A DNA stretch of 64,000 nucleotides, from the IMG/VR virus record IMGVR_UViG_3300042477_000480, positions 124,001-188,000 of that record. One strand, written 5' to 3'. Under the pieces are notes generated by a model, which was not told the DNA's origin, ran no database searches, and saw only the letters and a program-made list of their open reading frames with translations. A program made the position numbers and the translations under genes. Positions 1 to 64,000 of the stretch are shown one piece after another (position 1 is the first letter of the stretch; every line of letters begins with the position of its first letter). Origin of the DNA: a virus.

Positions 1-1824
1 TTGTTGATAGCGCGAGCCCTCTTCTTTCAGGAGCTGCCGGAAGGCTTCGTTGAGCTGCTCTTTCTCAGCCGTGAGGCGTTCCAGCACTTCGTCGCCCGTG
101 CGTTCGCGCTTGTAGCCCATGAGCTTGCCAACAATGCTGGGCTCTTCGCTGGCGCTTAGATATCTTTTGACGGCGACGTTTTTGAGTTCCTCTGGCAAAT
201 CCCGGTGCGAGTCAAAACGCAGGCCACGGCCTTTGGCTTGCTGGCTGCGCGATTCATGCCAGTGCGGGTCGAGCAGCTGAATCAAGCTCGTGCCGCGGGT
301 GGACAAGCCTTCAGCGCCAGCCGGGCCAATGAGCAGCGCCCGCAGCTTGCCTTGGTTGTACGCATCGACGGCCGCTTGGCGCGCCTTGGGTGTTACGCCG
401 CCGTGGAAGAACGCATGCGGAACTTTGGCTTTCTCCAGCGCGGACGCATACGGCGCCAAGCCAGAGTCAATAAAGTTCGAGTAGATAATCGCCTTCTTGC
501 GCTTGTCTTCCGCCAGCGTCTTCTGCAAGTCTTGAAACGCCTTTTGTAACTTAGCGCTTTGCGAAAACGCCTTAGACGGATCTTTATCGGCGCGAAACGG
601 CTGCGTCGACAGGCTCACTTGGCGCAGGCCCGTCATAAAGCTATTTAATTTGGCCAGCTCATCGCGGGACAATGGAAACTCTTGGTCCAGCTTCCAGAGA
701 AAGCCCGGCGGAATCTTCGTGCGGATGGCGTTCTGAATCTTCTTTTGTTCAGCACTGAGCGGGACTTTGACCTGCTCTTCTTGAACGTTCACGCCTTCGG
801 GTGTCTTGCTGGGCTGATAATCGACTTTGCCCTTCAGCAGCTGGCGCAGTTCTTTCTCGTTCTTAACAATCGGCTTCACGCCGGGCTTCACCCCACGCAG
901 CCAGCCAAATAAACCCGGCCGCACGGTCTTGTAGCCCACGTAGCGCTTCTCAAACTCTTCGGGCGACAGCTGCTTGTTGTGCAGCATGGCCAAGAGATTC
1001 GCCATGTCGCTGGGCGAGTTGGTAATCGGCGAGCCTGTTAATAACAACAGGCGCTGCGCTTTGGCCGCGGCTTCAGCAGCGCCGACAGAACTAGCGCTCC
1101 CGGGATTACGTAATCTATGCGCCTCGTCCATGATGAGCGTGCTGGGCTGCTGCTGGAACTTCTTGCCCAACGCCAAGCCGGTGTAGCTCATGATCTCCGG
1201 ATTGGAGTTGCGCGTGAACTTCTTGACTTCTTTGTCAAAGTTCCCACGCAAGCTCGCCGGCACAACCACGCCATAGTCTTCGCCGGTCTGCTTCTTGGCT
1301 TCTTCAGCAGCCGCGAGTGACGACAGCGATTTCCCAGAACCCAGTCCGTGATACACCAGTAGTCTGGGATCTTCGCCGGTAATGCGATCGGCAATGCGCT
1401 GCTGGTGCTCTTGCAGCTGCAGGTCGGGGATGAGTTCCGCGGTTTTGTCTGCTTCTATCTTTGCCCACGCATCGTCTTTGCTCATGCCGTTTTCTTGCAG
1501 CATCCACGCTTTATGGATTTGATCACGTTTTGCTGTTGGATAAAAGCTTAAATCTGTGTTGTTGCCAGAAGCGGTTAAAAACCCGCCCGGTCGTTGCTTG
1601 AGTTTATAGCCGTGTTTTTGCGCAAGGGTGTGCAAAAGTTTCCGAAAACGTTCTTGCTGCGCGACATCATCCGTAAACGCAATGTAATCATAGTCGCGCC
1701 CCTGCGGCGCCGGACGGCCGTACATTTTTGCGCGGCCCCGCGAACCCATAAGCTCGGCATCGCGCATAAAACTCGCTGCCGGCTTCGGTAATGTATCGTC
1801 GAGAATGCTGTTAATTTTGCTCAT
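1..1824 (-). CDS. SF2 DEAH-type helicase with N-terminal nucleotidyltransferase-like domain (partial, C-terminus off window)
   Basis: The reading frame is open from the ATG at 1824 to the window edge, about 607 codons, so the C-terminus is missing. Residues 155-168 hold a Walker A motif (HGLGSGKS), 232-236 a DEAH box, about 260-270 motif III (LLLTGSPITNS), and near the edge motif VI (QQAKGRGLRF). This is a superfamily 2 ATPase of the Snf2/DEAH helicase type. The first ~100 residues carry GS (27-28), DYD (44-46) and a later D91 in DLSF. That GS...DxD...D order is the active-site pattern of minimal nucleotidyltransferases. The ATG overlaps the stop of the upstream membrane protein (TGATG), so the two are translationally coupled. 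The helicase call is firm; the NTase call is inference from motif order. Confidence 0.88.
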   Translation of the reverse strand, partial: MSKINSILDDTLPKPAASFMRDAELMGSRGRAKMYGRPAPQGRDYDYIAFTDDVAQQERFRKLLHTLAQKHGYKLKQRPGGFLTASGNNTDLSFYPTAKRDQIHKAWMLQENGMSKDDAWAKIEADKTAELIPDLQLQEHQQRIADRITGEDPRLLVYHGLGSGKSLSSLAAAEEAKKQTGEDYGVVVPASLRGNFDKEVKKFTRNSNPEIMSYTGLALGKKFQQQPSTLIMDEAHRLRNPGSASSVGAAEAAAKAQRLLLLTGSPITNSPSDMANLLAMLHNKQLSPEEFEKRYVGYKTVRPGLFGWLRGVKPGVKPIVKNEKELRQLLKGKVDYQPSKTPEGVNVQEEQVKVPLSAEQKKIQNAIRTKIPPGFLWKLDQEFPLSRDELAKLNSFMTGLRQVSLSTQPFRADKDPSKAFSQSAKLQKAFQDLQKTLAEDKRKKAIIYSNFIDSGLAPYASALEKAKVPHAFFHGGVTPKARQAAVDAYNQGKLRALLIGPAGAEGLSTRGTSLIQLLDPHWHESRSQQAKGRGLRFDSHRDLPEELKNVAVKRYLSASEEPSIVGKLMGYKRERTGDEVLERLTAEKEQLNEAFRQLLKEEGSRYQQ

Positions 1825-2069
1825 CAGCTCACCGTAATGTTGCGAGCTGTTTTATACATTGCCCAGAGGCCCAAACCAGCTGACACCAAGCCCAGATATT
1901 TAAACGACGTGTAGACCGTGACAAAGAAGTAAATCCCCAGCCAGCATGAAAGTGCGCCGATCACCACCGCCAGCACATGCCAGCGATTGATTGCGCATAG
2001 GGCGGCGATCGGCCCGCACAGCAAGACCGCGCACACAATCAGGAATACCATGAAGGCCAAACTTTCCAT
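1824..2069 (-). CDS. small membrane protein with three or more hydrophobic segments
   Basis: This 81-residue protein is mostly hydrophobic: segments at about 3-25, 31-51 and 58-70 could span a membrane. I chose the ATG at 2069 over an upstream TTG because GAGG lies the right distance before it. Its stop overlaps the helicase start by one base and it follows the 2078-2413 gene closely, so it belongs to that operon. I do not recognise a family. It might be a holin-like or envelope protein, but no sequence feature decides this. Confidence 0.6.
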   Translation of the reverse strand: MESLAFMVFLIVCAVLLCGPIAALCAINRWHVLAVVIGALSCWLGIYFFVTVYTSFKYLGLVSAGLGLWAMYKTARNITVS

Positions 2070-2077
2070 GCCACACC

Positions 2078-2413
2078 TCAAAACGCGCTACGGCTGACAC
2101 GTTTGGTCACAGCCGGCATCGTCGGCTTGGGTGCGGCAGGTGCGGCGGGCCTTGTCACCGGCGCGGGCGCAGCAGGCTTCGCGGCCACTGGCGGAACGCG
2201 CGTTCCGGCACCAACGCTCGTCACTTGTCCGCGGGACAGCGTGCCCTGCAGCGGCTGCCCGGCAGGAATACCAGCTTGACGGCCGGCTGCCTGTAGCTGC
2301 TGCGCTTTGCCCTCCAGTGCCGCGTCTTCGCGCTCCATGCGCGCCCACTCCGCGTCAAAGTCGCCCATGGCTAATTTAATACGTTGCCCAAATTCAAACG
2401 GCGTCATAGACAT
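2078..2413 (-). CDS. small protein with FEFG motif and Ala/Pro-rich C-terminal half
   Basis: The 111-residue protein opens with MTPFEFGQRIKLA, followed by an acidic/helical stretch. The C-terminal half is low complexity, rich in alanine and proline (APAPVTRPAAPAAP). A similar 'EFG-x-[RK]' peptide appears twice in the 741-residue protein at 8506-10731, which may hint at a shared localisation or packaging tag; that is inference. The start has a weak AGAAAG ribosome site, with a second in-frame ATG two codons later. No enzymatic motif is visible. Confidence 0.6.
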   Translation of the reverse strand: MSMTPFEFGQRIKLAMGDFDAEWARMEREDAALEGKAQQLQAAGRQAGIPAGQPLQGTLSRGQVTSVGAGTRVPPVAAKPAAPAPVTRPAAPAAPKPTMPAVTKRVSRSAF

Positions 2414-2423
2414 AACTTTCTGT

Positions 2424-3281
2424 TTATTTGTCAGCCGGAAACACCAGATTCAGATCCGATGCGGTGGTGCCCTTGCCGGCAATGCGCAATTCGTGCGCTG
2501 TGATCTGTGATTCTATCCAATCCGCGTACAAACTGATACGGGTGTGCGCTGCTTCGTCGCCATACGAGCCGTTGGGTTGCTTATCCGCCGCCATGAGAAA
2601 TGAATTAATTCCCGCCAATTTGTTGCCAATAAACATTCCGCCACCAGAATCGCCCGGCGTAATCAAAAATTCGAGCGGATAACGATTTTTTACGTCCGCC
2701 CGGCAAATCAACACGCCCCGCTCCGTGCCTTCGACCGCATTGTGCCCGCCCCGACGTTTGTTATCGGCTGTTTGGGCGCCGGTGTGAAATGTGCCCGCAA
2801 AGCCGTAGCCCGCAATGGTCACAGCTTTGCCCAGCTCATCGGTGTCGCGATACAGCTCCGGATAAAACTCTGCTTCGAAATCTTTGTCCGAATAGCACAG
2901 CGCCAGATCCCCGTGCCCAAAACTCTCATCTTTGAAGTCGTGGTGAATGACAAAATACGGCACCGCATGTTTCTTGTCGTCGGCCAGCATGATCTCCGGC
3001 TCGCGCGTGTCATGGAGCACATGCGCCGCCGTAAGCGCCCAGTTCGGCCGGATTAAGACAGCCGAGCCGTACTGATGCAGCGTAATCTCGACGCCGCTTT
3101 TCTTATCTTTAATCGTCGTCAGCGCACGAATGCGCACGACATTGGGAAACTGCTTGCCGAATTCGACGTATTTCTCGTCTGGCGTGTTCGGATCACGAGT
3201 GCCGGCCAAAGCTACAGACGAGCCGGCTAGGATTAGAACTATGTAGCGAAGCAGGTGGGCAAAGGTTTCTCGCACGTTCAT
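2424..3281 (-). CDS. secreted trypsin-like serine protease
   Basis: The 285-residue protein begins with a basic stretch and a hydrophobic segment (about 12-27, ending ALAG), which reads as a signal peptide. The chymotrypsin-fold catalytic triad is complete: His87 in TAAH, Asp125 in HGDLAL, Ser212 in TPGDSGGG. It would act in the periplasm or outside the cell, cutting peptide bonds; the substrate is unknown. Length suits a single S1-family domain with no added domains. Exported trypsin-like enzymes are uncommon in phages; possible roles are processing of host envelope proteins or of exported phage proteins. A second, virion-type protease of the same fold lies at 44053-45372. Confidence 0.88.
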   Translation of the reverse strand: MNVRETFAHLLRYIVLILAGSSVALAGTRDPNTPDEKYVEFGKQFPNVVRIRALTTIKDKKSGVEITLHQYGSAVLIRPNWALTAAHVLHDTREPEIMLADDKKHAVPYFVIHHDFKDESFGHGDLALCYSDKDFEAEFYPELYRDTDELGKAVTIAGYGFAGTFHTGAQTADNKRRGGHNAVEGTERGVLICRADVKNRYPLEFLITPGDSGGGMFIGNKLAGINSFLMAADKQPNGSYGDEAAHTRISLYADWIESQITAHELRIAGKGTTASDLNLVFPADK

Positions 3282-3322
3282 GGCGCGCCCCCGATCGTAT
3301 GTTAAATAGTTAGCATCTCATT

Positions 3323-5308
3323 TCACGCAGTGGGTCGTAAAAGTTTCTGAGCCTGTGCAAACATGTGCGGATCTAACTGTGGCGGCATGGGCTTGGCCGG
3401 CGACGCTTTGAGCGCATTGCCGACAGCGCCGAGACCATAACCAGCCGCGCCCATCAGTCCGGCCGCACCCAGACCGAGGACCGTACGTTTGTTGGCGCTG
3501 CGCATCAGGTCTTTCAGGACCTTTGGTTTGTGCGTCACGCCGAGAATCTTTACGCCGTCATCCAGCAACGTTGTGCTGGGCAGCGTGTCCGTGTGCGGAA
3601 TCGGAGCTTTGCGGAGGCCCATGCCCTCCATCACCGCAGATGGCATCGAGCCACAGTGATTGCCCCAGCACGTCGAACCGCCGGGTCCACGACCGCCGAT
3701 GTAGGGCAGCTTTTGCGTCCACGGAAACCACCGCCGCAGCATGTTAATACCAGTGACTTCTTTCCCGCCGGCGCCTACCGCGTCTGTCGTGGCGTATGAC
3801 TTGCCGACTTGCGCGCGGAGATTATTTGTTAACTTTTCTGGCGTGGCAGCAATTCCACGGTCATCAGGCCGGAACCATGTCGTGCCGCGTTCGCCGCCAT
3901 AGGCGCTGCCGGGCATATCAGCCGGCCGGACACGCGAACCTTCGTTGACCAGATCGTGGTACACCGTGTCGGTCATGCCGCCATTGAACGTGGGATACAA
4001 GAACGAGTTGGGCGCTTTGCTCAGCGAACGCCGATCCGCCGCCATTTGCTTGGCGTTCTCACGCAGATACTTGCGCAGCGTGCTCACACTGCTGCCGACG
4101 CCACTGCGATACGCTTCTTGCAGCGACTCAGGAAGCTTGGTTGCCATGGCCAGCAAGGGATCACTGGCCGAGCCCATCGCGCCGCCGTGATGCAACGACG
4201 GCACAAAGCGCTCGAACGCTCGCGGTTTAAATATGTTTGACCGCGGCATGGCGCCTGTGCGGGACGGCGCTTCCCGAGCAATGCGCTTGATCTCTTCCGC
4301 CAGCGCCCTAGACTTCGGCCCGCTGCGCTGCGCAAACTGTTCTGAGAGCGCCTGTAGTCTTTTTTGCGCGGCTAATCCAGCCTGATTGCCGCCTTGTAAC
4401 TTACGAATCTCATCTAAGTTACTAGCAGTTTGAGCCTGCGGCGTGCCACCAAAGAATTCGCTGATGCCTTCTGCGCCCAGTAGCTGCTTCAGGTTGGTGA
4501 CGCCGTCGGTCTTGGCGCGGCGCACACTCTTTAACTCACGCAGACTGGGCCGCTTGCCTTCTGGCTTGGGCACATCTTTGCCGGCTTGGCGTGCGGCATC
4601 ATATGTTTCCCACGCTTTGCGGCGCGCGCTTAGCTCTCGGAACTCACGCGAGCGACCGCGAATGTGTTCCTTCATCAGGCCGTAGTCATAGATCTCGCCC
4701 GTGGTGCCCGGCGAGAATTCTCCATAACCCGCCACGAAATCTTTGTAGCCCTTTAGTTCAGCCTTCGTGGGTTTCTTAACTGTTGGTTTGACAGCCGCTT
4801 GGCCTTTGGACTTGGCTGCCTCGTAGTCAGCCCACGCTTTCTGGCGCGCCCGTAAGTCTTGCTGGCCAGAATACTCAGCCGCGAACTGCGGCCCGAAGGC
4901 TTCGCCGCGGCTATTAAATAACAATGGCAGATCGGGCGTTGTAGCTCCGGGCGCCATACGGGCAATGTCATGCGGCGTGCGAATATTGGGCCCGACAATC
5001 TGGCCGTGCGCACCGGGACCGCCAGACGAGCTAGCCGAGCCCTCGATGAGAAAATCTACAAGAGGATTACGCTCCGCACTGCGCTGCAAACCAGCCACGC
5101 CTACGTCGCCGGGCCGTAATGTCTTGAGCGCGGTGGCAATATCGACGTCGCCGTTCGCCAGCGTCCAGTCCGGCGCGTCTTGGATCATCTTTTTGTAGCG
5201 CGGCAGCGTACGGAACAGATATTCCAGCAGGCTCGCCGACGGAAGCGCAGCACCGGCAACCGCGCCAACAGGACGTAGATCTACGCCATTATTATCGTCT
5301 GGGGGCAT
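3323..5308 (-). CDS. large multidomain protein, possible split permuted NlpC/P60-like (papain-fold) amidase
   Basis: The protein has 661 residues. An N-terminal segment reads LRPGDVGV...HGQIVG (GDV at 67-69, His101). Near the C-terminus comes GSTCWGNHCGSMPSAV (Cys547, Cys552). In permuted NlpC/P60 (YiiX/YebB-like) enzymes a GD..-His block precedes the catalytic Cys block, so these two parts could form one active site split by about 400 residues of charged, helical sequence. A glycine/alanine-rich hydrophobic segment (about 610-633) near the C-terminus may insert into a membrane. The enzyme assignment is tentative; the alternative is a structural or injected virion protein without catalysis. 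Confidence 0.55.
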   Translation of the reverse strand: MPPDDNNGVDLRPVGAVAGAALPSASLLEYLFRTLPRYKKMIQDAPDWTLANGDVDIATALKTLRPGDVGVAGLQRSAERNPLVDFLIEGSASSSGGPGAHGQIVGPNIRTPHDIARMAPGATTPDLPLLFNSRGEAFGPQFAAEYSGQQDLRARQKAWADYEAAKSKGQAAVKPTVKKPTKAELKGYKDFVAGYGEFSPGTTGEIYDYGLMKEHIRGRSREFRELSARRKAWETYDAARQAGKDVPKPEGKRPSLRELKSVRRAKTDGVTNLKQLLGAEGISEFFGGTPQAQTASNLDEIRKLQGGNQAGLAAQKRLQALSEQFAQRSGPKSRALAEEIKRIAREAPSRTGAMPRSNIFKPRAFERFVPSLHHGGAMGSASDPLLAMATKLPESLQEAYRSGVGSSVSTLRKYLRENAKQMAADRRSLSKAPNSFLYPTFNGGMTDTVYHDLVNEGSRVRPADMPGSAYGGERGTTWFRPDDRGIAATPEKLTNNLRAQVGKSYATTDAVGAGGKEVTGINMLRRWFPWTQKLPYIGGRGPGGSTCWGNHCGSMPSAVMEGMGLRKAPIPHTDTLPSTTLLDDGVKILGVTHKPKVLKDLMRSANKRTVLGLGAAGLMGAAGYGLGAVGNALKASPAKPMPPQLDPHMFAQAQKLLRPTA

Positions 5309-5381
5309 GCGCGGCCTGCTTGTAAATATCTAAAGCGCCCATTGTAGAGAAGTTTATTCTACCCCAAAAGCGCCAATAGCT

Positions 5382-5430
5382 AAAAAAAAGCGCCGTGCTT
5401 GGGGTTACCCCCGAGCCGTGCGCCTTTTTT
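5382..5430 (-). terminator. intrinsic terminator after the 102-residue gene
   Basis: On the minus strand the stem pairs GCGC, GCT and GGGG with matching partners, separated by small symmetric internal loops. Eight T follow, then the tag TAGCTATTGGCGC. It directly follows the stop codon of 5429-5737. Confidence 0.75.
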
Positions 5431-5737
5431 ACTCAAGATCGACGAGCGCTGCCAGATTTTTAATCAGCGCGCGCAACACTTCGATCATCTTCTCGATCCG
5501 GGGCAGTTCGTCAGCGGGCACGAACTTTCGCAGATCTTCCACGGCCTGCAGCTGATTCTCGGTGAACGCGATTAACTCCTTGTTGGACACGGAGTTAAAG
5601 TTCTCACCGAAGATCTGCATATGAATGCTGTCCAGCCGGTCTACGATCGAGTCATACTCGGCCGTGGACGCAGCGGGAGCAGCCGCAGGCGTGGGAGCGA
5701 AGAAATCACTGTCGAACTCGAAATCGAAGCTGACCAT
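5429..5737 (-). CDS. small acidic helical protein, unknown function
   Basis: The 102-residue protein has an acidic, phenylalanine-rich start (FDFEFDSDFF), an alanine/proline linker and a C-terminal half of amphipathic helices, likely coiled coil. I chose the ATG at 5737 because GGAGG sits six bases before it; an ATG four codons upstream overlaps that ribosome site. The gene is bracketed by terminators on both sides (5382-5430 and 5775-5807), so it is probably expressed as its own unit. No known family recognised. Confidence 0.65.
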   Translation of the reverse strand: MVSFDFEFDSDFFAPTPAAAPAASTAEYDSIVDRLDSIHMQIFGENFNSVSNKELIAFTENQLQAVEDLRKFVPADELPRIEKMIEVLRALIKNLAALVDLE

Positions 5738-5774
5738 GTGGTCCTCCATGAATGCCGTCTCGAAAGGAATAGCT

Positions 5775-5807
5775 AAAAAAAGGCGTGCACCCTTTCGGAT
5801 GCACGCC
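5775..5807 (-). terminator. intrinsic terminator after the 249-residue gene
   Basis: The minus strand shows a perfect 8-bp stem GGCGTGCA / TGCACGCC followed by seven T and the tag TTTAGCTATTC. Translation of the next gene starts only about 35 bases downstream. Confidence 0.85.
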
Positions 5808-5862
5808 CCAAAACCTCACAACAAGTGATGTTTTTACGCCGCCAGAAATGGCGGCGTCAGGA

Positions 5863-6612
5863 TCACGAGACGGCGACCGCGTTGACCACGGTGACCGGCT
5901 TCGACTGCTGGGTCTCGGCCTCGACCTGCGCTTCCGCCTCCGTCAGGCAGGTGGCGAGCAGCTCACGCCGCACGCCAGCCTGAAAGAACGCGTACGCCAC
6001 TTCGGCCACGCAGCCAGCGGTCACGGCGCCGAAGAACACGGCGGTGATCTGCTGGACGAGCGTGCTGCCGCCGAGGCTGGCCGCGACACCGGCCATCGCA
6101 CCACCGGAGAGCACACCGGCCACGACCGAGATACCGATCGTAGCGGCGGCCACCATGAGGTTGATGGCGACGTTGTTCACGGCCACCCAGTCCACGTTCA
6201 TGGAGCTGATCAGCTCCTTCACGTAGGACAGGGCCTCGCGGACCTTGCCGACCGCAGCCGTCGCCATCTGGCCGAGCCAGTTGACGACCGCCCGGACCGC
6301 ATCAGCCGCGCTGGCGTAGATGCGGCCGAGGAACGTCCAGACACCGGACGCGATCGCCTTGAGGGCGCTGAACGCCTTCTCGGTGATCGTGTAGATGCCC
6401 TCGCCGATCCCACCCAGCACCGCCGCCGTGCCGTCATAGACGCGCACGAGCGGGCTGTTCGAGTGGACCGTCTCCTCGACGATCTGCTCGATGTCCTCCC
6501 GGGTGAGGGGCTTGGACTTGGTGCGCGTGCGAGTGGCCGAGGCCTTCTTCGTGGCCTTGACCCGACGGGCACCGATCTTCTCACGCATCGACATCTTGAC
6601 CTTCGTTGTCAT
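5863..6612 (-). CDS. membrane protein with basic N-terminus, unknown
   Basis: The 249-residue protein starts with about 35 strongly basic residues (lysine/arginine/threonine/serine rich) and then an acidic helix. A long central part has several hydrophobic, alanine/glycine-rich segments (about 60-115 and 145-210) typical of membrane helices. AGGAG lies upstream of the ATG. The gene has its own sigma28-like promoter (6705-6732), a structured leader of about 85 nt and its own terminator, suggesting strong monocistronic expression. Its base composition is clearly more GC-rich than the tail-fibre genes. Role unknown; the basic N-terminus could bind nucleic acid. Confidence 0.7.
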   Translation of the reverse strand: MTTKVKMSMREKIGARRVKATKKASATRTRTKSKPLTREDIEQIVEETVHSNSPLVRVYDGTAAVLGGIGEGIYTITEKAFSALKAIASGVWTFLGRIYASAADAVRAVVNWLGQMATAAVGKVREALSYVKELISSMNVDWVAVNNVAINLMVAAATIGISVVAGVLSGGAMAGVAASLGGSTLVQQITAVFFGAVTAGCVAEVAYAFFQAGVRRELLATCLTEAEAQVEAETQQSKPVTVVNAVAVS

Positions 6613-6680
6613 CTGAGCAACTCCTAGAACGTGGAAAGAAACCTAGTTACGCAGAAACCCATGTAACTCATATGGGGACA

Positions 6681-6695
6681 CGAATAACACATTCG
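6681..6695 (-). other. 5'-UTR stem-loop behind promoter
   Basis: CGAAT pairs with ATTCG around a five-base loop, just after the expected transcription start of the 6705-6732 promoter. A second stem (AGTTAC/GTAACT) lies at about 6645-6667. Similar leader hairpins follow other copies of this promoter. Confidence 0.5.
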
Positions 6696-6704
6696 CATCA
6701 CTAG

Positions 6705-6732
6705 ATATACCCGGCTTTTGGCTTTTATTTAG
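6705..6732 (-). promoter_or_regulatory. sigma28-like phage promoter (copy 1)
   Basis: Minus strand reads CTAAAT, 14 bases, GGGTATAT. It begins right after the stop codon of 6736-7818 and faces the 249-residue membrane-protein gene. It is one of seven minus-strand sites with the same two boxes and identical spacing. Confidence 0.75.
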
Positions 6733-6735
6733 ATA

Positions 6736-7818
6736 TCAGCCGTCATTCCGGGCTTTCACCACCATCTGCCCCTTCGCAGGCCACAATACCATCTGTTGCA
6801 TTGTGTCCTCGTCAGTTACATCTTTCAGTAACTGCAGAGCTGTTACTGGACGCTGCGCGATCTCTTCCTTGCGCTTGTCATTGAGCTTGTCGCGCAGGAC
6901 GAGCTTCAGCGCGTCATACCGCGGATACGTGTTCCATTCCCAGCCGTCCTCGTTGACCGGGTTGTACTCAGCGTACTTCCCAGACACGTAATGGTTGGTT
7001 TGCGCCATCGCATGTCGCTTGGTGCGAATGGTCGACGTATCCCCGACATGAGTTACAACAGTGTGTTCTTTGGACTTGGTACCGACCACGTGCGCAAAAA
7101 ACGGCACCATGGTTTCGTAGTTACGCAAGCCGAGAACTAACCCGTTGTAACTTGGCAGCTGATCACACACGGCTCTGACCCGCTGTAAGGCAGGCCATTT
7201 GAAGAGCAGTGTGGGAGCTGCCAGCCAACCAGACCAAGTGTTAAGCTTGTTAACAATTGGCGCCTGATTGACCGTGACTGCCCAGTTGTCAGCCATTGCA
7301 GATATCACGCCCACCATGCCAGCAACGCCCACAGATGTGTAGGACTTGTTGCCACGGTGAAAGCGCAAGATCTTGGTGTGCCGGCCTGTACTGCGCGGCA
7401 CCACCCAGTCCATGTTCCGGACCAGCAATGGCGTGTTATCAACCTCGAAGCTGATACTGGAGCACCCACAACCGTACATCTCGGCAAGAGATGTAAAGTC
7501 GTAGATGAGGTTCCCCAGCATCAACTTACCCACAGGGACATCAGCGTGCTGGGCAATGCACGCCAGTTCCTGTGTGTACTCTTCACCAAATTGATTGACA
7601 ACTTGGCGAAGTAACCAGCCGGTGCCGGAAGCCAAAGCATGCAGCGCGGTACAGAGCGTGCTGCCCAGATATGGCTCCAGTTCTTCTGAGACGGCGGTTT
7701 CCACGTCGTCCAGAAGCTCAGCGATGGCTCCGGCTTCACGCTGCGCGAATGTCGCCCAGCGTGTGTCGGCCGGCTCGTCGAGGTCGATGTCATGAACCCG
7801 CCGAGGACTTGTAAACAT
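6736..7818 (-). CDS. acid ceramidase / NAAA-like Ntn amidohydrolase
   Basis: The protein has 360 residues. Residues 79-121 read FGEEYTQEL...GKLMLGNLIYDFTS...GCGCSSI, and 134-138 give RNMDW. This matches acid ceramidase and N-acylethanolamine acid amidase, in which autocleavage exposes a catalytic Cys in a CTSI motif followed by GRNLDW. Here the nucleophile would be Cys119 (CSSI). Later family-like motifs are NWAVTVNQAP and MAQTNHY. The family hydrolyses linear amides of fatty acids; relatives include choloylglycine hydrolases and acyl-homoserine-lactone acylases. No clear signal peptide, so it probably acts in the cytoplasm or virion. Such an enzyme is very unusual in a phage. Family call confident, substrate unknown. 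Confidence 0.82.
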   Translation of the reverse strand: MFTSPRRVHDIDLDEPADTRWATFAQREAGAIAELLDDVETAVSEELEPYLGSTLCTALHALASGTGWLLRQVVNQFGEEYTQELACIAQHADVPVGKLMLGNLIYDFTSLAEMYGCGCSSISFEVDNTPLLVRNMDWVVPRSTGRHTKILRFHRGNKSYTSVGVAGMVGVISAMADNWAVTVNQAPIVNKLNTWSGWLAAPTLLFKWPALQRVRAVCDQLPSYNGLVLGLRNYETMVPFFAHVVGTKSKEHTVVTHVGDTSTIRTKRHAMAQTNHYVSGKYAEYNPVNEDGWEWNTYPRYDALKLVLRDKLNDKRKEEIAQRPVTALQLLKDVTDEDTMQQMVLWPAKGQMVVKARNDG

Positions 7819-7823
7819 GATGT

Positions 7824-8378
7824 TTAATTCCTCGATGGTGACAAAGAACGGCAGGCATCCAGCCCATCGAGCAGGGCCTGCAGCTTGGTGTCCCGAACCT
7901 TGGCCTGTGCATCTCGCACTCTGTCAGCCGGGGTTTCGGGCAGCACGGGGCCGACGAGGCCACCATGCTTGTTGAGCACCAGCACCACCACCTCCACGGG
8001 CACCCAGCCGAAGACGTCGCCAGTGCCGTCTTCAGTGCCCATGTCGGAGTACGGCGCCAGCAGCGGCTCAGGCTGCGTGGGGAAACCGATCTCCACTGCG
8101 TTCCACGGGCCGGTGTCCCGGCGCGGGGAGCAGTAGTGACTCTGGCTGGCCTGCACCGACATGCTGAAGCCGTCTCGGCAGAGCATGGGCCGGCGCTGGT
8201 ACAACCCGGACTCGGGCTTCCAGTACCGGACGTTGTTCATGTCGTTGAGGTACCCGTTCACCAGCGCCAGCGCGTTTTCGAGCTGCGCGATCTTGGCGAA
8301 GTGATACCCCATGACGACCAACATCGCCACGACAGCCGCGACCAGACCGGTGACCACGATGTTAACATCTGCGAACAT
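7824..8378 (-). CDS. membrane-anchored protein with conserved phage domain (unknown function)
   Basis: The 184-residue protein has one N-terminal transmembrane segment (about 7-25) and a short coiled region. A soluble domain follows, with CRDGFSMSVQAS, HYCSPR, VEIGFPTQPEPLL and VPVEVV. These phrases resemble a small domain I recall from many phage hypothetical proteins; its function is unknown to me. AAGGAG precedes the ATG. The gene is transcribed from the sigma28-like promoter at 8475-8502 through a leader with an 8-bp hairpin, and the amidohydrolase gene follows five bases later, so the two probably form an operon. Confidence 0.7.
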   Translation of the reverse strand: MFADVNIVVTGLVAAVVAMLVVMGYHFAKIAQLENALALVNGYLNDMNNVRYWKPESGLYQRRPMLCRDGFSMSVQASQSHYCSPRRDTGPWNAVEIGFPTQPEPLLAPYSDMGTEDGTGDVFGWVPVEVVVLVLNKHGGLVGPVLPETPADRVRDAQAKVRDTKLQALLDGLDACRSLSPSRN

Positions 8379-8446
8379 ACAGACTCTCCTTCAAGCGCTG
8401 CGAGAATGCAGCAGAAGAGCCGCCAAAACCCGGGCAGCCCTACGGG

Positions 8447-8469
8447 GATGCTGATTACACGTCAGCATC
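8447..8469 (-). other. 5'-UTR stem-loop behind promoter
   Basis: GATGCTGA and TCAGCATC form a perfect 8-bp stem with a 7-base loop, starting a few bases after the expected transcription start of promoter copy 2. Confidence 0.6.
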
Positions 8470-8474
8470 ACCGT

Positions 8475-8502
8475 ATATGCCCGCTTTTGGTCTTTTATTT
8501 AG
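8475..8502 (-). promoter_or_regulatory. sigma28-like phage promoter (copy 2)
   Basis: Minus strand reads CTAAAT, 14 bases, GGGCATAT. It lies directly behind the stop of 8506-10731 and faces the 184-residue membrane-anchored gene. Confidence 0.78.
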
Positions 8503-8505
8503 CTA

Positions 8506-10731
8506 TCAGGAGGCGGCCGCAACTCCAGCCCCTGCGCCACCCACAGCAGCCGCTCCGCCAGCCCCATAGGCCAAGCGTTTCCCGGCCGGCACCATCGGCG
8601 ACGCGACCGTCATGCCATACTGGAGCATGGGCTTGTACACATACTTGCCAACCGCGGGCATAACGCCGGATTCATGCGGCTTGTACACCATGCTGTGATC
8701 CGCGGCCGACAGCCCTTGCAGCCGGCGCGGTGAAAGCTGGAACTCCACGGGTGTCTGGCCCAGCGTGCCCTTGATGTTCCAGCCGTGATAGCCCGGGCGC
8801 TGGAGCATTTGCGATTTACTTATGTTTACGCCGGCCTCTGTCAGCTGCTTCGTTAAGCTATCAATGACAGGTTGGTCATAACCGCCCTGCGATGTGAGCC
8901 GAAAGCCCAGCAGGTCATTGGTTATTGTGTCGCCGTGGCCAGCAATACTTTGCGGTGTCTTTACCCGGCCGGCATACACTTGGAACCCTTTGGGCTGAAA
9001 TGACTTCAAGAACTCATTGCCGGCCTGTAACGCCTGCTCACGTTCTTTCTGGAAAACGCCTTGGGGCACATTGTCGCCCAGCGTTGTCATGGGGCCACGA
9101 AATGCGCTTCGAGCTGCGCCCACAGCCTTCGAGATACCCTTGAGACCAATGCGCCGGCCGAACTCCATGAGATTCGCCGACTTTTCTTTTTCGTCGGGCC
9201 AGCCGGGTTGCAACTGGTATTCGTACACGGGCTCGCCATGCAGCAGTTGTTTCTTGGCGAGGGCTGGAACTTTGCCGACCATAGCGCCGGACGGATCGGG
9301 TTGCAGGCGATAGCGTTCCTGCAGCCATTGTTTTTTGTATTCCGGATCTGTTTTGGCCAGCCGCATGAACCCCTGTGTCTGCACAAAGTTTTCGATATCT
9401 TTGGGCGCAAGGGAAACATTATGTAATCTCTCGGGCGGCACGCTCAGGGGCGTAATCTTGTAGTGTGTGCCTTCTTCTAACTGGCGCTTGTGTGTCCGCT
9501 CCGCCAGATGTTTACGCAGCCGGTCGAGAACTTCCTGCTGTTTCTTCTTGTTCCCGGGAATGATGGCGCGCGCTTCCCCTGTCCGGGCATTGTTGTAGGC
9601 CAGTCCGGGGTGCTGCAGCTCATCAAGAATCTGGTGTAAAGACTTGCGCAGGTTCACGCCCTGCACATTGCCCTCAAAGCTGTACACGGCAGACTGCTTG
9701 CCGAACTCATAGGCGCTGGAGCATTTGCAGTTCCACTTGCGCAGAGATTTGTTAATGCGCGAGTCAGGATCTTTGGCCGTGCTGGCGCCAGTGTTAACTC
9801 GACGCATGCCGCACATACGGGAGCAGAAAGAATTCTGGCGCTTGGCCCGGTCGCCCTTGGGGTTACTTTCGGTCACAGGGGCTTTTAAGTTCCCGCCGTG
9901 CTCCCGTTCGTAGCTCTTGCGCCCCTTCTCGTTGAGGCCGCCAGCTTCGTTTTTGCCCTCGCTGCGCTGCCATGCCGGAGTTGACGATATCTTTTCGCTG
10001 CTATTGGCGGTCCCAAAAGACGCATTGCCGTTAATATCGCCGCTGGACGAGATAGCCCCATAAGAATTAATGGGATTGGCGTTGGGAGAGCTACCGCCGC
10101 CTACTGGAGGAAGCTGCCCGGATTGCCCTTGGGCGCTCGCTTGGCCGCCAGCAGGGGCCGCCGGGGCTGCAGGAGCCTGTGCCATACCCATTGGGGGCGG
10201 CGTCGCGGCAGCTGGCATGGCGTATCGTTTAATTCCACTGTTCATCGGCTGTAACTGGGCGTTTCGGGCCTCCTGTTCAGCCTTTTCATTCTCGATCGCC
10301 TGCATAATCGGCTGGGACAAGACGACCGAAAGCTTTTTAAACAAGCTATTTTCCGCTTTTTCCGGCATTTTTTCGCAGATATGGTTTTCCCCCACGGTTT
10401 CTGCCGGCTGGACGGGTTTTTCACCTGCCGCCATGGGTTTATCACTCTGGGGGAGCGTAACTTTAACCGTTGTAGACTCGGCTTTCTTGCAAATTTGGCT
10501 GTAAATACTTACCGCTAATGACTTTGCAGAAAAATCCCAGTTGTTTGGCACCATGGCTGTTTTCTTATTTGTATCGTCGTCGCTGGACTCTGGCTTTTTG
10601 TCTTCTTGAGCCTTGTCAGAGACGTACAGAGGGAGCTTTTTAGGCTTCGGATACTCATGCGCCCAGCGTTTGGCAATATCTGGGTGCGCAGCCCAGAGAA
10701 ACCGTCGCTGTTTTTCTGAGCGAAAGGGCAT
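8506..10731 (-). CDS. multidomain protein with RelA/SpoT-like synthetase domain
   Basis: The protein has 741 residues. The N-terminus (MPFRSEKQRRFLWAAHP...) matches a short motif common in phage proteins. A low-complexity Ala/Pro/Gly region follows (about 165-250). A Cys-rich block at about 285-350 (ESNPKGDRAKRQNSFCSRMCG ... RKWNC) resembles the phage DUF6321-type motif. Residues 582-684 read like the RelA/SpoT nucleotide pyrophosphokinase fold: GRVKTPQSI (588-596), NDLLGFR (Asp606), GYHG (647-650), VEFQLS (Glu663), His679, YK (683-684). The C-terminus is Gly/Ala-rich and hydrophobic. Family enzymes make (p)ppGpp or pyrophosphorylate tRNA ends; activity here is inference. It may be a virion protein delivered into the host. 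Confidence 0.72.
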   Translation of the reverse strand: MPFRSEKQRRFLWAAHPDIAKRWAHEYPKPKKLPLYVSDKAQEDKKPESSDDDTNKKTAMVPNNWDFSAKSLAVSIYSQICKKAESTTVKVTLPQSDKPMAAGEKPVQPAETVGENHICEKMPEKAENSLFKKLSVVLSQPIMQAIENEKAEQEARNAQLQPMNSGIKRYAMPAAATPPPMGMAQAPAAPAAPAGGQASAQGQSGQLPPVGGGSSPNANPINSYGAISSSGDINGNASFGTANSSEKISSTPAWQRSEGKNEAGGLNEKGRKSYEREHGGNLKAPVTESNPKGDRAKRQNSFCSRMCGMRRVNTGASTAKDPDSRINKSLRKWNCKCSSAYEFGKQSAVYSFEGNVQGVNLRKSLHQILDELQHPGLAYNNARTGEARAIIPGNKKKQQEVLDRLRKHLAERTHKRQLEEGTHYKITPLSVPPERLHNVSLAPKDIENFVQTQGFMRLAKTDPEYKKQWLQERYRLQPDPSGAMVGKVPALAKKQLLHGEPVYEYQLQPGWPDEKEKSANLMEFGRRIGLKGISKAVGAARSAFRGPMTTLGDNVPQGVFQKEREQALQAGNEFLKSFQPKGFQVYAGRVKTPQSIAGHGDTITNDLLGFRLTSQGGYDQPVIDSLTKQLTEAGVNISKSQMLQRPGYHGWNIKGTLGQTPVEFQLSPRRLQGLSAADHSMVYKPHESGVMPAVGKYVYKPMLQYGMTVASPMVPAGKRLAYGAGGAAAVGGAGAGVAAAS

Positions 10732-10814
10732 GGCGAAGCTCGTATGTCAGGCGCTGCTGTTTCCCAAGCTGAATACGCTTATTGTGGCATATGAAACGTG
10801 GGAAGAAAAGGGCA

Positions 10815-10823
10815 TGCTATACT
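10815..10823 (+). promoter_or_regulatory. extended -10 promoter for the thioredoxin gene
   Basis: TGCTATACT is an extended -10 element of the host sigma70 type, 33 bases before the plus-strand ATG. No convincing -35 box is present, which extended -10 promoters can tolerate. It differs from the CTAAAT promoters used on the minus strand. Confidence 0.5.
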
Positions 10824-10855
10824 GGCGCGCTGGGGAGTTACAAAAGGAGGCCGCC

Positions 10856-11185
10856 ATGCACGCGCTCAAGACGAGTTTTATTTCGCTGGCGTTGATTCTG
10901 TGGGCTGGGGAAGCCTACGCAGAAACCTTAGAGATGTTTTCGGCTGACTGGTGTAAATACTGTCAGCAGGCGAAAGCAGATTTACTGCCTGAAGATGCGC
11001 TGGTGGATAAATACCGGCTGGAAATCATCGACGTGGACCGGGCCAAGGAACTCGCCAAAGATAACAATATCAAAACCCTGCCCACGTTTATCCTGCGCGA
11101 TGACGAGGGGAAAGAAATTGCCCGCCAGACCGGATATCACGGCCTGCGAAAGTTTAAACGCTGGCTAGAAAATCACACCCGCTAA
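10856..11185 (+). CDS. exported thioredoxin-like protein
   Basis: The 109-residue protein starts at an ATG preceded by AAAGGAGG. An upstream in-frame extension is rejected for lack of a ribosome site. Residues 1-22 form a signal peptide (hydrophobic core, ending AYA). The mature part is a thioredoxin fold with the redox pair in WCKYC (Cys33, Cys36) and the cis-proline loop TLPTF. It would exchange disulfides in the periplasm. It is the only clear gene on the plus strand in this window and has its own promoter, which suggests expression apart from the minus-strand operons. A role in folding exported phage proteins is plausible but unproven. Confidence 0.88.
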   Translation: MHALKTSFISLALILWAGEAYAETLEMFSADWCKYCQQAKADLLPEDALVDKYRLEIIDVDRAKELAKDNNIKTLPTFILRDDEGKEIARQTGYHGLRKFKRWLENHTR

Positions 11186-11245
11186 AATGGCAGGCCGCAA
11201 AGCTTTGTGCCAATTAGGCAGTGCTGTCTTGGAGCGCTGATATCT

Positions 11246-11274
11246 AAAAAAAGAGGGTACGGTGTATACCCTCT
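11246..11274 (-). terminator. intrinsic terminator of structured RNA 1
   Basis: The stem AGAGGGTA/TACCCTCT (8 bp, 7-base loop) is followed by a T run and the tag TTTAGATATCAGCGC. Confidence 0.85.
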
Positions 11275-11849
11275 CCGCGTTAACGTACGCGTTCCACGGG
11301 CCTATCTCTGACTCATCGTCAGTTGGGACCACCCATGCGTTTTCTCTAGAGGTTCTGCACCTCTAGCTACCGCTTGGACATTACATCCGCGCGCTTCTAC
11401 CAGTGAGGTTGCCCATACCCAAACCTCACCAGTTCTAGCGGCACAACACGACGTGCATAACACTCGTGCCACACCCTGTGCTAGATTCGATTGGCCAACG
11501 CAAAACCGCATGGCTCTACACCGTAAGAAACGGAACAAGAAAAATTAGAAACCACCTGCTTTAGACTTTCTTGCGAAAGCTATCACATGGCGTTTCTCCC
11601 GATTGGAGCAGCGCGCCAATCACGCGTCACTGTGCGTAGTTGCAGAGTGAAAATAAGTGCGATGTAGATTTCTCCGGCATTACGGAGACCGCTACAACAC
11701 GGCTTGGTACTGCGACCAACTTTACTGCTGCACTGAACAGCGCTGTCTGTATGATTTCCTCGGGGATATACGAGGACCGCATACTCGGCCAAGCACTCCG
11801 GCTTGCTTTACCGTGGACAGGCATTGCACGATTGATAGGTATTCCCCAT
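11246..11849 (-). ncRNA. candidate large structured non-coding RNA 1 (~600 nt)
   Basis: The stretch between a sigma28-like promoter (11856-11883) and a strong terminator (11246-11274) has no believable protein gene but many hairpins. Perfect stems include GTGAGGTT/AACCTCAC (11403-11429), CTAGAGGT/ACCTCTAG (11346-11366), CTTTC/GAAAG with a GCAA tetraloop on the RNA strand (11566-11579), TCTCCG/CGGAGA (11671-11688), CCTCG/CGAGG (11758-11775) and GATTGG/CCAATC (11601-11621). Size, density of stems and phage/tRNA context recall the large ornate RNAs GOLLD and ROOL, but I cannot assign a class without a covariance search. Confidence 0.65.
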
Positions 11850-11855
11850 CACTAG

Positions 11856-11883
11856 ATATACCCGGTTTTTGCCCGATATTTAG
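11856..11883 (-). promoter_or_regulatory. sigma28-like phage promoter (copy 3)
   Basis: Minus strand reads CTAAAT, 14 bases, GGGTATAT, then CTAGTGATG as in copy 1. It faces the 600-nt non-coding stretch, not a protein gene. Confidence 0.75.
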
Positions 11884-11899
11884 CTGGGCCCTGATAGCT

Positions 11900-11931
11900 A
11901 AAGAAAGCTTGCGCTTTGCGGAGCCGTCGCC
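11900..11931 (-). terminator. weak terminator after the DUF2059 gene
   Basis: Two short stems, CGGAG/CTCCG and AAAGC-GCAA-GCTTT, precede TTTCTTTAGCTATC. The T run is interrupted, but the AGCTAT tag seen behind other terminators is present. Confidence 0.4.
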
Positions 11932-11948
11932 TCCGCTGCCGACATGCT

Positions 11949-12326
11949 TTAGCTCGCCGTGAGCCGCTCGAAGATCGCGAGGACCTCCGGCATCTTGGTG
12001 TTGACGATTTCCTTGATTTCGTCATTCACCGCGACTTGAATCGGACCGGCGTTCTCAACCCACTTCTGCCCGACACCGGCGGCGAAGAAGTCGGCCAGCG
12101 CGGCCATCTCTTCGTCGGTGAAGTTTTCACGCAGGTGGCGCGCCATTACGGGCGCGAACGTGTCGATCGTGAAGACCTCCAGAAAGGCGGCCTTCATTGA
12201 CTCGACCATCTGGGCTGGCAACAAGCCATTGCCCATGTTTTCGATCATGTTCTTCACCATCGTGTCGAACATGTCACCGGCACTGATCACCGCCAGAAGC
12301 CGATCAACCGACGTCGCAGTTTCCAT
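11949..12326 (-). CDS. DUF2059 domain protein
   Basis: This 125-residue helical protein contains ENFTDEEMAALADFFAAGVGQKW (broken here at FTDEEMAALADFF and GVGQKW), the hallmark of DUF2059. That domain occurs mostly in bacterial, often exported, proteins of unknown function. No signal peptide is seen here. Two ATGs lie two codons apart; the second (12326) has GGAG at a normal distance. The leader begins TTTCACGGAG, shared with several genes of this region. It is followed by a weak terminator and then the promoter of the structured RNA. Confidence 0.72.
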   Translation of the reverse strand: METATSVDRLLAVISAGDMFDTMVKNMIENMGNGLLPAQMVESMKAAFLEVFTIDTFAPVMARHLRENFTDEEMAALADFFAAGVGQKWVENAGPIQVAVNDEIKEIVNTKMPEVLAIFERLTAS

Positions 12327-12443
12327 CGTCATTTCTCCGTGAAAGCAGGAGTAACCACAGCTTCAGCATGCAACGCGCATGTGAACTCCAACCGGGTTAC
12401 CGTGAGAGCGCCGCAGGGCAAGCCTACAGCATATCGACATCGC

Positions 12444-12665
12444 TCAGTTCCGGCCGTCCCACTCGAAGGTAGCTTCGAGCGGATTGGCTGCCGGACGAAC
12501 CTTCCGCGGTTTGCGCGAAGGCTTGGGGGCTGGCTTGGACGCCGGTGGTGGCGGCGGCTCAGACCAGCGCTGCGCTAGATCCACATACTCGGAATACTGC
12601 TGAGACGCAGCACCAATCCAATAAAGAACCGCGCAGGCAACCACGATCCAGACGAACGCTGACAT
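12444..12665 (-). CDS. small membrane protein with Pro/Lys-rich tail
   Basis: The 73-residue protein has an N-terminal transmembrane helix (about 3-21), then a proline- and lysine-rich tail (PPPPPASKPAPKP). AAAGG lies before the ATG. It is served by the sigma28-like promoter at 12746-12773, with an 8-bp leader hairpin between. Function unknown; single-helix proteins with Pro-rich tails can be spanin-like or membrane anchors, but no lipobox or partner gene supports this. Confidence 0.62.
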   Translation of the reverse strand: MSAFVWIVVACAVLYWIGAASQQYSEYVDLAQRWSEPPPPPASKPAPKPSRKPRKVRPAANPLEATFEWDGRN

Positions 12666-12707
12666 ATTTGCACCTTTCTCATGGGGTGTCCTTCATACAG
12701 GTTACTG

Positions 12708-12733
12708 GGGCGTAATATTTATGGCTTACGCCC
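12708..12733 (-). other. 5'-UTR stem-loop behind promoter
   Basis: GGGCGTAA and TTACGCCC form a perfect 8-bp stem, about 13 bases after the -10 box of promoter copy 4. Confidence 0.6.
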
Positions 12734-12745
12734 ATCGTTCACCTA

Positions 12746-12773
12746 ATATGCCCGCGTTCTGGCGCAAATTTAG
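12746..12773 (-). promoter_or_regulatory. sigma28-like phage promoter (copy 4)
   Basis: Minus strand reads CTAAAT, 14 bases, GGGCATAT. The CTAAAT box overlaps the TAA stop codon of the 38-residue gene upstream. Confidence 0.77.
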
Positions 12774-12886
12774 AGCGTCAAAAAGATGATCAGGTCGAGG
12801 TCGTCTTCGTCCTCGTAGTCCCAATCTTCGCTCCCACGAGCGGAACGGGGCGGAATGGCGCAGGGCTGGCTCGTTGTCGCTGGCAT
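12770..12886 (-). CDS. 38-residue acidic peptide
   Basis: A very short frame starts at an ATG preceded by GGAGG at good distance. It encodes a neutral N-terminal half and a strongly acidic C-terminal half (EDWDYEDEDDLDL). Its TAA stop is embedded in the next promoter, the same stop-to-promoter arrangement seen at larger genes here, which supports it as real. Unknown function; acidic phage peptides of this kind sometimes mimic DNA or inhibit host enzymes, but nothing specific shows that here. Confidence 0.55.
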   Translation of the reverse strand: MPATTSQPCAIPPRSARGSEDWDYEDEDDLDLIIFLTL

Positions 12887-12957
12887 GGTCTAGCCTCCGG
12901 ATTTAGATATTTGGACCGAAGGGCTATTTTACAAACCAGCCTGCTCCAGATTGTTAT

Positions 12958-12985
12958 CTAAATCGGCTACAGGCACCGGCGATAT
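12958..12985 (+). promoter_or_regulatory. possible plus-strand copy of the sigma28-like promoter
   Basis: CTAAAT, 14 bases, GGCGATAT on the plus strand. Spacing is exact but the -10 box departs from the seven minus-strand sites. It would drive a transcript antisense to the end of structured RNA 2. May be chance. Confidence 0.25.
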
Positions 12986-12991
12986 ACGCAA

Positions 12992-13077
12992 TTTGACGTA
13001 AGTGTTTGCAACACAAAGACTTACGTCAAAAAGGTATTCCGGTTTGACGTAACATGTTGCGGCACAAGGACTTAGCG
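12992..13077. repeat. 12-bp inverted repeat with a degenerate neighbouring copy
   Basis: TTTGACGTAAGT (12992-13003) and ACTTACGTCAAA (13019-13030) are a perfect inverted repeat with a 15-base spacer. A diverged copy starts with TTTGACGTAA at 13043. It may be an operator or a transcribed hairpin. Confidence 0.5.
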
Positions 13078-13086
13078 CTAATAGCT

Positions 13087-13111
13087 AAAAAAAGCGGCGC
13101 CGAAGCCCGCT
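13087..13111 (-). terminator. intrinsic terminator of structured RNA 2
   Basis: Stem AGCGG/CCGCT with a loop of about nine bases, then a T7 run and the tag TTTAGCTATTAGCGC. Confidence 0.72.
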
Positions 13112-13771
13112 CGTGTCCGGTTTCATCACATGGTCGGATTCCACGCCACTGGGACAGACTAATGCGCTAGCCCGCCCGGTGGTGTTATATGCGCTTAAGG
13201 GCAACAGCAAGTAAGTGCGCAGTTACTTGTCGGCAGCAACGATGCGCATACCGCACCGCCTATGCTGTTGGGTCAGCCACTCACACCCATAGGGTCTTCT
13301 ATGGGTGGAGCCTTTGAGGCCGCTGACCAGAACCTTCGCATTGCCGAAGCGAACGCGTCTAGGTTGTTAACACAAGCAACGCCCACGGAGCAGGTACTAC
13401 TACCCGCCTTGACCCCGTGATCCGTTTATTAGGCTACGTATACCATTGGGCTCAACTTATTAACGCTGATCAGGCGTTAGTTTGTCGGGCTATTGATATA
13501 CCGCAGGACTTTCACCTGCACCCCCCGCTCTCCTAAGTACTTTTTTATGAGCACAGTCGAGGAAGGAACGCTCGTTTGCACACCATAGCACTCGCTTGTA
13601 TGGCTTAACAGGGCGCTACCCCCGTGCAAACTCCATTGCCTTAACGCCTACCCCCACGAAATTCAACCACCAAGGTTGCTCCCCATCCCTTGCGGAATGG
13701 GCCTCAGTGTGCGTGCACCCAGAGATTAGTTCATCTCACACGCTTCCGTAGGCGCTGCTTGTGTTAACAAC
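13087..13771 (-). ncRNA. candidate large structured non-coding RNA 2 (~690 nt or longer)
   Basis: This stretch has no convincing gene but is full of pairing. On the minus-strand RNA, bases 13771-13745 pair with 13389-13363 in an unbroken 27-bp helix; the two non-Watson-Crick pairs are both G-U. It closes a domain of about 355 nt that contains GTTTGCAC/GTGCAAAC (13574-13631), GCAGG/CCTGC (about 13503-13519) and TAACGC/GCGTTA. Downstream are CACCCATAG/CTATGGGTG (13284-13307) nested in GGTCAGC/GCTGACC, and CAAGTAA/TTACTTG (13208-13229). It ends in a terminator at 13087. The 5' end is not defined; it may be processed from the transcript starting at 14115. Resembles GOLLD/ROOL-type RNAs in size and setting; class not established. 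Confidence 0.7.
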
Positions 13772-13879
13772 GCTAATAAATCCGACGCATTGCCATATTT
13801 CCACGTTACGCGTCGGACGTACATGGGGCCGGGCTTCGACCCCAGCGGACTGATGCTCACCCAGTTCGTGTAAAACTCC

Positions 13880-14071
13880 TTAGTTACGATTGACGTGAAT
13901 GATAAACCCCTCGCCGAACGGTAGACGAAAAGCAGGGTCTGCAATAATCTTGCCATTGACCTCGACTCTTTCCTCGACGATTAGCCGCCGAGCAATGTGC
14001 TCGTCGACAGGCGTTTTGGAAAAAGGACCTACCTCGACCAGATAGTCTACGAGTGTTTGTTCTTTGGCCAT
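13880..14071 (-). CDS. small S4-like RNA-binding protein
   Basis: The 63-residue protein reads ...DEHIARRLIVEERVEVNGKIIADPAF...GEGFIIHVN. This is the pattern of an S4 RNA-binding domain: a helix-turn with ARRLI, then 'V.VNGK...DP...G..I.V'. It is a stand-alone S4 domain with no attached enzyme. AAGGAG precedes the ATG, and a sigma28-like promoter lies 50 bases upstream. It sits immediately upstream of structured RNA 2 on the same strand, so it may bind that RNA, a tRNA or the ribosome. A second S4-like domain is found in 14903-15316. Confidence 0.68.
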   Translation of the reverse strand: MAKEQTLVDYLVEVGPFSKTPVDEHIARRLIVEERVEVNGKIIADPAFRLPFGEGFIIHVNRN

Positions 14072-14120
14072 TTGAAACTCCTTGTGGTTGTTTAACTAAC
14101 GTCCCAACCGTGCACACAAT

Positions 14121-14148
14121 ATATGCCAGCATTTGACCGGTTATTTAG
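14121..14148 (-). promoter_or_regulatory. sigma28-like phage promoter (copy 5)
   Basis: Minus strand reads CTAAAT, 14 bases, TGGCATAT. It follows the stop of 14152-14367 directly and faces the S4 gene and structured RNA 2. Confidence 0.76.
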
Positions 14149-14151
14149 TTA

Positions 14152-14367
14152 TCAAACCAACCGGTCAATTGCTGCCACAATTGCGGCCGAATACCGCAAC
14201 CCGATATCTTCGGCCTCACTGCCCTCGCCGTACGCCTGCTGCAGTTCTTCCTGCATCTTGAGTACGGCGGCCCTCGTCTCAGCCAGCGTCCGGCGCATGT
14301 CCTTGAGCTGGATTTCCGGCGCTGTCTTGTACCGCAACCCCGCCTTCGTCGTCACTTGCGGTTCCAA
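14152..14367 (-). CDS. small helical protein overlapping the next upstream gene
   Basis: The frame encodes a charged helical protein (APEIQLKDMRRTLAETRAAVLKMQEELQQAYG...), probably coiled coil. The start is uncertain. A TTG at 14367 has AAGGAG at ideal distance and gives 71 residues; ATG starts farther upstream (14442 or 14538) would create a longer overlap with 14279-14590. The two frames overlap out of phase, so coupling or a frameshift product is possible. No known family. Confidence 0.5.
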   Translation of the reverse strand: MEPQVTTKAGLRYKTAPEIQLKDMRRTLAETRAAVLKMQEELQQAYGEGSEAEDIGLRYSAAIVAAIDRLV

Positions 14368-14590
14368 ATCGCTCTCCTTCTTTCTCACACAGGTCGTCCA
14401 CCATTGGTTGTTCCAGTTCGTCGCCGCCTGATGCGTTGCCATGTTGCGTCTCTTCGAGGAAATAAAGAATGTCGCTGATCGCGCCATCGACAGCACTGAC
14501 CGCTTGTCGAATCTTGGTCTCAGCGACGCATAGTTCACGTTTTGTTTTAATCATCGTCTTCAGCGTGTCAACTAAAACTCGCCTTGTCAT
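14279..14590 (-). CDS. small helical protein with acidic tail
   Basis: The 103-residue protein has an N-terminal helix-rich half (VLVDTLKTMIKTKRELCVAE) and an acidic/glycine-rich C-terminal half. The ATG at 14590 has AAGAAG before it. Its 3' part overlaps 14152-14367 in another frame. Unknown function. Confidence 0.5.
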   Translation of the reverse strand: MTRRVLVDTLKTMIKTKRELCVAETKIRQAVSAVDGAISDILYFLEETQHGNASGGDELEQPMVDDLCEKEGERFGTASDDEGGVAVQDSAGNPAQGHAPDAG

Positions 14591-14602
14591 GTGCACTTCT
14601 TT

Positions 14603-14887
14603 CTAGCGCAGAGCATCGAACGATTCTTGCAGGCCTACCGCGCGGTCGGCCAGAAACCGAGCCACGCGATCCATCACGTCGATGATGCCTTGGTTTTTGT
14701 ATACCCGCCGGGCCTCCGTCGGCGAGTACGCACCAAAGCACGTGACTTTCAGCAGTATGGGCGAGCCGCGGTCGGTCACCTCGACCTTTTCGATGTGACA
14801 CATTTGGTCGCCCACGATGCCATCTTCCAGTGCGCGATTGCATGTATCGCGCAGCGCCTCAATGAACCAGCGCATGTTGTTGTCCAC
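14603..14887 (-). CDS. conserved-looking small protein, unknown
   Basis: The 94-residue protein starts at a GTG with AAAGGAG six bases upstream; no better ATG fits. It looks like a small alpha/beta fold: an N-terminal helix, beta-like stretches (HIEKVEV, PILLKVTCFG) and a C-terminal helix. It sits between the S4-like gene 14903-15316 and the overlapping pair below. No family recognised. Confidence 0.62.
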   Translation of the reverse strand: MDNNMRWFIEALRDTCNRALEDGIVGDQMCHIEKVEVTDRGSPILLKVTCFGAYSPTEARRVYKNQGIIDVMDRVARFLADRAVGLQESFDALR

Positions 14888-14902
14888 TTGCTACTCCTTT
14901 GG

Positions 14903-15316
14903 TTATTCGACCACCACGGACTTACCGGCGTACGAGATCTCCGCGAAGGGCGTGATCACAGCCGACAAATCCTCGACCACAGCGCCATCCACCGCCACAC
15001 GGCCCATCACGATCTCCCTGCGCGCGATGCTCGCCGGGATCTGATACGCGCGCGTCAACGCCTCCACGAGATACACCGCCGGATACGCCTCGGGCGGCTT
15101 TCCCAGCTGATCGTCCAAAAGGATCAGCGCCGCCTCGATCGAAAACTCGCCCGACACCGCCGCCTTATCAGGCGAAACCACACCGTGCAGGCTGCAGGCG
15201 TACGACCCGTTCTGCTGCAGAAATCGGATCAGGCTGCGGGCCGTTGTGCTATCAAAAGCCCGGCCCACCGCCTCGTTGTTGTACGTTCCGCCGATGCCAT
15301 AGATCATCAGGTTCAT
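14903..15316 (-). CDS. protein with C-terminal S4-like RNA-binding domain
   Basis: The 137-residue protein starts at the ATG at 15316, two bases past the upstream stop. Residues 92-137 read IPASIARREIVMGRVAVDGAVVEDLSAVI...ISYAGKSVVVE. This follows the S4-domain layout 'S.ARR.I..G.V.V.G..V.D....I..G...', similar to the C-terminal domain of tyrosyl-tRNA synthetases. The first 90 residues are of unknown fold. With the 63-residue S4 gene it makes two S4-type proteins in a region that also encodes tRNAs, a tmRNA and structured RNAs, which suggests a shared RNA-handling role (inference). Confidence 0.6.
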   Translation of the reverse strand: MNLMIYGIGGTYNNEAVGRAFDSTTARSLIRFLQQNGSYACSLHGVVSPDKAAVSGEFSIEAALILLDDQLGKPPEAYPAVYLVEALTRAYQIPASIARREIVMGRVAVDGAVVEDLSAVITPFAEISYAGKSVVVE

Positions 15317-15320
15317 GATA

Positions 15321-15977
15321 TTAATCCCAGAGGCCCTCAAAGTACTTACCAAAGAGCAAGAGTCCACGAGACTTCCTGCTCTGCCACTCCATGTGGCCGT
15401 CCCTGTCGTACCCACCGCGGCGCATCGCGTCCTGAAACGAAAGCCCCGGTTCAGTCCGCGGTTTCGCCGGGTCCAGATCGTAATGAAACTTGTCTTCGGC
15501 GTTCGGGTCGACCATCTGCTCAAACGCCCAGATCATTTCATTCATCACCCAGTCCCACCGCTTGTGGGTGTTATCATCCGAGTACCCCATGTTCTGCTGT
15601 TCGGCAGTCAGGGGCGGCGCATTAACACTCTTCAGCTCGTCTGGTACGTCTTCGTCTTCCACGTGCGGCGAGCCGTGCTTGGTCTCTTTCAGCTGCTTGA
15701 GCATGGGCAGGACAATAAGCGCGAGCGTATCGTCCATGCCCCACGTGTCGTACGCGTCAATGCGAATCTTGACCTTGCGTGGCCAGCGGTGATTGATCCA
15801 GTTCTCCAACCGGTTTAAATAATAAAACCGCTTGAACACCCACGAATCGATCTGCTCCTGCTTGTCGTACTCTTCTTCGTTGCGGGCGTTATACACGCCG
15901 TACCAGCGCTGGACGGCCCGCTTGAGCCACGTGTACGGCCGAAACCAGTGATCGTACGGGCCGATGTAAACCTTCAT
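15321..15977 (-). CDS. conserved phage protein of unknown function (IGPYDxW family)
   Basis: The 218-residue protein starts MKVYIGPYDHWFRPY after GGAGGAAGCG; the longer frame upstream has no ribosome site. Phrases such as IDAYDTWGMDDTLALIVLPMLKQLKETKHGSP and RWDWVMNEMIWAFEQ resemble a protein I recall from many large phages, always annotated as hypothetical. Rich in Trp, Tyr and Asp. Leader TTTCACGGAGG is shared with other genes of this block. Overlaps the upstream zinc-ribbon gene by four bases. Confidence 0.7.
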   Translation of the reverse strand: MKVYIGPYDHWFRPYTWLKRAVQRWYGVYNARNEEEYDKQEQIDSWVFKRFYYLNRLENWINHRWPRKVKIRIDAYDTWGMDDTLALIVLPMLKQLKETKHGSPHVEDEDVPDELKSVNAPPLTAEQQNMGYSDDNTHKRWDWVMNEMIWAFEQMVDPNAEDKFHYDLDPAKPRTEPGLSFQDAMRRGGYDRDGHMEWQSRKSRGLLLFGKYFEGLWD

Positions 15978-16282
15978 CGCTTCCTCCGTGAAAGAAACCG
16001 GGGCCATTGGTGCCGACAATATGGGCACTGCCAGTAGCTTACGCCGTCGTAATGCTCTGGATGATCATGCGGCAGCTCAACACCCACGATCCGGCTGAAC
16101 CGGTATGGCGGGCTGTAATGATCTTCGATGTACTTCTGCAGTTCCTCGTCGGACTTGTCGGCGCACCAATCCTGCGTCCGTAACACGTCGAAGATCGCGC
16201 CGCCATCCCAGCTGGCATTGCAGCTAGGGCAGCGACCGTGATGATCCAGCTCTATCGGCTTGTCGTCCTTAGAAACTTTCAT
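15974..16282 (-). CDS. small zinc-ribbon protein
   Basis: The 102-residue protein has a CPSC pair near residue 18 and a CPYC pair near residue 87, typical of a zinc ribbon split by a loop of about 65 residues. It ends in basic residues. It overlaps the neighbouring start codons by four bases on both sides, so it is part of a tight operon. Target unknown; zinc ribbons usually bind nucleic acid or protein. Confidence 0.62.
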   Translation of the reverse strand: MKVSKDDKPIELDHHGRCPSCNASWDGGAIFDVLRTQDWCADKSDEELQKYIEDHYSPPYRFSRIVGVELPHDHPEHYDGVSYWQCPYCRHQWPRFLSRRKR

Positions 16283-16533
16283 ACGGGCAACTCTTCTTTC
16301 GCTGGGAGTAAGCAGTACCGATCCTTGTACGGGAACACGCCGAGTGACCTCCCGTTATCCCATCGCACGCTTATCTGATGCCACTCCGGTGGACCCTCGA
16401 AGTTAACGTGCACAATCGTGCCTTCAAGCCCGGCCGGCATATCTTTCTCCACGGGCATCCATGTGGAGCCGGGATTGACCATCTGAGACAGCAACCGAAT
16501 CCGCAAACCAACCGCAGGCGCAAGCGACGCCAT
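16279..16533 (-). CDS. DUF4314-like small protein
   Basis: The 84-residue protein starts at the ATG at 16533, which overlaps the upstream stop (TAATG) and has GGAGG nearby. It reads GLRIRLLSQM...GLEGTIVHVN...ISVRWDNGRSLGVFPYKDRY, which fits the DUF4314 layout 'G..V.L..M......G..GTV..V.....V.WDNG..L....D'. Small beta-rich domain found in phages and mobile elements; function unknown. Confidence 0.66.
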   Translation of the reverse strand: MASLAPAVGLRIRLLSQMVNPGSTWMPVEKDMPAGLEGTIVHVNFEGPPEWHQISVRWDNGRSLGVFPYKDRYCLLPAKEELPV

Positions 16534-16739
16534 TAGAAACCCTCCGGAAAGACACGAACACTTCCTGCGTTCTGCCGAAACGCAGCGATCATGGGCTTGT
16601 AGACCGACTCGCACAGCCCGTGCTGCGCGCAGAGGTCTTCGGCCCAACCCATCCCCATCCAGACGACATCCTCGCTCGCCGTCAGGCTAGCGAGGCCGAC
16701 GAGCATGCACATCAGCGTTTCAACCACATCATTGCTCAC
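16533..16739 (-). CDS. small protein, unknown; start uncertain
   Basis: The C-terminal region reads NDVVETLMCMLVGLASLTASED...GWAEDLC...VYKPMIAAFRQNAG, a compact helical protein of about 65-70 residues. No ATG suits; GTG codons at 16739 or 16727 lie beside the upstream stop at 16729. The stop overlaps the DUF4314-like start. The longer frame going back to 17012 is out of phase with a better gene and is not used. Confidence 0.5.
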   Translation of the reverse strand: MSNDVVETLMCMLVGLASLTASEDVVWMGMGWAEDLCAQHGLCESVYKPMIAAFRQNAGSVRVFPEGF

Positions 16740-17016
16740 GTAGGATGCGTGCTCGATCCCGGTTGAAGAGCGGACTGCAGCAACCCGCGCCGAAAGCTGG
16801 TTCAATTTCCCAGCCTTTTTGGGATGTAATGTGATCATAGATCCCGCAGAAGTATCGGGGCTGTTTTCCATCGTCTTGTTGAACCTCCACAAGATGTTTA
16901 CACGCTGCATCAGCCGCGCTGACGCTCTCACCAAAGCTGCAAGGCCGCCGCTTGCAGCAAAAACCAGAATGCACACACGGCACAGCGCCGGGGTACAGCG
17001 GCAAAGGGGCAACCAT
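16729..17016 (-). CDS. small Cys-rich protein, probable metal binder
   Basis: The 95-residue protein starts at the ATG at 17016 after AAGGAG. It holds nine cysteines, spread as C..G-FCC-..PC..., CKHL, CGIYD and GCCSPLFN. The pattern 'CKHL...RYFCGIYDHI...FGAGCCSPLFN' looks like a conserved phage/bacterial Cys-cluster protein that likely binds zinc or an iron-sulfur cluster. Function unknown. Confidence 0.62.
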   Translation of the reverse strand: MVAPLPLYPGAVPCVHSGFCCKRRPCSFGESVSAADAACKHLVEVQQDDGKQPRYFCGIYDHITSQKGWEIEPAFGAGCCSPLFNRDRARILREQ

Positions 17017-17063
17017 CAGATGCTCCTTCGTGGTTAAGAACGCTAATGGCACAGCGCCAATAG

Positions 17064-17282
17064 CAAAGAAAAACCGGGCGGGTCGATTTACGCGTTCCCA
17101 ACCCTATAACCCAAGACGAGCTGCAGCTCTTCTTGGAACCCCTCCACGCCGGAGTCGCCGCCACGATATTCACCGCAACGGTTCCGGAAGGTAAGGAGTA
17201 CCCGGTTTACAACGGCGCGCTCAGGTATGCTAGCTGGCGCTGGATACAGGACTTTGGGATCGCGCATACCATTCCACCCTAG
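17064..17282 (+). pseudogene. plus-strand open frame without a start codon, protein-like sequence
   Basis: Between stops at 17061 and 17280 the plus strand encodes a protein-like sequence (VDLRVPNPITQDELQLF... VPEGKEYPVYNG...ASWRWIQDFGIAHTIPP). There is no ATG or GTG and no ribosome site; only a TTG at 17133. It could be a gene remnant, a tail of a gene lost by rearrangement, or chance. Confidence 0.3.
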
Positions 17283-17317
17283 TTTCCTGCACCCCCGTTG
17301 TTGGCTTAGACCCGGCT

Positions 17318-17403
17318 GTTAATTCAGCGCTCTTACCCGATGAGGGATAAGATACGACCGCCATGTCGTAGCGTTAATTCGCGCCGCTACCCGATGAAGG
17401 ATA
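17318..17403. repeat. two imperfect direct repeats of about 31 bp
   Basis: 17318-17350 and 17373-17403 share GTTAATTC...GC...TACCCGATGA.GGATA. They lie just past the tmRNA 3' end. The rest of 17283-17415 shows no gene. Confidence 0.5.
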
Positions 17404-17415
17404 GCTCCGGGCGAG

Positions 17416-17763
17416 TGGAGCCGGCGGGAATCGAACCCGCGTCCAGAGATGTCTCCAATAAAGACGTCTACATGCGTAGGTTGTTGCTACTTGCGCTACA
17501 ACCAAAGCCAGCCGATTATCGGCGTCAGGTGGGTTACCACCATCTTTGCGTGTCTTTCCACGCCGCCTGCTGTCTTCCCAGCGGCCAACCTGATTGGGCG
17601 ATGAGGCTCAGGTCGCCTCACCCGATCACTGCGTCAAGCAGCGAGAGCGGGAGCGCTGTTGAGGGCGCCAACTAACAATGTGGGCGATTTTTAACGTGGC
17701 CCTTCGTCCAACCACGGCATGCAGTCTAGATCTTCCTCATCCTGTCGAAACCAGTACGGCCCC
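17416..17763 (-). ncRNA. ssrA: tmRNA (transfer-messenger RNA)
   Basis: The 5' end GGGGCCG pairs with the 3' CGGCTCC plus discriminator A to form a tRNA-like acceptor stem. The 5' side continues TACTGGTTTCGACAGGAT, as in tmRNAs, and the 3' side has the T arm GGACGCGGGTTCGATTCCCG. In the middle a frame from GCC at 17666 to TGA at 17634 gives the tag ALNSAPALAA, ending in the usual ALAA degradation signal. CCA is not encoded. Total about 348 nt, the length of a one-piece bacterial tmRNA. It would rescue stalled ribosomes and tag proteins for proteolysis, perhaps keeping translation going during infection. Confidence 0.93.
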
Positions 17764-17769
17764 TAAATT

Positions 17770-17958
17770 TCACGCAACTGCGCTGGGCAGTGGCGTTACT
17801 TCGTAGGCGCGGCCATAAAAATAGCCGTGCCAAAAGTCGTCAACGTGTTTGTCTTGCAACAGCGCATTCTGATCCGCAACTGTTGCAGCCTCTTCCTTGT
17901 TTAGTTTCAACACGCGGCAGTTGTTGCCGAGAGTTTCCGCATACACAAGCGGTGTCAT
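17770..17958 (-). CDS. 62-residue small protein, unknown
   Basis: Starts at the ATG at 17958 after AAGGGAAACGAA; the longer upstream frame runs into the tRNA-Leu region and is rejected. The protein is soluble, with a helical middle (NKEEAATVADQNALL) and an aromatic stretch (DDFWHGYFYGRAYEV). It lies between tRNA-Leu(UAG) and the tmRNA, whose 5' end begins seven bases after its stop, so the three are likely co-transcribed and processed. Confidence 0.6.
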   Translation of the reverse strand: MTPLVYAETLGNNCRVLKLNKEEAATVADQNALLQDKHVDDFWHGYFYGRAYEVTPLPSAVA

Positions 17959-18044
17959 TTCGTTTCCCTTTTGTGAAAAATGAAACCAGCACGGCCACAA
18001 TTGTATTAGAAACTCACCGCAAAACGTTGAGTTTCCAATATGAA

Positions 18045-18119
18045 TAACCCGGGTGGGAGTCGAACCCACAACAAGTAGATCCTAAGTCTACCGCCTCTGC
18101 CAATTGGGCTACCGAGTCA
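18045..18119 (-). tRNA. tRNA-Leu (anticodon UAG), short variable arm
   Basis: Acceptor GACTCGG/CCGGGTT (two G-U), D arm GCC..GGC, anticodon stem GTAGA/TCTAC with loop CTTAGGA (UAG), variable region of five bases, T arm GTGGG-TTCGACT-CCCAC. Leu tRNAs of bacteria normally have a long variable arm; this one does not. CCA not encoded. Confidence 0.85.
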
Positions 18120-18191
18120 TTAAATGTGGCTGGTTGAGAAGGCAACCATTTAACCAAGCCCAACACCTTGCGAATGCGTTGGCACCACACA

Positions 18192-18263
18192 TGACCCCAC
18201 GGGGATTCGAACCCCGATTATCGCCGTGAAAGGGCGGTGTCCTAACCATTAGACGATGGGGCC
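18192..18263 (-). tRNA. tRNA-Glu (anticodon UUC)
   Basis: Cloverleaf with acceptor GGCCCCA/TGGGGTC, anticodon loop CTTTCAC and T arm CGGGG-TTCGAAT-CCCCG. Its D and anticodon arms closely match bacterial tRNA-Glu. CCA not encoded. Confidence 0.93.
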
Positions 18264-18267
18264 GCGG

Positions 18268-18429
18268 TCAGGCAAGTCCAACATACTCTGCTTTGCGCCA
18301 GAAGTACATTGGCATGCCGATTTGCATATGCCCGTCGCGGACGCGTGTATCCAGCGGGGCATTGTTCGAATTTGCCCACGCAATGATACTCGTCACCGCA
18401 TCGTCGCTCTGCACTGTTCTGTAAAGCAT
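18268..18429 (-). CDS. 53-residue small protein, unknown
   Basis: A short frame starts at the ATG at 18429, seven bases after GGAG, and ends five bases before tRNA-Glu. The protein (MLYRTVQSDDAV...ANSNNAPLDTRVRDG...MYFWRKAEYVGLA) looks genuine: balanced composition and aromatic C-terminus. It fills the gap between tRNA-Glu and tRNA-Ile. No family recognised. Confidence 0.6.
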   Translation of the reverse strand: MLYRTVQSDDAVTSIIAWANSNNAPLDTRVRDGHMQIGMPMYFWRKAEYVGLA

Positions 18430-18465
18430 TGGTACACTCCATTGTTATCAGAACACAAATCACAG

Positions 18466-18536
18466 TAGCCCGCCGAGGAGTCGAACCCCGCGTTGCGAGT
18501 TAATAAGACTCGCTTGCCAACCGGTTTCCGCGGGCC
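18466..18536 (-). tRNA. tRNA, probably Ile (anticodon UAU)
   Basis: Acceptor GGCCCGC/GCGGGCT, anticodon stem CGAGT/ACTCG with loop CTTATTA giving UAU, T arm CGGGG-TTCGACT-CCTCG. U at position 37 is unusual because a purine is expected there, so the anticodon call is less certain than the tRNA call. Confidence 0.7.
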
Positions 18537-18543
18537 GGAACGA

Positions 18544-18580
18544 GCGGGTGCCGGAAGCTTGGGCTTCTCCCGGCACCCGC
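18544..18580 (-). other. strong 11-bp hairpin just upstream of tRNA-Ile
   Basis: GCGGGTGCCGG (18544-18554) pairs perfectly with CCGGCACCCGC (18570-18580), with a 15-base loop. No T run follows, so it may guide RNA processing or protect the upstream mRNA end. Confidence 0.6.
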
Positions 18581-18622
18581 CCTACCAGACGCGACGCGCT
18601 TTAGCGTTTCGCGGCCAGTGTG

Positions 18623-18958
18623 CTATCGGTAGCGCTTGCAGGCGAACCAGCGGCCATTTGAGCCGCGTGCTACGCCTTGGTCAACTACCCGCATACCAGA
18701 CCGAGAAAAGCAACAGTTACCCAACGCGGCTTCGGGAGTGCTCCCGCTGCCGACGCCTTCGTAACCGCTGTTGCCGCCGAAGTGGCGGCACTGCCCGCAT
18801 CGAGCCTGCATCTCCGCAACGCCCTGCGCAGTCGCGTTGGTAGGCTGATAGTATCGCATCGGTTGATGCGACGTGTAGCTCTCGATGATGACAGGTCCGT
18901 CAGCGCAGGCAATCCCAGCAAGCACTGACAGCACAGAAAAAACACAGACGCGAATCAT
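18623..18958 (-). CDS. small secreted Cys-rich protein
   Basis: The 111-residue protein has a signal peptide (about 1-19, ending ACA). The mature part carries CGQCRHFGG, YEGVG, GNCCF and ...GVARGSNGRWFACKRY. This 'YEGVG...CCF...GVARG.nGW.AC' pattern resembles small exported phage proteins I recall from other genomes, all of unknown function. The cysteines could form disulfides in the periplasm. The leader TTCACGGAGG precedes the ATG. A strong hairpin (18544-18580) follows the stop. Confidence 0.72.
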   Translation of the reverse strand: MIRVCVFSVLSVLAGIACADGPVIIESYTSHQPMRYYQPTNATAQGVAEMQARCGQCRHFGGNSGYEGVGSGSTPEAALGNCCFSRSGMRVVDQGVARGSNGRWFACKRYR

Positions 18959-19029
18959 AGATCCTCCGTGAAGAGCTGCAGGTGCGCGCAGCCCAAAAAG
19001 ATCAGCCCCGCACCGGGCTTTCTGACACT

Positions 19030-19392
19030 TCAGCAGCCAGCCGGCTGCAGCACGCGGCCTTTGATGACGCGGCTGCCCGGTTTCCGGCCGGTGTTACGCA
19101 CCTTATGCGCAACGCCCATCCGAATCAACCGGTTGGCCCGGGCGGCGGTGAAGATGTAGTTGTTACCGATCATCCTGTTGGGGAGGAACGGGTTACGGTC
19201 CAGTCCCTTGTTCCCATGGCGACGCGACTCATGCGCCTCCAAGAACTTTTCGGCCGCCGCTGCGCGAAGCCCGTAAAAACGGTTCATGGTCAAGGGGCGC
19301 AAACCCAACAACTCACGACCGAAGTTAATACGAGCCCGAATCTCACGCATTGAGATCGAGCAGCTGCAGAGCCACGGATCGTTCTTTGCCAC
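19030..19392 (-). CDS. basic protein, unknown
   Basis: Starts at a GTG at 19392 with AAGGAGACCATC before it; longer frames lack a ribosome site. The 120-residue protein is strongly basic (MREIRARINFG..., AARANRLIRMG, NTGRKPGSRVIKGR), which suggests nucleic-acid or ribosome contact, but no domain is recognisable. Lies between two exported/small genes within the tRNA region. Confidence 0.6.
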   Translation of the reverse strand: MAKNDPWLCSCSISMREIRARINFGRELLGLRPLTMNRFYGLRAAAAEKFLEAHESRRHGNKGLDRNPFLPNRMIGNNYIFTAARANRLIRMGVAHKVRNTGRKPGSRVIKGRVLQPAGC

Positions 19393-19495
19393 GATGGTCT
19401 CCTTATCATCCCTGATGTACAGCCGCACAGCGACTGTGTCCACTGAACAGCAAGTTACACCGTGTAACCTGCTTGCAGCCAAACGCTAGCTGCAA

Positions 19496-19568
19496 TGGCC
19501 GCGGGGGGACTCGAACCCCCGCCCTCCTGCGTGTAAAGCAGGCGCTCTACCAACTGAGCTACGCGGCT
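19496..19568 (-). tRNA. tRNA-Val (anticodon UAC)
   Basis: D arm TAGCTCAGTTGGTAGAGC, anticodon stem CCTGC/GCAGG with loop TTTACAC (UAC), T arm GGGGG-TTCGAGT-CCCCC. The first acceptor pair appears to be an A-C mismatch. CCA not encoded. Confidence 0.9.
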
Positions 19569-19576
19569 ACCGTACG

Positions 19577-19945
19577 CTATTCAGCGTCGGGTTTGATGGC
19601 GTCGAGCATGTCAACGATCTGCCGCATGTACCCACGCGGCGGAAGCGGTACCCAGCTTTTTGCGCGTTCTGGGTCGTACGGTCGCCAATATGGCGCATCG
19701 TCAGCGTCCACCACACCCCAATCGTTGTTAACAAACTTGTTGTGGTTGATGGCGTCGACAAGCCGTTGCGGCATATCTTCGTACACGAGTTGCCCGTCTG
19801 GGCCCTCGTAGCAGCACTGCGTTTGCACCGTGCTGTCGAATTTACCGATGTGGATTCCGATATTCGGACCGAAGTAATAAACCATTTGGTTTTCTTCTGG
19901 CAGCCGATCGATACACCGAATCCATCCGTCGTTGTCCGCACTCAT
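19577..19945 (-). CDS. DUF551-like phage protein
   Basis: The 122-residue protein opens WIRCIDRLPEENQMVYYF and later has WRPYDPERAKSWVPLPP. DUF551 proteins share the layout 'WI....RLPe...V.......W.PLP'. They occur widely in phages and have no known function. Its ATG overlaps the upstream stop (ATGA). The gene ends nine bases before tRNA-Val. Confidence 0.68.
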   Translation of the reverse strand: MSADNDGWIRCIDRLPEENQMVYYFGPNIGIHIGKFDSTVQTQCCYEGPDGQLVYEDMPQRLVDAINHNKFVNNDWGVVDADDAPYWRPYDPERAKSWVPLPPRGYMRQIVDMLDAIKPDAE

Positions 19946-20223
19946 TCGTCTTCTTCCTCGTCGGGCGGGAACATGGCGTTCCAGCAGGTGTTGCAGATGC
20001 CGGACAGAAGAAACTCACGCTCGCTAGCGGGCAAGTACGGGAAACAATCCTGCACGTAATTGCCCGCTTCGAACCGCGCGTAGTCCTGCGGCTTGACGGT
20101 CACAGAGACCACCGTACCGCAGGAATAGCATGGACCCTCAATGAGGATCTGCTGCTCGCCACCATCGGTTACCTCTTCCGTGGTGCAGTTCCCGCGGAAG
20201 ACGTACTTTGTTATCAAAGCCAT
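19942..20223 (-). CDS. conserved phage zinc-binding protein
   Basis: Starts at the ATG at 20223 after CACGGGAGG. The 93-residue protein has CYSC and CNTC pairs and the phrase DYARFEAGNYVQDCFPYLPASEREFLLSGICNTCW (key parts FPYLPASERE and SGICNTCW). I recall this 'AFP.L...ERE.L.SG.C..CW' signature in many phage proteins of unknown function. The tail is acidic. A run of ten T on the coding strand lies between tRNA-Leu(UAA) and this gene. Confidence 0.72.
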   Translation of the reverse strand: MALITKYVFRGNCTTEEVTDGGEQQILIEGPCYSCGTVVSVTVKPQDYARFEAGNYVQDCFPYLPASEREFLLSGICNTCWNAMFPPDEEEDE

Positions 20224-20253
20224 TGAGCACCTCCCGTGAAAAAAAAAACACAA

Positions 20254-20326
20254 TAGGAGCGGTGGGACTCGAACCCACACTTGAAGGATTTTAAGTCCTT
20301 TGCCTCTGCCTTTGGGCTACACTCCC
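20254..20326 (-). tRNA. tRNA-Leu (anticodon UAA), short variable arm
   Basis: Acceptor GGGAGTG/CGCTCCT (two G-U), anticodon stem AAGGA/TCCTT with loop CTTAAAA (UAA), variable region of five bases, T arm GTGGG-TTCGAGT-CCCAC. The D arm closely resembles that of the UAG Leu tRNA, so the two are probably paralogues. Confidence 0.87.
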
Positions 20327-20330
20327 ACAT

Positions 20331-20361
20331 CTGTAAGAAAAACGATGCGAATTTCTTACAG
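20331..20361 (-). other. 10-bp hairpin just upstream of tRNA-Leu(UAA)
   Basis: CTGTAAGAAA (20331-20340) pairs with TTTCTTACAG (20352-20361). It sits between the stop of 20369-20644 and the tRNA, like the hairpin before tRNA-Ile. Confidence 0.6.
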
Positions 20362-20368
20362 AATTAAC

Positions 20369-20644
20369 TCAGGCGTCGTCGTTGTAGTCTGCCAGCCGAC
20401 GACCAGCTTTTTCGGCGGAACCGCTGTGCGCTTTCAGAAGCCCGCGCGCATCGACAGCGCGGTCGATGTAGCGGAAACACGTTTCCAACCGCAAAAACCG
20501 CGGGTAGGACTTGCGCTCCGCAAACCGGTCCAGCGCGCCACGCAAATCCTCGATGTACCGGTCAATTGCGCCGTCGTAGAATTCGGCCAACTTTTCCAGT
20601 TCATCCTTTTCGACCTCAGCGGACGACGGGCTGTTGCTCGACAT
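20369..20644 (-). CDS. small helical protein, unknown
   Basis: The 91-residue protein is charged and mainly helical (EVEKDELEKLAEFYDGAIDRYIEDLRGALDRFAERK), likely coiled coil. AAAGG lies before the ATG. Its start overlaps the end of the membrane-protein gene 20616-20885 by 29 bases. No family recognised. Confidence 0.6.
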   Translation of the reverse strand: MSSNSPSSAEVEKDELEKLAEFYDGAIDRYIEDLRGALDRFAERKSYPRFLRLETCFRYIDRAVDARGLLKAHSGSAEKAGRRLADYNDDA

Positions 20645-20885
20645 ACGCTAACCTTTCTTGTTGGGCGTTAGGGGTCCAGATGTAACGCTGCTCACCCACT
20701 TGGCACCACCAGCGTTGGCCGTCATGCCAGTAGATAGGCGTTGTTGCCGCGGACGGCGGCTGCAACGCTGTAGGTGTCGGGTGCGCATGTCGATACTCCG
20801 TGTAGCTCTGCCACAGCAGAGCAACCAACATGAACACCGCAGTGAGCAACCCGATGATATTCCCTTTGATCTCAATCCCCTTCAT
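20616..20885 (-). CDS. small single-pass membrane protein
   Basis: The 89-residue protein has a transmembrane helix at about 8-27 (GNIIGLLTAVFMLVALLW), then a Pro/Ala linker and an aromatic C-terminal part (IYWHDGQRWWCQVGEQRYIW). AAGGAGG lies at good distance from the ATG. tRNA-Lys begins 45 bases upstream. Function unknown. Confidence 0.63.
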   Translation of the reverse strand: MKGIEIKGNIIGLLTAVFMLVALLWQSYTEYRHAHPTPTALQPPSAATTPIYWHDGQRWWCQVGEQRYIWTPNAQQERLAYVEQQPVVR

Positions 20886-20929
20886 TTCAAACCTCCTTGT
20901 TTAGAAATGAAAATCATTCAATCGACCAG

Positions 20930-21003
20930 TGCCCCCTCTAGGATTCGAACCTAGGACCAACGGATTAAAAGTCCGATGCTCTAACCAGCTGAGCTAAGGG
21001 GGC
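20930..21003 (-). tRNA. tRNA-Lys (anticodon UUU)
   Basis: Acceptor GCCCCCT/AGGGGGC, D arm TAGCTCAGCTGGTTAGAGC, anticodon loop CTTTTAA (UUU), T arm CTAGG-TTCGAAT-CCTAG. Clean cloverleaf; CCA not encoded. Confidence 0.94.
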
Positions 21004-21035
21004 GGGCCAGCGACGCGTCACCGCGCCGCTGTAGA

Positions 21036-21695
21036 CTACTGCTTTACCCGCAGCGCTGCCGGGCGGCATTGCCCGTTCGCGCAATCAAACGGTGATCGGC
21101 CGCCTGACGAGGATCTCTGGCCAGAGCGCTGTTCCGCTTTTTCGCGTTCAGCCTGCTCTGTCTTGAAGAAATCCCACGTCGTCGGATTCACATTGCCGTT
21201 GATCATGTGGATCTTCCATTTGCCTTTCTCGACATGGCAAATGAGCGTGTAGTAGACCAGATCGGACTCAGGCAATAGCGCGGAGTTACCGCGATACGCC
21301 GTGTAGTCCTCGTCGTCTGCGTTGGCCGGCATGGTCTGTTGCGTTACGACAACAGAACAGCGATGCCCGCCCGGATATGTGCTGGAGGCGTTGCTATCGC
21401 CGCCCCAGCGCAAATCCACCAAACGCACATACACGTCGAAGTCCTCGAACGCCTGCGCCGTCTCGCGACGAAATTCTTCGCGATCAGGGCAGTAGCTCGT
21501 GTGGGTGTCCATGAGTTTTTCGATGTCTTCCGTATTGACCGCTTGGAAGTTGGCTTCCACGACGGCCCGAATTTCAGACATCGCCCACTCCTCGAACGCC
21601 GGGTCGCGAACGTCATGATGGCGCGGGAAGCCATCACGGCCGTACGCGGCGACACACAAGCACAGACCGACAAGACCAAACACCAGACGCTTCAT
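21036..21695 (-). CDS. exported NTF2-like protein
   Basis: The 219-residue protein starts with a signal peptide (about 1-19, VFGLVGLCLCVAAYG). The next part (AVVEANFQAVNTEDIEKLMDTH..., ...FEDFDVYVRLVDLRW) fits the SnoaL/DUF4440 branch of the NTF2-like fold, which binds small ligands or serves as a scaffold. The C-terminal 45 residues are low complexity and basic with two cysteines. GGAGG precedes the ATG. It follows a 56-residue membrane protein and is probably read from the promoter at 21937-21964. Fold assignment moderate, function unknown. Confidence 0.6.
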   Translation of the reverse strand: MKRLVFGLVGLCLCVAAYGRDGFPRHHDVRDPAFEEWAMSEIRAVVEANFQAVNTEDIEKLMDTHTSYCPDREEFRRETAQAFEDFDVYVRLVDLRWGGDSNASSTYPGGHRCSVVVTQQTMPANADDEDYTAYRGNSALLPESDLVYYTLICHVEKGKWKIHMINGNVNPTTWDFFKTEQAEREKAEQRSGQRSSSGGRSPFDCANGQCRPAALRVKQ

Positions 21696-21701
21696 GGTGC
21701 T

Positions 21702-21872
21702 CTACCTCCGTAAGCAGAGATCAGCAAATGCGCCGCCAGCAGCCATGCCAGCGAACGCAAAAATTGATTCTGCGGTTGGGTTACCGATGCTTCTGCCGGC
21801 AAGATAGCCGATGGCTGTTCCGCCGACGGTGCAGAAGACAATCAGTATTTCTCGAACAATCGGGTAAGGCAT
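21702..21872 (-). CDS. 56-residue membrane protein
   Basis: A short frame starts at the ATG at 21872 after TTTTCACGGAGG. It encodes two hydrophobic segments (about 8-27 and 37-52) rich in glycine and alanine, so a small two-pass membrane protein. It is the first gene after promoter copy 6 and ends seven bases before the next start. Unknown function. Confidence 0.62.
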   Translation of the reverse strand: MPYPIVREILIVFCTVGGTAIGYLAGRSIGNPTAESIFAFAGMAAGGAFADLCLRR

Positions 21873-21906
21873 GATACCCTCCGTGAAAACCCGAATGCGT
21901 CAAAAT

Positions 21907-21926
21907 CTGCGAACACATATTCGCAG
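21907..21926 (-). other. 5'-UTR stem-loop behind promoter
   Basis: CTGCGAA and TTCGCAG form a perfect 7-bp stem with a six-base loop, just after the expected transcription start of promoter copy 6. Confidence 0.6.
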
Positions 21927-21936
21927 TGCGCAAAGA

Positions 21937-21964
21937 ATATGCCACGATATTGCGCGTAATTTAG
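21937..21964 (-). promoter_or_regulatory. sigma28-like phage promoter (copy 6)
   Basis: Minus strand reads CTAAAT, 14 bases, TGGCATAT. It lies 18 bases past the stop of the glycosyltransferase gene and heads the operon 21872 to 21036 and probably the tRNA cluster. Confidence 0.76.
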
Positions 21965-21981
21965 CCGTTTTTGCCGGCTAA

Positions 21982-23103
21982 TTACACCGCAATTTTTTCA
22001 GCTTTTTTTCGCCGTTTTTCGGGCAGCGTATACCACCCGCGTTCGTAAAGCTGGGCTATTTTTTGAAACGCCTCGTCGTACAGTTTACCGCAGGCTTCTA
22101 GGCTGTACTTGGCGCGGGCGTCATTGGCGATAGCGGCCCGATCCAGCGTCGTGACTTGCTCCAGCGCGTCGAGCCAGTCGGCCAAGGTCTTGCAGCGAAA
22201 GCCGTTAAAACCGTGCTGCACTGTTTCGGTGAAGGCGCCGTAATCTGTCGCTACGAGAGGCGTGCCGCACAGCAAGCCCTCGACGCCAGACCCGCCAAAT
22301 GGCTCTATGAACTTAGTCGGCATGAGCGAACAAATAGCGTTGCGCATAAACTCGCTGCGCTGTGCGCCCGATATCGGCCCGCGGTATTCGATCTTTGGGT
22401 GCGCCCATGGCGTATGGTCGCCTTGTCCGCACAGCACAATCTTTGGGCTATCTTCCGGAAGGTTTTGCGCGATAGACAGCAGCGCGTCGAGCCCTTTGCA
22501 CGGACTGATGCGCCCGAGAAACGCGTAATACTGCCCTTGCTGGAAACGCGGGCGCCAGTCGTTGATATCAAAATAATTCGGAATGACCCACTCGTAGTGG
22601 TTGCCGTCTGCGTTTGCTTTGCCCGAGTGATAGTGGCGCCACGCGTAACTTTCAAATATCCGAATCGTGCCTTCAACCAGCGTGTTATAGCCGATACCAG
22701 TTTCCACGTGGATATTTGAGGGGAAGTCTTGCAGCAGTCGGGCGTGGGCGTGCCCAAACGGGTGGCAGATAATGTCGCGGGTTTTTACGCGCGCCTTCAT
22801 CGCCGCGACTAGCCGCCGCTCAAACTCTGTGTGGTGTGGTGTCGCGACGGTAGCCAAATTGCTGTAAAAATCTTTCTTGTCGCGCTTGCCGGTCATCGAA
22901 TCAAGCTCTTCCCGCGTGAGCATGACGACCTTCTCAGCGGCTTCGCTTTCGCTGCCCCCGTTAGCGTACTCGACGACGTCGTAGCCGTACATCTGCAGCA
23001 TCTTAGAGAAGCGCAAAGCTTTTCCAGTGAACGCGCAGTGCGAATACTCCTGCGAGTGTACCGTGTGAAAAATACCGACAAGATGCAACGTGGGCTTAGT
23101 CAC
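21982..23103 (-). CDS. GT-B glycosyltransferase (GT4-like)
   Basis: I start the gene at the GTG at 23103 (AAAGGACTGGCC before it); the longer frame overlaps the next gene. The ~373-residue protein has the GT-B C-terminal signature FIEPFGGSGVEGLLCGTPLVATDYGAFTE, where the Glu contacts the nucleotide-sugar, plus a preceding YYAFLGRISPCKGLD. GT4 enzymes transfer a sugar from a nucleotide-sugar to an acceptor. In phages such enzymes modify DNA bases, virion proteins or host surface sugars; the acceptor here is unknown. Basic C-terminal tail (KRRKKAEK). Confidence 0.83.
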   Translation of the reverse strand: MTKPTLHLVGIFHTVHSQEYSHCAFTGKALRFSKMLQMYGYDVVEYANGGSESEAAEKVVMLTREELDSMTGKRDKKDFYSNLATVATPHHTEFERRLVAAMKARVKTRDIICHPFGHAHARLLQDFPSNIHVETGIGYNTLVEGTIRIFESYAWRHYHSGKANADGNHYEWVIPNYFDINDWRPRFQQGQYYAFLGRISPCKGLDALLSIAQNLPEDSPKIVLCGQGDHTPWAHPKIEYRGPISGAQRSEFMRNAICSLMPTKFIEPFGGSGVEGLLCGTPLVATDYGAFTETVQHGFNGFRCKTLADWLDALEQVTTLDRAAIANDARAKYSLEACGKLYDEAFQKIAQLYERGWYTLPEKRRKKAEKIAV

Positions 23104-23125
23104 GGCCAGTCCTTTAGCGAGATAG

Positions 23126-23554
23126 TCAAGCGCAATCAGAGAAGGGCAGCATTTGTTGTGCAGCACAAACCATTTTTTTAGCTGTTGCCCGGCGGCGTAA
23201 CTTCTGCGCAACGTCGGCGAGTTGGTCTGCAAACGCGTCGCACTCGCCGCATGGCACCGGAATATTAAACGTGTACGCGTTGTCCGGACCGAATGTCAGT
23301 TGCACCGCGGGGCCATCAGCGGTCGCCCGTGGACCTGTTTTTTTATTTACCTTTTCTTGCAGATCTTGATTTTCGCGAATAAGCGACTGCAACACGATGA
23401 GCAGGTCCGCGGAACTAAAGTTAGTTGGCAGCGCGCTTACACCCGCCGCGACCAAGTCATAGCAGGTGCCGATAAGCTTTGACGCGAGCCCATATACGGC
23501 AGATGGCATTTGAATTTGCTCAGCTTTTTTGTGGCACTTGTTGGCGCAAGCCAT
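23126..23554 (-). CDS. unknown protein with CGEC motif
   Basis: The 142-residue protein has an N-terminal Cys/His pair (ACANKCHKK), a helical middle (SSADLLIVLQSLIRENQDLQEKVNKK) and a beta-like segment VQLTFGPDNAYTFNIPVPCGEC followed by a basic helix. The cysteines could bind zinc. AGGAG lies before the ATG. Located between glycosyltransferase and thymidine-kinase genes; no family recognised. Confidence 0.58.
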   Translation of the reverse strand: MACANKCHKKAEQIQMPSAVYGLASKLIGTCYDLVAAGVSALPTNFSSADLLIVLQSLIRENQDLQEKVNKKTGPRATADGPAVQLTFGPDNAYTFNIPVPCGECDAFADQLADVAQKLRRRATAKKMVCAAQQMLPFSDCA

Positions 23555-23562
23555 AACAGCTC

Positions 23563-23757
23563 CTAGTAAAGTCTTTGTAGACGCCGACCCTGTGGGCCAG
23601 CAGCTTCGGCGAACACGGCGGGAGAGACTTGCGGACAGCGAAATTCAGTTTCGTAGGCGCAGCGTTTTTTCTTTTCGCGCTGACTCCAGCCTTTGCGGAT
23701 TTCACGCGCGCGCTCTTCTATCTCTTTTGGCGTTGGCGCCGGCACACGAGCAGCCAC
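23563..23757 (-). CDS. small basic phage protein
   Basis: The 64-residue protein starts at a GTG after GGAGACGTTTT. The front half, TPKEIEERAREIRKGWSQREKKKR, matches a short phage motif ('P...EI..RA.EIR.GWS..E...R') that I recall from many genomes. It ends RRLQRLY, much like the upstream gene's RRLFKLY. Role unknown, possibly nucleic-acid binding. Confidence 0.62.
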   Translation of the reverse strand: MAARVPAPTPKEIEERAREIRKGWSQREKKKRCAYETEFRCPQVSPAVFAEAAGPQGRRLQRLY

Positions 23758-23768
23758 AAAACGTCTCC

Positions 23769-24143
23769 TCAGTAAAGTTTGAATAACCGGCGTTGTTTTG
23801 GCACAAGATCTTGCTGCACAAACGGCGGCTTTTTTACCGTAAACGATATTGCCCCGGATGTTGCAGCGGCCTGCCCGCGCGCCATCTCGATTTGCCGTGC
23901 CTGCTCAATTAGCGCTTCTGTTCGTCGTCGCGCTGCTTCACGTTCTTGCTCGCGGCGAGCCCGGGACTCTTTGAGATTGCGTTCCATACGAATTGTGTCC
24001 GCTATAGACCACATGACGAGAACGAGCAACAGCGCGGCAGGGATAATAATCGCCAGCGTGCCGGCAATCTCTGCGCGGTAATCAGCTGAGCTTTCGCCCT
24101 TAGCCGGCTGCGCTGTTGTTTCGATTGGCGTGCTGTTCTGCAT
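23769..24143 (-). CDS. single-pass membrane protein with coiled coil
   Basis: I start at the ATG at 24143, giving 124 residues, though a longer start at 24179 exists. A transmembrane helix at about 26-48 (GTLAIIIPAALLLVLVMWSI) is followed by a long charged helix (MERNLKESRARREQEREAARRR...) that is clearly coiled coil. The start overlaps the end of the thymidine kinase gene by about 43 bases. Unknown role; could be a membrane anchor or spanin-like protein. Confidence 0.6.
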   Translation of the reverse strand: MQNSTPIETTAQPAKGESSADYRAEIAGTLAIIIPAALLLVLVMWSIADTIRMERNLKESRARREQEREAARRRTEALIEQARQIEMARGQAAATSGAISFTVKKPPFVQQDLVPKQRRLFKLY

Positions 24144-24708
24144 AACAAGCAGCGCATGTTGGGAGATACTTTTCTTCACAACCCAGTTCGGCTGACGGAC
24201 CTTCTAGCGTGGCCCGGCCGTTGAGAAGTTTAAGATTGAACACAGCTTTGCGCAAGCAAAACGTGCAAATTGTTTTTATCTCTTCAATCGTGTCGGCTAG
24301 CTCAAGTAACCGCTGGGCCGCCGGAAATAACCTAGTGCGAAAATCAGTTCGTAGCCCGTAACAAATAACGGGGATGCCAGTAGGGCTATTTGGCGCGACG
24401 GCAGAATGGGCAATATGGTGCAGCTGTTCTACGGCTTCAGGCGTTAAGAACTGCGCCTCGTCGACGAGGACGCAGGCTATGGCGTCAAGCGCCGGTATCA
24501 CCATGCGGCCGGCTGGCGGGGCCAGCACGTCGGCCTGCATTTCTAGACCAGCCCGGGTTTTGATAACATCGCGCCCGAACCGCGTGTCAAACTCCGGCTT
24601 GACAAGTAAAACTTCTTTGCCTTGTTGCCGGTAGTTGTGCGCGACGGCCAAGAGATTCAGAGTCTTGGCGCTACCGACCGTGCCATGCCGAAAGTAAAGC
24701 TTAGCCAT
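24100..24708 (-). CDS. tdk: thymidine kinase (type II)
   Basis: The 202-residue enzyme phosphorylates thymidine to dTMP with ATP. P-loop HGTVGSAKT at 8-16, the DEAQF segment at 83-87 (catalytic Glu84), and the zinc pairs CTFC and CAAC typical of the lasso region of type II kinases are all present. Length is normal for the family. With the thymidylate kinase at 48311-48934 it gives the phage a salvage route from thymidine to dTDP. The 3' end overlaps the following membrane-protein gene. Confidence 0.93.
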   Translation of the reverse strand: MAKLYFRHGTVGSAKTLNLLAVAHNYRQQGKEVLLVKPEFDTRFGRDVIKTRAGLEMQADVLAPPAGRMVIPALDAIACVLVDEAQFLTPEAVEQLHHIAHSAVAPNSPTGIPVICYGLRTDFRTRLFPAAQRLLELADTIEEIKTICTFCLRKAVFNLKLLNGRATLEGPSAELGCEEKYLPTCAACYAEQHANRNNSAAG

Positions 24709-24713
24709 GTGCG

Positions 24714-25259
24714 TTATTCAAGTTCAAACGTTCCATCTTCGTTAATAGTGACTTTACCAACGTTTGTTGACGCGCAATTACTTTGCGCGCCGGGATTAAT
24801 AGTTTTTGTTTTTTTTGTGTCTTCATTTGGCACGTCATAACACTCAACGATAACTTTTGCTGGGCCGCTGCCGCCGGCCGGTATGTACCACCCGGCAGCC
24901 AGATCGATCTCAACACTGCCGCTCCATCTTTCTGCGTCAAGTGCTGCTTTAAAATAAATAAGTACGTATTCGCTCGCCGATGCCGATGTGTTGTCGCCAC
25001 TCCACAAGATATACGCCACAGTACTGCCGTCACCGCATGACCAACCAACTTTTGTGCCCAAAAAAGTAGTGCCGGTATCCAAGTCGCGCGATGAGCTTTC
25101 TGACCAGTCGTAAGTTATTTTTAGCACGGTGCAATCATTACAGCAGCATCCCTCGTACTCATTTGACGGCGAAAGCCAGTCCGCTTCCACAATGGAGCCA
25201 GACTCGCTGCTGCCCCATACTACGCGCAGCTTGCCGTTAATCAAAGTCAACTTTGCCAT
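24714..25259 (-). CDS. putative tail-fibre-associated protein
   Basis: The 181-residue protein has a Cys cluster (EGCCCNDC) and beta-rich sequence (DLDTGTTFLGTKVGWSCGDG, VEIDLAAGWYIPAGG). It is the last gene of the fibre locus, ending six bases before the thymidine kinase start, and its composition (Ser, Thr, Gly, aromatic) suits an extracellular structural protein. The 'DLDTGT.FLG..VG' phrase seems familiar from phage structural proteins, but I cannot name a family. Confidence 0.55.
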   Translation of the reverse strand: MAKLTLINGKLRVVWGSSESGSIVEADWLSPSNEYEGCCCNDCTVLKITYDWSESSSRDLDTGTTFLGTKVGWSCGDGSTVAYILWSGDNTSASASEYVLIYFKAALDAERWSGSVEIDLAAGWYIPAGGSGPAKVIVECYDVPNEDTKKTKTINPGAQSNCASTNVGKVTINEDGTFELE

Positions 25260-25263
25260 AGCA

Positions 25264-26394
25264 TCAAGACGCCGGGTCGACGGATTTCACGCCAAAACTA
25301 GCCGCGTTGAAATCAGTGATGGTCCAATTAGCCCCTGTTGCTGGGTTGACTTTTATGATTTGAGAATTGGGTCCGGCGTAGTTCGTATCTGTCAGCGTTA
25401 TTTTTGAGCCCAGCTCATACGTTGTTGTACCGTTGTAGTAAAGACATTTGTAGGCAGAGTCAAGGCTGACTTTTCGCGCAAATGAGTCGAGCCGGATCGC
25501 CGCGATGACGGCCGTGGCAGGATTAACAGGCGTTACATTTTGCGTGTTGTACGTAATGCTTTTGTTGAATTGCGCAGTCGTTACGCTAGTTAGGTCGCCG
25601 TTGTTGTCGCCCAACAGCGTGTTGCCGTCGTAAGTTGGCGGCGTGTTATAACCACCGTAATAAAATTCACGCCAGCCATCAGAATAGCTTGCCCCAGACT
25701 GCAATTGAACTTTGTGCACTTGCGTGTTCGTACCTAAATAGCTCGTGGGCGCAGGCGCGATGTTATCACTAACGTACAAATCGTCGAAGCCCATTAAGTT
25801 GCAGCTACTACCGGTGATATCAAAGCCGGCTATAGACCCCAATGTTGTCGGCAAATTTGTTATTTGGCTGCTTGAGCTATTAGACAGCGCTGACCCGTTC
25901 ACGCGCATGGCAACTGTATTTGGGGAAGTTCCAAGATTAAATTCAAACTCTAAAAAGAGCCAGCCGCCACCATAATACGAACAACTATTTGCGTTGTAAG
26001 AATATGCGCTGTCAGTAAACGTATAGTTTGTCACCGTCGTATTAGACTGCCGCACGACAAAACGCAACTGATTAGCTGCCACGCTTGCCATGTTGATGGT
26101 TAAATTGTTCGTCAGCGAGCTGTTAAAAACGCTTAAAAATGGTAACCCAGTTGCACCCGCAGCGGCGTCTGTGTACGGATTGTACGCCGCAAAGCCAATG
26201 TATACCTTTTTGGCGCTGTGAGTACCAAAATTGCGCAACGAAATCACACCGGGTGGCGTCGCTGCATCAATGCGCAAAGATTTTTCGCCGGTTCGCGCGC
26301 CGATGTAAAAATTGGAATCAATCTCAGCGTTCGTGCCTGACCAGTATGCGGACGCAAGCGGGTTTTCAAAACCATCAAAAAAGATAACAGCCAT
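25264..26394 (-). CDS. tail fibre protein, jelly-roll (LamG-like)
   Basis: The 376-residue protein begins FFDGFENPLASAYW and contains GFDDLYVSDN..., a pattern of concanavalin/LamG-like jelly-roll domains in phage fibres. The C-terminal third (VHKVQLQSGASYSDGW..., ATAVIAAIRLDSFARKVSLDS) is common to such proteins. It would bind carbohydrate on the cell surface. It starts four bases from the next gene and is part of the fibre operon. Confidence 0.68.
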   Translation of the reverse strand: MAVIFFDGFENPLASAYWSGTNAEIDSNFYIGARTGEKSLRIDAATPPGVISLRNFGTHSAKKVYIGFAAYNPYTDAAAGATGLPFLSVFNSSLTNNLTINMASVAANQLRFVVRQSNTTVTNYTFTDSAYSYNANSCSYYGGGWLFLEFEFNLGTSPNTVAMRVNGSALSNSSSSQITNLPTTLGSIAGFDITGSSCNLMGFDDLYVSDNIAPAPTSYLGTNTQVHKVQLQSGASYSDGWREFYYGGYNTPPTYDGNTLLGDNNGDLTSVTTAQFNKSITYNTQNVTPVNPATAVIAAIRLDSFARKVSLDSAYKCLYYNGTTTYELGSKITLTDTNYAGPNSQIIKVNPATGANWTITDFNAASFGVKSVDPAS

Positions 26395-26402
26395 AGCTTG
26401 TC

Positions 26403-26603
26403 CTAGTATGTAAGCACGTCAACTGTTAGTTGCGTAAGGTTGATTTCTGGAGCCTCTGGCGCGTGTGTAAGCACGGCAACTGTTAGTTGCGTAAGGTTGA
26501 TTTCTGGAGCCTCTGGCGCGTGTGTAAGCACGTCAACTGTTAGTTGCGTTAAAAGCAATTCGTAGATGCGTCTGGGTATTCTGTGCCCGATATGTCCGCG
26601 CAT
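26403..26603 (-). CDS. small tail protein built from a 19-residue repeat
   Basis: The 66-residue protein consists of a short start and two and a half copies of LTQLTVDVLTHAPEAPEIN. Short 'LTQ..VEVL' repeats occur in phage tail-tip or fibre-linked proteins. At DNA level the copies are almost identical (57-bp period), so the repeat number may vary between isolates. Confidence 0.6.
   Translation of the reverse strand: MRGHIGHRIPRRIYELLLTQLTVDVLTHAPEAPEINLTQLTVAVLTHAPEAPEINLTQLTVDVLTY
26410..26549. repeat. 57-bp tandem repeat
   Basis: Copies begin at 26410, 26467 and 26524 (the last one partial). The first two differ at one position (CACGTCAAC versus CACGGCAAC). The repeat is inside the 66-residue gene. 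Confidence 0.85.
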
Positions 26604-26605
26604 GA

Positions 26606-29536
<2,931 letters not shown>

Positions 29537-29561
29537 CTACTCTGCCCTATAAAATAGCATA

Positions 29562-29816
29562 TCAGCGGCTAAACAGCTCATCTTCATTTAGACGGTCGAA
29601 AAGACGAAATAACCGAGAATGGCGCCAGCTCCGAATGACCGTTCTATTCGCACGCCCACCCAAATTGCGCCTACGATAACGAATCGGGCGGCGAGAATAA
29701 AGTCGCATGGGTTGTGTGAGGCCCCAGCGCTTTCGGAAAGCTAGCGCCGCGTACCAGCGCTGCACAAACCAGCCCAAAACTACGCCGGTACATAATGCCA
29801 GAAAAACAGCAATCAT
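29562..29816 (-). CDS. small basic membrane protein
   Basis: The 84-residue protein has an N-terminal transmembrane helix (about 2-20) and a very basic tail (RRPIRYRRRNLGGRANRTVIRSWRHSR broken here at 20). Its ATG overlaps the stop of the small gene before it (ATGA). Two such small membrane genes sit between two giant fibre genes, a position where lysis genes may occur, but there is no direct evidence. Confidence 0.58.
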   Translation of the reverse strand: MIAVFLALCTGVVLGWFVQRWYAALAFRKRWGLTQPMRLYSRRPIRYRRRNLGGRANRTVIRSWRHSRLFRLFDRLNEDELFSR

Positions 29817-29956
29817 TTTGATACCCAGTACATACCTACGTTACTTAGCGCGTATCCAAAAAACGCTACGCTCACACCGTAATTGCACTTATAGCACTGC
29901 TCTGCGGAAATGTACAGGTAGATTCCTGAGACGAGAAGCAACAAGCTGCCGCTCAT
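29813..29956 (-). CDS. 47-residue membrane protein
   Basis: Starts at the ATG at 29956, which overlaps the fibre gene's stop (ATGA), and ends overlapping the next start in the same way. It encodes two hydrophobic segments around a CYKC pair. The double overlap supports it as a real, coupled gene. Unknown function. Confidence 0.58.
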   Translation of the reverse strand: MSGSLLLLVSGIYLYISAEQCYKCNYGVSVAFFGYALSNVGMYWVSK

Positions 29957-32900
29957 ATTGTTCTACCTATAGCTGCTTGAAACGTTTGCATTGCTGTGTA
30001 ATACGCCGAGACTTCTGCAGCCGTCAAAGCCGTGCCGAAAGAATAGCCGCCGAGTCGGCCATTGTGAAAAAGCGTCACACCGTTGCCGCCGTAAATAAGC
30101 CGCGCAAAAATGGCGATAGGTTCTGGCGAAAATGGATTAGCTTCGATAGTAGAGGTATTCGGCGTGCCGGCGGTCGTGTTGCGATAGGCCACGATATTGC
30201 TGCGCGAGGAACGCACAAATGTTAGCATTTCTGGCGCGGACCCGGCTGGCGCATTTGCAGTAGTACTAAAAGTGCTGTTTAAATACCCAGCGCGACCTAT
30301 AGCTTCAATATTTACACTGTTTTGCGCGGACAAGCCAAAGTACGAGCCCTGTTGTGTGCTTTCTTCCAGCACGACAGCCATACCGTGAAGACTGTTCGCC
30401 GGCGTAATCATGTTGCCGCGTAAACCAGTATCTAAATACGGCCCCGTATTTGTACCGCTGGTTCCACGTAAGCCCGTGCTTTCAGTGTAGTTTGCGGCCA
30501 CAAAAGCGGAACCGCCGTAATTTAAATTGATGTCAATAGAGTTGCCGTACAGTACGCCGTCGCCGGGGTGCGTGTAAAGCGGCGTTCGGCATGCAATTAG
30601 ACCACCGCCGCAAAACAAATTAAGCCGATAAAACTTATTTCGAATGCCGGCGCTGTCTATTGCCTTGCAAAAATTAGATACGGCGGTCAGCGTCGCGGCA
30701 CTCGCGTCGCCGCCTGCGTGCACGACGCGTGCATACCAATTTTGCGCTTCTGGATGCGCGGACGCGTAAGCTGAGTTGCTATCATTGCGGCCTAATTGCA
30801 ATTGAAAGTTTTGCATGAGCCGGTTATATGCCGCCACTTCTGCTGCTGTTAAACCCAGACCCGCAGAGTATGCGCCCATCGGATACGGGAACGCGCCGCC
30901 GGTATTAGCGCCGTTAGACCCGCCGACAACAGCCATCAAATACGGCGAAACATAGTTGGCTGTGGTCGTAGCGTTTGTGCCAGAAGATGCCCCGTCAACA
31001 TACGCTGTTAGACTTGTAGCAGAAGTTCTGGAAGCAACCACAAAGTGCGCCCCGAGCGGCACGTTTGTGACAGAAGCTAGATTTGTACCACTGATTGCGA
31101 CGTTTAAATTAAATCCAGATGTCGTAGGTGCTTCGACTGACATACGAACTTGCTGGGAGTTTACCGTTTGTTCCGTGCCCGCAATTAAGCCGCCAATTGC
31201 GTATGCGGCACTAGACGGCGTTGTATTTACGCGAAAGAAAGATGCAAAGTGCGCATTTAACAGCGTAGGCAACTCATTGTAAAAAAAGCCTGTGTAAACC
31301 GTACGTGTGTTGCTCGCGCTAGAACCTGTTAGTCCAGTTGTGGTCAGCGCGCCAGACTCGACGTACTCGTTTGGGCTATTGTAAAACCCACTACCAACAA
31401 GTGATGCGCCGCTGGAGTAACTAGCTGTTCTGTCGTACGCGCCGCCGAAATTGCGATCTAGAGGAACAGGCCCGCAATACAGCGGCGTTAAGCACGCGGC
31501 AAGGTTATTACCGCAGAACAAATTCAGCCGATAAAACTTGCTGCGCAAACCCGCGGCGTTGACGCGGCGGCAAAATTCTGTAACGCAATCTGCCGTGTAC
31601 TGGGAGATCGCGCCGGAGTTATAGTACGCGCGATCAATCCAATCTTGGACTTCTGGATGCGAAGACGTTGGTCGTGTCGCTCCCACGCCCCATTTATCGT
31701 TTAGATATTTGAAGACACGCATTAACTCAGTTGTCGTCAGCGCGCGATCATAGATAATGCACTCGGCGATATCGCCAGTGAACACGCGAGACGGCACACC
31801 CGAACCAGTACGCCCGCCAACCTGCACGCGTGTGTGCGAACCTAACGCCACGCCTGTGCCAGTAAAATATTCTTCGAGCCCACCGTCGCGATAAATATAC
31901 GAGTTTTTCGTGTTTGCTTGCGTATAAACCGCCGCTACAGTCGTGAATACAGCGACGTGATTTGTGGTCGCGGTATTTGAAGAGGTCGTGGTATTCCCAC
32001 CCGGGCCGTCAGCGATATATTGCGCGGCGTTAGAGTAAATACCCGGACCGCCTTCGCCGCCGGTCGAGTTACCGGTCGTGAGCACGCCGGCCACTGTTGA
32101 GATAGTCCCGCGATCGCGGCACGCAACAATAACTGTGGCGGGCGCCGTGGTTGTTCTGTCGGCTGCTGACAATAAAGAGTCACCGCCGTCAAATGAAAGA
32201 ACCGGCTTGCCGTTTTGGCGATTTAACACATAGGTCGGGCAGACGGAACTACCGCCGGCGTTAATTACGTGCTGATTCGCGCCGCTTTTATCCGCCCAGT
32301 ACGCGACTGTTTGCCCGCTAGCTGTTACGGCAGTTGTTCCAGCGCTGTCTTGCTTTAACGAAGAAATATCACTCGCATCTACCCAAAACGAACAGTTACT
32401 GATATCAGTAGGCGCTGTAATAGGCGCTACGGTCGTGGGCAGCGGGATGCCCCACTTGCGCGCCAAGTAGTCTTCGATATCTGTGACGGTTTTAGCCGGC
32501 AACGTGTCATTGAAAACCAAGATCTCAGCGACGTGCCCGGTGAAAAAATTTGAGTAATACCCGCCAGAGATTACGCCGTTTCGCGCGCCGACACACTGCC
32601 CCTGCTGAGAACCGTCCAGCAGGCCACCGGCGCCAGACAATACAGTTGCGCGATTCGCCGCGGCTTTTAAGTTAAACGTGAAAAAATTCGTAACGGTAAA
32701 CGTCGTGTCGTCGTATGTCACGCGCATAATAGCCGCGTTGTTTAAACCAGCGCCCGGCACAGAATTGTTAACCGCGCCTGAACTGGTTGCGCGTTTGAAA
32801 TAAGAAAAATTACCTGCTGGCGTATAGCCAAACTCGACAGTCGGCACCCACGATATGCTACCAGTCGCCATCGGGTAGTAATCAAAGAAGATGGATGTCG

Positions 32901-33237
32901 ATCCGGGCGTAGCTGTCGGCACAATCACAAAGAACATCGTCCGCTTACCAAGTCCCGGTATCGTGGCGTTGCGCAGCACTGTATTTGTGCCGTTGAACGA
33001 CAACACGGTGCGCCCGTTGTACGTCGCCAGCGCGGGTCCGTTACGCGGGCCGTCGAATGAGCCGGTACCGCGTGTAAACGCAAGTGCATTGCTGCTCTTG
33101 TCGAGCCACTGCGTAACCTGCCCCGACGACGTAGTAATCGTGCTGGGGTCATCAGCGTCCAGCCAAAGAGCAAGGCTAGAGAACATACGCGGGTCAAACG
33201 TGCCGCGCGTAATAGCTGGCAAAGCATTATTCGCCAC
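29953..33237 (-). CDS. giant tail fibre with LamG-like domains and repeated FCxxI domains
   Basis: The 1094-residue protein has two LamG-like (concanavalin-fold) units, marked by LALWLDADDPSTI...WLDKSSN and SFWVDASDISSLKQD...YWADKSG. Two copies of a second module follow, with the signature FC..(V/I)..AGLR.KFYRLNLFCG..L.AC.(T)PLY. The same modules recur in 35358-38354 and partly in 38356-39828, so these fibres are paralogues with shuffled domains. LamG domains bind glycans; the protein is probably a receptor-binding fibre. Confidence 0.78.
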   Translation of the reverse strand: MANNALPAITRGTFDPRMFSSLALWLDADDPSTITTSSGQVTQWLDKSSNALAFTRGTGSFDGPRNGPALATYNGRTVLSFNGTNTVLRNATIPGLGKRTMFFVIVPTATPGSTSIFFDYYPMATGSISWVPTVEFGYTPAGNFSYFKRATSSGAVNNSVPGAGLNNAAIMRVTYDDTTFTVTNFFTFNLKAAANRATVLSGAGGLLDGSQQGQCVGARNGVISGGYYSNFFTGHVAEILVFNDTLPAKTVTDIEDYLARKWGIPLPTTVAPITAPTDISNCSFWVDASDISSLKQDSAGTTAVTASGQTVAYWADKSGANQHVINAGGSSVCPTYVLNRQNGKPVLSFDGGDSLLSAADRTTTAPATVIVACRDRGTISTVAGVLTTGNSTGGEGGPGIYSNAAQYIADGPGGNTTTSSNTATTNHVAVFTTVAAVYTQANTKNSYIYRDGGLEEYFTGTGVALGSHTRVQVGGRTGSGVPSRVFTGDIAECIIYDRALTTTELMRVFKYLNDKWGVGATRPTSSHPEVQDWIDRAYYNSGAISQYTADCVTEFCRRVNAAGLRSKFYRLNLFCGNNLAACLTPLYCGPVPLDRNFGGAYDRTASYSSGASLVGSGFYNSPNEYVESGALTTTGLTGSSASNTRTVYTGFFYNELPTLLNAHFASFFRVNTTPSSAAYAIGGLIAGTEQTVNSQQVRMSVEAPTTSGFNLNVAISGTNLASVTNVPLGAHFVVASRTSATSLTAYVDGASSGTNATTTANYVSPYLMAVVGGSNGANTGGAFPYPMGAYSAGLGLTAAEVAAYNRLMQNFQLQLGRNDSNSAYASAHPEAQNWYARVVHAGGDASAATLTAVSNFCKAIDSAGIRNKFYRLNLFCGGGLIACRTPLYTHPGDGVLYGNSIDINLNYGGSAFVAANYTESTGLRGTSGTNTGPYLDTGLRGNMITPANSLHGMAVVLEESTQQGSYFGLSAQNSVNIEAIGRAGYLNSTFSTTANAPAGSAPEMLTFVRSSRSNIVAYRNTTAGTPNTSTIEANPFSPEPIAIFARLIYGGNGVTLFHNGRLGGYSFGTALTAAEVSAYYTAMQTFQAAIGRTI

Positions 33238-33246
33238 AACGCCACC

Positions 33247-33696
33247 TCAAAGTTGTACAGCGTCGCGGAAAGCCTGATCAATTTGCTCCGCGGTAAAACC
33301 TAACGCCGCACCCAATGTAGCAATCATCGGGTGTTTGCGCTCTACGTATGGCGCATATTCCCACTCGACACGAACGACATCGCGCTCCAGCGGGTCGGCA
33401 ATGTTATCAATAACTGTTTCAACCGCGGCCAAAGAAATGCCGTGTGTAACAAGCCACATGCGAATTTGCCGCGCGCTAATCTGCTGCGGAACAGGGCCGA
33501 GTTCTGGCGGCGCCCACTCCCACCCGGCGGGCAGGTCTGTATCGGCCACAAGCGTAAGCCCTTCGCCCGGCTCCCAGCCGTCGGGATAGTCTCCGCGCAC
33601 GAACGTTACAACTTTGCCGTCACTTGCACGCACTACAGCGTAAGAAGTCGGCTGCGGAGCCGGCTCTGGCACAACTTCGTTTGCTTCTTCGCTCAT
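33247..33696 (-). CDS. tail fibre assembly chaperone-like protein
   Basis: Starts at the ATG at 33696 after GAAAGGGCAACA. The 149-residue protein has an acidic/proline N-terminus and a C-terminal part reading QISARQIRMWLVTHGISL..VETVIDNI...VEWEYAPYVERKHPMIATLGAALGFTAEQIDQAF. That region resembles fibre-assembly and tail-chaperone proteins found beside fibre genes. It would help fold or attach the glycine-rich fibre downstream or the giant fibre upstream. Confidence 0.62.
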   Translation of the reverse strand: MSEEANEVVPEPAPQPTSYAVVRASDGKVVTFVRGDYPDGWEPGEGLTLVADTDLPAGWEWAPPELGPVPQQISARQIRMWLVTHGISLAAVETVIDNIADPLERDVVRVEWEYAPYVERKHPMIATLGAALGFTAEQIDQAFRDAVQL

Positions 33697-33706
33697 TGTT
33701 GCCCTT

Positions 33707-34963
33707 TCAATACCAAACTGTAATACGCACGAAACCGTTTCCGCCATTGCCGCCGGCGCCACTGGCATTGCCGTTTAAACAGCCGCCGCCACCGCCACCG
33801 CCGCCACCCGGAAAACCGCCAGTACCGCCGAATCCGCCCGGGCCGGCATTATTGCCGCCGCCGCCGGAGCCGCCAGAGCACCAACGACCGAAATAGGTAA
33901 CGCCCGCGGAGCCGTTGCCGCCGCCGGCTGATCCGCCGGTAGGGCCGGCGTTAGCGCCCAGCATAATCGGGATAGTGCCGGCATTGCCGCCAGCGTAGTG
34001 ATTATTAGACGCGTCTGCGCCCCCACCGCCGCCGCCATTACCGTTGCCGGCTGTGGCGTATGACCCAAATGCTCCGGCGGCATTAGAAGCGCCCGTTAAA
34101 GACGAACCCGCTACCAAATTTTGAAACTGGGACGCCCACGCATTGTCTCCCCCGCTTACTGTTGCAGCGGTCGTACCGCCGGTACCGCCGGTGCAGTGCC
34201 AACCAAGTGCTACATATACGCCGTTAATACTTACAAAAGAGCCGCCAGAGCTGCCCCCGGCGTTGCCGTTTGTATCGTCTGTCGTTACAGAGGCTCCGCC
34301 AGCACCGCCGGCGCCAACAGTCACACTGCACACAAGCGTAGGCAAGTCACTCGCGCGATAAGTCAATTCTGTCCAACCACCAGCGTGACCAGCTCCGCCG
34401 CCACAACGCGCAGTTCCAGCCGCGCCACGACGGCCAGAACCGCCGCCACTACCGCCGCCATGCGCAAGAAAAGTTACATAGCGGGCGGCCGACGGGATAG
34501 ACCACGTGTACGCGCCGTTACTTCCCGATGCGTCAGCCGGAGCACTTGTACGCGTAAAGTCATATATCACGGCTTGCGAGCCCGCAATTTTAACGACACC
34601 GCCAGTACGCCAACGGGAACTTGTGCCGTCATAAATCAGCGAAAGGCTGTCATTCGGCGCAAGAGTAACGTCAGAACCAGTGGCGCTCGTTACACGATTC
34701 GCTGTGGTGCTGCTTAGAGACTCGTGGGCGATGCGGATATCAAAAACGCCTACGTTGCAGATAGTTGCCACAGCGCCATCAATACCCGCAACAAAACCCG
34801 TAATAGTGCGCGTCGAATCTGACGAGAGCCGGACGACGTCTGTGCTCGCCGGTAAGGCGTAATTGTTCTGGTCCGCCACAATTTGTGCCGGAGAACTAAT
34901 TGCTGCCCGCGTGTTGACTAAAGCTTTGCCGCCAAAATCAACGGTGCCGTATACGCTAGACAT
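33707..34963 (-). CDS. glycine-rich receptor-binding tail fibre protein
   Basis: The 418-residue protein has a beta-rich N-terminal half (YALPASTDVVRLSSDSTRTITG...) and a C-terminal half dominated by glycine runs (GGGSGGGSG, GNGNGGGGGG, GGTGGFPGGGG). It ends GGNGFVRITVWY. Poly-glycine-rich tips ending this way form polyglycine-II lattices in phage adhesins of the S16 gp38 type. The tip would set host specificity. Repeat-rich coding makes it prone to change. Confidence 0.75.
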   Translation of the reverse strand: MSSVYGTVDFGGKALVNTRAAISSPAQIVADQNNYALPASTDVVRLSSDSTRTITGFVAGIDGAVATICNVGVFDIRIAHESLSSTTANRVTSATGSDVTLAPNDSLSLIYDGTSSRWRTGGVVKIAGSQAVIYDFTRTSAPADASGSNGAYTWSIPSAARYVTFLAHGGGSGGGSGRRGAAGTARCGGGAGHAGGWTELTYRASDLPTLVCSVTVGAGGAGGASVTTDDTNGNAGGSSGGSFVSINGVYVALGWHCTGGTGGTTAATVSGGDNAWASQFQNLVAGSSLTGASNAAGAFGSYATAGNGNGGGGGGADASNNHYAGGNAGTIPIMLGANAGPTGGSAGGGNGSAGVTYFGRWCSGGSGGGGNNAGPGGFGGTGGFPGGGGGGGGGCLNGNASGAGGNGGNGFVRITVWY

Positions 34964-34970
34964 TATTTAA

Positions 34971-35309
34971 TCACTCCGCGGGCGTTTCGGGTTCCGGCGG
35001 CGGCGCGTACACGACGCCTTGCTGCTGCCCGACTTTCATAACATAAGACAACAAACCAACGACGACAGCACCTAGTTCAGGATCTGTTTGCGCTGCGCTA
35101 AGGAGTCCGGGAACGTCGAGTGTTTGGGTTTCACCCGACAACTCCGCATTGCCATTTTCATCTGTGCGAAATTTGCCAAGCACTACGTGCGCATTTGCGT
35201 CGCCGTTCGGACTGGGTGCCTGAATGAGAATCGTCTGCACCCACCATTTATCAAACACTTTAGCGGGCACTTCTGTGGGCTGCGCGGCGACAAGAACGGG
35301 AATAGACAT
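34971..35309 (-). CDS. small protein of the fibre operon
   Basis: The 112-residue protein is probably beta-rich (KWWVQTILIQAPSPNGDANAHVVLGKF) with a Pro/Glu-rich end. It lies eight bases from the glycine-rich fibre start. Small proteins of this position are often fibre chaperones or capping proteins; no motif proves it. Confidence 0.55.
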   Translation of the reverse strand: MSIPVLVAAQPTEVPAKVFDKWWVQTILIQAPSPNGDANAHVVLGKFRTDENGNAELSGETQTLDVPGLLSAAQTDPELGAVVVGLLSYVMKVGQQQGVVYAPPPEPETPAE

Positions 35310-35357
35310 ATTAAACTCCTACAGGTAGGTATATCTTACACAATTTTGCGAGAGGCA

Positions 35358-38354
35358 CTAGACGCGTCCGATAGCCATTCTGAAATTTTGAAAAGCCGTC
35401 GCGAGAGCCGCCGCTTGTGTGTCGTCTAGCCCCAGCCCGACAGAATAATCTGCAATCCGGCCGGGCCACGATTCGTACGGGCTAGATTCAACACCGGTGC
35501 CGTCGGTTGTGTCGTAAAAGCTCGTGCCAGAAGCTAACCGCGTTTTGGTATTTAAATACGTCGTCGTATTAATTAGCGACTGCGCGCCATATACACCGTT
35601 TACATATCCGCGAACACTCGTGTTGCTTGTGCGCGAAATGACGTAATTACGGAACACGTTATCAAACGCCATAGTGGTAAAACTTACGCCGCTGCTGACG
35701 GTGCCTGTCACCTGCCCGCTAGCGGCAACAGAAAAACCGTACGTGCCACCAGTGCCGTTAACGTTTTGAAACGTGGCTAGCGTGCGCCGATTGCCCGTCC
35801 ACGTAGCGTTCGCCGCAATCGTCGTTGCCATGTGAACGTTTGTCAGATCAGACAAGACGTTTTTAATCGGCTTGTTTGACAGCACTAGATGCTTTGTGCC
35901 GGAAGTCGTGTTGGCGTTGAAGCCGCCATTTAGCGTGTAGTCAGCGGTTGTGTAGCCAGTATTGACATCAAGCAAGCCGCCGTGGGCATGCGGCGCGTAC
36001 GCAGTTAAAGAACCAACTTCCAGCTGCGCGCCCCAAAAATACGTACCCGCGCCAACAACGCCGGGATGAGACGATTCGGTCGGCAGCGTCGTGCCGACAA
36101 TGTACATCGGCCGGTCGTTTGTGGCTGTAGTGTTCGTTGCTGTAATCGAGCACCGCCACCAGCCGTTGCCCGCAGCAGTAATCGTCGGGGAAGGGGCGGG
36201 CCCGAATGTGCCTGAGACGGCTCCCGTGTCCAAATCGAAGTACGCGCCGGTGTTTTGCCCCACATAAAGATTGAGCTGCGCGTAACGCAGATCTTTTTTC
36301 TTGATGTAGCAGCTCAGCGTATACGTTGTACTCGCGGCAAGATCGACGTTTTGCCGCACGCCATAGTTGTTCGTCACCGTGTTGTTTTCAATAAACAGGT
36401 CGGCCGTCAGCGTGCCGTTCGGAGCCGCGATCGCATTTTGCGTAACCGTGCCGTTGACGATTAACCAACGCGAGAAGTTTTCATTCAAACCGAGAATGTT
36501 TTTTGTCGCCCAACCGTTTACAGGGCCGGCATACAGCGGCACAACGGCGGCATTGATATTAGCACCCGCGCATAAATTCAATCTGTAAATCTTGTCGCGC
36601 AGATCGGCGGCGTCGATTTCTCTACAAAAATTAGCTACAGCGCTAAGCGTGGTTTCGTCCGCCGCGCCACCATTTGCAACCACGCGCTGATACCAACTTT
36701 GCGCGTCAGCGTGTAAGTCAAGGCGGCTATCAAACGACCGTCCAAGCGCCCGCTGAAAAGTTTGCATAATCGTGCTGTAGGTTGCGGCTTCAGCCGCTGT
36801 AAAATTTGTCCCAACAGAATACGCACGTAAACAGCTGCTGGGGTTTTGCGCCGATGCCGCGGCGTTTACGGCATACACAATAATGTTTGACGCATTTGTA
36901 GCCTGCGGCGACAAGTTATTAGTGGCGCTCGCGGCAACTGCGCCATTTTTGTACAGCGCTGCTTGCGTAGCGTTGTTTGAGCCGATCCAAAACGCCTCAC
37001 TGGTATTATTTACCGGATCTGTTACATACGACACGGACGCACCCAACCCAGAATACCGAACAGTGGTTGGAGGACTGCCGTAGGCTATAAACCAGTCAGT
37101 GGTGACGCCGGACGTGACAGATGAGATGAGCGTAGCGTAAGAGTTTGTCGGTAGCGGCGGCGCTTCATAAACAGCCAAGTGCCGGTCATTTGTCGCGGCT
37201 GTGTTTTGCGGTAATCCGGTATTGATATAAGCGCTGTTCAATACGCCTAACAAACCGCCAGCCACGCCCGAGCTTTGATAATTTGTCGTCGGGAAATTTG
37301 TTGCCGCGTCAATTTCACTGCCGTACTGTGTTTCCGCTAATGATTGTCCGCGATACAAGGGCACAAGCGCGGCGTTCAAACTATCGCCGCACATAAGATT
37401 CAGGCGATAAAACTTTGTTCGCAAACTCGCGGCCTCAATCGCGGAACAGAACGTAGAAACAGCTGTGGCGGTTTGCGGAGAAACCGTACTACCGTTAACG
37501 TATGCGCGATTGATCCAGTTTTGCGCTTCTGCATTAGTGACCTGCGGCGCCATTTGTACATTATGTTTGCTGGTTAAGTAATTCCGAACAGCAGTGATTT
37601 GCGCAGTTGTTAACGCGGAAGAAAACAACAGCACTTCTTTATACTCACCGTCGCCGGGATAGTTGTAGATGCCCGCTGTTGTTAGATGGCCGCCAATTCC
37701 CGGTACAACAGTAGCGTTTTGCTGCGCGATACTAGACGCAGTCGCAGAATATGTAGGCGCGCCGTTTAAAAAATACGACTCTACGTTGTTTATCGTGCGT
37801 TGATTGTGCGCTTCGTGCAAAGTTAAGTCTGTTCTATGTTGAACGCCGACTATAGACAGCCGCCCGCTCCGCGCAAATGACGTGAAGTACGTGTTAGTCG
37901 TCCACGGATGATGATTAGGAAAAGCGCCGGTGTCGCCGACAAAACTGTGGAGCGCACCGAAAGGGGTCGCGTCTGTTCGGCGCGCGACGATGAATAAAGA
38001 CGCGCCGGAACTATTCAGCGTAATTTGCGGCGCAACTAAAAAATCTGACGAAAAAACAGTTGCGGTGCCAGCTGCAGCCGCGGTGTTATAAGTTGGTTTG
38101 CGCGCGTTGTCTGTTTGCGTCAAATGTTTGCTGTTACCGCTACGATCTTGCACAAAACCAACAGCAGACCCGTTTACAACAGCCCCGGTGCCGTCGTTGT
38201 TTTGTTTTAAGTAATCGCTATTCGAAAAGTCCCACCAGCCGGCCAAACCCGGAATCTCAGCGGGGCTGAACGTTTTAGATATCTTTGAGCGGGCGCCGCT
38301 TAAAGCAGTCGTTTGCCCGCCCGAAATAACGTTGTTGATTTTTATGATGCCCAT
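35358..38354 (-). CDS. giant tail fibre with LamG-like and FCxxI domains
   Basis: I start at the ATG at 38354, one base past the upstream stop. The ~998-residue protein has a LamG-like domain (GLAGWWDFSNSDYLKQN..., FVQDRSGNSKHLTQ), then two copies of the FC..I.AA.LR.KFYRLNL(M/C)..(D/A)..NAA.VPLY module. Between them lies a carbohydrate-binding-like region (LSCYIKKKDLRYAQLNLYVG ... EVGSLTAYAPHAHGG). It closely parallels 29953-33237, so the two arose by duplication. Probably a receptor-binding fibre. Confidence 0.76.
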   Translation of the reverse strand: MGIIKINNVISGGQTTALSGARSKISKTFSPAEIPGLAGWWDFSNSDYLKQNNDGTGAVVNGSAVGFVQDRSGNSKHLTQTDNARKPTYNTAAAAGTATVFSSDFLVAPQITLNSSGASLFIVARRTDATPFGALHSFVGDTGAFPNHHPWTTNTYFTSFARSGRLSIVGVQHRTDLTLHEAHNQRTINNVESYFLNGAPTYSATASSIAQQNATVVPGIGGHLTTAGIYNYPGDGEYKEVLLFSSALTTAQITAVRNYLTSKHNVQMAPQVTNAEAQNWINRAYVNGSTVSPQTATAVSTFCSAIEAASLRTKFYRLNLMCGDSLNAALVPLYRGQSLAETQYGSEIDAATNFPTTNYQSSGVAGGLLGVLNSAYINTGLPQNTAATNDRHLAVYEAPPLPTNSYATLISSVTSGVTTDWFIAYGSPPTTVRYSGLGASVSYVTDPVNNTSEAFWIGSNNATQAALYKNGAVAASATNNLSPQATNASNIIVYAVNAAASAQNPSSCLRAYSVGTNFTAAEAATYSTIMQTFQRALGRSFDSRLDLHADAQSWYQRVVANGGAADETTLSAVANFCREIDAADLRDKIYRLNLCAGANINAAVVPLYAGPVNGWATKNILGLNENFSRWLIVNGTVTQNAIAAPNGTLTADLFIENNTVTNNYGVRQNVDLAASTTYTLSCYIKKKDLRYAQLNLYVGQNTGAYFDLDTGAVSGTFGPAPSPTITAAGNGWWRCSITATNTTATNDRPMYIVGTTLPTESSHPGVVGAGTYFWGAQLEVGSLTAYAPHAHGGLLDVNTGYTTADYTLNGGFNANTTSGTKHLVLSNKPIKNVLSDLTNVHMATTIAANATWTGNRRTLATFQNVNGTGGTYGFSVAASGQVTGTVSSGVSFTTMAFDNVFRNYVISRTSNTSVRGYVNGVYGAQSLINTTTYLNTKTRLASGTSFYDTTDGTGVESSPYESWPGRIADYSVGLGLDDTQAAALATAFQNFRMAIGRV

Positions 38355-38355
38355 A

Positions 38356-39828
38356 TTACACCAACGTAATCTTCCATTTGTTGGCCAGATAACGCTCAAC
38401 TATACGGCACTCGTTACTGCTGAGTACGCGGCTAAAAGCCAACAACTCAAATGGACGGCCAACCAAAAACTGTTCGTTTGCCAGCGGTACAGTCCCGACT
38501 GCAAACGTGTCAGAAGTATAGGCCACCAGTGCCGGTGTTGGCGTCGTAGATACAGACTGCGCGCCATTTAAACGTATTGTTACGTTATTTGTGCTGGGAT
38601 TGATTGCCCATGTCGTGATGCCTGTTCTGTTTTGCGCGGAAACACCAGTGGAGACAGCGGCAGTATAAACGTCTAAACCAATTTGAGTGCTGCCAGAACC
38701 CATTACCCAACGTTTTCCAGCCGCACTGTCACCGACAGCGAATAACGAAGAAAAATTTACGCCCCCCGAGAAATATGCTGCGCACAACGTCATACCGTTT
38801 TTAAACACTTGCGCGCCCGTACCAGACAACCACTGATTTGTGCCGTTGAGCGATATGGTCGCGCCGCCGGGCTGATAGTTAGACAGCAGAGGTTTAGACG
38901 CCGCGGTTGCTTGTGTAGCGTGCCTAGAATTACCAGATTTATCGCCCCAGTAGCCCACTGCCGTCCCGGGGTACGCGCTGTCGGCACTTGGGACGTTCCA
39001 CTTGGCACTCAGGTACTTTTCAATCCGGCGTCGCTCCGCATCTGTGACCGCGCGGTTATACAAAATGACCTCATGGATTTTGCCGCTGCCGTGCGTGCCC
39101 CCCGTGACCAGCACGCCAAAACCCGCTGTGGTCGAATACAGGTCGTCAGGGTCAAACGTCGCCGATAATAGCCCGTTGCCGTACGTGCTAACAGAACTCG
39201 TGCTCGCAAAAATAAGCGAGCTTAAAAAGCGCCCGGTCTTTGCGTTAGCTGCCGTATTGACATTGTTTACAGTACCAGCCTGCGTCGCGAAGTATTGCGT
39301 AGTCGGATTAACGTTTTGCCCGGCTACATAAACTGCTGCATTTGTTGTACGCCCGCAAACCCTGCCGTTGGTAACCTCGCCAAACTCGCTATGCACGATA
39401 AACCAAGATTGCGCCGTAGTAGCCGGCACGCTGGCGTTGTGCAACCACTTAGCTTGTGCGCTTTGCGTAATGAAATAATCGCTGTACACACTGCGCACGG
39501 GCTGATTGTTGTCTGTCTTGACCGCTAACTCTGGTCGGCTTGCCGTATTTGTCGCCACCATGTGATAGCCGTTGCCAGACTTATCAGCCCAGTAGCCGAT
39601 CTTGTTGCCGGTAACGAAAACGTTACCAGTGCCGCCGGTATTCTGCTTTAGCGTGCTTAAATCGTTGGCGTCGTACCACGCTAAACAACCAGATATATCT
39701 GTCGGCGCGGCGACTGCTGTCACACGCCCGGCAGGATCTTGACTGAGCGTGCTCAAATCGGCGGCGTCGAGCCACAGCGCCAGATTAGAGATGTTCCGCG
39801 GGTCAAACGGCGCCGAAAGAAAAGACAT
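38356..39828 (-). CDS. tail fibre with two LamG-like domains
   Basis: The 490-residue protein repeats a LamG-like unit twice: LALWLDAADLSTLSQDPAGRV then CLAWYDANDLSTLKQN...YWADKSGNGYHMVA, and later GYWGDKSGNSRHATQATA. The phrase 'DLSTL.QD..G...YW.DKSGN' is shared with both giant fibres. It is coupled to the next fibre gene with a one-base gap. Likely carbohydrate-binding. Confidence 0.72.
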   Translation of the reverse strand: MSFLSAPFDPRNISNLALWLDAADLSTLSQDPAGRVTAVAAPTDISGCLAWYDANDLSTLKQNTGGTGNVFVTGNKIGYWADKSGNGYHMVATNTASRPELAVKTDNNQPVRSVYSDYFITQSAQAKWLHNASVPATTAQSWFIVHSEFGEVTNGRVCGRTTNAAVYVAGQNVNPTTQYFATQAGTVNNVNTAANAKTGRFLSSLIFASTSSVSTYGNGLLSATFDPDDLYSTTAGFGVLVTGGTHGSGKIHEVILYNRAVTDAERRRIEKYLSAKWNVPSADSAYPGTAVGYWGDKSGNSRHATQATAASKPLLSNYQPGGATISLNGTNQWLSGTGAQVFKNGMTLCAAYFSGGVNFSSLFAVGDSAAGKRWVMGSGSTQIGLDVYTAAVSTGVSAQNRTGITTWAINPSTNNVTIRLNGAQSVSTTPTPALVAYTSDTFAVGTVPLANEQFLVGRPFELLAFSRVLSSNECRIVERYLANKWKITLV

Positions 39829-39843
39829 GTGTGTGCCGCCTCG

Positions 39844-41742
39844 TTATGCTGGCGTACCGAACGACACTTCACTCGTCACGACAGCCGCATGCCAACGAAG
39901 CGTGGCGTTACTTAAACCCGTAACTGTGATAATTAAAGCCTCGTTCGTGTCATCAGCGGTCAGCGCTACCGCAGCATTATCCATACCCGTGTCATACCAG
40001 CGCTCAGACGTGACTGTCCCCATAAGCGCAGTATTGTTTGAGTTGTCGCGCCTGATAGCGCCGCGCAGTGTCCACGCAGCCGCTTTGTTATTTGTAGAGT
40101 CGTATGCTACTACTTTAGCTTCAAACTGCAATACTGTTTGAGCGACCAGCGTTAGCCGTTCGTTTGCGACTGTTGGGCCTAGAAAAATCTCGGCGGGCGT
40201 GCTTGAGGCCGTGGCGCCGCGATAGTTGTAAATCACGGCGCGGGCATCGCCGCGGTTGGCAAACTGGCCGGCGCCGGTTACGTGCAGACCCTGCATCGTA
40301 ACACGAGCCCGTTCAGTGCCGGAGGAGCCAAGCGTAAAGCGGACAAAATTGCTCGCGACCGTGTTGCTCCACACCGAACCAATATCAACGCTTTGCGACG
40401 AGCTGCGCAGTACTATGTCGCCGTTTTGTCCGCGACATTGAATTGTCGCGCTGCCGCTTTGAAAAGTTAAATGGCCGGAAGTGTCTGTTGTAATGTACGC
40501 GTATGTGTCTCCTTGCGGGGACGCAAAATACGCGCGACCAAACGTCGAGGTCGTATTGCGAAAATACGCGTAACCGTTTACGTCAAGCACGTCGACTGGC
40601 GTAAGTGTGTTTACACCAAGCCGCCCGCCCATTACGGCCATAACGTTGTTTTGCGCCAGCGTGCGGGCAGTGGCGTCAAGGCTGACGCCAATGCTACGCT
40701 GCCCCGAAACGGCCATCGCAGCGTCGCCAATTTCGATGTTTCCAGTGCCCGCCCAGTTAACAAAAACACTGCCATTAGAGTTTGTCGGGTTTATCGTGTT
40801 GCCGTCAAACCGCAGATTGTCGATGTTGATTTGACCGGTGACGTTCAGCGCTGACCCGTCAAACGTAAAATTGCTACTACCAGCTAGCACGCCAGAAGAG
40901 TTGTACTGCACTTGCCCGCTAGAGCCGGCTGGAAACGCGCTGACTGTAATCGTGCCCGTCGTGCCGTCAGCCACCACAGAAATGTTCGTGCCGCCGACGA
41001 GGTCATAGCTTGTGCCGGGCGTTATCGTGCCGCTTACCTTTAAATCGCCCACTACGTCTAGAGGCGCTGTGGGCGCAGCCGTGCCGACACCCACATAACC
41101 GTCATCTCGCACAGTGAGCAAAGGCGCTAAAGACGAATTGACAACAGTAAGAGCCGTCGACGCGGAAGTTGCGCCACTGCCGAAAATGTGCAACCGGGAA
41201 CTCGGTGTTCCTCCGATTCCGATACCATTTAAATAACCGTAAACAGTCAGCAAATTGTTGTAAAAAGCTGCCGAGCCAGAGTTAACAGTCAAAGCCGAGA
41301 CAGTGGCATCAATAACTGAAAATGCGCCATTTACGTCGAACGAATTGTTTACCGAAGTATGCGTGTGCGCTGCCGGTGTAAACTCTGTCGGCTTGTTTGC
41401 AATTGCGTCCCACTCTGGCGTGACATCTGCTATTTCGACATAACTCGCCGCTAACGTTTTGTCGCCTGCGCCTGTGTACACCCATCTCCGCCCGTCAGTA
41501 GTTGTGACAAGCGAACCTTTTTCGATATCCGCCTGTTGGCCGACCGTTAAAGCCGCAATTCCGCCGGTAGAAAAAAGTTGATTAGATGCCGCCGACGCGT
41601 ACGCTAGCGCATTCCACGCAGTTACCCCGTCGCCAAATTTGAATTTGCGGGTATCGCTTTCAAGGCACAGTTCTCCAGCCGCGAGCGTTGGATTTACCAA
41701 CGCCAGATCTGCTGCCGTACCGCGTTTTAATTGAATGTCCAT
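39844..41742 (-). CDS. tail fibre with Mtd-type N-terminal domain
   Basis: The 632-residue protein begins QLKRGTAADLALVNPTLAAGELCLESDTRKFKFGDG (key parts LKRGTA, LAAGEL, FGDG). This is the N-terminal domain found in the Bordetella phage major tropism determinant and many fibres, where it attaches to the baseplate or tail. The body is beta-helix-like (GIGGTPSSRLHIFGSG, YVGVGTAAPTAPLDVVGDLKVSG), a pattern seen in fibres with intramolecular chaperone ends. No clear peptidase S74 motif seen at the C-terminus. Confidence 0.76.
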   Translation of the reverse strand: MDIQLKRGTAADLALVNPTLAAGELCLESDTRKFKFGDGVTAWNALAYASAASNQLFSTGGIAALTVGQQADIEKGSLVTTTDGRRWVYTGAGDKTLAASYVEIADVTPEWDAIANKPTEFTPAAHTHTSVNNSFDVNGAFSVIDATVSALTVNSGSAAFYNNLLTVYGYLNGIGIGGTPSSRLHIFGSGATSASTALTVVNSSLAPLLTVRDDGYVGVGTAAPTAPLDVVGDLKVSGTITPGTSYDLVGGTNISVVADGTTGTITVSAFPAGSSGQVQYNSSGVLAGSSNFTFDGSALNVTGQINIDNLRFDGNTINPTNSNGSVFVNWAGTGNIEIGDAAMAVSGQRSIGVSLDATARTLAQNNVMAVMGGRLGVNTLTPVDVLDVNGYAYFRNTTSTFGRAYFASPQGDTYAYITTDTSGHLTFQSGSATIQCRGQNGDIVLRSSSQSVDIGSVWSNTVASNFVRFTLGSSGTERARVTMQGLHVTGAGQFANRGDARAVIYNYRGATASSTPAEIFLGPTVANERLTLVAQTVLQFEAKVVAYDSTNNKAAAWTLRGAIRRDNSNNTALMGTVTSERWYDTGMDNAAVALTADDTNEALIITVTGLSNATLRWHAAVVTSEVSFGTPA

Positions 41743-41749
41743 AGCGTTA

Positions 41750-44050
41750 TTAATTACTAAGCTTCTTTAGCGCAAACGTACCAACGACCGTAGGATACAC
41801 TGCAGTCCATGTCGTGTCAGATCCGATTTGCGTCCATGTCGTCAGATTTACGTTGTCGCCTGTGCCTAAATTTTTATTTGTATTTGTACCGACCACGTAT
41901 AACCGACCCGCGCGAATAGCGCAAGCGCTCGAATAGCCCGCCGAAGCAAAAGTCCAATCAGTGTCTGTGCCTACTTGCGTTGGCGTGCTGGTGTTAGAGG
42001 GCAACGCGCCCAGCGTGCCCGCACTTGCGCCAAACGCGTACAGCCCGCCGTTACGAATACCAACTACCAGCCCGCGACCACCGCTGATACTAGTCCAGCC
42101 AGAACCACTACCGGCTACCTGCGTGATTACGGCGTCATAAGAAATTGAATACAGCAGCCCGTTGCGAATGCCGTAGATAGTAGCCGGATTAATAATGTCT
42201 ACCGCAAGATGCGTCCAGCCGCCGCTATCGCCAGATTGAACGGGCGTCCAACGAACTGTCGCAAAGCTAAGGCCCCACAAATACAAGTCGCCGTTTCGAA
42301 TGCCGGCGACCATGTATATGTGCCCCGTTACCGCCGTCCAACCGGTTAGATTTCCTACCTGCGTCGGCGTCGCCGCATTAAGTGCGCTTTCGCCGAGGCC
42401 GAGTTGCGCAAACCCGTTATCACCCCAGCTGTACAAGTACCCAGAACGAATAGCAAACTTTGCGGCGTACGTGCCGTCTGAGGTAAGGCCGACGTACGTC
42501 CAGTCGTCTAAATAGCCGATTTGTGTCGGCGCAAATCGCCGCTGATTTTGCCCGTCGCCTAAGTTGTTCCATGTGGGCTGCCCCCACGCATACAATTTGC
42601 CGCCAGCTACGCCGATAACATAAGTATCGGCGATAGTGTTTGTTTGCGGAATTGCGAGCATTGACCAGTTATAAGAAACTGGCATGAGCGTAAACGTTGC
42701 GTATTCAGTTACAAAATTTTGCCCGGCTTGACCGTTTGTATTTTCTCCTGTGCCGTAAAGTTTGCCCGCGCGCAAAGCTAGTAAATGCGCGGCACCAGTC
42801 GTCGAGGTGGCCCCGCTAGCAGATATGGCAGTCCAATCTGCGTCTGCGCCAATTTGAGTCATAACGCGGCGGTCAACTACGTCACCAAGACCGAGTTGCC
42901 CCTGCCGGTTTGAGCCTATACCGTAAAGACGGCCCGCGGCTATTCCGACAGCGTACGCGTTACCGGCAGCAATGTGCGTCCACGTCGTCATCAGACCTAT
43001 TTGAATAGGCGTAGTCGAGACGATGTTTGTGCCGTTGCTGAGCTGATAGTTAGTGTTAGAGCCCCAGCCGTACAACGATCCACCCGCAATGCCGTAACCG
43101 GTCGCATAGCCGGCGGCGACGCTCGTCCAATTAGATAGCAGACCCACGCGTGTGGGCGAGTTTACTTGACCGGACGCGCTGCCATTTCCAAGCCGGCCGG
43201 ACGTGGCTAACCCCCAAGAATAAAGTTGGCCGTTTTTAATTGCCAAAATATAGCGATCGCCAACCGACACAGCCGACCAATCTGTGTCTGTGCCAACCTG
43301 TGTTGGCGTAGTGATTGTGGTGGTCGTCGTGCCGTCACCTTTCTGCCCGTTAGTGCCGGCACCCCACACATAAAGCCTGCCGCCGCGAATAGCCGCAGAG
43401 TTTGAACCGCCGGCGGCCACGTGAGTCCAGTCTGTAAAAGACCCAATCTGCACAGGCGACAGAACGTCAGTCGAGTTGGCAACACCGTTGCCGATTGTCC
43501 CGCTGACGTTATCGCCCCACGCAAAAAGCGCGCCGTTTTTAATCGCCAGCGTATGGTTTAAACCCGCACTAACAGCTGTCCAGTCACTGTCGGTGCCCAG
43601 TCGCGTCGGGCTGTTTATTGCAGTTGTAGTGCCTTGCCCGTGGCGCCCGTCAGAGCCAGTGCCCCACGTATAGAGCGCGCCATTAAGAATAACGCACGAC
43701 CACGTGTTACCAGCCGCAATAGCCGTAAAAGTAATGCTGTCAGCAAACGTCGTAGTTTTTGAAAGTTGCGTAACTTGCGTGACACGACCATCCGCTGAAA
43801 TACCGCTATTATTAGACCCGGCGTAAAACAAGTTGTTTGTAGTTTGCACTACGCCGCCGTCAATGCTGCCGACAATAGAGTCGCCCGGAATCTTTATGTG
43901 CGGCAAATTCTGATAAGGCGTAACGCCGTCTCCAATCTTTAATAGATTGGTGTCTGTCTCGTAGCAAAATTCGCCGGCGGCTAAAACAGGATTTAACGTT
44001 TCCAAACTCGTGGAGTAGCCGCGCCGCGTTTTTATTGTTGTAGTAGCCAT
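41750..44050 (-). CDS. RCC1-repeat (beta-propeller) tail fibre with Mtd-type N-terminus
   Basis: The 766-residue protein starts with an Mtd-type domain (KTRRGYSTSLETLNPVLAAGEFCYETDTNLLKIGDG). The rest is about a dozen repeats of WT.V(A)AG....AI..G.LY.WG.N..GQ.G.G......TP.QIG, the hallmark of RCC1 repeats, which fold into seven-bladed propellers. The number of repeats would allow two propellers. A protein-binding eukaryote-like fold on a phage fibre is noteworthy; the target may be a surface protein or glycan. Confidence 0.84.
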   Translation of the reverse strand: MATTTIKTRRGYSTSLETLNPVLAAGEFCYETDTNLLKIGDGVTPYQNLPHIKIPGDSIVGSIDGGVVQTTNNLFYAGSNNSGISADGRVTQVTQLSKTTTFADSITFTAIAAGNTWSCVILNGALYTWGTGSDGRHGQGTTTAINSPTRLGTDSDWTAVSAGLNHTLAIKNGALFAWGDNVSGTIGNGVANSTDVLSPVQIGSFTDWTHVAAGGSNSAAIRGGRLYVWGAGTNGQKGDGTTTTTITTPTQVGTDTDWSAVSVGDRYILAIKNGQLYSWGLATSGRLGNGSASGQVNSPTRVGLLSNWTSVAAGYATGYGIAGGSLYGWGSNTNYQLSNGTNIVSTTPIQIGLMTTWTHIAAGNAYAVGIAAGRLYGIGSNRQGQLGLGDVVDRRVMTQIGADADWTAISASGATSTTGAAHLLALRAGKLYGTGENTNGQAGQNFVTEYATFTLMPVSYNWSMLAIPQTNTIADTYVIGVAGGKLYAWGQPTWNNLGDGQNQRRFAPTQIGYLDDWTYVGLTSDGTYAAKFAIRSGYLYSWGDNGFAQLGLGESALNAATPTQVGNLTGWTAVTGHIYMVAGIRNGDLYLWGLSFATVRWTPVQSGDSGGWTHLAVDIINPATIYGIRNGLLYSISYDAVITQVAGSGSGWTSISGGRGLVVGIRNGGLYAFGASAGTLGALPSNTSTPTQVGTDTDWTFASAGYSSACAIRAGRLYVVGTNTNKNLGTGDNVNLTTWTQIGSDTTWTAVYPTVVGTFALKKLSN

Positions 44051-44052
44051 AT

Positions 44053-45372
44053 TTAGTATGACGGGAAGCTGCTGAGACTAATTTGTGTTAACTGGTATCC
44101 GCCGCCAAGCTGCGTCATCATATCGTTTATAGCGATTTTTTGCTGGACAATGCTCGTGCCGCTTCCCGCGCCACCAAAGGTCCAAACACACAACAGCACC
44201 AACTGCCCGCTAAGAATTAAAAAAGCGGGGTTACCGGAATCGCCGACAACGATGTTTTCAAAAAAAGCGAAACGAGACGATGTCGTGTTTGGCGCGGAAA
44301 ATGATGCGCGATTAGCTGTTATAGCACTTAACTCTGATACCAAAGCGTTTTCTTCTTGATCAAAACATAGCGCCGGGATTCGGGCCGACAACGAAATATT
44401 TGGCAACTTGGTCGCCCAATCATCCGGTAAAATTCGCGCGAAAGAAATACCGACAGGTACATCAGAATCGAGCACGCCGATTGCGATGTCGTTTGCGTAG
44501 CCGTCAGACGCGCCGACGTATAATGGGTGCTGCCTAACAGCAGTAACAGTTCTCGTAACAACGGTGTTGTCGCTCTGCACGAAGCGGATAGTAGCGCCGG
44601 CCGAAATCTGATAGTGCGCGGCAAACAAAATGTGCCGAGGACTTATAAGTGTGCCGGCACGCGTATTCGCGCCCGTACTATTCCAAGGCGACACACAGGT
44701 TAAATCCAGATCTGCGGCCCAACAATTTGTATTCCGCGTGTACGTACCAGCAGTGTGATCTTGTACAGTAAAAATTGGTTTAACTTTATTTGCAACAGCG
44801 ATGCGACTGTCTACTGCCGTAGTCGCGTTTTCAGCTGTTGAGCCTGTAACCCAGCTGACAAAGGTTTGCGCCGCCGTACCATTTAAAAGAGACACAACAA
44901 CAGTCTCTTCGTAAAACTCGCCAGAGCCGTCGGTCGCGTCCGCGCGCAGCACTGTTGTTAGTGCGCCTGCGCTGCTCGCCAAAACATTGTTTACAATTGT
45001 CGTGGCTGGATTTGTCGTGGACAACGTTGTTGGAACAAACACGTTGGGCACGTGCTGCCGCATAGCAATCGCGTAGTCGTATATTAACGTGGGGCCTACG
45101 GACTCCAGCAAGTTAAGATCGCGGTCAACTTTATTGCTCGTGCTGCTTGGCGCAAACGTACGCTCAACCGGCGTAAGCGTGAAAGAAAAACGCGGAACTA
45201 CGCCGCCGTCTACAATTTCAGGCGTTGTAAGGTCAGTTACAACGCCGCTATCTTTTTTTGCAAACAACTTGCCGTCAGCTGTGTTGACAGCAAGCTCGCC
45301 AGCGGCTAATTGCGCAGCCGTTGGAATAGCGCCAGAAACAGCGCTCCGCTTATGCGTGATAGTGTTCGGCAT
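44053..45372 (-). CDS. tail fibre fused to a trypsin-like protease domain
   Basis: The 439-residue protein has an Mtd-like N-terminus (ITHKRSAVSGAIPTAAQLAAGELAVNTADGKLFAKK) and a linker. The C-terminal half carries a complete serine-protease triad: His253 in LFAAHY, Asp295 in ANDIAIG, Ser379 in VVGDSGNP. The domain resembles S1-family proteases by order and context of the three residues. As part of a fibre it would act outside, perhaps cutting host surface proteins during adsorption or maturing neighbouring fibres. Distinct from the exported protease at 2424-3281. Confidence 0.75.
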   Translation of the reverse strand: MPNTITHKRSAVSGAIPTAAQLAAGELAVNTADGKLFAKKDSGVVTDLTTPEIVDGGVVPRFSFTLTPVERTFAPSSTSNKVDRDLNLLESVGPTLIYDYAIAMRQHVPNVFVPTTLSTTNPATTIVNNVLASSAGALTTVLRADATDGSGEFYEETVVVSLLNGTAAQTFVSWVTGSTAENATTAVDSRIAVANKVKPIFTVQDHTAGTYTRNTNCWAADLDLTCVSPWNSTGANTRAGTLISPRHILFAAHYQISAGATIRFVQSDNTVVTRTVTAVRQHPLYVGASDGYANDIAIGVLDSDVPVGISFARILPDDWATKLPNISLSARIPALCFDQEENALVSELSAITANRASFSAPNTTSSRFAFFENIVVGDSGNPAFLILSGQLVLLCVWTFGGAGSGTSIVQQKIAINDMMTQLGGGYQLTQISLSSFPSY

Positions 45373-45396
45373 ACGGCCCCCAATAACGAAAAGCTA

Positions 45397-46782
45397 TCAG
45401 TAAGAGCCGCCATCAAGCGTAGACTCACTGCTAAGGAGCGTGCAAGAAGAAATACCTGAACCGTGATCCGGCAGCGAGTAAGTGCGGCTAGCGGTTAAAA
45501 CAGCTGTATCTAGTGTTGCGCTAAAGCTGCCGGTTCCGCCGGCACGGCCACGAACAATAATAGCGTCATTAGTAGCCGCCTGCCGAAAAGTCTGACCACT
45601 TGCGTTCGTGAACGTATTAGCGCCAGTGAACGCATTGTTAATGCTCAGACCGGCAACAGTCGTGCTGCTCGCCGGAAACGTCATCGTTGTTGAGTCGGTG
45701 CCGGCGAAGGTCAGTGTGTTATTGACCGTGATAACCTTGGACGCCGCCACTACGAGCGGGCTATCGGCCGACGTAACGCGACCATACGTGTCGACGTTTA
45801 CGCGCGTATAAGCAGTGCCGGCAGTCACGCCAGATGTTGCGAGGTCAATGTCGTTGGCATTGACGACGATGCGAGTCGCGCTGGCTGTGCCAACATTCAG
45901 CACGTTGCCAGACTGGGCTAAACCAGCGCCGGCCATGATATTGCCGGCAAAAGAAAACAGCGCAAACGTAAGCGCCGTCGAACCTAGCGTGATCGCTCCG
46001 CTATTTGACAGCACCCAGCCGCTCGCCGCGTTCGTAGTGCCTTCTTCGACGAACGTGAACATGCCCGGCGTGACTTCAGTGTTGCTGTCAGCGTCGGTGG
46101 CCCTCGTCGGGGCAGCAGCGGCGTTGACCACATAAATACCGTTCTCAGCCCCATTAGTTTGATTTTTGATTAAAATACGGTCGCCGGTTGCCAGCGTTAT
46201 ACCATCTACCGTCTGGCCGGCAGTAAAAGTTCCGAGCGTTCCGGCTGCAGTAGTCGCAACGCGAACACTCGCTTTGACGTCTAACCCAGACCGCGCCGCA
46301 TCGACATATGCTTTTGTGGCAGCGTCTTGCGCGCTTGTCGGATCGGCTACATTTTGAATCCGCTGATTGTTCAGCAGCGCGCCACCCGAGAGCGTTGTTG
46401 CGCCGGTGACACCAAGTGTGCCGCCAATCGTGGCGTTATTGGTAACGGCCAAACCGGTGCCAGACGCCGTCAGATCAAGCTTGCCCGCAATCGAATGCGT
46501 GCCAGTACCGGTAACGCTGAGTGTGCCGCTTACCGAGACGGTATTGCTAAACGTATACGCGCCGGCGGCAGTCTGCGTGGCGCCGCTCGCAATCGCGAGG
46601 AAGGCACCGTCACCACCGATAGCAATGGCGTTGATCGGCGAGGTTCCCGCGGTCGACTCGCCGATATAGAGAACGTTATTGACCTCGTTAAAGGCCAGCT
46701 CCGACATAACGAGACCAGACGGCGCGCCGGATAGATTACCACCAGCGTTTGTCCGGCGCTTGATTTGAATCGTATTGGGCAT
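45397..46782 (-). CDS. tail fibre with Mtd-like N-terminus and beta-helix repeats
   Basis: The 461-residue protein begins IQIKRRTNAGG...GLVMSELAFNEVNNVLYIGE, an Mtd-like attachment domain. It continues with Thr/Ser/Gly-rich repeats (VSVSGTLSVTGTGTHSI, NATIGGTLGVTGATTLSGG) typical of beta-helical fibre shafts, then IQNVADPTSAQDAATKAYVDAA, a sequence widely seen in phage tail fibres. The end (LLSSESTLDGGSY) matches the end of 46794-47228 (ALDGGSF). Good support as fibre. Confidence 0.77.
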   Translation of the reverse strand: MPNTIQIKRRTNAGGNLSGAPSGLVMSELAFNEVNNVLYIGESTAGTSPINAIAIGGDGAFLAIASGATQTAAGAYTFSNTVSVSGTLSVTGTGTHSIAGKLDLTASGTGLAVTNNATIGGTLGVTGATTLSGGALLNNQRIQNVADPTSAQDAATKAYVDAARSGLDVKASVRVATTAAGTLGTFTAGQTVDGITLATGDRILIKNQTNGAENGIYVVNAAAAPTRATDADSNTEVTPGMFTFVEEGTTNAASGWVLSNSGAITLGSTALTFALFSFAGNIMAGAGLAQSGNVLNVGTASATRIVVNANDIDLATSGVTAGTAYTRVNVDTYGRVTSADSPLVVAASKVITVNNTLTFAGTDSTTMTFPASSTTVAGLSINNAFTGANTFTNASGQTFRQAATNDAIIVRGRAGGTGSFSATLDTAVLTASRTYSLPDHGSGISSCTLLSSESTLDGGSY

Positions 46783-46793
46783 GAGTCACTCCG

Positions 46794-47228
46794 TTAAAAA
46801 CTGCCGCCGTCTAAGGCATTTGTAGAGGGGATTCCTGACGCCAAAAGCTCAACCCAGTTACCGACTATCGTAGCTGGCGCAGCTGCAAGTATAAAGCTTT
46901 TACTTAGATCTGCGCGCACCGCCACGTCGCCTACTTCTGCGGTTAAAGCTACCATTTCAGCCTGCGAGTTTACCACAAAAGTATCATTAATCGCAATTGC
47001 GGGAATTTGCACGGCGGGGATCTTACCTGTGCCCGCTTCAAGTGTGGCAACGCCGCCAGCTATACCTTTTTCGGCTTGAGTTACAGCGTTTAGGGTAGAC
47101 AACATTGCCGCAACAGTTGTACGTTTTGTAGCTAAATTATTAGGGTTATCGGCGTCTACAATTGGCAATATATCGGACGACGCCGGAATGGTTTTAATCG
47201 GCAGTGCAGAGATTTTTTTGTTAGACAT
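46794..47228 (-). CDS. short tail fibre/attachment protein
   Basis: The 144-residue protein starts NKKISALPIKTIPASSDILPIVD...TLN, almost the same module as the N-terminus of the collagen-like fibre, so both probably bind the same tail component. A short beta region and the end NALDGGSF follow. It may be a truncated fibre or an adaptor. Confidence 0.68.
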   Translation of the reverse strand: MSNKKISALPIKTIPASSDILPIVDADNPNNLATKRTTVAAMLSTLNAVTQAEKGIAGGVATLEAGTGKIPAVQIPAIAINDTFVVNSQAEMVALTAEVGDVAVRADLSKSFILAAAPATIVGNWVELLASGIPSTNALDGGSF

Positions 47229-47239
47229 GGCGCGACCTG

Positions 47240-47545
47240 TTAATAAATGTTGTTATCCTCGTCGTCGCGCTCATAATGCGGCTTGCGCTTTTTTGCGGTT
47301 TTATTGCCGTCGAGTTCATCGGCTGCTCGCGTAAGCCATTTAGCGAGCTTCCGGGCGTCGTTCGGCGATAGTAACGGAAGCTGGGCCCCATAAGCGTCTA
47401 CGACGATACCCGATTCTGTATAGCCACCCGCGTCCCAGTCACCGGCCTGAAAACTGACCGTCGGCGTATCGTCTGCCGGTATGCTGGCTGGGGTCGCGTT
47501 CTTAAATTCTATGTGATCGGGTTTGTTAACAACAACTGTGGCCAC
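47240..47545 (-). CDS. conserved-looking small phage protein, unknown
   Basis: The 101-residue protein has an aspartate/glycine-rich middle (FQAGDWDAGGYTESGIVVDAYGAQLPLLSPNDARKLAKWL) and a basic C-terminus. It is the first non-fibre gene after the adhesin block. I cannot name a family. Confidence 0.58.
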   Translation of the reverse strand: MATVVVNKPDHIEFKNATPASIPADDTPTVSFQAGDWDAGGYTESGIVVDAYGAQLPLLSPNDARKLAKWLTRAADELDGNKTAKKRKPHYERDDEDNNIY

Positions 47546-47550
47546 GTAAT

Positions 47551-47817
47551 TTACTCCTGCCGCATATCGTCAAAAATAACCGGCGTGTTTTCGCCGGCAC
47601 GTAGAGCAAAAAATTTGCACGCGTAGTACTCGTTAGCGTCTTCGGTCGAAAAACCGTCGGCTAACAGTTTTTCATATATTTTGGCCCGACTGTACACGGG
47701 CACTGGATCTGCGCCGCCAACATAGCCAAGACCAACAATGGCCTCGTTCATGTTGTCAAAAAATACAGCCTCCGGATTTAAGTCCGACAGCTCGTTAATG
47801 AAGTGTTGTGGTGTCAT
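47551..47817 (-). CDS. conserved-looking small phage protein, unknown
   Basis: The 88-residue protein reads FFDNMNEAIVGLGYVGG...VYSRAKIYEKLLADGFSTEDANEYYACKFFALRAGENTPVIF. A similar 'DN.DEAI.G......VYD..K....L...GM..EEA.E......G..TP...' layout is familiar from phage and bacterial small proteins of unknown function. ATG overlaps the upstream stop by four bases. Confidence 0.63.
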   Translation of the reverse strand: MTPQHFINELSDLNPEAVFFDNMNEAIVGLGYVGGADPVPVYSRAKIYEKLLADGFSTEDANEYYACKFFALRAGENTPVIFDDMRQE

Positions 47818-48314
47818 TGCAGAACTCCGTTTTGGATATCATTTAAAAACAGCACAGCAATCTCGCTGGCTCTACGGTAACCTTCACGCACGCCGCTCTG
47901 AAATTGCAGCTCCCCGGCCGGCGCACTTTTCGTCGGCAGGTCGGCAATAGTCGCGAGCGCCGCAATAAACTTGTTACGCAATTTTCGATATTCCGCAGAA
48001 TTTACTATAGCGCCGCGCTCTATGCTGTTTGTTGGCGCTACGATGTTTGACGCTAAGGGTGCAGCCGCGCATAAACGTTTAAGTGATTTTGTAATACACG
48101 TCAGCGAGTTGAAGTCTACAAAAGTCTGCGGCGTATTTGGCACGTACCGCTGCGCTAACTCATGTAAAAGTATACATAATTCACGCAACTCTTCTTTAAT
48201 GCCCGCGTCCCCCGAAAGCTCAGCTTCTTTTCTCTCGGCGCGATGTTTTACGGCCTGAACAAAACCTTGACGATTCTTTTGCCGTGCAAGCATTTCGGGC
48301 GATAGCGATATCAC
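47814..48314 (-). CDS. helical protein, unknown
   Basis: The 166-residue protein is mostly helical with a basic start (ARQKNRQGFVQAVKHRAERKEAELSG) and no recognisable motif. It overlaps its neighbours by four bases on both sides, so it lies in one operon with thymidylate kinase. Confidence 0.58.
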   Translation of the reverse strand: MISLSPEMLARQKNRQGFVQAVKHRAERKEAELSGDAGIKEELRELCILLHELAQRYVPNTPQTFVDFNSLTCITKSLKRLCAAAPLASNIVAPTNSIERGAIVNSAEYRKLRNKFIAALATIADLPTKSAPAGELQFQSGVREGYRRASEIAVLFLNDIQNGVLQ

Positions 48315-48934
48315 TGAGGAATCCTTTCCTGTTGGGACCGAAGACTAGAGAACAACTCGTACACCTCGCTGTGTGTCATTTCCACGGGTTGTAGCGCGTT
48401 GATCACGTGCAGACGGGCGGCGGCTAGCTCGTGCCCGGAGAAGCGCATATAGGCCGCGCGCATCCGTTTACGGTCTTCTAGGCTGCGGCGCTCATATCGG
48501 TCTCGCGGCTGGCCGACCCGCGTGGCAGCGGTTTCAGGATCTAAATCCAACAGCACGCACAGATCCGGCGAAACATTGGACGTACCTTTAAATATCTGAA
48601 GAATCAGGTCTGGATCAACGCCATTGATCTCGCCCTGATAAACCAGCGTCGACAGCAGCCAGCGATCGCAAATAATGACTTTACCGGCAGCCTGCTGCTC
48701 CAAAATGTACGCTGCCAACTCGGCTCTAGCAGCAGAAAAAAGAAGCATCTGCGCCATAACAGAGATAGGCGCGTCGTTATGCAGCAAGATTTGACGAATA
48801 GCCGTCCCGATTTTTGTCGTCCCGGGATCGGCTACTAGTTCTACGGCAACGTTTTCTTTTTGAAGACGTTGCGCGAGCATACGAGCCTGCGTTGTTTTGC
48901 CGGCGCCGTCAATGCCCTCGAAACAAACAAACAC
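48311..48934 (-). CDS. tmk: thymidylate (dTMP) kinase
   Basis: The 207-residue enzyme converts dTMP to dTDP with ATP. It shows the P-loop FEGIDGAGKTTQ (5-16), a DPGTT segment in place of the usual EPGGT (36-40), the DR motif in ICDRWLLSTLVYQG (Asp90, Arg91) and an arginine-rich lid RDRYERR (144-150). Length fits the family. Acts with the thymidine kinase at 24100-24708 to supply dTTP for phage DNA. Confidence 0.92.
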   Translation of the reverse strand: MFVCFEGIDGAGKTTQARMLAQRLQKENVAVELVADPGTTKIGTAIRQILLHNDAPISVMAQMLLFSAARAELAAYILEQQAAGKVIICDRWLLSTLVYQGEINGVDPDLILQIFKGTSNVSPDLCVLLDLDPETAATRVGQPRDRYERRSLEDRKRMRAAYMRFSGHELAAARLHVINALQPVEMTHSEVYELFSSLRSQQERIPQ

Positions 48935-48943
48935 GAAAAGCTC

Positions 48944-49258
48944 CTATACCCGGCCAGTAATAGCAACGCTTGGAGAATCACCGACGATGGGCTTACTGAT
49001 TTTATTAGCCGTACCTGTGATCGGCATTTCTCCTGCAACCGACACAGCGCCCGCATCAGGCGTTAGCAGTAACAGCTCCTGCCCGTCAGCAAATCGAAGC
49101 GCGATGCCGTTTGTGGTGTGCCCGATGCCCACCAGCCCGCGGGATGATAACCACGTCGTAGCGTAATCGCAAAACGTTTTTACCGAGCCGGTTTCCATGT
49201 CAGGGTTGCCGGCGGTAAAGTCTTCAAGAATTTTGGTCAACACTTCGCTTGCGGGCAT
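48944..49258 (-). CDS. small protein, unknown
   Basis: I start at the ATG at 49258 (AAGAAAGAAGTG before it); the longer frame reads through the basic end of the HD-domain gene. The 104-residue protein is alpha/beta-like (EVLTKILEDFTAGNPDMETGSVKTFCDYATTWLSSRG..., GIALRFADGQELLLLTPDAGAVSV). It overlaps the HD-domain gene by 35 bases. No family recognised. Confidence 0.57.
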   Translation of the reverse strand: MPASEVLTKILEDFTAGNPDMETGSVKTFCDYATTWLSSRGLVGIGHTTNGIALRFADGQELLLLTPDAGAVSVAGEMPITGTANKISKPIVGDSPSVAITGRV

Positions 49259-49979
49259 AACGCACTTCTTTCTTCTTTTTGGGTTGAACCTTTTCTTCTT
49301 CCGCGGCTTTTGCGCGTATACCGGTTGTATTCTGCGCCACGATTTTGTCAAGTTTCGCCTTTTGTCGACACGCTTTTATCGCCTGACTTATGTCCGTTAA
49401 TTTGTTGCGTGCGGCGTGCACATACAGCCGCAACATGTAGTAGCGGCTGGCTGCATGAATAGCAAGCAAATCACCATCAAGCTGCGTTAGTAATTTCTTC
49501 GCGCGCGGAATGGCTGGCATGCCGTATTTGGCTATCGCCTTGAGCGTGTCTTGCGCTGTGCAGATAATATCCGCAACCACGATGATTTGAGCGCCAACCG
49601 GACTTTGACTTAACCGCCCGCGGAACTCCATATCACGTTTAGTCTCTACAAGCCTGAAGTCGCGACTAATGTCTGCGACCATAGCGGCAATCTGTACGGT
49701 TGCTATCTCGGCGATATTTTCAAAAGCACACGCGCGCACATTTAATACGTCGTGGAGCAGGGCGCCCTGTGCAATGGCGTCAATATGCTCTTTTGCGTCA
49801 TCCGGCAAAATATCAACGCGCATGTCCTGATAAAGCTTTTGCGCGATCAGCTCAGCCTGCGCTGAAACTAGTTTTGCGTGAGTCAACAAATTTACGCCAA
49901 AGTTTGTAACCTGATCTGCGTAATGTTGCGTGGCAAACTCTAGTGTTTTTTGATATGAAAGCTCGTCTGCTTTTTTCAT
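49224..49979 (-). CDS. HD-domain phosphohydrolase, resembling SpoT/MESH1 (p)ppGpp hydrolases
   Basis: The 251-residue protein has His34 (LTHAKLV), His76-Asp77 (GALLHDVL) and Asp137 (VVADIICTAQDTL). That order and spacing match the H...HD...D metal site of HD enzymes. The surroundings (ENIAEIATVQIAAMVADISRDF, then KRDMEFRGRLSQSPVGAQIIVVAD) follow the layout of RelA/SpoT hydrolase domains ('EI...FG..VA.LV..VT......AK..KLADR..N'). It may remove (p)ppGpp or another nucleotide; the specificity is inference. A basic Lys-rich tail follows. Confidence 0.68.
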   Translation of the reverse strand: MKKADELSYQKTLEFATQHYADQVTNFGVNLLTHAKLVSAQAELIAQKLYQDMRVDILPDDAKEHIDAIAQGALLHDVLNVRACAFENIAEIATVQIAAMVADISRDFRLVETKRDMEFRGRLSQSPVGAQIIVVADIICTAQDTLKAIAKYGMPAIPRAKKLLTQLDGDLLAIHAASRYYMLRLYVHAARNKLTDISQAIKACRQKAKLDKIVAQNTTGIRAKAAEEEKVQPKKKKEVRYARKRSVDQNS

Positions 49980-49997
49980 GGCATCTCCATATGCCCA

Positions 49998-51041
49998 TCA
50001 AACAAGCTTCAACAACGTTTGCCAGCCAAGATCGAAAGACTTTCGACGCGCGGCCAAGTTGTAGTTCACTCGTTTATTTAGGTTGTCAATGTGAATGGGT
50101 TCAGCAATCATTGTCTGCAATACAGTCATTAAACGTTCGTAGTCCGGCGCCGCGTGGGGCACGCCGTTTTCGTCGTAATCTACCCGCGTTTTAACAAGTA
50201 CGCCATTGGCGTCCTGATAAATAAAGTCAACTTGCGGCGACAGCGCAAACGACAGAACAGGCGTGCCGCAAGTAATTGACGTCAACCCGCACAAACCGTA
50301 GTTGTCGCACTCGGCCGGGAGCAGCGTGATATCGTGCGCTGTGTACATCGCAGGCCGCTTGCTTAACGGCGTATTACGGATCAGCTTCACGCGGCCGTTC
50401 GTTCTGCGGCTGAGCCGTTGGAAAAATTTGGCGACGGACGGCGCGAATCGGCTAGACGTAATCGCAACAGTGAGCTGCGCTTCCGGCATACGTTCAAATA
50501 TGTAACTAACGAACGCTAGAAACTGACTATTAGCGCAGCGCGCATTACGGTCAAACCACGGCAAAAAAACTTTGATCTGCTTGTGGTTTACTGATTTTGT
50601 TTTTTTTACAACCGGCAATCCGGTATCGAACGGAATCATCGTAACGTGTTTGATCTTGTAAATCTTGCCAAACAGCTCGCGGGCTTCGGCTGTCATGGCA
50701 ATCACGTGATCAACACGCTGCATAACCTTGCGAAAAGGTCGTACAAGATCTTGCCACATAGGCACGATGATCGTGCGAATGCCGAGGCGCTTCGTGTAAT
50801 TCAGCGTGTCCATTTTGGGCGGATGCGTCCAGATAATCGTCGTGTAGTCTTTGGCCCACGATGAGTATCGCCGCTTTTTCTTGTGGCACACTACACCATC
50901 ATGCGCCACGCGTAGCTTTGCCGGATCGGTATCGGAATAGATGCCATACTCTACGCCTGACGCGCGTAAAAAATCGGCTAGCCTAATAGTAAAATACGCC
51001 TCATCGCAGTGGGCGTAATGTGTGTATATGCCAATTCGCAT
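49998..51041 (-). CDS. GT-B glycosyltransferase
   Basis: The 347-residue protein shows a Rossmann-like start (MRIGIYTHYAHCDEAYFTIRLADFL), a middle segment VDHVIAMTAEARELF and a C-terminal part MYTAHDITLLPAECDNYGLCGLTSITCGTPVLSF. The last matches the GT-B sugar-nucleotide site 'D....PS..E..G....EA...G.PV'. It is a second GT-B enzyme, distinct from 21982-23103. The acceptor is unknown; it lies next to the portal gene, so virion-protein or DNA modification are both possible. Confidence 0.75.
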   Translation of the reverse strand: MRIGIYTHYAHCDEAYFTIRLADFLRASGVEYGIYSDTDPAKLRVAHDGVVCHKKKRRYSSWAKDYTTIIWTHPPKMDTLNYTKRLGIRTIIVPMWQDLVRPFRKVMQRVDHVIAMTAEARELFGKIYKIKHVTMIPFDTGLPVVKKTKSVNHKQIKVFLPWFDRNARCANSQFLAFVSYIFERMPEAQLTVAITSSRFAPSVAKFFQRLSRRTNGRVKLIRNTPLSKRPAMYTAHDITLLPAECDNYGLCGLTSITCGTPVLSFALSPQVDFIYQDANGVLVKTRVDYDENGVPHAAPDYERLMTVLQTMIAEPIHIDNLNKRVNYNLAARRKSFDLGWQTLLKLV

Positions 51042-51047
51042 TGACTA

Positions 51048-52976
51048 TTAAGCCGGCGGCTGCCCCTGTCCATACTGCTGCGCCATAACCATAGCGCCGC
51101 CCTGCGACCGGGCCTGTTGTCGAATATCATCAATAATGCTTGTAACGAGCGCGTGCATCGTCGAGTCAGCGCGCTTCAGTTTGATTAGCTCGCCGTCCTT
51201 GATCGACTCCGGCATGCTGAGCAGCTGGTTCGCGATAAGCTGTGCTTGCTGCTGCAGATCTTCCGGCGTGCGCGGTACGTTTGGTGAGTTTTGCCGCTGG
51301 GACAGGAACTGATCGACTGGGCTTGGCTGCTGACCCGGCATACCGCCAGCCGGTGGCGCGGCAGGCGCAGCGCCGCCTTGCGCCGGCGGCTGACCTGTAG
51401 CGCTTGCACCGGGATCGCCGGCACCCATCATCATGTCCGGCGACTGGCTCAACGACTTCATCGTCTGCGCCTGCTGCATTTCAAGCTGCATGCGCTCTTG
51501 CTCTTCCGCGTAAATCTTTTCCTCTTCGAGCATCTGCTTGACTTCGTCTTGGTAGTCGAGGCCGACGCTCTTGAGACCCGTACGCTTGCTGATCTGCTGC
51601 CCCTGCATGAGCTGAAGCTTAGCCATCTGCCGGTTAAGGTCGTCCGCGTGCGTGACCCGGATAAGCTTCGCGCTCACAGGCTGCCACGACATCACACGAG
51701 AAAGCTGCCCAACCAGCTCGTTTAAAAATATGTTTAGGTTGTGCGGCAAATGACTCCAGTTTGCTTCAAATAAGCGCAAAGCCGCAGGCGCCGCTTGGAA
51801 CGACAATGTGCCGCTGAACAGTTCTACAGGCATGCCAATACATTTCAGCAGCGTATCTAGCCCTTGCTCGATGAGATCGCGCGGGGCCAACTGCGACGCG
51901 TCGCCGCCTAGTGCCTGATAGTTAACCGGAAACGGCAAGACGTTCCAGCGCGCCGGATCTGTGCGGCGCGCACGAATCATCGCATTGACGCGAGACGTAA
52001 AGCTAGACAGGTTGATCGTGTGTACCGGGTCTGACGACTGGCCGTCACCGCCGCGCGGCATGGGAGTTACAACACGGAAAGGAATGATGTAGTCCAGCGC
52101 AATCGCCTCGTTGTAGCGCTGCATGATCTGGTAGTACCATGCCTGCCTAAAGTTAGACAGCACGCGAGAGATACCCCAGCCGCGGTTACGCATGCCAGAG
52201 AGCGCGTCTTCTTTCAAGTGAAAGACAACACCCTTATCAAACATCAGATTCTGGCCGTTCTTGACCGCTTGAATAATTTCCCAGCTTGCGCGCTCAAGAT
52301 GATGTAGATGCCCAGCGCGGATTAGCGTGCGATAGTCTTCTGGAATCTTCCACACATACGAGCACTCGTTCGTGTAGGGGTCCCACAAAATATCAATTTC
52401 GTGCGGACTCCATCGTTTGACCGTGATGTGCCCGGTGTCACCGCTGCGCCTGTCAATGTGTTTCCACGGACCAGAGTATTTGCAGTGCGGGCAGGTCGCA
52501 TGAAACTCAAAATCCTGCCAAGAGAAGTTGCAGGCTTTCGAATTGAAGACACGGTCGAGCGGCATTTCGAGGCCGCACTTCTTGCAAGACAAATACCGAC
52601 GAAACGGCACGATCAAACTGGTAAATGAATTGCCATAGGTCATGTAGTCCATGGCAACCGAGTGCAGCACATTTTTAATACTCAGCGTTTCTTCGAGAAA
52701 AGTCTGATACTTTTCTTTTTCTTCGCTGCCAGTTTTGTTATCGCCAACATCGCGAATTTCTACGTCAGTAATAAAATAGCTGACAACGCGGTCAATGGCC
52801 TGCCTGTAGGGGCCGTTGGCGTTCATGATGTACTCGACCCAGCGTAGAGCAGACTGGATGCTCTCGGGCATCGACAGACTTGCTACGTCGCAAAACGGGT
52901 CGGGAAAGCGCTCGTCATTCTGGGCGCCGCGGCCAAGCGCGTTATAGCCAAAAGACGTATTTGGTTGTTGCGTCAC
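51048..52976 (-). CDS. portal protein with zinc-ribbon insertion
   Basis: The 642-residue protein forms the dodecameric DNA channel at the capsid vertex. It starts at a GTG after GAGG. Typical features of large-phage portals are seen: ALRWVEYIMNANGPYRQAIDRVVSYFITD near the start, IEQGLDTLLKCIGMPVELFSG and ALRLFEANWSHLPHNLNIFLNEL in the stem/crown part, and a Gln/Pro/Gly-rich C-terminus. Residues 131-165 hold CKKC and CPHC pairs, a zinc ribbon inserted in the wing domain, which is not general in portals. Confidence 0.83.
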   Translation of the reverse strand: MTQQPNTSFGYNALGRGAQNDERFPDPFCDVASLSMPESIQSALRWVEYIMNANGPYRQAIDRVVSYFITDVEIRDVGDNKTGSEEKEKYQTFLEETLSIKNVLHSVAMDYMTYGNSFTSLIVPFRRYLSCKKCGLEMPLDRVFNSKACNFSWQDFEFHATCPHCKYSGPWKHIDRRSGDTGHITVKRWSPHEIDILWDPYTNECSYVWKIPEDYRTLIRAGHLHHLERASWEIIQAVKNGQNLMFDKGVVFHLKEDALSGMRNRGWGISRVLSNFRQAWYYQIMQRYNEAIALDYIIPFRVVTPMPRGGDGQSSDPVHTINLSSFTSRVNAMIRARRTDPARWNVLPFPVNYQALGGDASQLAPRDLIEQGLDTLLKCIGMPVELFSGTLSFQAAPAALRLFEANWSHLPHNLNIFLNELVGQLSRVMSWQPVSAKLIRVTHADDLNRQMAKLQLMQGQQISKRTGLKSVGLDYQDEVKQMLEEEKIYAEEQERMQLEMQQAQTMKSLSQSPDMMMGAGDPGASATGQPPAQGGAAPAAPPAGGMPGQQPSPVDQFLSQRQNSPNVPRTPEDLQQQAQLIANQLLSMPESIKDGELIKLKRADSTMHALVTSIIDDIRQQARSQGGAMVMAQQYGQGQPPA

Positions 52977-52987
52977 AGTAACCTCGT

Positions 52988-53128
52988 TTATTTACTGGCC
53001 GCGTCAGCTGCGCGCTTACGAAAATCGTTATCCAGTTCTTCTATTTGCGCGCGCTTTTCCGTCGGCAATTTATCGCTGGGCTGCTCGGGCGGTGTGGTGC
53101 CGGGTTTAATTACGCCCTGCTTTTCCAT
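52988..53128 (-). CDS. 46-residue charged protein
   Basis: A short frame starts at the ATG at 53128, two bases after the upstream stop, and ends 11 bases before the portal GTG. The peptide is hydrophilic (KPGTTPPEQPSDKLPTEKRAQIEELDNDFRKRAADAA) with one predicted helix. Position next to portal suggests a head or scaffold accessory role, unproven. Confidence 0.57.
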   Translation of the reverse strand: MEKQGVIKPGTTPPEQPSDKLPTEKRAQIEELDNDFRKRAADAASK

Positions 53129-53130
53129 TG

Positions 53131-54054
53131 TTAAGCCTCATCAAAATGGGACTGGATAGCCCGCTCGACGCGTAAAACGCAGTATTCACGGCTATCATAA
53201 ACATACTGGAAACCGGTCGTATGGACAAGGTATAAACGCGAGTCATCGTTAATTTGCGCCGCCCACGGACGCTGATATGGATCATTTGACGGAGGAAACC
53301 ACCGGGCGGCATTTTGCTCAAAACGCAAATCGTAAACTAGAACGATAAAACCGCTTTCTTCCATGCTGTCCGTGTCAGTGCGCGAAACAGCCACAATGAC
53401 GTCATGAAAAAAAGCGGGCACGGTGCCGATACCCTCTTTTTCAAAATACACAAGTTTTTGTGGCGGGCCTGATCTGTGCGCGACTACCGTCGTGGGGGCC
53501 GTGGGCTGAAGCTTTTGTTTTTTAAGTCCGAATGCCGCCATCGGGCTGTAGTTTCTATCAATTTTTTCAATTGGCGGCAGCTGCGGTTGCGGGGCCACTT
53601 CTTCTTCCAAGTTAGCCAGTAACGCTTCCTCATCGTTGTCTACCGGCGGCGGAGGCGACTGGCGCACCGCGGCTTTTTTTACCGGTGGCCGCATACCTGC
53701 TGCGATCGACTTTTCCATACGCGCTAACTCTTCAAATACCATTGCCGCTCGCTCCCTCACAGAGTTGATATCATTACCCGGGAACTTTTCTTTGGCTAAC
53801 GCCGACGCTGCTTCTACGGCATCTGGACTAATCTGGTCAAGCCGCAAACCGCCGACGTTAGCGCCATTTGGATCGATTACATTGATAGTGATTTTGCTGC
53901 GGTCATGCGGATCAAAATTCACAGGAACACCCCCAGCCGTAGACGGCGCCACAATAACGCCGCGCAAACCTTTTGGGCCGCCGCGCATCAGCTCGACCAT
54001 AGAGCGCCCATTTTCTAGCCGTGTGGTGGCCGGGTCGCCGTAGCCGCTCTGCAT
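53131..54054 (-). CDS. unknown protein, possible head-completion or tail accessory
   Basis: The 307-residue protein has a folded N-terminal half (DRSKITINVIDPNGANVGGLRLDQISPDAVEAA), an acidic/proline linker (VRQSPPPPVDNDEEALLANLEEE) and a beta-rich C-terminal half (VPAFFHDVIVAVS...GFIVLVYDLRFEQNAARWFPPS). GGAGC lies before the ATG, which is only about 20 bases behind a terminator T run. No family recognised. Confidence 0.62.
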   Translation of the reverse strand: MQSGYGDPATTRLENGRSMVELMRGGPKGLRGVIVAPSTAGGVPVNFDPHDRSKITINVIDPNGANVGGLRLDQISPDAVEAASALAKEKFPGNDINSVRERAAMVFEELARMEKSIAAGMRPPVKKAAVRQSPPPPVDNDEEALLANLEEEVAPQPQLPPIEKIDRNYSPMAAFGLKKQKLQPTAPTTVVAHRSGPPQKLVYFEKEGIGTVPAFFHDVIVAVSRTDTDSMEESGFIVLVYDLRFEQNAARWFPPSNDPYQRPWAAQINDDSRLYLVHTTGFQYVYDSREYCVLRVERAIQSHFDEA

Positions 54055-54070
54055 AAAAGCTCCAATAGCT

Positions 54071-54106
54071 AAAAAAAAGGGGGGAGTAGCTAGGCTACTA
54101 CCCCCC
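54071..54106 (-). terminator. strong intrinsic terminator between 54098-54382 and 53131-54054
   Basis: GGGGGG-T-AGTAGC pairs with GCTACTCCCCCC (one bulged T), then eight T and the tag TTTAGCTATTGGAGC. The hairpin includes the TAG stop of the upstream gene, and the next ATG follows within about 20 bases. Confidence 0.85.
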
Positions 54107-54382
54107 GAAGGTTTCTGGTTTTAAATCTGCACACACTGTATACAGCTCTGCTTTCGGCACACGAAAGTAGAGCCTACCCAGAGGCACGCCGCCTCCGCAC
54201 GATAACTTAACCTGCGCTACTGTCGGGAGTACCTCGGCGAGTACCCTGCCCGAAAATAGCTGCGCCACCACCAAACCGCAATTGCTGTCGCCGTCAAACG
54301 ACGGCAGCGTTGTCGGAGTAGGGTCTATGCCTAACAACCAAGACATGACACTATCAGACTGCGGTTTGATGAAATAACGCAT
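54098..54382 (-). CDS. small protein, unknown
   Basis: The 94-residue protein is beta-rich (NCGLVVAQLFSGRVLAEVLPTVAQVKLSCGGGVPLGRLYFRV). Its ATG shares a base with the upstream stop and its stop codon lies in a terminator hairpin. No family recognised. Confidence 0.57.
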   Translation of the reverse strand: MRYFIKPQSDSVMSWLLGIDPTPTTLPSFDGDSNCGLVVAQLFSGRVLAEVLPTVAQVKLSCGGGVPLGRLYFRVPKAELYTVCADLKPETFGG

Positions 54383-55587
54383 CAGACTAATTCAGCGTCG
54401 GAAGTTTCGACAGGCTGCACGTGGAATGTATCCGCGTGCTGCAAGTCGATCGGGGCGAGCAGGTCGCCGGCATACGGACGGGGCGGATTCTGCCACGTCG
54501 CAATGTCGTTAACCTGCACCGCGCTAAGCCGATTCAATACCAATGGTTTACTCGGATTCGCCAAAGCTGTAAATAGCTCCTGATCCGTAGCTTCTTTTTG
54601 CGCACGCTTAGAAGCCTGAAACCGTAAAGACTCGGCTGCTGCTTCCGGCATTGTTTCCAGTGCCGTTTTAACATCGACCGAAACCCGCATGGGCTCGTCC
54701 GGAGCCAAAATGGCCTCAGCCACTTCTTCTTCGGACAGCGTCATTTCGGGCATTGTCATGCGAATTTCCATCGCAATATCATCCACAACCATCTGAGACG
54801 TGTGATTGTCGATCGCTACAATTCCACGCCGGCGCAGAATTTTAGCCGCCGGATTGGGTAGCGAAACGACAAGACTATCGACCCCGTTAATAAACGGATT
54901 ACGGTCGAGAGCCCCGAGCACGGGAGTAAAGTCCTCCCGCGCACGGTCACGGAGTACGGCGAAAGACACGTCTTCGTCTAACGCGATCTTCGCGTCTACG
55001 AAAACAGTCTTACCGCGCGACGTAACCAGTTCTTTGCGTAACGCAGATCGCGTAATATCAAACAGGTGCTCTGGCGCAATACGCAGAGCAAGCCCGCTTA
55101 AGCGATCCTCGTCAATACGCTCAGCCCCGGCAGGAAACGGAATCATCACCCGCGGCCAGCGGGCTGGTTCCAGCTGCGGATCTTCGCCCCGCCTATCGGC
55201 GTAGCCAAAATCGCAGATCGCGTGCAACATGTCACACGCACGCCGCGCATTCAAACGATGCTTGGGCTTGTTGAGATTCATCTGTGCGTTCCGACCCCGC
55301 GGGGTAATTGGCGCACGAAAATCCCAGCAACCGATCGTTTCGAACGTCGGGACTCCATTCCTCGGATAACACACCGCTACTGAGAGCGACAATCCATCAT
55401 TCTGCGTAACTTCAAGCACCAGAGCAGTCGGACGAACTATGTCGCCGAATCTACGAAAGGGCTTGTCGAACGTCCGACCCTCGCCGGCGAGCCAACTAAC
55501 AGCCACGAGTCCTTCGCAGCGATTAGCAACCCGATCGAAAGCTTGCACGCCTACGGCCTGCATCCTTACGATATCTACTTCGTTCAT
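54382..55587 (-). CDS. unknown ~400-residue protein
   Basis: I start at the ATG at 55587, preceded by GAGGGAGCAGAAA. The protein of about 401 residues has no motif I recognise: an N-terminal alpha/beta part (CEGLVAVSWLAGEGRTFDKPF), a central Arg/Asp-rich part, and an acidic helical C-terminal third (EMTLSEEEVAEAILAPDEPM, PEAAAESLRFQASKRAQKEATDQELFTAL). Its 5' end overlaps 55523-55801. Confidence 0.6.
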   Translation of the reverse strand: MNEVDIVRMQAVGVQAFDRVANRCEGLVAVSWLAGEGRTFDKPFRRFGDIVRPTALVLEVTQNDGLSLSVAVCYPRNGVPTFETIGCWDFRAPITPRGRNAQMNLNKPKHRLNARRACDMLHAICDFGYADRRGEDPQLEPARWPRVMIPFPAGAERIDEDRLSGLALRIAPEHLFDITRSALRKELVTSRGKTVFVDAKIALDEDVSFAVLRDRAREDFTPVLGALDRNPFINGVDSLVVSLPNPAAKILRRRGIVAIDNHTSQMVVDDIAMEIRMTMPEMTLSEEEVAEAILAPDEPMRVSVDVKTALETMPEAAAESLRFQASKRAQKEATDQELFTALANPSKPLVLNRLSAVQVNDIATWQNPPRPYAGDLLAPIDLQHADTFHVQPVETSDAELV

Positions 55588-55801
55588 TTTCTGCTCCCTC
55601 ATACAAAGTTACACCGGCGTTCCTACCTGAACCCCGGTCAAAGTGCTTCGAACTAAACAAAGTCCATTCCCGCGGTGTCACGACGATTTCGCGCCGATTA
55701 CCGTAGACGTCTTTGTCAAAGAATTGAACGCGTATCCTGCTTATATCAATCGTTTCCTGTCGTCTAACAGGCTGACCGTTAAAGCAGACTACTTCGCGCA
55801 A
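55523..55801 (-). CDS. small protein with TTG start, unknown
   Basis: The frame holds IDISRIRVQFFDKDVYGNRREIVVTPREWTLFSSKHFD, a plausible small beta-rich domain, followed by a basic tail. No ATG fits; a TTG at 55801 lies eight bases after GGAGG, giving 92 residues. The end overlaps the start of 54382-55587 by about 65 bases. Confidence 0.5.
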   Translation of the reverse strand: MREVVCFNGQPVRRQETIDISRIRVQFFDKDVYGNRREIVVTPREWTLFSSKHFDRGSGRNAGVTLYEGAENERSRYRKDAGRRRASFRSGC

Positions 55802-55878
55802 ACATAGCACCTCCAATGCGGCACTAACGCCGCGATGATGAAAACGACGCCTGCGGCAAACAGAAGAACGCAGGACAT
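55789..55878 (-). CDS. possible 29-residue membrane peptide
   Basis: A short frame from the ATG at 55878 encodes a hydrophobic helix (SCVLLFAAGVVFIIAALV) and a short CYVC-containing tail. The ATG lies about seven bases past the -10 box of promoter copy 7, so the message would be leaderless. No ribosome site is visible; low confidence. Confidence 0.35.
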   Translation of the reverse strand: MSCVLLFAAGVVFIIAALVPHWRCYVCAK

Positions 55879-55885
55879 ACAATAA

Positions 55886-55913
55886 ATATGCCCGCGTATG
55901 CGCAAAAATTTAG
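55886..55913 (-). promoter_or_regulatory. sigma28-like phage promoter (copy 7)
   Basis: Minus strand reads CTAAAT, 14 bases, GGGCATAT. It lies one base past the stop of 55915-56343 (TGATCTAAAT). It is the only copy found in the structural half of the window. Confidence 0.76.
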
Positions 55914-55914
55914 A

Positions 55915-56343
55915 TCAGCTATCTGGGTCTGGCAGGATGTTATCAAACACGTTTATCGTGTTTTCATCCTCATCAGAAAAGAACTCGTTCGCAGGCGCAG
56001 AAGAAGTGCGAACGTTTGGCGCCTTTATTTCAGGCGGCGTTTCTAAATACGTCGGATCAACTCCCAGATAACCAGTGTCATCGGGTTCCAAATCTTCGGG
56101 CACGTCGTACAAAGCAATGTTTGCTTCCGGCGTCAAAAGATATCTGTACGGCGGTTTTGATATGTGCAACCGTGTACCGGAGAACGCGAACACAGACACA
56201 TCTGTATTTATAAGGGCCTTTAGCCGTGCAACAAGATCGGGCAGCGCCTCGAACTCTTCTGTCGCCAACGCGCCGTCAGAATGCAATATGACTACGTAAT
56301 ACTTAGTCGGCGGCGGGATTGGTTCATTTTGTTCTTCAGTCAT
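55915..56343 (-). CDS. acidic protein, unknown
   Basis: I start at the ATG at 56343, just past the upstream stop (TGACATG). The 142-residue protein has an alpha/beta N-terminal part (KYYVVILHSDGALATEEFEALPDLVARLKALINTD) and a long acidic, disordered-looking C-terminus. No family recognised. Confidence 0.58.
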   Translation of the reverse strand: MTEEQNEPIPPPTKYYVVILHSDGALATEEFEALPDLVARLKALINTDVSVFAFSGTRLHISKPPYRYLLTPEANIALYDVPEDLEPDDTGYLGVDPTYLETPPEIKAPNVRTSSAPANEFFSDEDENTINVFDNILPDPDS

Positions 56344-56344
56344 G

Positions 56345-56986
56345 TCAGTCTCGCATGGACAGTGGGTCTTCACCGGTAAACCCGCCTAATAACCCAGCCT
56401 CTCGGATTGCAGTCGGTATTTGCTCTTGGGCCGACATTTTTACCCGCTGTACGCGTGCGGGAAATCCGGGGCGCGTAACAGCGTATACAACATCTTTGTT
56501 CGACATCACGCCAAAGACGGTTACCGTAATCACCTGTCCCGAGCGCGATGTGGGATCTGGCACAACAACGTCGTGCTGCAAAGAATTCGCGAACATTGCG
56601 ATTTTGGGATTAGAAAACGCGATGCCGCCAAGAAACTCGAAACACTCTTCTTTACGCGACGCTACGATACCGTAAACGCGCTTGTCCCAGTTCACTGATC
56701 GCTGCCGGCCGGGCGAAGGCATAATACCAAAACCGCTAAAAAAGAACTCATGCTCGCGCGTCAGGTCGACGCAAAAAGGTCGCGCGTCAGCTGACTCGGC
56801 GGGGAACCGCGCGTCAAACTCGACAACGGGATCTCGGTCAAAGCCGCCGTACGTAAACAACAACGCGGGCGTGAACAGCACAACCGGCTCATCACGACTC
56901 TGCAGCGCGTCAAAAAAGGACAACGTCTGCACCGCGTCGGCGCCGACGATTACCTCTGCCTCGCGAAACGTGTCAGGACGGTCCAT
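56345..56986 (-). CDS. unknown 213-residue protein
   Basis: Alpha/beta-looking sequence (PVVLFTPALLFTYGGFDRDPVVEFDARFP; EHEFFFSGFGIMPSPGRQRSVNWDKRVYGIV) with no known motif. It lies four bases from the resolvase stop region and is coupled to 55915-56343. Confidence 0.58.
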   Translation of the reverse strand: MDRPDTFREAEVIVGADAVQTLSFFDALQSRDEPVVLFTPALLFTYGGFDRDPVVEFDARFPAESADARPFCVDLTREHEFFFSGFGIMPSPGRQRSVNWDKRVYGIVASRKEECFEFLGGIAFSNPKIAMFANSLQHDVVVPDPTSRSGQVITVTVFGVMSNKDVVYAVTRPGFPARVQRVKMSAQEQIPTAIREAGLLGGFTGEDPLSMRD

Positions 56987-56989
56987 GAC

Positions 56990-57628
56990 TCATTTCTTGG
57001 CGTTCGTGATGCCGGCGTGCACGGTCTGAATAAGCAGCAGAAGAACGAAAGCGGCGTCTACCACATTATCTATGCCGGTGGACTTATACTTGCTCGCGTC
57101 AAAAGCCGCGCCCAGCAGTTTGTTTGCCGCGGCGATCATGTCGTCTTTGCTCGCTTTGCCGTTGCCCGTGGCATACTTTTTAATTGTGCTGATAGCGAAG
57201 CCGTTTGATAACAGGCTTGCCTCTTCAACCCAAGTCGCCACCGTGACTTTCATCCCGCCAAGCACTTCAGACGCTGTAGCTACGCGAGAAAGAACCGCCG
57301 GAATCCCAAACTTCTTGTTTACAAAAAACTCGCGGGGCGGCGTGTATTTGACGTCCTCGTAGCCGACGACGTCCGGCGACACAGTGTTTAAAAACGCGCG
57401 CAATCGAACAAACCGCGCCGCGCCGGATTCCAGCCCTTGAGTCGACAGGTCCCACTGAAAAAGCTGCAGCTTCTCCTGCAGTATTTTTTTGCCCGGAACT
57501 AAGTCGTAAACGGCGACGCCACAATTACTGCCCAAATCCAGCCCAAGGAACCGAATAGCGTCTGCCGGTTTTTTATCTAATTTTGCCCCAAACTGCTTGG
57601 GGTCTTTGTACATCCTGTACTTGGGCAC
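56990..57628 (-). CDS. RuvC-like Holliday junction resolvase
   Basis: The 212-residue nuclease has the RNase H-like acidic residues in order: Asp31 in FLGLDLGSNCG, Glu91 in VVGYEDV, and Asp187/Asp191 in GIDNVVDAAF. The segment GNGKASKDDMIAAAN supplies the usual Lys before the last acids. RuvC enzymes cut four-way junctions; phage relatives debranch DNA before packaging. An N-terminal extension of about 25 residues is basic. It precedes several unknown genes likely to be virion-related. Confidence 0.85.
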   Translation of the reverse strand: MPKYRMYKDPKQFGAKLDKKPADAIRFLGLDLGSNCGVAVYDLVPGKKILQEKLQLFQWDLSTQGLESGAARFVRLRAFLNTVSPDVVGYEDVKYTPPREFFVNKKFGIPAVLSRVATASEVLGGMKVTVATWVEEASLLSNGFAISTIKKYATGNGKASKDDMIAAANKLLGAAFDASKYKSTGIDNVVDAAFVLLLLIQTVHAGITNAKK

Positions 57629-57641
57629 GCCGGGCTCCTAA

Positions 57642-58325
57642 CTATTTCGGTCCTGTGTAGTCGGTCTTTTCAGACGACCAGTCAACAAACCGCTGCCACC
57701 AGCTCTTCTTTGCTGCTAGCGCCGCAGTAGCTAACTTCTCTTTTGCAACAGCCTCATCAAGTTTTTCTTGAGCGGCTTGCAACTCCTTATACACCAAATT
57801 CAAACGTGTTTGCAACACATCATTGCGCAACTGCATCAGCGCCGCGGTTATATCGGCGTTGTACGTTGGCGCATTAGCGCGTTTAGCGAACTCATTCACA
57901 ATAGCAGTAAACCGCGCCATACCTGCGGCTACCGGAGAGTCTTCGCCCATGACCGACACTTCGCGTACGGCAGAAAACCACGCAGCGCAAAAGACCTCGC
58001 CAATTGACGAAAACAGCGCCTGCCGCACGGCGTACCGAAAGTTAAAAAAACCATGCCGGTTCAATGCCTGCTCAAAACTTTGAACGGGATCACCGCCGTT
58101 GACAAAGTCTTTTTGCGCTTTTGCTAAGGCTGACGCAACAGCAACGATCTCGTCTTGCGACACGTTCTCGTCGGCATACCACTGTTTGGCCTCTTCTGTG
58201 CGCGCAGCCTCATCAAGGTTTTCAATCGCGCGTACCATGAGCGTTGGCGTAATGTACGCGTAGTCGCGCTCAGGATTATAAAGCGGGCCCGAATCACCCT
58301 TTTGCCGATACCCAATACTCGCCAT
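57642..58325 (-). CDS. helical protein, unknown
   Basis: The 227-residue protein is mostly helical and ends in a long coiled coil (LQTRLNLVYKELQAAQEKLDEAVAKEKLATAALAAKK, shortened here) and a Trp-rich end (SWWQRFVDWSSEK). No family recognised; may be structural. Confidence 0.57.
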   Translation of the reverse strand: MASIGYRQKGDSGPLYNPERDYAYITPTLMVRAIENLDEAARTEEAKQWYADENVSQDEIVAVASALAKAQKDFVNGGDPVQSFEQALNRHGFFNFRYAVRQALFSSIGEVFCAAWFSAVREVSVMGEDSPVAAGMARFTAIVNEFAKRANAPTYNADITAALMQLRNDVLQTRLNLVYKELQAAQEKLDEAVAKEKLATAALAAKKSWWQRFVDWSSEKTDYTGPK

Positions 58326-58334
58326 TATCGCCTC

Positions 58335-59186
58335 CTAGTGCGTTGGCTCTGCGTGTTGTGAAGAAACATACCGACACCGTACGCACATTACGCCGGAATC
58401 AGCCGGATCAAAAAACCCATCAGCATTACAGTTTGCGCAGTGCCGGCTTACGTATGTTCGCGGATGGGTAGCAAAAGCGCATTGATCATAGCCTAGCCAG
58501 CAGTGCACGCACGCATGCTCGTACTGATCGGGACAAGGCTTTGCACGCACCCGAACCTCAATCCGCTCTCGGTTCGCGCGCAGCATGCTACTACTGGCGC
58601 TTACTTTCGAGAAGAACGGCGCCTCGCGGCTTTTTGCGGCCTCGACATGCGCGTAAAAAAGCAGATTTACAAAGTGCAGCGCCGTGTGATACGGATATGG
58701 CCCCCACTGCTTTGAAAAGCCAATGCTCTGTGAAATTGCTCCGCAGCTAGCCCGCGATAAAAACTGCGTGAATAACATTGGACACGGAGACCCGGCCAAC
58801 GCGCGACAGCTGAAAATAAAACCCGGTGTGTTCTTCCGCTTAAATGGCCGCACGCTTTCAACAATAATCGGAACAATCTCGTCCTCAACTTGGCGCGTCC
58901 ACGGTAGAACAGCCTGCCCCGCGTTTAAGCGGTCTATGTTACCGGCGAGCCGCCACGCTAAGTTTGCCGCCCCTTGCCGCGTAAGTTTTGTTCCGGCTAA
59001 CGCGCGTATAGAGTCGAACACAGCCAGCTGTGACACTGACTCTGGCATTTCTTGAAGTACATCGCGGCACATGTCGCGAAGAGTGTCGCTGACAATATTT
59101 GCGTCGATGTACGGGCGCAATGCCACGTTAGCTAGGCGATCGCGCCGGTCGCGCAGCCTTTTATAACTAAACGGGGTTGCTTTCAT
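58335..59186 (-). CDS. protein with C-terminal zinc fingers
   Basis: I start at the ATG at 59186 (GGGACAAA before it), giving 283 residues. The last ~70 residues hold cysteine/histidine clusters (CPDQYEHACVHCWLGYDQC, HCANCNADGFF, MCVRC), so two or more zinc sites. The N-terminal part is basic and helical (KRLRDRRDRLANVALRPYID). The cluster 'CP....H.CVHCW.G...C' seems familiar from large phages; function unknown. Confidence 0.6.
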   Translation of the reverse strand: MKATPFSYKRLRDRRDRLANVALRPYIDANIVSDTLRDMCRDVLQEMPESVSQLAVFDSIRALAGTKLTRQGAANLAWRLAGNIDRLNAGQAVLPWTRQVEDEIVPIIVESVRPFKRKNTPGFIFSCRALAGSPCPMLFTQFLSRASCGAISQSIGFSKQWGPYPYHTALHFVNLLFYAHVEAAKSREAPFFSKVSASSSMLRANRERIEVRVRAKPCPDQYEHACVHCWLGYDQCAFATHPRTYVSRHCANCNADGFFDPADSGVMCVRCRYVSSQHAEPTH

Positions 59187-59790
59187 TTTGTCCCTGTGGC
59201 TGCAGCGTAATCGGCGCATCAGAGACACTGTTCGCCGGCGTACTCGACGAAACCCGACGATCCGGGTTGTTGGCTTCCCAGCTTTCACGCGCTTTAGTGC
59301 ACGTGTCTTCTGTCTGCTGCGCAGTATCCTTGACCGCCGCAGCTTCCTGCTGCAACGTCAAAATGATTGTACCAAGCTCTGTCGACAAAAGGTTAGCGAT
59401 GTCGCCTACGCAAATGACGTTCTTTATGACCGCCGTGGTCGACTCAGATTCTTTGCCGTCTTTTACCGTTTTGAACTTGAAGACAATTTCTTCAATCTTC
59501 AGGGTGTCCGGTATTGGATCTGAAAGAGATTTGCCGTGCAACTCAGCGCCGATTTGTTTCAGCGCGTTGAACCGCGAATAAAGCTCTTCCATACGCGCGC
59601 CAGCAGATTTAATGATATCTGCCGGATTGATCCGCGTCACCGACGGCTGCGCCTGCGTTTGCGCGGCCGATTGGAGCGCCTTAACTAAACCAGACGCATC
59701 CATTTTGATCGGCACGTTGACGTTTGTCGTGCCGCTAACTGTAGTGTTTCCAGCACTCACGCACTTTACGGCGTCCACAACATCTGCCAT
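59167..59790 (-). CDS. unknown 207-residue protein
   Basis: The N-terminal part is Val/Thr-rich (CVSAGNTTVSGTTNVNVPIKMD), then a helical segment (IIKSAGARMEELYSRFNALKQIG), a beta segment (IEEIVFKFKTVKDGKESESTTAVIKNVICVG) and a coiled coil with a disordered tail. Overlaps the start of 58335-59186 by 20 bases. No family recognised; could be a virion component. Confidence 0.58.
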   Translation of the reverse strand: MADVVDAVKCVSAGNTTVSGTTNVNVPIKMDASGLVKALQSAAQTQAQPSVTRINPADIIKSAGARMEELYSRFNALKQIGAELHGKSLSDPIPDTLKIEEIVFKFKTVKDGKESESTTAVIKNVICVGDIANLLSTELGTIILTLQQEAAAVKDTAQQTEDTCTKARESWEANNPDRRVSSSTPANSVSDAPITLQPQGQNESNPV

Positions 59791-59802
59791 ATATCTGTTC
59801 TC

Positions 59803-60207
59803 CTAAAAAAGTGTAACTGCAAAACCGACCCAAAATCGGATACCGGTATGCTTATCGCTATCGTTTGCGTACAGCAACTCTACTGGGTTGCCGGTGACAA
59901 TAAATAGTTGGTCTACTTTGCCGGGCAACTTACCCGCGCAAGATAATCCGAGCTGCAGCATAAACGCCAGCGCTAAATCGGACGTCGGATGTAAATCATA
60001 CGAGAACAGCGGAATACGTAAATACTCGTCGTTTTTCGTAAACGCCCAAACCGGATTTTCATTTGGGTTAAACGGCGCGTCCAACACAATCCAATCTTTG
60101 TTTCCTGCGTCATCGGCAGGAACTAAAAGAGCTGGCGCAAACGGCAGTCCGTCCGGCCAATTGGCTTTTGTTTTATTTAAGTCTACGCGCGCTGTTCTTA
60201 GTTTCAT
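59803..60207 (-). CDS. unknown 134-residue protein
   Basis: Probably beta-rich (ALLVPADDAGNKDWIVLDAPFNPNENPVWAF; FRIPLFSYD-like LRIPLFSYD; GIRFWVGFAVTLF). Its ATG overlaps the stop of the glycosyltransferase gene before it by four bases. No family recognised. Confidence 0.57.
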   Translation of the reverse strand: MKLRTARVDLNKTKANWPDGLPFAPALLVPADDAGNKDWIVLDAPFNPNENPVWAFTKNDEYLRIPLFSYDLHPTSDLALAFMLQLGLSCAGKLPGKVDQLFIVTGNPVELLYANDSDKHTGIRFWVGFAVTLF

Positions 60208-60929
60208 TGGTAGTCGTGGCCAATCGGTTGTTCTTTAGCTGCCCGTCTGGACCCCGCAGCCTCGACGCCATCGGCATTGGCGTTGATCCATATGCCGTCG
60301 CGAAAATGGCAGACTACCAGATTTTGCTGTCTGCACAACTCCCCAAACATGACGTCTAAGCCCGCATGAATTTTTGTATCTGGCGGCCAGTTACATTGCT
60401 GTAAAACAGCTGTCTGCGCCGCCCACCAGCTGCCCGCAGCATGCGTAATATACGGCTGCGGTTCTTTGTCGTTATACCACGGCTGAGCTTTTATCCAATT
60501 TGCCTGATTTCCTACAAGCCGGGTTTTGTAAACAGAACCAACTACTGCGTTAGATTGCAGCTGCTGTTGCAGCCGCGGCAGCCAACTGTCGATATCAGTG
60601 TCCGGCGCAAAACACGAGTCGTCATCAAACCAGACGGTTATAGGCGCCGTAATCGGCGTCGAGTAAAACAGCCGGCGCATCATCGGGTATTTGTGTATGT
60701 TGTGCGGCGAGTCGATAACTTGCGCGTTTTTAAAGTGCGCAGAAATCTGCTGCTGTATAAACAAACGAGTTTCGTCGCTCACGGCATTGCAGCCGAAACG
60801 AAACTCAACCGGATACGCAGCTAACTGCTGCATCGGTTTGTTTAAGACACGCTGCGCCAGTTTATGGCAAGCCGCATCGCTGCCATAAAACAACACGCAC
60901 ACGCAGACAATAGCGGCTCCATCCGCCAT
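60204..60929 (-). CDS. GT-A glycosyltransferase-like protein
   Basis: The 241-residue protein has ITVWFDDDSCF (Asp102-104), the DxD metal/nucleotide-sugar site of GT-A enzymes, preceded by HKYPMMRRLFY and followed by an acceptor-side GSWWAAQ...HAGLDVMFGE. The fold and length fit family-2-type enzymes. This is the third glycosyltransferase in the window and the only GT-A one. Confidence 0.72.
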   Translation of the reverse strand: MADGAAIVCVCVLFYGSDAACHKLAQRVLNKPMQQLAAYPVEFRFGCNAVSDETRLFIQQQISAHFKNAQVIDSPHNIHKYPMMRRLFYSTPITAPITVWFDDDSCFAPDTDIDSWLPRLQQQLQSNAVVGSVYKTRLVGNQANWIKAQPWYNDKEPQPYITHAAGSWWAAQTAVLQQCNWPPDTKIHAGLDVMFGELCRQQNLVVCHFRDGIWINANADGVEAAGSRRAAKEQPIGHDYQ

Positions 60930-60953
60930 ATCGACTCCGTTCTTTATCGCGTC

Positions 60954-61379
60954 TTATAGCCGCTTATAGCCGGTCTCAATAATGTCCGCGATTTGCGCAA
61001 AAGAAAAGCCGTCGTCATTCAGCTCAGCCAAAGCGTCATGCACACTCGGCGGGCGAATAGTGCCATGATCGTCGTACATACCAGCCCACCGCCGTACGCG
61101 CGCCGGCAAAACAGCCTCACCGTTAACCGGCTCTTTCCCGAAACAAAAGATCGTCGTTCCGGCGGGCAGCGCGCGAATATCTTTCTTGCCAGATTTGCGA
61201 CGATTGGTCACAAACTTTTTATTCGCCGGAACAGCCTTCTGGTAAAGCTCGCAAAGCACCCCGAGACAACAGTGCCGGGTCGTGCCGCTTTTGGTTTTAA
61301 CTTTGAGCGCGCGGCGACCTTGTTTGTACTTTTTAGATCGAAGTGCCACGACCCACTTTTCTGCAATTGCCTTTTTCAT
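60954..61379 (-). CDS. conserved phage protein (ALRS...CCLGVLCEL family)
   Basis: I start at the ATG at 61379 after AGGAAAAAC. The 141-residue protein contains WVVALRSKKYKQGRRALK, RHCCLGVLCELY, LP..V(R)RWAGM and ELNDDGFSFAQIADIIE. I recall the order 'W..ALRSGKY.Q....L.....CCLGVLC.L......LND.G.SF..IAD.IE' from many phage proteins of unknown function. Confidence 0.7.
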   Translation of the reverse strand: MKKAIAEKWVVALRSKKYKQGRRALKVKTKSGTTRHCCLGVLCELYQKAVPANKKFVTNRRKSGKKDIRALPAGTTIFCFGKEPVNGEAVLPARVRRWAGMYDDHGTIRPPSVHDALAELNDDGFSFAQIADIIETGYKRL

Positions 61380-61438
61380 GTTTTTCCTATTACGACTGGC
61401 GGCTCCATCCGCGCCAAAGGCTCCATCCAAACACCAAC

Positions 61439-61987
61439 CTACAACTTCACGGGTTTCATGTGTGCACGCGCCACGGCAACCGGTAAGACAACCGGCGCCG
61501 CGCGAGATCGGCCAAGGGAGGTCATAGCCCGCATGACTGTTTTCGAGTCCGGTACGCGACCACCCTTTGCGTCTTTAATCATGCTTTCAATCGCATCTAG
61601 AAACGACGTGCGCTCTTTGAGCGAACCAAAATTAAACCGCACAGAAAATTGCGTGACAGTCTTACCCGCGTGCTCGTCTGCCACATCGCAACGCTCCCAC
61701 GCCGCATCTTTTGCGCCGCGGGTATACACGACAGACAGCCGACCAACCATGTCATAGATAACAATAACCGCCGATTTGTCGATATCTGTTACGAGCGTAA
61801 ACGCGTGAGGAAATCGAGTCGACGGAATAAACGGTAGCTTTTCAGCCATATCGCTGGATAAGTCGATACGCTGAAGCTGTAACGGAAAAGTTCGGTTGCC
61901 TAGCTTGTTGTCAGAAACAAAAAACTCAGCCTCCAAAGCACCGACACCCGGTTCGATTACGACCGGCACATTGCGTACAGAAAACAT
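61439..61987 (-). CDS. unknown 182-residue protein
   Basis: Alpha/beta-looking (ALEAEFFVSDNKLGNRTFPLQLQRIDL; AFTLVTDIDKSAVIVIYDMVGRLSVVYTR) with a basic end. No motif recognised. Lies in the same direction and spacing as its neighbours. Confidence 0.57.
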   Translation of the reverse strand: MFSVRNVPVVIEPGVGALEAEFFVSDNKLGNRTFPLQLQRIDLSSDMAEKLPFIPSTRFPHAFTLVTDIDKSAVIVIYDMVGRLSVVYTRGAKDAAWERCDVADEHAGKTVTQFSVRFNFGSLKERTSFLDAIESMIKDAKGGRVPDSKTVMRAMTSLGRSRAAPVVLPVAVARAHMKPVKL

Positions 61988-61996
61988 AACAGCCTC

Positions 61997-62884
61997 TCAT
62001 CGTGTAATGTCCGACCGGCGACGTTGCGGTACGGAATCCTCATCTTCTTCTTCGGTCTCGTCTTCCCTGCTGTTTAGCTCTTCTTGTACCTTTGTGCACA
62101 TGGCCACATGATCAGAAATAATGTCCGACAACTTACTGAAATTTTCGACGACCTCGTTGAAATACCCCATCGTGGTTTCATCGAGTTTTGTCGGAGACGC
62201 ATTTGCGATGTCGTCGTAGATATTGTCGCTCTTCTCGCAAAGCCACAAGGCCTCCGAGCGCGCAATAAACCGCCGCTGATGCTGCAGCAAGTCGTAGATC
62301 TGCTGCTTGATGCCCTTGGGCGCCTGATGCGTGCGTCCACTATTCTTCTGCTTGCCGCGAATCTCCTGCAGCTCCGTGGCCAACGTCCGGGCGGTGTACG
62401 CCTCCTCGGCGCACTTGCTCTCAATGGCCTGCCGCTGCGTGTCGTCGGGGATCTGCGACAGCAGCTGCACGTGCGAGGTCGTGATGCGCCACCGCGGCCG
62501 ATCGGGGCAGCGCATGGCCAGCAGCCTAGTGATCTCACCCTCGCTGGGATACTTCTCGAAGAAGTTCACGGCGCCGCGAAGCTGCTCTGCCGTATAGATC
62601 GGCGCGAAGATGGAGATGATCAACGACGCCCCGTCGACGTGCGCCGCCTGCTGCTGCGGCGTTAAGTACCGCTCTGGATCATCGCGCACTTCGGTGATAA
62701 GCCTGCCGACCCGCCAAAACGACGTCAGATTTGCCACCTGAATATCGCTGAACAGGTTTTCAATCTCGGATACGACGTCTTGTAACGCCGGCGTGAGATT
62801 GTCGGCCGCGGTGAGGTATGGCGAGTTACGAGCATCAATGATTTCCGCTTGGATCGCCAGCGCGGCCTTTGATTTCCTACCCAT
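61997..62884 (-). CDS. unknown 295-residue protein, faint resemblance to YhcG/DUF1016 N-terminal region
   Basis: The protein reads ANLTSFWRVGRLITEVRDD..., YTAEQLRGAVNFFEKYPS, WRITTSHVQLLSQIPDDTQRQA and YTARTLATELQEIRGKQKNSGR. The layout 'W.IG.LI......L....FY..F......W....LL.I......R......' recalls DUF1016 N-terminal domains, which accompany nucleases, but no nuclease domain follows; the end is acidic, then basic. The central part is more GC-rich than its neighbours. The call is weak. Confidence 0.5.
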   Translation of the reverse strand: MGRKSKAALAIQAEIIDARNSPYLTAADNLTPALQDVVSEIENLFSDIQVANLTSFWRVGRLITEVRDDPERYLTPQQQAAHVDGASLIISIFAPIYTAEQLRGAVNFFEKYPSEGEITRLLAMRCPDRPRWRITTSHVQLLSQIPDDTQRQAIESKCAEEAYTARTLATELQEIRGKQKNSGRTHQAPKGIKQQIYDLLQHQRRFIARSEALWLCEKSDNIYDDIANASPTKLDETTMGYFNEVVENFSKLSDIISDHVAMCTKVQEELNSREDETEEEDEDSVPQRRRSDITR

Positions 62885-62913
62885 TTCTGCTCTCCTTGGT
62901 TAAAGGTATCAAA

Positions 62914-64000
62914 CTACTTTTTCTTCCTGACTTTAATGTCAGGCAACAAGATTCGTAACGCTGTTGATTGCAGGTGATCGCGCAGTACGCAGTATTGCGA
63001 CCGCGAGCACCGCAAGATTGAACAAAACAAGTCATATGCCGTACGTGTTCTTAAAACTTCCTTTGTATAAACACTCAAAACATCTCTAGCCTCCAAATCA
63101 GATCCAACCATGGCGGCGTTTTTAAGAATCTGTTTTGCATCTTCGCGCGAAACTTTGAATTTCGCCAAGTACGCCGCCCACTTGTCATAGGCAGCTTCAA
63201 GCGTGTCCTTGTCGTCTGAAAACTCTAATGACACGCGCATCAGCTCAGCAATACGCTTTGCGACGACATTCATATCAATTACTCTGTCCGCCGCACGCGA
63301 GACCAGTATGGCCGTGCGTCCGACGAGATCGGCGCCAATGTGGTTTAACCGCGCGCCGACACTCGCCGGTTCGACCGCGACGCCAAACTTCGTATACAGG
63401 CACGTGTTAGCCCGAATAGCGTTGCCCGTGTCTTCGCGGTTTGCAAAGTACCAACCAGCCGCAAAATTATGCCGTGGGTCTGTATAAATATCTGACCGCC
63501 GGGTGGCTGGATCGATAAAATACAGCCGCAATTCACGGCCTAACAACTCGGCGCGAAAAAACTCGGCCGACGGCTGTTTTGCTGTTAACTCGTTTACGAC
63601 TGTTTCCAAAAATACGCTGTTGTCGAGCAGCCTGTGGTCTAGCCCCAGAAAGCCGTCAATCGTCTGCTCGCGATGACTCACCAGCAGATTACGCTCTCGG
63701 ATAGCTTCAAATCGTACGCGCAGCGTCGTGTTGTAAATGCTCACGGCCGCCGCGACGTCGGTTTCGCGGGCGAGCATTTTGATATTACGCACGTTCTCGC
63801 CGGACAACTCGTTGAACAACTGCGCTAAGCCAACAGATAGCGAAGACGCCAACGCACGAAAACCGACGGCGTTAAACCGATAGCCGCTCTCTGCGATGCG
63901 GCCGTCAGCGCTCATTAGCAGCTGCGACTCGTCTACAACGGGGACGGATTCTGTCGTAGATGAGCGATTTGCCAGAAAGCTGCGGCAGTCTTCAAACTGC
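62914..64000 (-). CDS. unknown protein, N-terminus off window (partial)
   Basis: An internal ATG at 63915 would give 333 residues, but the frame stays open to the window edge and the upstream part (FEDCRSFLANRSST...VVDESQLLM) looks coded, so the true start is probably outside. The sequence is helical with an Arg-rich interior (REDAKQILKNAAMVGSD, RTAYDLFCSILRCSRSQYC) and ends in lysines. No family recognised. Confidence 0.58.
   Translation of the reverse strand, partial: QFEDCRSFLANRSSTTESVPVVDESQLLMSADGRIAESGYRFNAVGFRALASSLSVGLAQLFNELSGENVRNIKMLARETDVAAAVSIYNTTLRVRFEAIRERNLLVSHREQTIDGFLGLDHRLLDNSVFLETVVNELTAKQPSAEFFRAELLGRELRLYFIDPATRRSDIYTDPRHNFAAGWYFANREDTGNAIRANTCLYTKFGVAVEPASVGARLNHIGADLVGRTAILVSRAADRVIDMNVVAKRIAELMRVSLEFSDDKDTLEAAYDKWAAYLAKFKVSREDAKQILKNAAMVGSDLEARDVLSVYTKEVLRTRTAYDLFCSILRCSRSQYCVLRDHLQSTALRILLPDIKVRKKK

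Follow-up and report, generated by a model that had tools for sequence, protein, structure and literature searches.

A large structured phage RNA, closed by a long-range helix, that resembles GOLLD and ROOL in kind only

What does a phage encode in about 685 nt that fold strongly and hold no protein gene, and does the product belong to a known class? The question arises at minus-strand positions 13087-13771 of a 64,000-nt stretch of DNA (the window), which comprises bases 124001-188000 of a 203-kb IMG/VR virus record; all sequences compared here are metagenomic. Most genes of the window lie on its minus strand, and its content includes a thymidine kinase, a DUF6321 protein (8506-10731), five tRNAs, and a tmRNA. 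By megablast, INPHARED holds no near relative of the source phage. A sequence-only reading of the window had proposed a large structured RNA at this place, which we examined by folding, comparison with related phages, and searches against known RNA families.

The most conspicuous element is a helix, P1, in which minus-strand positions 13745-13771 (5' arm) pair with 13363-13389 (3' arm) over 27 positions. It has 25 Watson-Crick and two G-U pairs, exactly the uninterrupted helix that the sequence-only reading had described. In a scan of the whole window it is the longest helix with 220-700 nt spacing (the next is 17 bp), and mononucleotide shuffles of the window gave maxima of 14-18 bp. On the opposite strand, P1 is just 16 bp because the G-U pairs turn into A-C. 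These G-U changes had been taken as evidence of selection on RNA; two such pairs alone say little, and the conclusion stands through the relatives described below. Folding of the minus strand, proposed earlier as a check, gave -341 kcal/mol over 796 nt compared to -289 +/- 6 for shuffles (z -8.8). The region is a large structured RNA as proposed, but P1 encloses only 409 nt of it (13363-13771, the core), and 13362-13087 form a separate 3' domain. No reading frame spans 13087-13771: open stretches are short and frames differ among relatives. Homologues carry stops in all frames and indels that are not multiples of three, so we rejected a protein-coding gene, in line with the absence of a believable gene noted before.

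Related phages, about 200 kb in size, were reached via the DUF6321 protein. When their DNA was searched with a nucleotide profile, the RNA turned up in L067-L072, L074, and L079, and a motif scan added L148. The L067 and L068 RNAs are the same, so that nine IMG/VR contigs yield eight distinct RNAs besides that of the window. All lie on the same strand as the window RNA and upstream of the DUF6321 gene, with one good copy per genome in each of six ~200-kb genomes. The relatives' RNAs are about 450 nt long (685 nt in the window) and share 80-98% identity among themselves and 56-60% with the window RNA. Each of two motif scans of viral contigs gave exactly these nine, and a search by neighbouring protein recovered eight of the nine plus the L066 contig. 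An arm-sequence pattern had no match in viral contigs, and loci collected initially through a 235-aa neighbour contained no RNA homologue. BLASTN of INPHARED with the window RNA and one relative RNA found no homologue, only two 30-nt chance matches. Among 85,000 species genomes, a motif scan gave two short, chance-like matches; these scans rely on exact motifs and may miss distant members.

A gene of the up128 family (14152-14451, minus strand) precedes the RNA in every homologous locus; its protein, tested as an RNA-binding partner, gave a model of moderate confidence (pLDDT 79) and no significant fold match. Between this gene and the RNA, the window also encodes a 63-aa S4-domain protein (13880-14071), relatives of which sit 0.8-1.9 kb further upstream in L066, L069, and L148. 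The nearby tRNAs of the sequence-only reading are present as an upstream cluster: tRNAs and tmRNA lie 3.6-7.2 kb upstream in the window, and upstream in relatives too. The closest tRNA is 4.3 kb away and the tmRNA 3.6 kb. This phage tmRNA (17413-17763; Rfam, 130 bits) was missed by ARAGORN, its tag seemingly ends in NSAPALAA (read by eye), and it is retained upstream in seven related phages.

Comparison among the homologues provides the main evidence for structure. The RNAalifold consensus contains 120 pairs, 37 of which changed on both sides with pairing kept; these are the compensatory changes that had been named as a test. Pairing holds in 96.4% of cells in the consensus vs. 36-43% in a control with partners slid, and the covariation score of 0.284 compares to 0.149 +/- 0.008 for shuffled partners (0/500 reach it). 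The alignment folds at -285.5 kcal/mol, compared to a mean of -178.7 +/- 5.8 for column shuffles (z -18.3) and -233.6 for the antisense strand, so that the sense strand is better by 52 kcal/mol. Much of the covariation comes from three lineages (the window, the main group, and L069 plus L148), since the eight relatives are closely similar. The matched changes among relatives prove RNA structure, and it is almost certain that this is a structured, functional RNA.

P1 itself varies from 24 to 27 bp, and 13 of 25 pairs changed on both sides in relatives (arms CAAGAAGCGCUCGUGAG + CUCACGAGCGUUUCUUG in L072 and CAUGGCAUGCCUGUAAG + CUUACAGGCAUGCCAUG in L069). The core it closes is about 350 nt in relatives and is built in the order P1, two hairpins, a long central stem with several hairpins on it, and a final hairpin abutting P1. 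The first hairpin, P2 (13711-13743), has a conserved AUGAAC..AUCUCU.GGUGCA motif and a GC/AU exchange in its stem; the second junction hairpin (13671-13709) is longer in the window than in relatives, and four pairs of its helix 4 changed on both sides. The central stem (helices 6-8) joins 13638-13661 to 13410-13434. It carries a hairpin at ~13578-13622 whose sequence in the window is other than in relatives, the helix 11 domain (13521-13564; CUCGACU...UAGG.GAGCG), the nearly invariant hairpin 13 (13503-13519; GCAGGUGAAAG.CCUG), and helix 16 (13459-13481), in which 7/8 pairs changed on both sides. The last hairpin, at 13390-13408, adjoins the P1 3' arm. The sequence of several loops and joining segments does not vary. 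The helix 16 loop (13467-13473) reads CUGAUCA in the window and CCGUACA in the eight relatives, so that its inner tetranucleotide is one palindrome (GUAC) or another (GAUC).

The RNA also has defined ends. In 8/8 core-bearing relatives, a near-consensus sigma-70 promoter-like sequence (TTGAC[GAC]-N16-TA[GCA]A[AC]T; 11/12 matches in L069) ends 5-8 nt before P1; its -35 box overlaps the final codons of the upstream gene. The transcript is accordingly predicted to begin at P1. In this position the window has a weak promoter-like sequence (13775-13803, TGGAAA-N17-TTTATT; 8/12 matches), which a stricter promoter scan did not find. Downstream of the core, the relatives form a hairpin, an H-type pseudoknot, and a terminator, with pairing in 189/189 cells. 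Their second pseudoknot helix is GUGGG/CCCAC, GCGGA/UCCGU, or GGCGA/UCGCC, with three pairs changed on both sides. The 3' domain of the window (13087-13362) is longer than and different from theirs, and in its final 60 nt it shares homology with L084 and L088, the only real matches in a pattern search for this 3' module. The shared end forms a pseudoknot (13116-13145; 13141-13145 with 13129-13133 and 13135-13138 with 13116-13119), each helix of which has one compensated pair among the three sequences, followed by an intrinsic terminator hairpin and T-run (13087-13110), where the sequence-only reading had placed a terminator. Altogether, a promoter (strong in relatives, weak in the window), a terminator, and covariation mark a free-standing ncRNA gene, and we predict that the RNA is very probably transcribed separately and acts in trans.

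Several observations were made alongside. The last 60 nt are all that the window RNA has in common with L084:465-934 and L088:601-1066, which are strongly folded non-coding stretches (z -9.5 and -7.7). Further strongly folded gaps occur at L075:5240-5613, L075:6079-6365, and L072:8241-8641 (z -8.9, -11, and -7.1). Directly after the window terminator are palindromic CGTAA...TTACG repeats (12992-13087), and L066 and L072 have comparable repeats. The hexamer AGCTAT preceded by a T-run appears at 13081-13092, 5376-5387, 5769-5780, and 54065-54076 (four found vs. 0.01 expected per window) and in many relatives too; several copies are at terminators, and within each genome searched the motif is always on one strand.

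One relative, L066, has the frame of this RNA without its core. Behind its upstream gene lies GUUAGCACAAGCGGCG...CGCUGCUUGUGCUAAC, which forms a hairpin of its own that corresponds to P1; the pseudoknot and terminator of the other relatives come next (L066:8640-8790). The 300-nt core is absent at this locus and was not found elsewhere in the 157-kb record. Since the window, the outgroup by identity, has the core, its deletion in L066 is the simplest reading; and since L066 lives without it, the core is not needed in every lineage. L078 is a candidate distant homologue, represented by a single sequence. At the corresponding place (L078:8641-9094) it has a 25-bp long-range helix, a similar hairpin order, a CGUACA loop, and the motifs UUCCAAGYG and CUAG..GAG; the best unfiltered model match falls near the expected place (E 0.002 in 1 kb), whereas the filtered search gave no match.

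Comparison shows the RNA strand, the multibranched core closed by P1, the 3' pseudoknot module, the terminator, and, in relatives, a strong promoter-like sequence at the likely start. The best explanation of the whole, to which we give a probability of about one half, is an independent phage ncRNA gene whose product is a folded molecule and possibly a self-associating scaffold. The strong promoter-like sequence of the relatives would start the transcript at the closing helix, and the RNA would be made in infected cells, where P1 and the pseudoknot-terminator end may protect both of its ends from exonucleases. More tentatively, the RNA may act in trans as a scaffold that holds or sequesters a host or phage component during infection. 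Self-association might occur via the palindromic loop of helix 16 (GUAC/GAUC), in the manner of GOLLD, ROOL, and OLE. We regard the scaffold or self-association mechanism as possible but somewhat less likely than not to hold. The palindrome switch is a lead only, being one event; if the end positions are fixed as G and C, a palindrome arises by chance in 1/4 of cases. Bolder still, and rather doubtful, is an undescribed class of large phage RNA in which copies assemble via the palindromic loop into an RNA particle, with a removable core and a fixed frame. If this were true, the core could be discarded or swapped by phages that retain the closing helix, pseudoknot, and terminator as a frame. 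The RNA adds a separate large-RNA family with a compact ~350-nt core, defined ends, and eight natural variants for structure work, for which the core-less L066 is a natural control for function.

Alternatively, the RNA could regulate in trans, as a sponge or decoy whose target is a host protein, a small RNA, or a ribosomal factor; its fold would then serve mainly for stability and for display of single-stranded loops. This reading shares the separate promoter and terminator with ours, and the invariant loops and joining stretches as well as the upstream tRNA and tmRNA cluster speak for it. However, we saw no repeated binding site, the covariation spans the whole molecule and not a few display hairpins, and most known sponges and decoys are much less elaborate, all of which makes it unlikely on balance.

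We think it quite improbable that the RNA is instead a cis-acting leader, riboswitch, or attenuator for downstream genes, in which the pseudoknot and terminator would do the switching. Riboswitches may be laid out with a pseudoknot immediately ahead of a terminator, and in L078 a small membrane-protein frame begins within about 60 nt after the helix. In the other direction, the terminator closes the unit with the next gene some 200-400 nt further on, and the downstream genes differ among the window, L066, and L072. In addition, the 350-nt core within P1 far exceeds known aptamers, and L066 retains the pseudoknot and terminator without a core.

The remaining possibilities are known kinds of element. 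The only likeness to an intron is that hairpin 13 (GGUGAAAGNCC) resembles a motif of the group-II-D1D4-4 model (RF02003), at 9.9-13.5 bits against a cut-off of 49 (E 1.3 in L072 and 7.7 in L069). That the RNA is a ribozyme, be it a group I or group II intron (degenerate or free-standing) or some other kind, is very unlikely: the match is below any threshold and confined to a single hairpin, no domain V family matched in Rfam, no gene is interrupted, and a promoter and terminator flank the RNA. Rfam searches of the RNA of the window and relatives at curated and permissive thresholds, the covariance-model check suggested earlier, brought no family over its gathering threshold. Run directly at E<=10 on the record of the window and on seven relatives, the GOLLD model (RF02032) found nothing; nor did the ROOL model (RF03087) in eight records, a search in which the control genomes of the tool were negative as well. 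That the RNA is a divergent GOLLD or ROOL, as its size, phage location, upstream tRNA cluster, and ornate fold might suggest, is against these eight phages' results highly implausible; the comparison with these RNAs in the sequence-only reading holds only as a likeness. Finally, a DNA element with inverted repeats as transposon ends, for which the L066 helix without core could be read as an empty site, is hardly tenable, given arms that change together, G-U pairs that favour one strand, covariation inside the core, the same position in all genomes, and no transposase.

Large ornate RNAs known from bacteria and phages are few, and how common RNA-only particle assembly is among them is an open question (PMC12286853). 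We found no description of the present RNA in the literature, chiefly among openly accessible papers. It shares one hairpin motif, GGUGAAAGUCC, with the group-II-D1D4-4 intron RNA, and differs from it in scoring below threshold and in having neither domain V nor exon context. OLE is a large ornate bacterial RNA reported to self-associate by symmetric loop contact, a likeness to the RNA described here, which is phage-encoded and has no Rfam match of any kind in its region. For GOLLD and OLE, Kretsch and co-workers regard palindrome switches as evidence for symmetric kissing loops (PMC12286853). ROOL is comparable to the window RNA in its large size, its presence in phages, and its proximity to tRNA islands, but here a removable core is combined with a conserved 3' pseudoknot module. 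GOLLD, too, is a large ornate phage RNA near tRNA clusters with separate domains of unequal conservation, and its palindromic loop, which switches between palindromes (PMC12286853), is similar to the helix 16 loop of the window and relatives. For a homo-oligomeric cage like that of GOLLD, this loop switch is the one related observation here. The GOLLD sequence and layout are different: here, a ~350-nt core is closed by one long P1, with a conserved promoter directly before it. Thus, the RNA belongs to no family tested, and represents a new family that resembles GOLLD and ROOL in kind only.
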